Counted from the first letter of the stretch, positions 1 through 23,017 are shown. The stretch: 23,017 bases of DNA from a virus (IMGVR_UViG_3300048672_000472:1-23017), one strand, 5' to 3'. Translations and numbers: made by a program. The notes: generated by a model not told the origin, from the sequence alone.

Positions 1-3000
1 CTTTTGCCTTGTCAGGTATATTCGCTTTTTCGCCTTGCAATGCTTTATTCAATTCTTCTTTTTGTGCAGCGTCCAAACTTGAATAAGGTTTTCCATAGGC
101 ATCCTGAACGGCATTCTTAAATATAGCCGCACGATAACGCGACTCAATATCAATCATCGCGCTTTCTTTGCCTTGGCCTTCTACCTTGGCTTGAAAGAAT
201 GAATCAGGAAGTCCAGCTTCTTTTGTAAACCATCGACGATAACCACTGGCAATTCTTTTTTTCAGCTTTGTTTTTTCATCTTCTGATTTTTCAGGTATGA
301 ATTCATCAACAGAACTTTCAACATTCTTTTTAGAAAGGCGAATATCGGATTTATCATGATCAATAACTTTTACGCGCTCAGACCAAACAAATGTTTTTTG
401 GTTTCCATGTTCTGAAACAGCAGTTGTTTGACTATTTTTTTTCCAATTTGTTCCCATTATATCAACAAACGACTGGCCATCTTTTACATCAGTAAAATCC
501 ATATCTCCATGAACATATCCCAAGTTTGATTTTTTCGATAAACGAACTTCATCACTGTCTTTTTTTTCAGGATGATAGCCCCACTCATGAATTGAATTAC
601 CATCAGTAAAGATTTCAGAAGCCTTTACTTTTTTACTTATTATTTTATAGCCTTCATCGAGCCATGATTCACCATGCTCTTTTGCGTACTGTCTGTTTAT
701 TGATACCCAATCACCTGAGTTAATTTTATCAACATTATTTGGAACAGCTCTATAAATAGTTACTTCATAATCTGGTTTTCCACGCATTGCTTTTATGATA
801 TTAATTGACTGGTTATCAATCAATTTACTTTCAGCTCCATGCCCATAGTATTGAGCGCCTTTGCTTGAATAAATATCATCAGGATAAATATCTTCTAAAT
901 TGTCTCCTGAATTATTGCCTTGAGGAACTGGTGCCGTATGATCAATTTTATAATATTCTTCTTTCTTTGAAAGCCTTACATCATCACCAGCAACTCCTTT
1001 ATCAGTTGTCTTTAGTTTCTTTGCAGCAGTAGCCAGCAATGCCTCAATATCAGCCTTGCTGAATTCAATGCCAAAACGCTCACGCAACAGTTTACGAATC
1101 TTTGCAATAGCAAACTGAATTACATTGGGTCTAGCCTTGTTTGTTTCAGCAAACTCGGCAAGCATTTCTTCACCCATCCATGCTTCGTATCGCTCAATCT
1201 GTTCTTTTGTTTTTGCCTTCTCTTTTGCTTCAGTGTATTTTTTCTCTACATTAAAACGCTCTTTTGCCAATTGAGGAGAGTTGAAAACAGTGCGATAAAT
1301 TTCCTTTCCTTTTCTGCCAAGGTGCAAGTGCAATGCTTTGTGTCCGGCAATCTCATGTGCCAGAGTTTTAAGTGCATCATCAATCGAGTCTGTATTGTCT
1401 GAAAAAATATAACCAGAATAAGTGCCAGGATCATAAAGGCCATTTGCACCTTCCTCTAATCCCATCTTCATTAACTTATTAAATGTTTTTTCAGGCAAAT
1501 CGTAAACGGTGCGAACAACAGTGACATGCTTTGCCAATTCAGGAGCTTTCTTTTTTAATTGATCTTCAATAGTTTTTCTTTTGAATTCGCCTGCGCGATT
1601 CCTACGCTCAGCCTCTTGCTGTAGCGTTTCGCCTTTCCTTAATTTATTAAATCTAATAGGCGCGTTATCTTCATCGCCTTGCTCAATATATCTTTTTGCA
1701 CGCTGGGCGGCGTAATAACCTGGCGGCTTACGTCTTTCAGGAAACTTTTTTAAGTTATTATTTTCGTTATTCCCTGAAAATCCTTTTTGTGTTTCCGCTT
1801 CAGTATCAACAGAAGTTCCTGATTGCTCATCAGTGGAGACACCTTCAGGCTTTCTTGCAGCATCAGCCTTTTCCTGCGTTCGCTCCGCAATTCTTTCCTT
1901 CTCAATAGCTTCATATTCACGATCATTCTTTTCAGATTCGATACGCCGTTTTTCAACATTCTCGGCAGAGTAATACCCTGGAGGTTTGCGCCGCTCAGGA
2001 AATGATTTTTCATTTTGCCCACCTTTGGCTAATGATTCACCTTTAGTTTCGTCCTGCTTTTTGCCTTTGTCAACTTCTTTTTTACTCAATCGAATCAGGT
2101 TTTCATTGCCTTCAGGATAGTTCATATCCACGCCTTCAGGAGCCTTATTTTTAGCGGCTTCTTTTTCGGTAATTCCAGTTCCTAATTCACGCTCATAAAC
2201 CGATGCCGGTGCTTCATCTTCATTCTGTACAGGCTTGCCACGCAAAGGAATAGCTGCTGCAACATCAACAAGAATTCTCTTTTCTTGTTTTGTTAGTGGT
2301 TGCTTACCTGCATACTTAAATATGGCGCGCCTTATATCTTTTGGTTGATGCGGTACATGCTCATCAATCCACAATTGATTATCAGATATCTCTCCAGAAT
2401 TATCGCGTGAATATATCTTTTCACCCTGGTTTATTGATCGACTTATTAAATCAATTGCGGCATTATCATTATCTCCTTCAGACAAAAAATTATCCTCAGT
2501 CAGAGTCTCCTTAATATCGGATATTTTTCTGCCCCCAGATTTCGGAAATAACGGCTTGCCGCCTATGCGCATTCCAAATGATGCCGGGTCTATACCTTGT
2601 GCTTTTGCCTCTTCTCGATTGATACCGCCAACCTTAACCGCATGAGTTAATACATCATCACGCTCTGGATTCCTTGGGGAATTAACAGAATTCTTTGCTG
2701 ATCTTTCTTGATCAACAGCTTCATAATTAGCAATGTCAATCAATTTCTGACGGGTGTTTTTGTCTTTAAGCGACTCAATGGCCTGTTCATCTGTAAGCCT
2801 TTCACCAACAAACTCCTTGACAGGAGCCGCCTTTGCAGGAGCAGATATCTCTTCTGCCTTGGCAGTTGGTTTAACAATTGGCTTTTGCTCAACCTGCTTT
2901 GCAACTAACGCATCACGCGCACGCTTAGCCAATACAACAGCTTCAGCAGCCTGCTGTACTTCTGGATGATCCTTGCCAAGATGAACAACTTTTTCAATGG

Positions 3001-4228
3001 CAGATTCGGCATTTGATAAATTCTTTTCAGCAGTCTTAATATCATCAGCCTGTTTTTTCTGTGATGCTTTCTCAATCAAGCTATCAATATGCGCCTGCTC
3101 TTCAGGCGTTTTTTCTATGGCAGCAGATACAACATTGTCTGGATTTGCTGAGAAAACAGCATCCTCTTCTGGTGTTAAATCTTCACCAATAGCAATTTTA
3201 TTTTTAATAACAGAAAGATCTGGCTGAGCTTGTGTAACCAATTCAGGCTGTGCAGCTTCAGATTGATTCTCAGCAACTTTCTGCTTTCCCATTGCGCCAA
3301 CAGTTCCAGCTCCGGCACCCATAACACCGCCAGATAAAAGCCCCATTACAATAGACTGATCAACACCTTCGTCTAATGGTTTCCCATTGGCGTAGTTTTG
3401 AAGAACCTGCTCCTGTACAGATTGTGGCAATTCTTCCAGCACGCCTTCAGCCATAGCTCCTTCAAGCGCAGACCTGACAACAGTTTTTTTAAGTTCTGGA
3501 TTTTGTACGGAAGCAGCAAGCATTGTGTCTACATCACCAACGCCAAGTTTTTGCGCAACCTTACCGCCCAAAACGCCAAAAGCACCTGTTAGAACGCCAG
3601 TCGTTCCGGCTATAGTGGATTGTTTTCCAGTTAAAAGTTTATCATTAGACTGTGATCGTATTTGCTCCGCTGAGGAGCCTGCACTTATTGCACCCTCACC
3701 AATAGCGCCAGCAACTAAAGGAGCAACTTTTGGTGCTGCTTTCAATGCGCCGCGTGCAATGCCAGCACCACCAAGCATTTGGGGAGCAGACTCGACAACA
3801 GTTTGAGCAATCACCGAAGGATTGCGAATGGCTTCAATTGCCTTTGCCTTAATGCCTTCAGCATCAGAAACTTTTTTATTTGCCGCTTGCTGTTCAGATG
3901 AAAGCATTCCATGAAGAAAATTAACCGCTTCATCTGGACGATAACCTGCCTCTTCCAGATACTTTCCAACACGCCCACGCATGGGAATATCAATAAGACC
4001 AACCGCAGCTTGTGGCAATTGAACAGCGCCAGCAACAGCCGATAAGCCATAATCTCCAGCTCTCCGTAATAGTCCAGATTCTTCTGGTTGATTAATTGCT
4101 TGCTCAGCAGGCTGTTGTGGATTAAACGATTGCGCTATTTGATCAACAGCAACACCCTGATCTTCTGGTGACAAAGACGAAAAAGAATCATCGACCTCTA
4201 CGATCTTTCCAGAAATATCTAATTTCAT
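1..4228 (-). CDS. Giant polyvalent protein in the gp16 ejection-protein slot (partial)
   Basis: The reading frame is open from an ATG at 4228 to the left edge, giving 1409 codons without a stop, so the C-terminus is missing. The start overlaps the upstream stop as ATGA. Seen in order: a short N-terminal segment with GKIVEVDDSF; Ala/Gly-rich hydrophobic stretches (about 40-310); a Lys/Glu-rich helical region (about 390-460); a GGINREEAKAQGID segment near 530 as in large phage proteins; two FPERRKPPGYY copies (743 and 829); HEIAGH at 958-963 followed by ALHLH, like polyvalent-protein metallopeptidases; an ADP-ribosyltransferase-like segment with YRAVP (R1160), GDWVSINR and HEWGY (E1215); and four RLSKK linkers. 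The tail (about 1310 on) resembles the start of another large polyvalent domain. Position after two ejection-type genes matches P22 gp16. Ejection into the host is inferred; the enzyme calls rest on motifs only. Confidence 0.8.
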   Translation of the reverse strand, partial: MKLDISGKIVEVDDSFSSLSPEDQGVAVDQIAQSFNPQQPAEQAINQPEESGLLRRAGDYGLSAVAGAVQLPQAAVGLIDIPMRGRVGKYLEEAGYRPDEAVNFLHGMLSSEQQAANKKVSDAEGIKAKAIEAIRNPSVIAQTVVESAPQMLGGAGIARGALKAAPKVAPLVAGAIGEGAISAGSSAEQIRSQSNDKLLTGKQSTIAGTTGVLTGAFGVLGGKVAQKLGVGDVDTMLAASVQNPELKKTVVRSALEGAMAEGVLEELPQSVQEQVLQNYANGKPLDEGVDQSIVMGLLSGGVMGAGAGTVGAMGKQKVAENQSEAAQPELVTQAQPDLSVIKNKIAIGEDLTPEEDAVFSANPDNVVSAAIEKTPEEQAHIDSLIEKASQKKQADDIKTAEKNLSNAESAIEKVVHLGKDHPEVQQAAEAVVLAKRARDALVAKQVEQKPIVKPTAKAEEISAPAKAAPVKEFVGERLTDEQAIESLKDKNTRQKLIDIANYEAVDQERSAKNSVNSPRNPERDDVLTHAVKVGGINREEAKAQGIDPASFGMRIGGKPLFPKSGGRKISDIKETLTEDNFLSEGDNDNAAIDLISRSINQGEKIYSRDNSGEISDNQLWIDEHVPHQPKDIRRAIFKYAGKQPLTKQEKRILVDVAAAIPLRGKPVQNEDEAPASVYERELGTGITEKEAAKNKAPEGVDMNYPEGNENLIRLSKKEVDKGKKQDETKGESLAKGGQNEKSFPERRKPPGYYSAENVEKRRIESEKNDREYEAIEKERIAERTQEKADAARKPEGVSTDEQSGTSVDTEAETQKGFSGNNENNNLKKFPERRKPPGYYAAQRAKRYIEQGDEDNAPIRFNKLRKGETLQQEAERRNRAGEFKRKTIEDQLKKKAPELAKHVTVVRTVYDLPEKTFNKLMKMGLEEGANGLYDPGTYSGYIFSDNTDSIDDALKTLAHEIAGHKALHLHLGRKGKEIYRTVFNSPQLAKERFNVEKKYTEAKEKAKTKEQIERYEAWMGEEMLAEFAETNKARPNVIQFAIAKIRKLLRERFGIEFSKADIEALLATAAKKLKTTDKGVAGDDVRLSKKEEYYKIDHTAPVPQGNNSGDNLEDIYPDDIYSSKGAQYYGHGAESKLIDNQSINIIKAMRGKPDYEVTIYRAVPNNVDKINSGDWVSINRQYAKEHGESWLDEGYKIISKKVKASEIFTDGNSIHEWGYHPEKKDSDEVRLSKKSNLGYVHGDMDFTDVKDGQSFVDIMGTNWKKNSQTTAVSEHGNQKTFVWSERVKVIDHDKSDIRLSKKNVESSVDEFIPEKSEDEKTKLKKRIASGYRRWFTKEAGLPDSFFQAKVEGQGKESAMIDIESRYRAAIFKNAVQDAYGKPYSSLDAAQKEELNKALQGEKANIPDKAK

Positions 4229-5070
4229 TCAATTACTCTGAACTTGACGCCGCCCGGTGTTGTTGAGAAATCGACTGGAGAACCTGGATTAGGTTGCTTT
4301 GGTTGTTTTCCATACTCGCCTACAGGATTTTTCATTTGCTCTTCATAAAAAGCTTTTTCCTGAGGAGTCCAAAGAGCTTCTTGTTTTTGTTGCAATACTC
4401 CAAGGATATTGTCCGTATAATCAAACCACTTATTTCCTCCGCTAGATTTATCATCTAACAGCTCTTTTACTTTTTGCTCATTAAGTTTTGCAGATGAGTT
4501 TCTTTCATTAACCAATGCGTTAGACTCTTTTGATTTGCGAGTCTCTTCCCCTGACTTCATAACAAAATCAGTGTACTTATCAATCAATCCTGCTTTTGCT
4601 AATATAATACGCATAGACGAATCAACAAAATCAGGATTTTTATCAATCTCTTCGGGTGGAACAAGTCTATTTGCAGCTTTTGCTTCATCAGGAATTGAAT
4701 CATAATTATCTTTATAGGCTTTAACAGGATCTTTAGCGGTTATAATTCCATGAGCGATTTGCCCTGCTAACTCATTATTTCTTTTCACTTTTTCTACGCC
4801 GTATTCATCAACGGCTTTTTTGACATTATTAGCAAACACGCCATCAATTGCCGCCATTTGATCATACGCAGATTGAGCGCCTTGAGTGTCTCCTGATTCA
4901 CGCGCTTTCTGAAACGCATTGTAACCAGTATTTAAAGTTTCTTTCTTTACTTTCTCATCTTGCTTTTCCTGATCAGCAGCAGTAATTCTGCTTTCCTCAA
5001 AAGCATTTCTCCTGCGATTTTCAGCAAGATTAGCACCAGATATAAATGCGTCTATTGCGTTGTTTGGCAT
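4225..5070 (-). CDS. Putative ejection (internal virion) protein, gp20-like position
   Basis: The product is about 281 residues, strongly charged and predicted helical (many Lys, Glu, Gln, Ala), with almost no hydrophobic segments. The N-terminal region (MPNNAIDAFISGANLAENRR) is typical of phage injection proteins. It lies between a gp7-type gene and the giant gp16-position gene, and its stop overlaps the next start as ATGA, so it is probably translated in step with both. I chose ATG at 5070, just after the upstream stop; a TTG at 5082 is the alternative and has a slightly better AGGA upstream. No enzymatic motif is visible. Function is inferred from position and composition. Confidence 0.7.
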   Translation of the reverse strand: MPNNAIDAFISGANLAENRRRNAFEESRITAADQEKQDEKVKKETLNTGYNAFQKARESGDTQGAQSAYDQMAAIDGVFANNVKKAVDEYGVEKVKRNNELAGQIAHGIITAKDPVKAYKDNYDSIPDEAKAANRLVPPEEIDKNPDFVDSSMRIILAKAGLIDKYTDFVMKSGEETRKSKESNALVNERNSSAKLNEQKVKELLDDKSSGGNKWFDYTDNILGVLQQKQEALWTPQEKAFYEEQMKNPVGEYGKQPKQPNPGSPVDFSTTPGGVKFRVIE

Positions 5071-5074
5071 AAAA

Positions 5075-5806
5075 TTACCCAATCATGGACATATCCTGCC
5101 CATCTCCTGCCTGATTTTCGCCTGAACCTTTTCCGCCTTTAGGATCATATTTTGTTCCGGCATAAAACGCACCGGCACTACCTAAATTATTCCATAAATC
5201 AGAAGTAGCATTTGCTGAATTCTGATAAGCATTACCAATCGCATTTGTTTGTCCTGCTTCAGCACTCATCAACTGACCTCTATCTGATGCCGTTTGATTT
5301 GCTGAATTTTGACCAGTCACAGACTGATCTCGCAACACATTATATTTATTTCCAAGACGCGTGGCTTCCATATTGTATTCGCCAACACCACGTTGATAAG
5401 CATTCTGGAATTCATTGGATGCAGCATTCTGGTTATAATCAATTAAAGCTTTTTGTCCTTGAGTTGAAAAATACTTTCCACCAGCGCCCAATCTTTGAGT
5501 AGCTAAGCGATTTCCCTCAGACATACGGAATTTATAACCCGGATCTTGCTCCATTGACTTTGCATCAAAATGAAATTGACCAGGATCAAAAGAGCCATTA
5601 TTAATTCCATTTTGAATATCACGAAGCGCAGTTACACCGGCATCTCGCCAATCAGCATTTAATTGTTTTTGTTCTTCATATCCAGCCTGATCTCTAGCCA
5701 TTTGATCTCTGGCTAATCCTTCTTGACTAGATGCAGAATCCTTTTGCGCTTCTGATGACATATATGCCCCGCCAACAGCAGCAGCAGCAGCCCATCCCGC
5801 AGGCAT
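5075..5806 (-). CDS. Putative DNA-ejection protein, gp7-like
   Basis: The 243-residue protein starts with an Ala-rich hydrophobic N-terminus (residues 1-16) and continues as Gln/Asn/Ala-rich helix. A segment at about 88-140 with DPGYKFRMSEGNR, LGAGGKYFSTQGQKAL and NEFQNAYQR is characteristic of a widespread podophage virion family annotated as DNA transfer or internal virion protein. Length is close to P22 gp7 (229 residues). The C-terminus is Gly-rich (GGKGSGENQAGDGQD). The ATG is fused to the upstream stop as TAATG, suggesting coupled translation with the 2OG oxygenase gene. It probably resides in the capsid and leaves with the DNA; that role is inferred from family and gene order. Confidence 0.75.
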   Translation of the reverse strand: MPAGWAAAAAVGGAYMSSEAQKDSASSQEGLARDQMARDQAGYEEQKQLNADWRDAGVTALRDIQNGINNGSFDPGQFHFDAKSMEQDPGYKFRMSEGNRLATQRLGAGGKYFSTQGQKALIDYNQNAASNEFQNAYQRGVGEYNMEATRLGNKYNVLRDQSVTGQNSANQTASDRGQLMSAEAGQTNAIGNAYQNSANATSDLWNNLGSAGAFYAGTKYDPKGGKGSGENQAGDGQDMSMIG

Positions 5807-6345
5807 TAGAATACCCTCCCTGTCTTAATGCAGACTATCATGGTAATCCTCTCAAATTCAGTTGGATTAGTAACCGAGTGGGTTACATTGTTGATAAATT
5901 CGTAAACATCGCCCGGTCGTGATTCCAGTGACTCATCTTCAACAATAAATAATTGACCTGGAGAAGATTTAATTTGTATTGCAAATTTCCGGTAATAACC
6001 GGCATGCCATCCTTCGTCAATGTGCGGCTTACACTCTTTGAATGCAGGCAATCTTGTAAGCCAAATGCCGCCGAGGCGCTCACCATCGCAGAATCGCATC
6101 AGGTCATACACCATATCCTTGACGGGCAGAATGTCAGAAGGTGGAAGCCATACAGAATCATGCTCACCACGAAATTCAGTATCCGGCGCATAACGCAACC
6201 AAATATCGCTCATATCGTGATGGGGTGATTCAGGTGAACGAGTGCGGCTTGTATGCTCATCCCAAAGACCAGGATTTTCCTGTAATGCCCAAACGATGTT
6301 GGACACATTCAAACCAGAAGCAAGGCGCTTTATCTTGTAACTCAT
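5806..6345 (-). CDS. 2-oxoglutarate/Fe(II) oxygenase (aspartyl/asparaginyl hydroxylase-like)
   Basis: The 179-residue protein has the iron facial triad of 2OG oxygenases: H108-I-D110 in KPHIDEGWHAGYYRK, and a distal H156 in NNVTHSVTN. R166 (FERITMIVCI), ten residues further on, is positioned to bind 2-oxoglutarate. The strand GQLFIVED and the turn RPGDVYEF fit the jelly-roll between them. Such enzymes couple decarboxylation of 2-oxoglutarate to hydroxylation of a protein or small substrate; the substrate is not evident. The ATG overlaps the cupin stop as ATGA and its stop overlaps the ejection gene ATG as TAATG, so it is locked into the virion-gene translational chain. P22 has no counterpart here. 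Confidence 0.8.
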   Translation of the reverse strand: MSYKIKRLASGLNVSNIVWALQENPGLWDEHTSRTRSPESPHHDMSDIWLRYAPDTEFRGEHDSVWLPPSDILPVKDMVYDLMRFCDGERLGGIWLTRLPAFKECKPHIDEGWHAGYYRKFAIQIKSSPGQLFIVEDESLESRPGDVYEFINNVTHSVTNPTEFERITMIVCIKTGRVF

Positions 6346-6707
6346 TCTGCATCCTCATCCATGATCAAGGTTTGATCAACCTTTGCTTGTTCTTTCTCTG
6401 CTGAGTGATGAACGCAAAACCACATCGTATCGGATACGGCAGAAAACTGATGATTCAACCCTGCTTTGATAAATAAACAATCACCCGCATGATACGGACA
6501 AGAGCCTTCATCAGTAATGAGCATTCCCTTGCCTTCGGCAATAATGCTCCAATGATCATAATTATGTTTATGAGTTGTGGCCTGATTACCAGCAGGCAGT
6601 TCCATACGAATGGCAACAATAGGAATTGAAGGCGCAATAAAATGACGAGTCTGAAGGTCAATTTCAAACGTACCTTTATTCGCTTTGAAATCCTCGGCAA
6701 TACCCAT
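6342..6707 (-). CDS. Small single-domain cupin protein
   Basis: At 121 residues this is the size of a single cupin barrel. Cupin motif 1 reads TTHKHNYDHWSIIAEGKG (H46, H48, H52, then the typical glycine), and motif 2 is GDCLFIKAGLNHQF with H86. These histidines would bind one metal ion. It could be an enzyme or a metal or sugar binding protein; nothing shows the ligand. An AGAGG ribosome site precedes the ATG, and upstream of that is a GTTAG...CTAAC palindrome (6724-6739). The stop overlaps the oxygenase start as ATGA, so the two barrel proteins are made together and may act on one pathway (inference). Confidence 0.8.
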   Translation of the reverse strand: MGIAEDFKANKGTFEIDLQTRHFIAPSIPIVAIRMELPAGNQATTHKHNYDHWSIIAEGKGMLITDEGSCPYHAGDCLFIKAGLNHQFSAVSDTMWFCVHHSAEKEQAKVDQTLIMDEDAE

Positions 6708-6723
6708 TTTCGGCCTCTATAAA

Positions 6724-6739
6724 GTTAGCGAATACTAAC
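6724..6739. repeat. GTTAG palindrome, site A (16 bp)
   Basis: GTTAGCGAATACTAAC has 5-bp arms GTTAG/CTAAC, extended by a G-T pair when read as minus-strand RNA. It lies in the 36-base gap before the cupin gene, just ahead of its AGAGG site. A second inverted repeat, ATATTC/GAATAT (6740-6757), adjoins it and covers the stop of the gene upstream. Confidence 0.6.
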
Positions 6740-6743
6740 ATAT

Positions 6744-6929
6744 TCACGGGAGAATATCAGCATCATGTAGCACCACAACACCCGTTTTTCCACATACTGA
6801 TTCAACAGGAGGATTATCTACTTTGGTAGCCATGGCCTGCATATACCGAATGAAATAATCAGTAGGCTTTCCATCCTTATCTACTATCGGCTGGAATGGA
6901 GACAGCGGTTCAGGTTTTACGCCAGCCAT
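6744..6929 (-). CDS. Short tail-associated protein with fibre-type C-terminal motif
   Basis: About 61 residues when started at the ATG at 6929 (MAGVKPEPL); a TTG six codons upstream is the alternative. The start lies inside the end of the gp10-like gene (13-base overlap). The sequence DKDGKPTDYFIRYMQAM is common in short phage proteins near tail genes, and the end, VCGKTGVVVLHDADI, matches the NGKTGxVxLxxxDI turn motif found at the start of many tail-fibre domains. It sits where P22 has gp26/gp14. A role as tail needle or plug companion is possible but not shown. Confidence 0.6.
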   Translation of the reverse strand: MAGVKPEPLSPFQPIVDKDGKPTDYFIRYMQAMATKVDNPPVESVCGKTGVVVLHDADILP

Positions 6930-8305
6930 ACACCCGCCCAAATACAAGCCATATCAGCCTTAGTTTCAAATTTGTAAGAGCGCCTATTTGGATACCCTAA
7001 TTTATACCACACAGCCCTTAATTCATTGTTTGGCTCAAGCTGAATTGGATCAGGCTCAGACCATGAACGCCCATCATCATCAGTATAGGAAAGCTCAATA
7101 ACAGGCCACTCTGGATTCAAAAGCCTTTCTGCATCCGTCATATCAATGCTGAGTTTTGCAGGTGTTGGCGGGTTGAAATGCTGAAGGATAAGCTCACAGC
7201 TATTTACCCTTCCATGATAATTATCAACCGGAGTAATCATTTTTCTTGGTATTGGAATGCCATTATCATTGCCAATATCAGAATCAAATACGCTTACTGT
7301 GGCACTATCACCAGACCCTACGTAGGTCACGCCATTCACCGTTATCATGGTATTCGATAAATGCCTACCATTTCCAGTAGTTCGATAATGCCAAAGCCTT
7401 GTGGCTGTATCATAAACAAGCGTCCTTTTCATGGATGGTATTTGTAAGAATACAAAATCATGCCCCTCTTGGCTTGAAGTCAGCATATAGGCTTCAGAAC
7501 AATCATAAAGAGAAAGCTCATATTCAATAGCATGCGTTGAAATAGGCTCAGGTGAATATCCATTTAAGCGATAAACACGAAGATCATCACCTAGCCAAAA
7601 AACTGTATTGTCATTCGTGCAAAATGAAAATGGCGTATAACAACCACGATCAATAAAGGCGCTCAGGTTTGGATTAAAAGGATAATCCTCGCCAGATACA
7701 TACCACGGCTCAATAGATGTTTGATTAAATAATATGGCCTGCCTATTGAGTGGTGCAACCCCCTGGATGTTATCGGGAGAACCTTCACAATTAGCCTCAT
7801 TTACCGGATCATTAAAAACATCAGTATAAAATCCTGATACTCTTTGACGATTTGTTTCAACATCAACAGATATAAAGTATCCATCGATGAATATAATTGA
7901 TCTTGATCTTGGAATATCAACTACAGCAGTTGCTCCGTTATCCATGTTGTAAGAATGAGCTGAATACCCATCTACCACAATAACAATTGTTCCATTGTCG
8001 GCTATCGAAGCTCTATCAACAATGTTAAAAGCATATCTAAGTATGTATGAGGTTCCGGTTATTTCATATAAACCTTTTCGAGTAGTAAAGAATATCTTTG
8101 TAGCTGTAGCATGAAAACCTGTTATCTGAATACCACCTTTAACAGTAAACAGCTTTCTAGTGCCCGGAGCGTTGATTAGTGAAACAGGTATTTGTGATGA
8201 AGTATTCGCCTGCGCTTCAGCATAAAGATTGGTTAACGCGGCAAGTGAACCAATCCTGCTTCTGCCGGAATCATTGCCAACAGTAAGCTGAATCTGCCGT
8301 TTCAT
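6917..8305 (-). CDS. P22 gp10-like packaged-DNA stabilisation / tail accessory factor
   Basis: The 462-residue length is close to P22 gp10 (472). The protein is beta-rich and starts with MKRQIQLTVGNDSGRSRIGS, followed by repeated strand-turn segments (GLYEITGTSY, FIDGYFISVD, DDLRVYRLNG, RTLVYDTATRLWHYR) as in the propeller-like gp10 family. In P22 this protein hexamerises under gp4 and closes the portal after packaging. The ATG overlaps the gp4-like stop as TAATG, and gene order gp4-gp10 is as in P22. The role is assigned from family resemblance and context. Confidence 0.82.
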   Translation of the reverse strand: MKRQIQLTVGNDSGRSRIGSLAALTNLYAEAQANTSSQIPVSLINAPGTRKLFTVKGGIQITGFHATATKIFFTTRKGLYEITGTSYILRYAFNIVDRASIADNGTIVIVVDGYSAHSYNMDNGATAVVDIPRSRSIIFIDGYFISVDVETNRQRVSGFYTDVFNDPVNEANCEGSPDNIQGVAPLNRQAILFNQTSIEPWYVSGEDYPFNPNLSAFIDRGCYTPFSFCTNDNTVFWLGDDLRVYRLNGYSPEPISTHAIEYELSLYDCSEAYMLTSSQEGHDFVFLQIPSMKRTLVYDTATRLWHYRTTGNGRHLSNTMITVNGVTYVGSGDSATVSVFDSDIGNDNGIPIPRKMITPVDNYHGRVNSCELILQHFNPPTPAKLSIDMTDAERLLNPEWPVIELSYTDDDGRSWSEPDPIQLEPNNELRAVWYKLGYPNRRSYKFETKADMACIWAGVWLA

Positions 8306-9297
8306 TACATATATCCAGCGCCATAATAGCGTCTATTTTGTAATTGATTTGAACGATATGATCGGCTAGCCTGTATCTTTGCGGGTGTTGTATTCCTGTT
8401 CTTTGTCTGAGCCAAGTGCATTGTCGCCTGACTGATAATCATAGAGGTGACACTGGGATCATCTTGTGGGTATTCTGTTAATAATGCAGCAGCCAAATTC
8501 CAAATAATCATTGGCAAATCACCAATGGCAAGCTCCATGTCTTTATTAACAGATAATTGAATGGGATTTGGCTTGGTGCGCACTCGAAGCGTAGCGTCAG
8601 CCACAACACTTAAACCGTTATAGTTGAATGTCTCTTGATACGAATCTTGAATTCCAATATCACGCTGATCTTCAAGCCAATCGTTCATTTGCTGAGTAAC
8701 ATCAAGCACGCAATTATCATCACAATACAGCTGGGTTGTTTGATCGACAGATACAAGATAATCAGAAGCAGTTACTGGCTGCCCGGCATCAAGGCTTGAC
8801 TGTGCTTCAGACCCATTCTCGGTTGTCCACGGGATTTTAGCAGTAACAACCAGCGTATAAACTGAAGAAAAGAAAGCATTAAATTCAAGCGTTCCAGCAG
8901 GGATAGACGGATTCCAGATAACCTGGCTCGGCATGCCATTCCTTGCTTCCATTGTTGGATTGGTATTCTGAAAGTAATTTGCTCCCTGCACCATTGTAAC
9001 CGGGTGATAAATACCACCAGAATCTACCAATTGGATTGATTGAATCTCCAGCGGATAAGGCATATCAAGGTCAGCGCCTTTACCAAGCGTGAAAGTTCTT
9101 GAAGTGGTATTTAGTGTGAATGAGAACTTTTGATAAAATCCAATAGTTGCATTCTGTGCGCTCAGGCTTTCGAATAAAAGCCATAAGGCATCAAGCCCAT
9201 CCTGAATATCAGCATCCTGTGGAGGAGTGCGCCGCGTTACAACGCCCAATTTCTTTAGCGCCATAATCACAGCCTGTTTCGCTGTGGCAGTAGCCAC
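8305..9297 (-). CDS. P22 gp4-like head-tail adaptor / tail accessory factor, enlarged
   Basis: The start is GTG at 9297 with GGAG six bases upstream. The N-terminus (ATAKQAVIMALKKLGVV, then a helix with DGLDALWLLFESLSAQ) matches the helical adaptor fold of P22 gp4, and the C-terminus carries LPMIIWNLAAALLTEYP plus a basic tail. At 330 residues it is about twice P22 gp4 (166). The extra length is a beta-rich and acidic middle (about 90-240), including DYLVSVDQTTQLYCDDNC. It would be the first ring bound to the portal. The gp10-like gene follows directly. The gp4 call is from helical pattern and position; the insert is unexplained. Confidence 0.75.
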   Translation of the reverse strand: MATATAKQAVIMALKKLGVVTRRTPPQDADIQDGLDALWLLFESLSAQNATIGFYQKFSFTLNTTSRTFTLGKGADLDMPYPLEIQSIQLVDSGGIYHPVTMVQGANYFQNTNPTMEARNGMPSQVIWNPSIPAGTLEFNAFFSSVYTLVVTAKIPWTTENGSEAQSSLDAGQPVTASDYLVSVDQTTQLYCDDNCVLDVTQQMNDWLEDQRDIGIQDSYQETFNYNGLSVVADATLRVRTKPNPIQLSVNKDMELAIGDLPMIIWNLAAALLTEYPQDDPSVTSMIISQATMHLAQTKNRNTTPAKIQASRSYRSNQLQNRRYYGAGYM

Positions 9298-9299
9298 TA

Positions 9300-9671
9300 T
9301 TAACTCCAGCTATAAATAGAATACGAACATCCATTACTTCCAGCATGGACATCAATTTGCTCGACTACAATTCCATCTATTGGCTCAGCCATAAAAATAA
9401 ATCCACCACCATCAAAATCAATATTTGATATTATTGAAGTTTCACCTACAAATAGCTCAACACTGGCGCTTCCAGCTGTTGCAATCACCAAAAGACCCTT
9501 GGTACTACTTGAAAGTGTCACACTACTATTTCCAGATGCAGCAAGTACGGCAGAATTACTAATTTCTCCGGTTATATTAGTTGTAAAAGTAAGTCCGTCT
9601 TTTGGTGTATTACCAGGAATAACATTATTTGCATCAGCAATTGTAAGCTTTGCTGTAAGTGTATTGGTCAT
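9300..9671 (-). CDS. Small beta-rich virion-associated protein, unknown
   Basis: The 123-residue protein is rich in Ser, Thr, Val and Ile. Alternating strand patterns such as GLTFTTNITGEISNS and GNSSVTLSSSTKG suggest an Ig-like or jelly-roll domain. The ATG follows the upstream TAA directly, with AAAGGTGG as ribosome site, so it is translated with the 143-residue gene before it. The position between coat and gp4 genes suggests a capsid decoration or head-completion protein. I do not recognise a specific family. Confidence 0.65.
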   Translation of the reverse strand: MTNTLTAKLTIADANNVIPGNTPKDGLTFTTNITGEISNSAVLAASGNSSVTLSSSTKGLLVIATAGSASVELFVGETSIISNIDFDGGGFIFMAEPIDGIVVEQIDVHAGSNGCSYSIYSWS

Positions 9672-10103
9672 TTATGCCACCTTTTCATTGTGGGATTTAA
9701 AGAATTGTTTCAGTTTCGCACGTATTTTTTCTGCGCCTGAAACTGATTTTATCTCAGATTCAATACCCACAGACTCGGAAACTTCTTTCAATTCTTTTTC
9801 GTCCAATAAGTTAAAAACTTCGTTGTATTCAATCTCGGCATTCTTAGTAATACTATCCTTCACCGATTGGATAAAGCTCTTTTTCTCATCACGAATTGCA
9901 GACTCAACAGCAGCATTTGCTTTTTCGTGTACAGGAATAGCAGCTTTGTAACCATTAAATTTTTCAGGAGAATCAACCCAGCCATCACTTCCTTCCAATA
10001 AAAATGCAGCCTTGTCCGATGTCATTAACTTACCTTTTGGAGCAAGCTCTTTGTGATAAACAAACATGCCACGATCAATCTTTTCGTATTGGTATTGAGC
10101 CAT
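9672..10103 (-). CDS. Small protein after the coat gene, head-associated (unknown)
   Basis: The product is 143 residues. The N-terminal half has FVYHKELAPKGKLMTSDKAA and GSDGWVDSPEKF, a GWVDSP pattern common in small phage proteins near head genes. The C-terminal half is a charged helical part with FNLLDEKELKEVSESVGIES and a lysine-rich end, possibly a small helix-extended-helix module. It follows the coat gene and the strong hairpin at 10128-10145, so its expression may be lowered relative to coat. No known function is assigned. Confidence 0.65.
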   Translation of the reverse strand: MAQYQYEKIDRGMFVYHKELAPKGKLMTSDKAAFLLEGSDGWVDSPEKFNGYKAAIPVHEKANAAVESAIRDEKKSFIQSVKDSITKNAEIEYNEVFNLLDEKELKEVSESVGIESEIKSVSGAEKIRAKLKQFFKSHNEKVA

Positions 10104-10127
10104 TGATTTTTCCTCGCTAAAGTAAAT

Positions 10128-10145
10128 GGGGGTGTTTCCACCCCC
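10128..10145 (-). terminator. GC-rich hairpin after the coat gene, partial terminator
   Basis: Perfect 7-bp arms GGGGGTG and CACCCCC enclose a 4-base loop, 17 bases past the coat stop. On the minus strand the hairpin is followed by ATTTACTTT, a poor U-tract. It fits a leaky terminator or mRNA-stabilising hairpin that raises coat over the genes downstream. Confidence 0.6.
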
Positions 10146-10161
10146 ACAGGGTTATTAGCGG

Positions 10162-11409
10162 TTAGACGTTATCGCCAAGTACGCGCATGGCCAGGTCAGG
10201 AATTACCAAACCAGTACCATACAGCATATCCAAGCGATGAATCTCAGCCAGGTTTTCAATTCGGCCACCGCGTGTATATGACATTGAAATACCTTTGTAG
10301 GTTTTCATAGTCGATTTCAGTTGATCAGGGATGTACAACTTAGCCATTGCCAAGCACAGAGCATTCTTATGGAAGATAAAATCTTCACGATAAGTAGTGC
10401 TTGGGCTTCCGCTGAATGTAACAGCAGCGTTGTTTGCAGGTAGAGCAGTAACATTTTGATACTCAGCCAATGAAACAGTTTGACCGTTTGCATTGGTAGT
10501 AGTCAAAGTGCCATCATTCAACTGTGGAGATACCTTGACAGTAACAACACCACCAGCAGAAGTTGCATCAGCCATGATAACGAATGATTGCAAGTTACCA
10601 GTTGATTGATAGTTTTGTGGGTTTACGCTTTGAACATCAGCAATCGTGATGATATCACCAGCACGCGCAAACTGAGCCACGTTAGAACCACAACCATCAA
10701 TCTCGATGCTTGAAGTACCATCAGAATTAGCAACTACAGCTGTAGCAGTAACGAGAGTAGTGCCGTTCCATGCGCCAGTAGTGTGCTTGCGAAGGTTTTG
10801 AGATACGTGCATGGAGAAGGTATCAACATCACCGCTGTAACCATTCACGTAGGTATCTTTTACCATTTGCTCATTGAACAAAGATTTTACTTCATTGCCC
10901 AATACTGCCTTGGTAATAGGATTAATCACAGCGCGGCGATTGCGATCTTGTGGCCATGCCAAATCAGTACACAGTGCTGAAGCAGCAGCCCAATCAGCAT
11001 AAGCGCCAGGCGTTGAACCGGGTGTATGCGTAGTGTGGTATGCAGCTTTAGCATTCAACAGAAGAGAAAAGTCCACTTCGTTTGCCATACCAGCCATTGG
11101 GGTTTCCAAGTGACGGCTTGCCAATTCACTGATTGACAATGTTCGGTCAACAGCGCCCAACCGGAAAGAATACTGCTTCAGGTTGTCGAGTGTTAAATGA
11201 GTGTTCAATTCAACAACAGGTGCCTCTTGAAGCTCAATACCGCTTTTGATTTTCGCACGCTGCATTTTGCGAACGCGGATAGTGTCGCCCACTTCATGAA
11301 ATTTATCTTCATACTGGCGATCAACCAGAGGAACAACACACATATTGTTTGTAAGACAGATAATTGCTTCGTTAGCAATAATGTCGTCGGTTAAAATTTT
11401 AGCTGCCAT
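10162..11409 (-). CDS. Major capsid (coat) protein, P22 gp5-like
   Basis: The 415-residue size is close to P22 coat (430). The N-terminus (AAKILTDDIIANEAIICLTNN), the segment GDTIRVRKMQRAKI and the end (GGRIENLAEIHRLDMLYG) are typical of the P22 coat family, an HK97 fold. A beta-rich insert at about 205-335 (including GDIITIADVQSVNPQNYQ and LQSFVIMADA) corresponds to the P22 insertion domain. The start has a clear AGGAG ribosome site. It lies right after scaffold, the usual order, and is probably cotranscribed with it from the promoter at 12315-12343. Four hundred and more copies per virion are expected for the family; the copy number here is not shown by sequence. Confidence 0.9.
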   Translation of the reverse strand: MAAKILTDDIIANEAIICLTNNMCVVPLVDRQYEDKFHEVGDTIRVRKMQRAKIKSGIELQEAPVVELNTHLTLDNLKQYSFRLGAVDRTLSISELASRHLETPMAGMANEVDFSLLLNAKAAYHTTHTPGSTPGAYADWAAASALCTDLAWPQDRNRRAVINPITKAVLGNEVKSLFNEQMVKDTYVNGYSGDVDTFSMHVSQNLRKHTTGAWNGTTLVTATAVVANSDGTSSIEIDGCGSNVAQFARAGDIITIADVQSVNPQNYQSTGNLQSFVIMADATSAGGVVTVKVSPQLNDGTLTTTNANGQTVSLAEYQNVTALPANNAAVTFSGSPSTTYREDFIFHKNALCLAMAKLYIPDQLKSTMKTYKGISMSYTRGGRIENLAEIHRLDMLYGTGLVIPDLAMRVLGDNV

Positions 11410-11434
11410 GAAAATTCTCCTAGATTTTGATTAG

Positions 11435-12241
11435 TTACCAATCAAACCTGTTGGACTTATTGGCTCTTGTTCTGGCTGCATAATCTTCAGTAGATAGCTT
11501 ATCCAGACTTTGAGAAGACTCTCCACTCCTCAAACGAGTAATAGTTTCAACGGGTTTGGTGCCGTTTACTTTGGGTTTATCAGGCTTGGACTTGATCAGC
11601 TCAGCAATATCATCAAGATATCTGTCTCTACCTTTTTCAGTACGCGCTCTTAACGCATCCTGGGCTTCGTCAGTATCCTTATTTTCGGCCAACCACTTTG
11701 CTAATGCAGCGCCATCTTTGCGATCCGAAAGCGAAACAACCATTTCATCTCTCAGTAGAGACCCTAAATCGGCAAGCGATTCAGTAACTTCATCCACGTC
11801 ATAACCCGCTTTTTTAATGCGGCTATTCAGTGTATCAATGGCATCAGCAACAACAGGGTCAATCGAAACTTGCTTTGGCTTAACCTCGTTCTTTGCCTTT
11901 TCATACTCTTCGAAAGTGTCAAAATCATCCGGGTTTAAATCCTTTGATGACTTTAATTTTTCGTTCTCTTCCCGCAGTTTGGCAATCTCAGTCTTTAAAG
12001 CTCGCCGCTTTTCACGTTCCTTAAACGCTATTGCAGCAATCTCTTTCTTAACTGGATCATCATCTTCAGGTTTGGAATCAGGCTTATCATCACTATTTTC
12101 AACTTCATCATCAGATACTTCGGTTTTCTCAGGCTCATCTTTGGCTTCAGTTTTAACTTCAACCTTTGACTCACTTGGATCACTTAAATCTTCTGTGACG
12201 GTAGTGATTTTTGCATCATCATTCCAATCAAAACGACTCAC
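11435..12241 (-). CDS. Scaffolding protein
   Basis: The 268-residue protein has a GTG start at 12241. It is extremely charged: an acidic N-terminal third (Asp/Glu/Ser/Lys), a coiled-coil stretch at about 75-100 (EIAKLREENEKLKSS), and a basic C-terminus with RTRANKSNRFDW. This composition and the place just before coat are those of P22-type scaffolds, whose basic C-terminal helix binds coat and which leave the procapsid before packaging. Residues 3-6 and the last four residues are both RFDW, which is unusual. It is the first gene after the predicted promoter and leader at 12264-12343. Confidence 0.8.
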   Translation of the reverse strand: MSRFDWNDDAKITTVTEDLSDPSESKVEVKTEAKDEPEKTEVSDDEVENSDDKPDSKPEDDDPVKKEIAAIAFKEREKRRALKTEIAKLREENEKLKSSKDLNPDDFDTFEEYEKAKNEVKPKQVSIDPVVADAIDTLNSRIKKAGYDVDEVTESLADLGSLLRDEMVVSLSDRKDGAALAKWLAENKDTDEAQDALRARTEKGRDRYLDDIAELIKSKPDKPKVNGTKPVETITRLRSGESSQSLDKLSTEDYAARTRANKSNRFDW

Positions 12242-12263
12242 TCTCTAGCCCTCGGCTCAAAAT

Positions 12264-12307
12264 CTATGAAAACGTCATAGTGCGTAAATCTAACCTTTTC
12301 GGATTAG
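12264..12307 (-). other. Two hairpins in the scaffold/coat leader
   Basis: In the predicted leader of the scaffold transcript, CTAATCC/GGTTAG (12290-12307, one bulge, loop GAAAA) lies at the expected 5' end, followed by a perfect CTATGA/TCATAG stem with a 5-base loop (12264-12280). A 5' terminal hairpin can protect mRNA from decay, which would suit scaffold and coat. Folding was done by eye. Confidence 0.45.
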
Positions 12308-12314
12308 TAGGTGT

Positions 12315-12343
12315 ATTATGTATCAGGTTTAAATAGTTAGCAA
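12315..12343 (-). promoter_or_regulatory. Predicted sigma70 promoter for scaffold and coat
   Basis: On the minus strand TTGCTA (12338-12343) and CATAAT (12315-12320) are 17 bases apart. The -10 matches the consensus in five of six positions and the -35 in four of six. Transcription would start near 12308, about 65 bases ahead of the scaffold GTG. The -35 lies inside the palindrome at 12336-12355, so a protein bound there would block it. Confidence 0.55.
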
Positions 12344-12355
12344 GTACTTACTAAC
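12336..12355. repeat. GTTAG palindrome, site B (20 bp)
   Basis: GTTAGCAAGTACTTACTAAC is a 20-bp inverted repeat with one mismatched pair. It is the longest of five related junction palindromes (also 6724, 17829, 19659, 21418). It covers the -35 of the leftward promoter and, on the plus strand, ends one base ahead of the ATGGAG ribosome-site stretch of the 31-codon ORF. It fits a dimeric repressor operator between divergent genes, or an RNA hairpin. Confidence 0.65.
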
Positions 12356-12366
12356 ATGGAGATTGT

Positions 12367-12462
12367 ATGACTCAAGACCTTATTCTCAACTGGCATTCCT
12401 TTGCCCTATGGTCAATTTCTGCTTTTATCTGCCTTTGGATACTGAACAGAGAAAACAAATGA
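12367..12462 (+). CDS. 31-residue single-span membrane protein, opposite strand
   Basis: The ORF starts at ATG 12367 with GGAG seven bases upstream and ends in TGA at 12462, exactly abutting the stop of the converging 510-residue gene. The product has one hydrophobic span (about residues 8-26, with four Trp in total) and a charged end NRENK. It is the only plus-strand gene among about 22 kb of leftward genes. The start is preceded by palindrome B with the same layout (ACTAAC-AT-GGAG) as the 21404 gene. The ribosome site, clean fit between neighbours and membrane profile support a real gene, perhaps a moron such as an exclusion or lysis-timing peptide (inference). No clear plus-strand -35 was found. 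Confidence 0.5.
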   Translation: MTQDLILNWHSFALWSISAFICLWILNRENK

Positions 12463-13995
12463 TTATTCCCATGCGTAAACAAATTGATACATATAAGACA
12501 AAACGCCTGAAGTTGCCACCGTGCCGGTCTTATTGCCAACTAAAGATATAAATTCTCCAGGATTAACATAAATTGGCTCAGGAAACATAGACGCATAGGC
12601 AGGTTGTACCAGTAACGTACCGGCTGCTTGAGTCAGCTGCATGGTAGTGGTCAACTCTGGCAACAATACACGCCGAGGCGCTTTTGTTGTGGCATTCGCA
12701 AAAGACGCGCTTTCAGCCGTAGCAAGAGAAGCGGCTGTATTACCAAAGGCTATATACCACTCAGTCTGAACAGCTGTTCCTCCAGCAACAACCGTTGATA
12801 CAAATCCTGAAAGCTTTATACCAGTTACTTTTAATCTCCTACCTTGCACAGAAACCGTACCAGCAGGAACCTGATATTGCGCAAAGATTCCATCTACGTT
12901 TGCCGCCAAACCAGCAGTGAGTGTTTCATAAATTCTACCGGCCAAACTATTTGGCAAGTTAGCCGCAAGTGATGTATTAAGTGGAACCGCAGCAGTTGGC
13001 TTAACAAGAGTTCCAGAAGTAACAGTTCCTGCAACCAGTTGCCCCATAGTCCCACCAGATAACCCTTGATATGAGCCTAATGCGCGCTGCATGGTTGCGC
13101 CTATGTTTTCGTTAAAGTCTTGACCACGCACTAAAACTTTTTGGTCAGTAGTCAGTGTTTGGAAAACCCCACCCGCTGCGCCGCCAGCGATAGCGTGGCG
13201 GAAGAATGTTGGCAATGAAGATGACCTGAAGGGGGCATTTTGTCCGACAGGAGTTGGTATATCCGCGACCTTTTCGTTATTTACCCAAAACGTAGCGCGC
13301 ACATTGGATACCTGAATCAGGAATCGGTGCAAGGCGTTATTTGTATACGTCCAGTTTGATGCACCTGCATCCATTAAGCATTGCACTGCCAATTCAGAGC
13401 CTGCATTATTTACAACACCAAAAAGCCCTGCGCTGGTTAGTCGAAAGTATGCCCCGTCAGTAGGTGCAAACGGGTTAGCCGTTGCTCTACGGCCCATGCC
13501 AAAATCGACGAATGTATTAGCAACAGGCTGCGAAGAAAAAGACATGGTGCGCTCATAGATAAGAGTCTGATTTTGATAGAACGGGAACTCAGCCCACGAG
13601 TTATCAGCAACGCCAACAGTGGTAGCAACGCTTGAAGCGGCATTAGATAACATACCGGATGCGGATACTGTGGTTGTCATTGTTATAAAATCATAACGAT
13701 ACTTTCCAGTGTTCTGGCCGGATGTATAGTTATAGTTTTCAATATCGAGCAGGTTATCCATTGCCTGTCTTTGGCGATAGTCGTCGTCAACTTCTGCCGA
13801 AAGCATGTCCCTTTCGCCCCAAAGTTCGCCAGTGTCATTCTCCGAAAATATAGCCATAGAACCGGCATTTAAATACCCGCCTCCCTGCGCAACACCAACG
13901 GCATCAAAGCCCGGGGTATTACAAAGCGCGTTCCCTTGGTCGTCTTGCTGCAATTCTCCAGCAGTTGTACTTAAAGCAATTTTTGCGCCAGCCAT
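12463..13995 (-). CDS. Large accessory virion protein (decoration or head fibre), unknown
   Basis: The 510-residue protein is rich in Ala, Thr, Gly, Ser and Val with few lysines and alternating strands throughout, typical of exposed virion beta-structure. An N-terminal block (about 1-110, with DDDYRQRQAMDNLLDIENYNY) precedes a long beta-rich region with a lectin-like look around 145-230 (FVDFGMGRR, DGAYFRLTSAGLFGV, FWVNNEKVADIPTP). A TAGGAG ribosome site precedes the ATG, which is three bases past the upstream stop. It lies between portal and scaffold, where P22 has nothing of the kind. A surface-binding or decoration role is inferred; I do not recognise a family. Confidence 0.7.
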   Translation of the reverse strand: MAGAKIALSTTAGELQQDDQGNALCNTPGFDAVGVAQGGGYLNAGSMAIFSENDTGELWGERDMLSAEVDDDYRQRQAMDNLLDIENYNYTSGQNTGKYRYDFITMTTTVSASGMLSNAASSVATTVGVADNSWAEFPFYQNQTLIYERTMSFSSQPVANTFVDFGMGRRATANPFAPTDGAYFRLTSAGLFGVVNNAGSELAVQCLMDAGASNWTYTNNALHRFLIQVSNVRATFWVNNEKVADIPTPVGQNAPFRSSSLPTFFRHAIAGGAAGGVFQTLTTDQKVLVRGQDFNENIGATMQRALGSYQGLSGGTMGQLVAGTVTSGTLVKPTAAVPLNTSLAANLPNSLAGRIYETLTAGLAANVDGIFAQYQVPAGTVSVQGRRLKVTGIKLSGFVSTVVAGGTAVQTEWYIAFGNTAASLATAESASFANATTKAPRRVLLPELTTTMQLTQAAGTLLVQPAYASMFPEPIYVNPGEFISLVGNKTGTVATSGVLSYMYQFVYAWE

Positions 13996-13998
13996 TTT

Positions 13999-14928
13999 CT
14001 ATACTCCTATACACATTACAGAATAAGTACCCTTTGCCTCAGGCTCAGAATACAGGGTTAAAGTAAAGCCATCACCGGCTACTAAATCGCTAATGACTGT
14101 TCGTAAATTCAACAAATACATTTCATCAGGGTCAACGCTGGAACCTGTTTTTACATGAGCAACTATTTCACTATCAGCAGCCACCCATGTTTGACCTGTT
14201 ACAACGGTTTGCGCTTTGTCAGTAAACGATACGCCAAAATCACAAGACACACTGACGGAATTCGACGATGTAACATCGCCAACAAAAAGAAAATTGCCAT
14301 CAGTGCAGGCAGTATTGAATTCTGCCTTAGTGCCAGTGATCCCCACGATAGATGTCTGGTCTCCTGTATTTGTACCGCTTGTATTTCCAATAACCACAAG
14401 CTGGGCATCCGTTACATAACGCTTATTGGCGCTATCGGCTATATCTGCTGTGGTGGCATCAGCCCCACCCGTAACAAGCCCCTTGGCATCGTAGGTAATC
14501 TTTGTCTTTGTGGAACCGGTGATAGCTACATTCTCATCAACCTTTCCATCCAGAGCCGTTTGCAAATCTGTCTGATCAGAAAGAGTGCCAACAATATCGC
14601 CCCATGCTGTACCGGTTAGGCCAGCAACCTCAACAATGGCATCCTGAACGTTGTCAGAAGTAATGCCACCAGAAGGGGTGAATGCTATCTCATCGGCAGA
14701 ATCGGTAAGGTAATAATCGCCTTGGTATGCCCAAGTAGCGCCATCGCAGTAATACAAGCCTTTGGCTTTATAGGTTATAGGCCACACACCCTGGGCATTT
14801 AAAACAATGGCAAGCAATCCAGTAGATACACCAACCGCAGGGAGAGCCGCAAAATTAACAACAGTCTTGCCAGCTATGAAATCGGTTGCATCAGGTGCGC
14901 CGGTTAGGAAACTATCACCAATCTCCAT
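13999..14928 (-). CDS. Fibre-like virion protein
   Basis: The 309-residue protein contains modules common in phage fibre and appendage proteins: SDNVQDAIVEVAG (about 91-103), DQTDLQTALDGKV (118-130), ITGSTKTKITYDAKGLVT (136-153) and IGNTSGTNTGDQ (180-191). These repeats form extended trimeric shafts in the proteins where they are known. A C-terminal beta domain (about 215-309) could be a head or receptor-binding tip. The ATG follows the preceding TAA directly (TAAATG). Neighbouring portal and scaffold genes suggest attachment to the head or portal vertex; being a tailspike is also possible. Confidence 0.75.
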   Translation of the reverse strand: MEIGDSFLTGAPDATDFIAGKTVVNFAALPAVGVSTGLLAIVLNAQGVWPITYKAKGLYYCDGATWAYQGDYYLTDSADEIAFTPSGGITSDNVQDAIVEVAGLTGTAWGDIVGTLSDQTDLQTALDGKVDENVAITGSTKTKITYDAKGLVTGGADATTADIADSANKRYVTDAQLVVIGNTSGTNTGDQTSIVGITGTKAEFNTACTDGNFLFVGDVTSSNSVSVSCDFGVSFTDKAQTVVTGQTWVAADSEIVAHVKTGSSVDPDEMYLLNLRTVISDLVAGDGFTLTLYSEPEAKGTYSVMCIGV

Positions 14929-15258
14929 TTAATCCCACCCTGTTATGGATACGAAAAATGAACCATCGGCTCCCGTGCTTGTGATCTTTACCGCCTCAAG
15001 AACCCCGTTGATTGGGTTAATAGTCTCGGGATCATCGAGCATTATGTAAACGATATTGCCGCCCCGGGTAAGGTTTTCAAAGAGATTTGAATTGATAGCC
15101 TTTACTTTTACCTCTACCGTGCCGGCAGTTGCACTCTCAGGAATTGCTGAAATCTGGTAGATGCTGGCTTTTGACATCATGGAAATATCACGAGAAGTAA
15201 TAATTAACTCCTCATCGGCAACGATTACCTTTGTTTTGTAGGTGAACAATACGCTCAT
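14929..15258 (-). CDS. Small beta-rich virion protein, unknown
   Basis: The 109-residue protein is made of strand-like segments (TYKTKVIVADEELIITSRD, GTVEVKVKAINS, GGNIVYIMLDD). The ATG overlaps the portal stop as ATGA, indicating coupled translation with portal. It leads into the fibre-like and 510-residue genes, so it may anchor or chaperone them (inference). No family recognised. Confidence 0.6.
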   Translation of the reverse strand: MSVLFTYKTKVIVADEELIITSRDISMMSKASIYQISAIPESATAGTVEVKVKAINSNLFENLTRGGNIVYIMLDDPETINPINGVLEAVKITSTGADGSFFVSITGWD

Positions 15259-17297
15259 GGTATGCCACCTTTTGACTCTTTGATAAACTCGGCCAATGCC
15301 TGAGCTACTAAATCCTTAACCTGGTTCTCATTGGCGGCCTTAGACTGCTCAGCCATAAGCCTTAGCTTTTCCTGTTCTGCCTGTAATTGCTCTTGTTGAG
15401 CTTTTAACTTTTCGGCCATTACTCTGGCTTCAGACTGAGCCTGCTTAGCTTTCTCAATCTCAAGTGCAATCATGGCATTTGGATCTGGTTGCGCTGGCTG
15501 CTGTTGTTCCTGAGCCTGTTCTTTTTGCAATTCTTCACGCTCATTCTTGCTCAGTACAGCAGGATTCATTGAACGTTTTATACGATCAGCCAGCCTTTGA
15601 GCAGCAGGGAAGTCAAGGTTTTCAGTGATAATATCAAGGCCAACAGCCATTTGTTCAGGCATCGCTTTTGCTAAATCCATCATCACATTAACGGTTTCGA
15701 TACGTTGTGTGGCGTAATCAGCACCGGCCTCTACATAACATTCATCCCCATCATCACGCATCAAACCTTCTGGCATTTGTACAAAATCGTTGGTTTGATC
15801 TTCGTTGTAAATACGAACTTCCTGCTCATTCTGATAAAGAACTGCCATGCCTTCTTTTAACAGATTTCCTACGCGCTTTATCGCATTATTCCGGCCATTG
15901 GTGAAACCATACTTTCCTGTTGAATCCTGGCGCTCTTTGGCAAGAATAGCCCGACCTGACTCATCATTGCGCACTTCACCACTAAAGTCTGAGCGCATAC
16001 CAATTGCTTGGTTTAAATCGTTTGTAGCAGTCAAATACAACTGCATTGCAGCCGCTGGAATATCAGGTGGCGGTGCTTTTTCTGGTTTAGCGCCGGGTTC
16101 CAGTGGGTCAGGTTTGCGTAATAGCAAACTCGGCTTAGCAGTATTCGCGCTTTCCCATGCGGCCTGTTGCCCTTCAACCATTGCAGCTGTTGCCACCCAT
16201 GGCTGATTAGGCTGATTGTCCACCATTTGCGTCATGGAAGAACGCCAGAAGTTGGCATCTTTTTGAGCATCACGCGCCTGACGATGGACAGATTGGAATA
16301 GCCTCATCCCATCAGAAGTAACCACTTCAGAACCAATCATAGGCACAAGGTTTATCGTGCTGAATGGGGTAACAACGCCGCGTGCACCACCTTCCAAAAT
16401 CTTATTGCCGGACAATCTGCGCCATACAACCTGATAAACAGGACGGTATATGCCTTGATTAACTTCTGCCATGATCTCGGCTTGCGGCCTACGAACGCGC
16501 TCCATGTACTCAGCAACGATAACAAACTCTTCGGTTGCCCATGTAAAACGTGGAGACATTTGATTGGTGTTGAAATCAGTAGTCGAGGCATCAGGAAACA
16601 TTTCTTTAAACTTTTTCTTTGGCATCTTGGTAAATACCACGGCATCCCGTGCATCAGACCAATCGTCTTGAATGCCTGAATAGTCAATCATTGCATCAGA
16701 CGGGTTTATAACCCCTGATATTTCCATGATTGGCCGACCATAATCATCAGCAATAGCATCAACACGCAGCCAACCAAAACCACCAACAGCCATTTGATTG
16801 GATGCCCGGTCATACCAGGATTTTGCATTTGATTTAAGTTCAATGGTTTTTGCGATAGATGAGCGAACTTCAGCCCTTGTGTATTCCTGTTTGGCAATCT
16901 TGCCCATCAAAGTTCCGGCACCTGCATCATAGGTTGTTGCGCGGTACTTAATACATACTTCGTTTTGGAGAATGTCCCCCATGACACGCTCAACGAACTG
17001 TGGGAGCTTATTTACTGTAAGGGTTATTTCGCCTTGACGATCCTGTAGAGATTGCTCAGACCATTGGATGCCAGCGTGCATATCCCTATCGATTTCTGAT
17101 TCCTCGATGTTCCTTTCCCACCAAGACCAAAGCTCATCGACTCTGGTAGTTATCCTATGAAGAACCTCGTATTCCTCTTCCTGATTAGTTTCGGCTAATT
17201 CGTGAGCATCATTCTCTTCAGAAACAGAATCATCCGGCGCATAGTCAGTACCAGCGCCAGACGTTTCAAACTCTGAATTCTTATATTCGTTGTCCAT
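15255..17297 (-). CDS. Portal protein, P22 gp1-like
   Basis: The 680-residue protein is close in size to P22 portal (725). The N-terminal region (WWERNIEESEIDRDMHAG, WSEQSLQDRQGEITLTVNKLPQFVERVMGDILQNE) is typical of the family, and the stem/clip part carries IDYSGIQDDWSDARDAVVFTK. From about residue 590 a long Gln/Glu/Lys/Ala coiled coil continues to the end, matching the helical barrel of P22-type portals. Twelve copies form the DNA channel at one capsid vertex. The ATG follows a GAGG ribosome site just past the hairpin at 17310-17327. The terminase genes are upstream, one small gene away. Confidence 0.9.
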   Translation of the reverse strand: MDNEYKNSEFETSGAGTDYAPDDSVSEENDAHELAETNQEEEYEVLHRITTRVDELWSWWERNIEESEIDRDMHAGIQWSEQSLQDRQGEITLTVNKLPQFVERVMGDILQNEVCIKYRATTYDAGAGTLMGKIAKQEYTRAEVRSSIAKTIELKSNAKSWYDRASNQMAVGGFGWLRVDAIADDYGRPIMEISGVINPSDAMIDYSGIQDDWSDARDAVVFTKMPKKKFKEMFPDASTTDFNTNQMSPRFTWATEEFVIVAEYMERVRRPQAEIMAEVNQGIYRPVYQVVWRRLSGNKILEGGARGVVTPFSTINLVPMIGSEVVTSDGMRLFQSVHRQARDAQKDANFWRSSMTQMVDNQPNQPWVATAAMVEGQQAAWESANTAKPSLLLRKPDPLEPGAKPEKAPPPDIPAAAMQLYLTATNDLNQAIGMRSDFSGEVRNDESGRAILAKERQDSTGKYGFTNGRNNAIKRVGNLLKEGMAVLYQNEQEVRIYNEDQTNDFVQMPEGLMRDDGDECYVEAGADYATQRIETVNVMMDLAKAMPEQMAVGLDIITENLDFPAAQRLADRIKRSMNPAVLSKNEREELQKEQAQEQQQPAQPDPNAMIALEIEKAKQAQSEARVMAEKLKAQQEQLQAEQEKLRLMAEQSKAANENQVKDLVAQALAEFIKESKGGIP

Positions 17298-17309
17298 CTA
17301 AACCTCAAA

Positions 17310-17327
17310 GCCCCGCGTGAGCAGGGC
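17310..17327 (-). terminator. GC-rich hairpin before the portal gene, weak terminator or attenuator
   Basis: On the minus strand GCCCTGC/GCGGGGC form a 7-bp stem (one G-T pair) with a TCAC loop, 14 bases past the stop of the 140-residue gene and followed by TTTGAGG. The U-tract is short, so readthrough into portal is expected. It may also stabilise the upstream mRNA end. Confidence 0.45.
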
Positions 17328-17341
17328 ATGAATCAGGACAA

Positions 17342-17764
17342 TTAACCAGCAGCAATCAGCGAGTTTACTTTTGCAGCGATTGACGCAATACCATTGCGAA
17401 TGGCTGTATTGATTGCAGCTTGAGCCGCTAAATCAGCCGGAGTACCGGATGCAATAGAAGCCAATGTGCTTGTGGCAGTACCGCCAGAGTTATCGGTTAA
17501 TGATGTAATCTGGCTTGTATCAGCGCCAATTGCTGAATAGTTTGTTGAATACTGGGCTGCTTGCATCAGACTATTCTGACCTGAGTCGCTCAATACAACG
17601 TAATCACCCGTAGCAGGTGCCACTTCAGGGCTTGAAAAGTCATAAGCGCCATAGGTGTAAGTGCCATCGAAATTGTTTACAACATCAGCCACAGAGGTAA
17701 TGTTGATCGTTTGTAACAGGTTTGCAGAAGGTGCAGAGTTAATGATTACAGTGTTAGCAGTCAT
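17342..17764 (-). CDS. Small virion-like protein with trimer-type C-terminus, unknown
   Basis: The 140-residue protein lies between terminase and portal. Its N-terminal half is beta-rich (VIINSAPSANLLQTINITS, FDGTYTYGAYDFSSP). The end, with TSQITSLTDNSGGTATSTLA then INTAIRNGIASIAAKVNSLI, resembles the conserved C-terminal segment of small phage decoration or head-fibre proteins, where a short coiled coil trimerises. The ATG has a GGAG site. Site C and an AT-rich TATTAT lie upstream in the 75-base gap, so it may have its own promoter. Confidence 0.65.
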   Translation of the reverse strand: MTANTVIINSAPSANLLQTINITSVADVVNNFDGTYTYGAYDFSSPEVAPATGDYVVLSDSGQNSLMQAAQYSTNYSAIGADTSQITSLTDNSGGTATSTLASIASGTPADLAAQAAINTAIRNGIASIAAKVNSLIAAG

Positions 17765-17828
17765 GAGGATTTCTCCATTTAAACAGTTATTCCGGCAATA
17801 CCGGTGAGCGCCTATAATACAATAGTTT

Positions 17829-17844
17829 GTTAGTGCTTGCTATC
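17829..17844. repeat. GTTAG palindrome, site C (16 bp)
   Basis: GTTAGTGCTTGCTATC matches the junction family with one broken arm base (T for A). It overlaps the terminase large subunit stop codon (17840-17842) and lies 65 bases ahead of the 140-residue gene start. Confidence 0.5.
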
Positions 17845-19072
17845 CCCAACGGCTTTGTTTTGCTTGAGGCACATATTCTTTTGGTTTTGTTTCTGTGAAT
17901 CGTCGGGCAGCTTCGCAAGCATAGCGGAGCGCATCGATAACGTGATTATCTTTATCAGCAAGCAATGGCAACACCTGCCCAGTGTCCTTATCAGTTTTGT
18001 ATGAGTAATCAGTTAACTCTTGAATAGCATGCTCACAGCGAGGATGAACAACAATCTCGTAAGACTGAAGGAATGTAACGCCTTCCTCAAGGCTCTTTGC
18101 CCCTTTTAAAGCTCTAATGATTTTTGGGTATCCATGCTTTTGCAAATGGCTAATCGTTTCAGGCCGGGCACTATCAGCTGTAATAATCCATTTGTTTGAC
18201 TCTGGAACAGTGGCAAACAGAGTTGGAAGGTCAACAATCTCACACCCAATCATATAAGCCTCGTAATCAATGTACAGCCTATGGCCACGAATGAAGCACC
18301 TAATCAGCACTGATGGATCAATACTGTATCCCCAATCAGCACCAAACTTGAAAACCTCACCTTCTTCAGCCTCAAATTCTTGAACCTTCCAGTTTTTGAA
18401 TACACTGACTTCGGACATCTTGAGATACTTACCTTCCCAAATATGCGCGACCTTTCCGGGATCAAGTGTTTTTTGCTGATGAAGCCTTAATTCTTCAAGC
18501 TCCTTTGGCATCCACGGGTTGTCTCTGTGGTTCATTTCAACAACCATACACCGCTGCGGAACATTCTTAACAAACCGCATATCTACCGGACTTCCATCCT
18601 TTTTAGGATTCCATATCACCCAAATCTCAGACTTTGGAGCCCTTATTGTTGGCTCTAGGTCTACCCAGGATGATTCAGAAACATCCTCGGCCTCCTCAAC
18701 AATGCAAATATCGATCTGCGCCATCGATTTAATGTTAGCCATGTTATGACGCAAACCTTTAAAAAAGAACTCTGTACCATTCTTTCCTCGGATATAGTCA
18801 ACACCAACATCATAAAAAGCAGCCAGCCACGGCTCAGAAACAATGGCATTCTTCAGTTCAGCATGAAATGATTCTTTGATAGACACCTGCATATCCCTTG
18901 TACAAAGTATTCTCAGACTTTCCGACATACCAAAAAGAGCGGCCATCTTTGCAAATGTGAATGACTTTCCAGAGCCACGGCCACCCTTTGAACATCGATA
19001 ACGTAGCTCTCCCCTTGCAGGAACGAAAAGGGGAATAAGCTTTGGAGGGATTTCTACCTGAACGGTACTCAC
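17840..19072 (-). CDS. terL: Terminase large subunit (TerL), PBSX-type
   Basis: The 410-residue protein has the packaging ATPase: Walker A GGRGSGKS (30-37) and Walker B DICIVEEAED (121-130), followed by IWVIWNPKKDGSP as motif III region. The nuclease domain shows the acidic triad D246 (FGADWGYS), D300 (IITADSARPE) and D380 (HVIDALRYA). It pumps DNA through the portal and makes the headful cuts. The start is GTG, overlapping the TerS stop as GTGA, so the pair is coupled. Motif spacing and length fit the Terminase_3/PBSX family. All key residues are present, so it should be active. Confidence 0.93.
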   Translation of the reverse strand: MSTVQVEIPPKLIPLFVPARGELRYRCSKGGRGSGKSFTFAKMAALFGMSESLRILCTRDMQVSIKESFHAELKNAIVSEPWLAAFYDVGVDYIRGKNGTEFFFKGLRHNMANIKSMAQIDICIVEEAEDVSESSWVDLEPTIRAPKSEIWVIWNPKKDGSPVDMRFVKNVPQRCMVVEMNHRDNPWMPKELEELRLHQQKTLDPGKVAHIWEGKYLKMSEVSVFKNWKVQEFEAEEGEVFKFGADWGYSIDPSVLIRCFIRGHRLYIDYEAYMIGCEIVDLPTLFATVPESNKWIITADSARPETISHLQKHGYPKIIRALKGAKSLEEGVTFLQSYEIVVHPRCEHAIQELTDYSYKTDKDTGQVLPLLADKDNHVIDALRYACEAARRFTETKPKEYVPQAKQSRWG

Positions 19073-19644
19073 GCTTTGGGTGCAACTATCTCAATCTTGG
19101 TAACAGTCAGCGGATTTAATGGATCACTAGCCAGCTCAATCTTGTCGCCATACTTCTTAGGCTTCATCTTTGCCATGAGCCATTTTCGTGTATCTACCCT
19201 CAGCCTTGCATGCGCCACTGACACGGCATCCTTGATCATAACCATCTTTCCATCAATGAGCATGGGTATCCCATCGATCAAGAGTGGCTGCTCAACCTGA
19301 TTATCACTGATATCAAGACAGTCCTCACTCATTGCATCAGCACTTTCGGCCTTGGCCGTCTCGTATTGTTTTAAGAACCCGTCAATCTCTCGCATCCATT
19401 TGAAAATGGTAGCAGCCGCAGGCATTGATTCATCGCGGCAAACCGACCTTAAAGATTCGCCCATAGCAAGCCTGGCACATATAGCATCAGCAAGCTCTTT
19501 TGAGTAAACAGGTGGCCTTCCACCGAGATTAAGAATAACAGGTTTTTCGGCTTCAGTAGTGACAGTCTTTGGTTTTTTGAATTTTTTGCCCTTCTGAATA
19601 TCAAGGCTATCAATGAATTCTTTGTTTTGGTCTTTTCCCGCCAT
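19069..19644 (-). CDS. terS: Terminase small subunit (TerS), Sf6-like
   Basis: The 191-residue protein has a helix-turn-helix at about 42-86: GRPPVYSKELADAICARL, then GESLRSVCRDE and a recognition helix with AATIFKWMRE. A helical oligomerisation part (AKAESADAMSEDCLDISDN) and a C-terminal segment with RKWLMAKMKPKKYGDK match Sf6-type small terminases. It recognises the pac site, often within its own gene, and stimulates TerL. The N-terminus is lysine-rich. A TATAAT at 19675-19680 and palindrome D sit just upstream. Confidence 0.88.
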   Translation of the reverse strand: MAGKDQNKEFIDSLDIQKGKKFKKPKTVTTEAEKPVILNLGGRPPVYSKELADAICARLAMGESLRSVCRDESMPAAATIFKWMREIDGFLKQYETAKAESADAMSEDCLDISDNQVEQPLLIDGIPMLIDGKMVMIKDAVSVAHARLRVDTRKWLMAKMKPKKYGDKIELASDPLNPLTVTKIEIVAPKA

Positions 19645-19658
19645 GCGGATAATCTCGT

Positions 19659-19674
19659 GTTAGTGAGTGCTCAT
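19659..19674. repeat. GTTAG palindrome family, degenerate site D
   Basis: GTTAGTGAGTGCTCAT shares the left arm of the family and resembles the first 15 bases of site B on the minus strand (11 of 15). The right arm is degenerate, though TGAG/CTCA inside it pair. It lies between a TATAAT and the TerS start, where an operator would be expected. Confidence 0.35.
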
Positions 19675-19680
19675 ATTATA
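19675..19680 (-). promoter_or_regulatory. Possible -10 element ahead of TerS
   Basis: A perfect TATAAT on the minus strand lies 30 bases ahead of the TerS ATG. No good -35 is found 16-18 bases upstream (ATAGAT at best), so it would need an activator. It is directly followed by site D. Confidence 0.35.
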
Positions 19681-19685
19681 CACCA

Positions 19686-19701
19686 CGTTTCACGTGAATC
19701 T
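19686..19701. other. parS-like sequence
   Basis: The 16 bases match the chromosomal parS consensus TGTTTCACGTGAAACA at 13 positions, including the whole core GTTTCACGTGAA. It lies in the gap between TerS and the lysis block. No ParB gene is in the window. It may be chance, or a host ParB or other factor site. Confidence 0.3.
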
Positions 19702-19702
19702 A

Positions 19703-19819
19703 TTACTCCGAGAGAGATATAAATAAAAACCGTATTCCGTGGTAAAAAAAGAAGTATAGGATGACACCGTAAAGAGCAAGCCAAAAGAGGAAATTAGCTA
19801 CCTTATCCCGCCAGCCCAT
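19703..19819 (-). CDS. 38-residue membrane protein at the end of the lysis block
   Basis: The ATG at 19819 lies in another frame inside the end of the HP1-type holin gene (17-base overlap), and the frame stays open to TAA at 19703. The product begins MGWRDKVANFLFW, has one strongly hydrophobic aromatic span (about 8-36, LALYGVILYFFFYH and RFLFISL) and ends in Ser-Glu. The overlap, the amphipathic start and the place in a lysis cassette support a real short gene, for example a holin partner, antiholin or pinholin-like peptide (inference). The start has GGCTGG-type bases but no strong ribosome site. Confidence 0.5.
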   Translation of the reverse strand: MGWRDKVANFLFWLALYGVILYFFFYHGIRFLFISLSE

Positions 19820-20111
19820 TTGTTTTCATCCTTATTTCATGCTCTATTTCCTGCAAACGGTGAATTCTGTCAAGTCGCTTGTTATCTTGATACTTGTAAT
19901 ACCACGTGACTGCAAAGCCACCAATGGCGGCAATAGATCCGCAAATAACACCGATCATCCATACTACCTCATGATCAAAACCACTCATTCCCGCAACTCC
20001 TGATGTTATTGCTACCCCGGAACCTATACCAGCTACCGTTTGAGCAACGCGCTCAACGGCCTGAATGTGAAATTCTACTGGTGTCGATAGCATATCTACT
20101 GATTCCGTCAT
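19803..20111 (-). CDS. Holin candidate, HP1-type family
   Basis: The 102-residue protein has two hydrophobic segments (about 26-44 and 50-71), the second ending in TWYYKYQDNKR, a pattern typical of HP1-type holins (a hydrophobic span, then NWYYK and a basic tail). The C-terminus (RLDRIHRLQEIEHEIRMKTN) is charged and helical, as in holins. It sits directly after the endolysin gene. Holins form the membrane lesions that release endolysin and time lysis. No strong ribosome site is seen; the start could also be the ATG six codons further in. Confidence 0.75.
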   Translation of the reverse strand: MTESVDMLSTPVEFHIQAVERVAQTVAGIGSGVAITSGVAGMSGFDHEVVWMIGVICGSIAAIGGFAVTWYYKYQDNKRLDRIHRLQEIEHEIRMKTNGLAG

Positions 20112-20139
20112 AACTTAATTAACTATACCTAAATTGGTT

Positions 20140-20544
20140 TCATTTTGGAATAAATATATGCTTGCCGGATGGCGGAACCCTTATGCTCCAGTGACTCCAA
20201 GACTTTGTAAAATCAGGATGCTCAATGTAAATCTGGTACTCATAAAGCGCCATTGGATGTGATGCCAAGAATGCATCTATCTCATTGTCAGGATCAAATA
20301 TATCAACCGCAAGGCATTCACGATGGGCTGAATGCTCAGCCCCAACCGTGCATTTAGGCCATCGGTACCCACCAGCACCGTTACCGGATATAATTGTTTT
20401 TGTTTTTGGGTTTATCAGGAATTTAACACCATGGCTGATCATGTACTTTTCAAGAGCCGTACACTTAACAATCAGCTTATTAGCATTCTCCTCTTCCTGC
20501 TTTGTAAGGGTATTGCCAGCTCGATAATCGTCTAGTGTGAACAT
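20140..20544 (-). CDS. Endolysin, M15-type zinc peptidase
   Basis: Started at ATG 20544 the product is 134 residues; a TTG at 20568 is the alternative. The M15 zinc site is clear: SAHRECLAVDIFD gives H74 and D81, and SWSHWS gives H118, with E108 in IYIEHP nearby. The upstream GNGAGGYRWP and the final RVPPSGKHIFIPK are typical of this endolysin family. It would cleave a peptide bond in the peptidoglycan stem peptide. No signal peptide is visible, so it needs a holin. The start overlaps the Rz1 stop by 13 bases, as expected in a packed lysis block. Confidence 0.85.
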   Translation of the reverse strand: MFTLDDYRAGNTLTKQEEENANKLIVKCTALEKYMISHGVKFLINPKTKTIISGNGAGGYRWPKCTVGAEHSAHRECLAVDIFDPDNEIDAFLASHPMALYEYQIYIEHPDFTKSWSHWSIRVPPSGKHIFIPK

Positions 20545-20801
20545 ATTGAATTGCACTCTCTCAGCCAAATAGCATTCTGCTCACACGCAAAATAATCCTC
20601 AGCCAGCTTATCGGCTACCTCCTGGACGCTAACAGTACCATCAGTACGGCTAGATTTAAGCTCGGTTATTGGCATTGGTTCATGGCCTGGAGCTACTTTG
20701 CACACCTGCGGCTTCGTTCCGCATCCTGACAAAATCAGCAGAAAGCTGACAAGTATCAGGCAAAGGATGCCGGTTTTTGAGAGTGTAAATATAACGTTCA
20801 T
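20532..20801 (-). CDS. o-spanin, Rz1-like lipoprotein
   Basis: The 89-residue protein has a signal peptide (residues 1-26, LCLILVSFLLILSG) and lipobox L24-S-G-C27, giving an outer-membrane lipoprotein after processing. It is encoded in a different frame and overlaps the i-spanin gene by 122 bases, the arrangement typical of Rz/Rz1. The mature part has APGHEPMPITEL, somewhat Pro-containing but longer and less Pro-rich than lambda Rz1. It would pair with Rz to fuse inner and outer membranes at the last step of lysis. Confidence 0.78.
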   Translation of the reverse strand: MNVIFTLSKTGILCLILVSFLLILSGCGTKPQVCKVAPGHEPMPITELKSSRTDGTVSVQEVADKLAEDYFACEQNAIWLRECNSICSH

Positions 20802-20991
20802 AGTGTCTTTTTGTTTCCTGTGCTGTCTTGTTTACGATTTTTGCTAGTTCTTCAGCGTTCTCTGTGGCCTGTTTTGAGGCTTCTGCTTTGTTTTTGTCTT
20901 CAGAATACTGATAACCCTTATAAGCACTAAAAACGTTACACGCCACAAAAATAATCAGCCCAATCACATATCTATTCAGAAGTAGCGCCAT
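20680..20991 (-). CDS. i-spanin, Rz-like
   Basis: The 103-residue protein has an N-terminal membrane span (about 6-25, YVIGLIIFVACNVFSAY), then a charged coiled-coil periplasmic part (SEDKNKAEASKQATENAEEL) and the conserved end LPDTCQLSADFVRMRNEAAG, as in Rz proteins. The start overlaps the holin end by 20 bases, and Rz1 is embedded in its 3' part. Gene order holin-Rz-Rz1-endolysin differs from lambda (S-R-Rz). Confidence 0.85.
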   Translation of the reverse strand: MALLLNRYVIGLIIFVACNVFSAYKGYQYSEDKNKAEASKQATENAEELAKIVNKTAQETKRHYERYIYTLKNRHPLPDTCQLSADFVRMRNEAAGVQSSSRP

Positions 20992-21169
20992 CTTTTCCCT
21001 TCCCAGTCAAAATAACATTTGACGTTATGTAGGCACCTACAGTACCTATGATTATCACTGAAAAAACAGAATCCGATATTTTATCGAACCAGACTAAGAT
21101 AGAGCAAACGCCGCCGCAGCCAACGCACAACAGGAACTTTCTACTAATCAATGCCATTATTTTTTGCAT
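20972..21169 (-). CDS. Small two-span membrane protein, holin candidate
   Basis: The 65-residue protein has two hydrophobic spans (about 9-28 and 32-53, the second FSVIIIGTVGAYITSNVI) and a charged tail with GKGKDGATSE, the outline of a class II holin. GAYITSNV resembles the end of the second span in other small holins. It is first in the lysis block and overlaps both neighbours. The ATG at 21169 has GAGA nine bases upstream; an internal ATG at 21157 has none. Since a second holin-like gene follows endolysin, one may be an antiholin. Confidence 0.7.
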   Translation of the reverse strand: MQKIMALISRKFLLCVGCGGVCSILVWFDKISDSVFSVIIIGTVGAYITSNVILTGKGKDGATSE

Positions 21170-21404
21170 GACTATTTATCTCGCAGATATCAGATGGATA
21201 ATTATACACAAAATAATCAAGTTCTTTCATTTTATCTAAAAGAACCCTATTGATTTGATAAATCATATGGTTAAAAACTATATCCCATGGTGCGCTGTAT
21301 TTATGAAAATAATTTCGCTTCATCCTTTCTGCAATCCTAAATTGCTCAATTTTTTTACAGGATTTTATGGTTGCCATTACCTTATTTCCGTCATCAATTA
21401 TCAT
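21144..21404 (-). CDS. Unknown protein ahead of the lysis block
   Basis: The 86-residue protein starts at ATG 21404 with GGAG six bases upstream; a TTG four codons earlier is less likely. The sequence is basic in the middle (FRIAERMKRNYFHKY), then IVFNHMIYQINRVLLDKMKEL and a C-terminal aromatic part. No family is recognised. Palindrome E lies three bases before the ribosome site, so its translation or transcription may be controlled there. It overlaps the holin candidate start by 26 bases. A TATAAT inside it (21201-21206) might serve the lysis genes. Confidence 0.6.
   Translation of the reverse strand: MIIDDGNKVMATIKSCKKIEQFRIAERMKRNYFHKYSAPWDIVFNHMIYQINRVLLDKMKELDYFVYNYPSDICEINSHAKNNGID
21201..21219 (-). 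promoter_or_regulatory. Possible internal promoter for the lysis block
   Basis: On the minus strand TGATTATTTTGTGTATAAT is nearly identical (two T fewer) to the -10 region of the promoter at 22418. The TATAAT is 32 bases ahead of the holin candidate start. There is no convincing -35, and the stretch is inside the upstream coding sequence. Confidence 0.3.
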
Positions 21405-21417
21405 AATTTTCTCCAAT

Positions 21418-21433
21418 GTTAGTGGTTACTAAC
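21418..21433. repeat. GTTAG palindrome, site E (16 bp, perfect)
   Basis: GTTAGTGGTTACTAAC has perfect 6-bp arms with a 4-base centre. It contains the stop codon of the replication gene (21429-21431) and lies just before the ribosome site of the next gene. As RNA it folds into a 6-bp hairpin with a tetraloop. Confidence 0.65.
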
Positions 21434-22196
21434 TTTCAGCCCAACTTCTGTCCGATATTCGCTCAATAAATCCTAAATCCTGCTTTCCTAGCGCCTTTGG
21501 TGCTTTGTTAAATTTTGGCGCGTTTGTGTACCAGGTTACCCAAGCCGCATCCCAGTCGGCCATTGTCTTACCGTGCTGTTTGTGGTGATTCTGGAATTCT
21601 GCGAATTGACCCCTAACATCAAGATCCTCGCGATTCAAGTTTGACCAGTACAAAATTGCTAGGTTTGCGCGTTTTGTCGTAAGAATAAAATCATCAGGCA
21701 TCTTTGTTTTTTTTATCGAGCGAGCTTTAGCGAGCGGTTGTGTTTCGATGATTGCAGGAAGTGAGCTATCTAAACAAATATCTTTCTTCTCTTCTCTTCT
21801 CTTCTCTTCTCTAGTCGTGTTTTTGTCCGTTTGCCTTTCGGACACATTTTGGATTTTTCTAGATGTTCTTTTTCTTTCTGAATCCATTGCCCTGTTCTTT
21901 GCTGATTTACCATTATGCGAGTCAAATCTAGGAACAGAAAGTGAGTTTTCGCTAACAATAAGCCATCCTACTGACTCCATATGCTTAGAAAAGCCGTCGA
22001 AAAAAATTATTTTATCAAGTGTTTCTGGCGTATACCCATCTAGAACACCATCTTCAGAATGAGCATCAAATATAGACCAAACTGCAAAAAGACCGCCAAT
22101 TACGTGAAGTCTGTCCTTATCTAGTCCTGTAGACATACGGACAACTTTTGGACTTGTTAATAAATCAACTCGAATTTTAATCCAATCAACGGCCAT
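21429..22196 (-). CDS. Phage replication protein (winged helix plus DnaT-like domain)
   Basis: The 255-residue protein opens with DWIKIRVDLLTSPKVVRMS, GLFAVWSIFDAHSEDGVL, GFSKHMESVGWL and FDSHNGKSAKNRA. That is the DNA-binding winged-helix part of phage O-like replication initiators. A low-complexity Arg/Glu/Lys linker (about 129-138) follows. The C-terminal domain (about 165-230) with VRGQFAEFQNHHKQHGKTM and DWDAAWVTWYTNA matches DnaT-like primosomal single-stranded DNA binding domains, which help load the host helicase. The linker is encoded by five perfect CTTCT repeats, a slippage-prone tract. The ATG overlaps the stop of the 32-codon ORF as TAATG. No helicase gene follows in the window. 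Confidence 0.82.
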   Translation of the reverse strand: MAVDWIKIRVDLLTSPKVVRMSTGLDKDRLHVIGGLFAVWSIFDAHSEDGVLDGYTPETLDKIIFFDGFSKHMESVGWLIVSENSLSVPRFDSHNGKSAKNRAMDSERKRTSRKIQNVSERQTDKNTTREEKRREEKKDICLDSSLPAIIETQPLAKARSIKKTKMPDDFILTTKRANLAILYWSNLNREDLDVRGQFAEFQNHHKQHGKTMADWDAAWVTWYTNAPKFNKAPKALGKQDLGFIERISDRSWAES

Positions 22197-22294
22197 TATT
22201 TTGCCCTCCCTTTTAGTTTTTTATTAAAAATAGGCTGAATTCTTTTTATAAGCCTAGCCTCATTATTAATAAAATCGATTGTTTCCCATGCCAT
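22196..22294 (-). CDS. 32-residue ORF translationally coupled to the replication gene
   Basis: ATG at 22294 has GAGG seven bases upstream, and the TAA is fused to the replication ATG as TAATG. The product begins MAWETIDFINNEARLIKRI and ends in the basic stretch NKKLKGRAK. The good ribosome site and the exact stop-start fusion support real translation, either as a small protein or as a leader peptide that sets replication-protein levels. Function unknown. Confidence 0.55.
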   Translation of the reverse strand: MAWETIDFINNEARLIKRIQPIFNKKLKGRAK

Positions 22295-22308
22295 TTTGCA
22301 ACCTCACG

Positions 22309-22412
22309 TGTAAAAGTATCTGCCCCTCTCGTGAAGCCCAAAGTTATTGGGCGGCGGCAACTGTGTCCCACGGAGAGAACACATTCGGCCAAGGGGTTAG
22401 CTATAGCCGCCG
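22309..22412 (-). ncRNA. Structured leader between the leftward promoter and the replication genes
   Basis: About 110 bases with strong pairing: CGGCGGC (22352-22358) with GCCGCCG (22406-22412) closes a domain that contains TGTGT/ACACA (22362-22366 with 22379-22383), followed by a perfect GCCCAA/TTGGGC hairpin with a 5-base loop (22336-22352). It lies in the 5' leader of the 32-codon ORF. It could be a cis-regulatory RNA. An ORF also runs through this stretch on the same strand, so coding cannot be excluded. Confidence 0.45.
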
Positions 22413-22417
22413 ATGCC

Positions 22418-22445
22418 ATTATACACAAAAAATAATCACTGTAAA
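22418..22445 (-). promoter_or_regulatory. Leftward sigma70 promoter (replication/lysis side)
   Basis: TTTACA (22440-22445) and TATAAT (22418-22423) are 16 bases apart on the minus strand: five of six and six of six consensus matches. The start would be near 22411, at the structured leader. It is divergent to the promoter at 22459 with 13 bases between the -35 elements. Confidence 0.7.
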
Positions 22446-22458
22446 CGTAAAATAATTC

Positions 22459-22487
22459 TTTACAACAAAACAAAGAACAACTATATT
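22459..22487 (+). promoter_or_regulatory. Rightward sigma70 promoter
   Basis: TTTACA (22459-22464) and TATATT (22482-22487) are separated by 17 bases, each matching consensus in five of six positions. The predicted start is near 22494, where the transcript begins with a hairpin (22494-22517: ATCGG/CCGAT and GGC/GCC arms, AATAAC loop). Confidence 0.65.
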
Positions 22488-22541
22488 TAACACATCGGCA
22501 GGCAATAACGCCCCGATAGGTGGAAAAGGAAAGGTGAATTT

Positions 22542-22733
22542 ATGCAAGCACATACAAACGAAAACTTCAACATCATTCAAACAGGCTCAGGTTTTAAGAA
22601 AAATTGCTGGTCTGTTTTTCAAGGAAAAAGACTTCCGAGCGGCCATCCAGCCACGGGCTCACTTGAAATTAAAGACAAACTGACACGCGAGCAAGCTATA
22701 AAACTTGCTGATTCATTAGAAGCGAATCAGTAA
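22542..22733 (+). CDS. 63-residue protein of the rightward transcript, unknown
   Basis: The ATG has a strong purine-rich site (AAGGAAAGGTG) and follows the rightward promoter and leader hairpin. The product has a short beta-like first half (NFNIIQTGSGFKKNCWSVF) and a helical end (LTREQAIKLADSLEANQ). Size and place suggest an early protein. I do not recognise it; there is no clear helix-turn-helix that would make it a Cro-like repressor. Confidence 0.7.
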   Translation: MQAHTNENFNIIQTGSGFKKNCWSVFQGKRLPSGHPATGSLEIKDKLTREQAIKLADSLEANQ

Positions 22734-22788
22734 CCAATCACCGCGCACGGACGCGCACCTATTCAAGCAGTATTAAGCAGAGGTATTT

Positions 22789-23017
22789 ATGAAACGCTAC
22801 AAGCTTACAAAAAATACGAAGCAATTTTACGGAATAACCGTTTATCAAATTCAGGCTATTGTTGATATTGGCTTTGGTATTAAAAAAGGCGATCTTGGAG
22901 GATGGGTAGAAAAAGAATCAAATCTTGCTCAATGTGGTGAAGGATGGATATTTGAAGCAGGAGTATCAGTCTTGGGCGGCGTAATCTGGGGCGGCGAAAT
23001 CAGGGGCGGCGTAATCT
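22789..23017 (+). CDS. GGxI-repeat beta-helix-like protein (partial, 5' end)
   Basis: The ORF starts at ATG 22789 with AGAGG upstream and runs off the right edge after 76 codons. The N-terminal part (MKRYKLTKNTKQFYG, YQIQAIVDIGFGIKKGDLGGWVEKESNLAQCGEGWIF) is a recognisable small-phage-protein head, which in relatives is followed by short repeats forming a beta-helix. Here the repeats are GGVIW, GGEIR, GGVI, one per 15 bases. Known relatives carry long runs of such repeats; function is not established. It is in the rightward operon 55 bases after the 63-residue gene. Confidence 0.75.
   Translation, partial: MKRYKLTKNTKQFYGITVYQIQAIVDIGFGIKKGDLGGWVEKESNLAQCGEGWIFEAGVSVLGGVIWGGEIRGGVI

Follow-up and report, generated by a model that had tools for sequence, protein, structure and literature searches.

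What takes the place of gp16, the third ejected protein of P22, when a P22-type ejection operon ends in a giant reading frame? The question is raised by a 23,017-base virus fragment from IMG/VR (the window, by which we mean the whole stretch analyzed), which carries a P22-type morphogenesis operon on its minus strand. The operon includes genes for the small and large terminase subunits (the terminase matches PF04466/PF20901), portal, scaffold, coat, head closure, and a cupin/tail-fiber-like protein, and it ends with a gp7-like ejection gene, a 285-aa gene, and the giant ORF, which lies two genes past the gp7-like gene (Table 1).

The giant gene and its operon

A first-pass annotation had described the last ORF as a polyvalent protein in the place of gp16, coupled by ATGA to the gene upstream and preceded by gp7- and gp20-like genes. 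Frame and coupling were both confirmed: the ORF continues for 1,409 codons on the minus strand with no stop before the contig edge, and its ATG start shares bases with the TGA stop of the 285-aa gene (gaATGAaatt). The gp7-like neighbor is likewise borne out by its profile match, whereas the other earns the name gp20-like from its position alone: no similarity was detected either to gp20 or to the short genes that related phages have. The motifs also lie where they had been placed, with HEIAGH at residues 958 to 963, YRAVP at 1159 (R1160), GDWVS at 1172, and HEWGY at 1214 (E1215).

The giant is encoded among virion and late genes and contains at least two disparate domains that are conserved separately, a zincin and an ADP-ribosyltransferase (ART)-like module, as polyvalent proteins do; long charged linker stretches separate its domains. 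Among PHROG profiles, its N-terminus matches phrog_30335 (1e-62), phrog_11358, and the DarB-like phrog_10089. Single-sequence patterns from the whole giant retrieved no relatives from IMG/VR and GTDB genomes, a single-sequence search with Hc3 found nothing, a query with the C-terminal 114 residues found no relatives of the C-terminal region, and NCBIfam and PADLOC gave no relevant match. An LPD38 domain is not seen in the window's giant because the C-terminal half is absent.

Table 1. Features of the window and of the giant ORF, with residue numbers counted in the giant
Feature	Residues	Position	Strand	Remarks
Giant polyvalent ORF	at least 1,409	2..4228	-	3' end beyond contig
N-terminal module	47-422	2963..4090	-	Common to giants of F116/H66, Y7, and IMG/VR L092-L095
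Domain, function not assigned	448-614	2387..2887	-	Common to giants of Vibrio phages 1.232 and 1.205 (2e-8)
RLSKK copy 1	713-717	2078..2092	-	Repeat
FPERRKPPGYY copy 1	743-753	1970..2002	-	Repeat
FPERRKPPGYY copy 2	829-839	1712..1744	-	26/33 bases identical to copy 1
Zincin metallopeptidase domain (very probable)	882-1082	983..1585	-	HEIAGH + E1021
HEIAGH	H958-H963	1340..1357	-	Zincin motif
RLSKK copy 2	1085-1089	962..976	-	Between zincin and ART-like domain
ART-like module	1088-1226	551..967	-	phrog_2579, 4e-37; R1160, S1176, E1215
RLSKK copy 3	1229-1233	530..544	-	After ART-like domain
Small segment	1234-1294	347..529	-	Relatives not found
RLSKK copy 4	1297-1301	326..340	-	Before C-terminal module
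Start of C-terminal region	1302-1409	2..325	-	Ends at contig edge
285-aa gene, gp20 position		4225..5082	-	No detectable homologue
gp7-like DNA ejection protein		5075..5806	-	phrog_598, 1.8e-13
Head closure Hc3 / P22 gp10-like		6917..8305	-	phrog_578, 3e-64
P22-type coat protein		10162..11409	-	PF11651, 1.4e-34
P22-type portal protein		15255..17297	-	PF16510, 1.8e-96

The gp16 slot in P22-type phages

When the operon was read elsewhere by way of head-closure and coat relatives, two forms were seen, gp7-gp20-gp16 and gp7-short gene-giant, and the window has the second. The first is found in Rhodoferax P26218, DSL-LC05, and ctfPj964, with a gp7 of ~240 aa, a gp20 of 462 to 470 aa, and a gp16 of 613 to 651 aa, and dozens of IMG/VR loci have a 530- to 1,000-aa protein in the last place. 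The second is found in Thalassomonas BA3, in Vibrio 1.211, 1.183, FGH, 41E34.2, and VvAW1, and in Shewanella X14, where a gp7 of 228 to 257 aa and a short gene of 284 to 295 aa (~290) precede a giant of 2,631 to 3,640 aa. Three IMG/VR loci (L012 to L014) share the giant layout; they carry Hc3 and gp7 (L013 also portal and coat) followed by a giant with the ART-like domain, a zincin, and LPD38, which is complete at ~1,580 aa in L012 and L014. Judged by gene order and size, the comparison shows that the exchange of gp20 and gp16 for a short gene and a giant is recurrent, and the third P22-type ejected protein appears to have been replaced here by a giant multi-part protein.

The swap is common to several sequenced marine phages, and we did not find it described as a swap. 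Annotations give the giants in the BA3-type slot as DNA methylase or DarB-like; in the papers on VvAW1 and X14, the portions consulted name the giant a DNA methylase or methyltransferase and hold no remark that we found on its standing in the gp16 place (PMC3558961, PMC9011153). Since such giants are already present in BA3, VvAW1, X14, FGH, and further Vibrio phages, the join of a P22 ejection operon to a polyvalent protein is real but recurrent: the operon and the BA3-type comparison uphold the first-pass claim that a polyvalent giant occupies the gp16 slot, but a claim that the join is new is not supported. The BA3-like giants resemble the window in slot, operon, and size of the short preceding gene, whereas the ones scanned have a central methylase (plus a helicase in VvAW1), differ in N-terminal sequence, and gave no ART-like module.

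As the last gene of the gp7-gp20-gp16 module, the giant shares with P22 gp16 the place at the end of the ejection operon, but P22 gp16 has 609 aa and no enzymatic domains. Profiles of the gp16 bodies and of the giants showed no detectable similarity; the giant was therefore rejected as a gp16 homologue, and the earlier statement that it "replaces" gp16 stands for position and not for descent of the body.

Ordinary gp16s start with short tags, often in tandem, and some of these tags recur on giants. From 13,655 ORFs, an HMM built from one tag (three ordinary gp16s) retrieves only the N-termini of the six BA3-type giants, at 4e-8 to 2e-4. For a second tag type, the VvAW1 giant (E 0.001) is the best match outside P22-type gp16-sized proteins, and for a third, the best outside match is the start of 401-aa ART-like ORFs in three IMG/VR loci (L076, L079, and L081). 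We infer that such tags are packaging or ejection signals. The N-terminus of the window's giant matched none of the gp16 tags; with two versions of the nearest-looking tag it ranked 1975 and 779, and sharing of a tag is not supported for it.

This last result, together with the absence of homology between the giant and the gp16 body, is what would be expected if the giant were extra cargo that merely lies in the gp16 slot while another protein carries out the inner-membrane step. We consider that rather unlikely: in every cultured BA3-type phage examined, the module lacks a further gene of gp16 or gp20 size ahead of the giant, and six giants bear a gp16-type tag.

Probable zincin and ART-like domains

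The HEIAGH string had been likened to the metallopeptidases of polyvalent proteins, and it proved to lie in a conserved domain and not to be a chance occurrence: with residues 882 to 1082 aligned across eight giants (the window's and seven others), H958, E959, H963, and E1021 are invariant. The AF2 model of the domain (pLDDT 76) has the order of elements of a zincin, with three strands, the HE helix, and the E helix. HEXXXH is one of the forms described for polyvalent peptidases (PMC5512222), and the domain has the HEXXH/HEXXXH motif, the downstream Glu on a second helix, and the three-stranded sheet by which zincins of polyvalent proteins are recognized. A fold search of the PDB with the model gave zincin toxin-complex chains as 11 of the 12 best matches, at E values (0.27 to 1.5) that are not significant. 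We regard residues 882 to 1082 as very probably a zincin of the polyvalent-protein kind. Conservation was too low for the zincin profile to serve as a collection query. A profile from one alignment (A3) matched only N4 virion RNAP chains in the PDB, at a borderline E of 0.014 to 0.43; since the match was absent with a second alignment (A7), the link was not relied on.

The ART-like module is widespread, occurring in 174 phage records and 244 IMG/VR stretches, either alone (144 to 163 aa) or in proteins of up to 5,063 aa; among the ORFs that carry it, 26 of 68 have 1,000 aa or more. The first-pass annotation had pointed to an ART R-S-E triad, and the R-S/T-E order in the conserved module fits an ART. 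In a set of 53 members, R is present in 53/53, an invariance partly fixed by the search pattern, the S/T position holds T in 47 and S in 5, and E is found in 52/52; in a BLAST-collected set, R is found in 7/7. In the AF2 model (pLDDT 87), the first core strand bears R, the second has S/T, and E comes at the last, as in R-S-E ARTs, with T in place of S in most members.

Identity as an ART is plausible on the basis of sequence and model, with matches short of significance at the level of fold and profile. The top five matches of the PDB fold search are chains of Exoenzyme S (ExoS), an R-S-E ART, at a nonsignificant E of about 1, and several other ARTs reappear lower in both fold libraries. By hhalign, the module scored 20.1 against T4 ModA, above 300/300 decoys of like length, with a probability below 10%, and 16.3 against ModB, a score equaled or exceeded by 9 decoys. 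The alignments pair R1160 with R72 of ModA and R73 of ModB, and S1176 with the serine of FSTN in ModB; ModB R73A,G74A is inactive (PMC10468400). The T4 group of R-S-E ARTs (ModA, ModB, and Alt) has, by hhalign, the catalytic-type R and S in register with the module, but the R-to-E distance is 93 residues in ModA and 55 in the window's module, and the whole-domain similarity is not significant. No Pfam ART matched any of the 53 members, and Pfam has no model for the module. Identity with ART-PolyVal (PF18760, an H-Y-D family) was rejected, as there was no PF18760 match and some giants contain PF18760 domains in addition to the module. On balance, residues 1088 to 1226 probably have an ART fold.

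The published survey of polyvalent proteins (Iyer et al. 2017, PMC5512222) places their ARTs in the H-Y-D clade and states that Alt-type R-S-E ARTs do not occur in genuine polyvalent proteins; a module confirmed as an ART would change that picture. The window's giant resembles the proteins of that survey as a large multidomain late-operon phage protein with a zincin, HEXXXH included, with LPD-type relatives and a predicted entry into the host with the DNA; it differs in the R-S-E order of its ART-like module. The survey makes no mention of P22, F116, or ejection.

A different function is possible, if less probable: the giant could be a virion protein that mainly protects the incoming DNA, an anti-restriction role like that of P1 DarB/DdrB, with the YRA-GDW-EWG module binding or acting on nucleic acid. 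The PHROG names (DarB-like antirestriction for the N-terminus, ParB C-terminal domain for the module), the methylases of BA3-type giants with the methylase-helicase dyad of VvAW1, and the lack of a significant ART match are consistent with such a role. The R-S/T-E order and the in-register match to T4 ModA and ModB argue for an ART instead, as does the occurrence of the module both alone and beside canonical ART-PolyVal domains in the same giants.

Probable packaging, repeats, and possible processing

Evidence that such giants are virion proteins comes from relatives. In H66, gp60, a giant of 3,787 aa whose N-terminal module is homologous to that of the window's giant, is recorded in its annotation as verified in the virion by mass spectrometry; for JC1 gp69, a DarB-like protein of 4,515 aa, 51 peptides were obtained by mass spectrometry from purified virions (PMC9144972). 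By analogy with these two proteins, the giant of the window's phage would be packaged and injected with the DNA. The DarB-like/PLxRFG giants of F116/H66 and Bcep22/JC1 differ in length in H66 and JC1 and are preceded by a larger tail module, so theirs is not the compact P22 gp7-gp20-gp16 arrangement. T4 Alt is likewise packaged in the head and injected (PMC5512222).

The giant also contains repeats that the first-pass annotation had overlooked, four of RLSKK and a twofold FPERRKPPGYY. RLSKK stands at domain boundaries, with four copies where shuffling predicts 0.0035. The Arg codon differs in all four copies, as does the Ser codon, which indicates conservation at the level of protein and not recent duplication of the DNA. 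The catalytic-type residues of the zincin and of the ART-like module are intact and invariant across relatives as well. Both observations make it very improbable that the giant is a late structural or tape-like ejection-channel protein whose peptidase and ART-like domains are decayed remnants, despite its late-operon position and the long charged linkers between its domains.

A loose version of the motif, [IVLMD][RKML][FYLM]S[KR], occurred only 15 times for 7 expected, the window contributing 4 of these hits, and was set aside for a narrowed one. The narrowed motif, [DE][IVM][RKLM][FYLM]S[RKQ], occurred 5 times for 0.55 expected in 32 other giants, some of which had been seen while it was drawn up. 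Fixed beforehand, it occurred 5 times for 0.14 expected in six new, unrelated giants, a count reached in 0/500 shuffles, and 3 times for 2.8 expected in control ORFs. In seven giants, a copy lies ~890 to 1,050 residues from the C-terminus, ahead of the C-terminal module, from which we predict that ~900 to 1,000 residues are missing from the window's giant. The inter-domain motif may be a processing site, and we hypothesize that the zincin cleaves there. Autoprocessing by polyvalent-type zincins has been proposed, and a term search of the same paper found no cleavage site (PMC5512222).

The reading that we favor, with somewhat more weight for it than against it, is that the window belongs to a BA3-like P22-type podovirus with a polyvalent protein encoded where the third ejection protein would be. 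The giant would be carried in the head, leave it along with the DNA, and take over the inner-membrane or cytoplasmic end of the ejection apparatus. Its domains would act in the host cytoplasm, where an ART of the R-S-E kind would modify a host macromolecule and the zincin would be a protein cutter whose most likely substrate is the giant, at the repeated D-[IV]-R-[FYL]-S-[KR] motifs between its domains; self-cleavage would free effector pieces. A wider and much more tentative proposal is that polyvalent giants of phages enter as ejected polyproteins and have a processing code in common between their domains, D-[IV]-[RK]-[FYLM]-S-[KRQ], at which the built-in zincin of each cuts after entry and releases effectors, in the window's giant including an R-S-E ART family not recognized before, and that a BA3-like lineage of P22-type phages traded gp16 (and gp20) for one such giant.

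New here are the recurrent swap in the gp16 slot, a candidate family of R-S-E ARTs within polyvalent proteins, and the motif found between domains. They bear on the route by which polyvalent proteins enter cells and on whether their zincins process them. A compact P22-type module with a giant in exchange for gp16 is a tractable system, with ordinary and giant versions in related cultured phages and short N-terminal tags common to some of them, and the motif offers a concrete, testable cleavage site. The ART-like family, which occurs in more than 170 phage records and lacks a Pfam model, would enlarge the repertoire of phage enzymes that are injected.

Giants with an ART-like module plus ART-PolyVal domains

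In giants from the records of L042, L048, L082 and L036, relatives collected from IMG/VR, the ART-like module stands alongside canonical ART-PolyVal domains (PF18760), of which some giants have more than one copy; the L036 ART-PolyVal match falls below the curated cut-off.

Other features of the window

The two linker copies have the same protein sequence, with 26 of 33 DNA bases identical. The cupin gene also matches short-tail-fibre/adhesin PHROGs, and the 179-aa gene that comes next after it has weak hydroxylase/cupin similarity.

Features in the window
Feature	Window position	Location	Match
FPERRKPPGYY, two copies	1970-2002 and 1712-1744	Linker preceding the zincin of the giant	
Cupin gene	6342-6707	Between head closure and ejection genes	Cupin_2, 2.8e-12
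179-aa gene	5806-6345	Between head closure and ejection genes	
Replication initiation protein	21429-22196		phrog_2509, 3e-56

The ART-like module in short ORFs

In L076 (4729-5931), L079 and L081 the ART-like module is part of 401-aa ORFs that precede a P22-type coat gene; these ORFs begin with a gp16-type N-terminal tag, for which they are the best match outside P22-type gp16-sized proteins. In the P22-type operons of five IMG/VR loci (L059, L060, L073, L074 and L085), the module is found in ORFs of 281-285 aa, with the terminase large subunit directly downstream.
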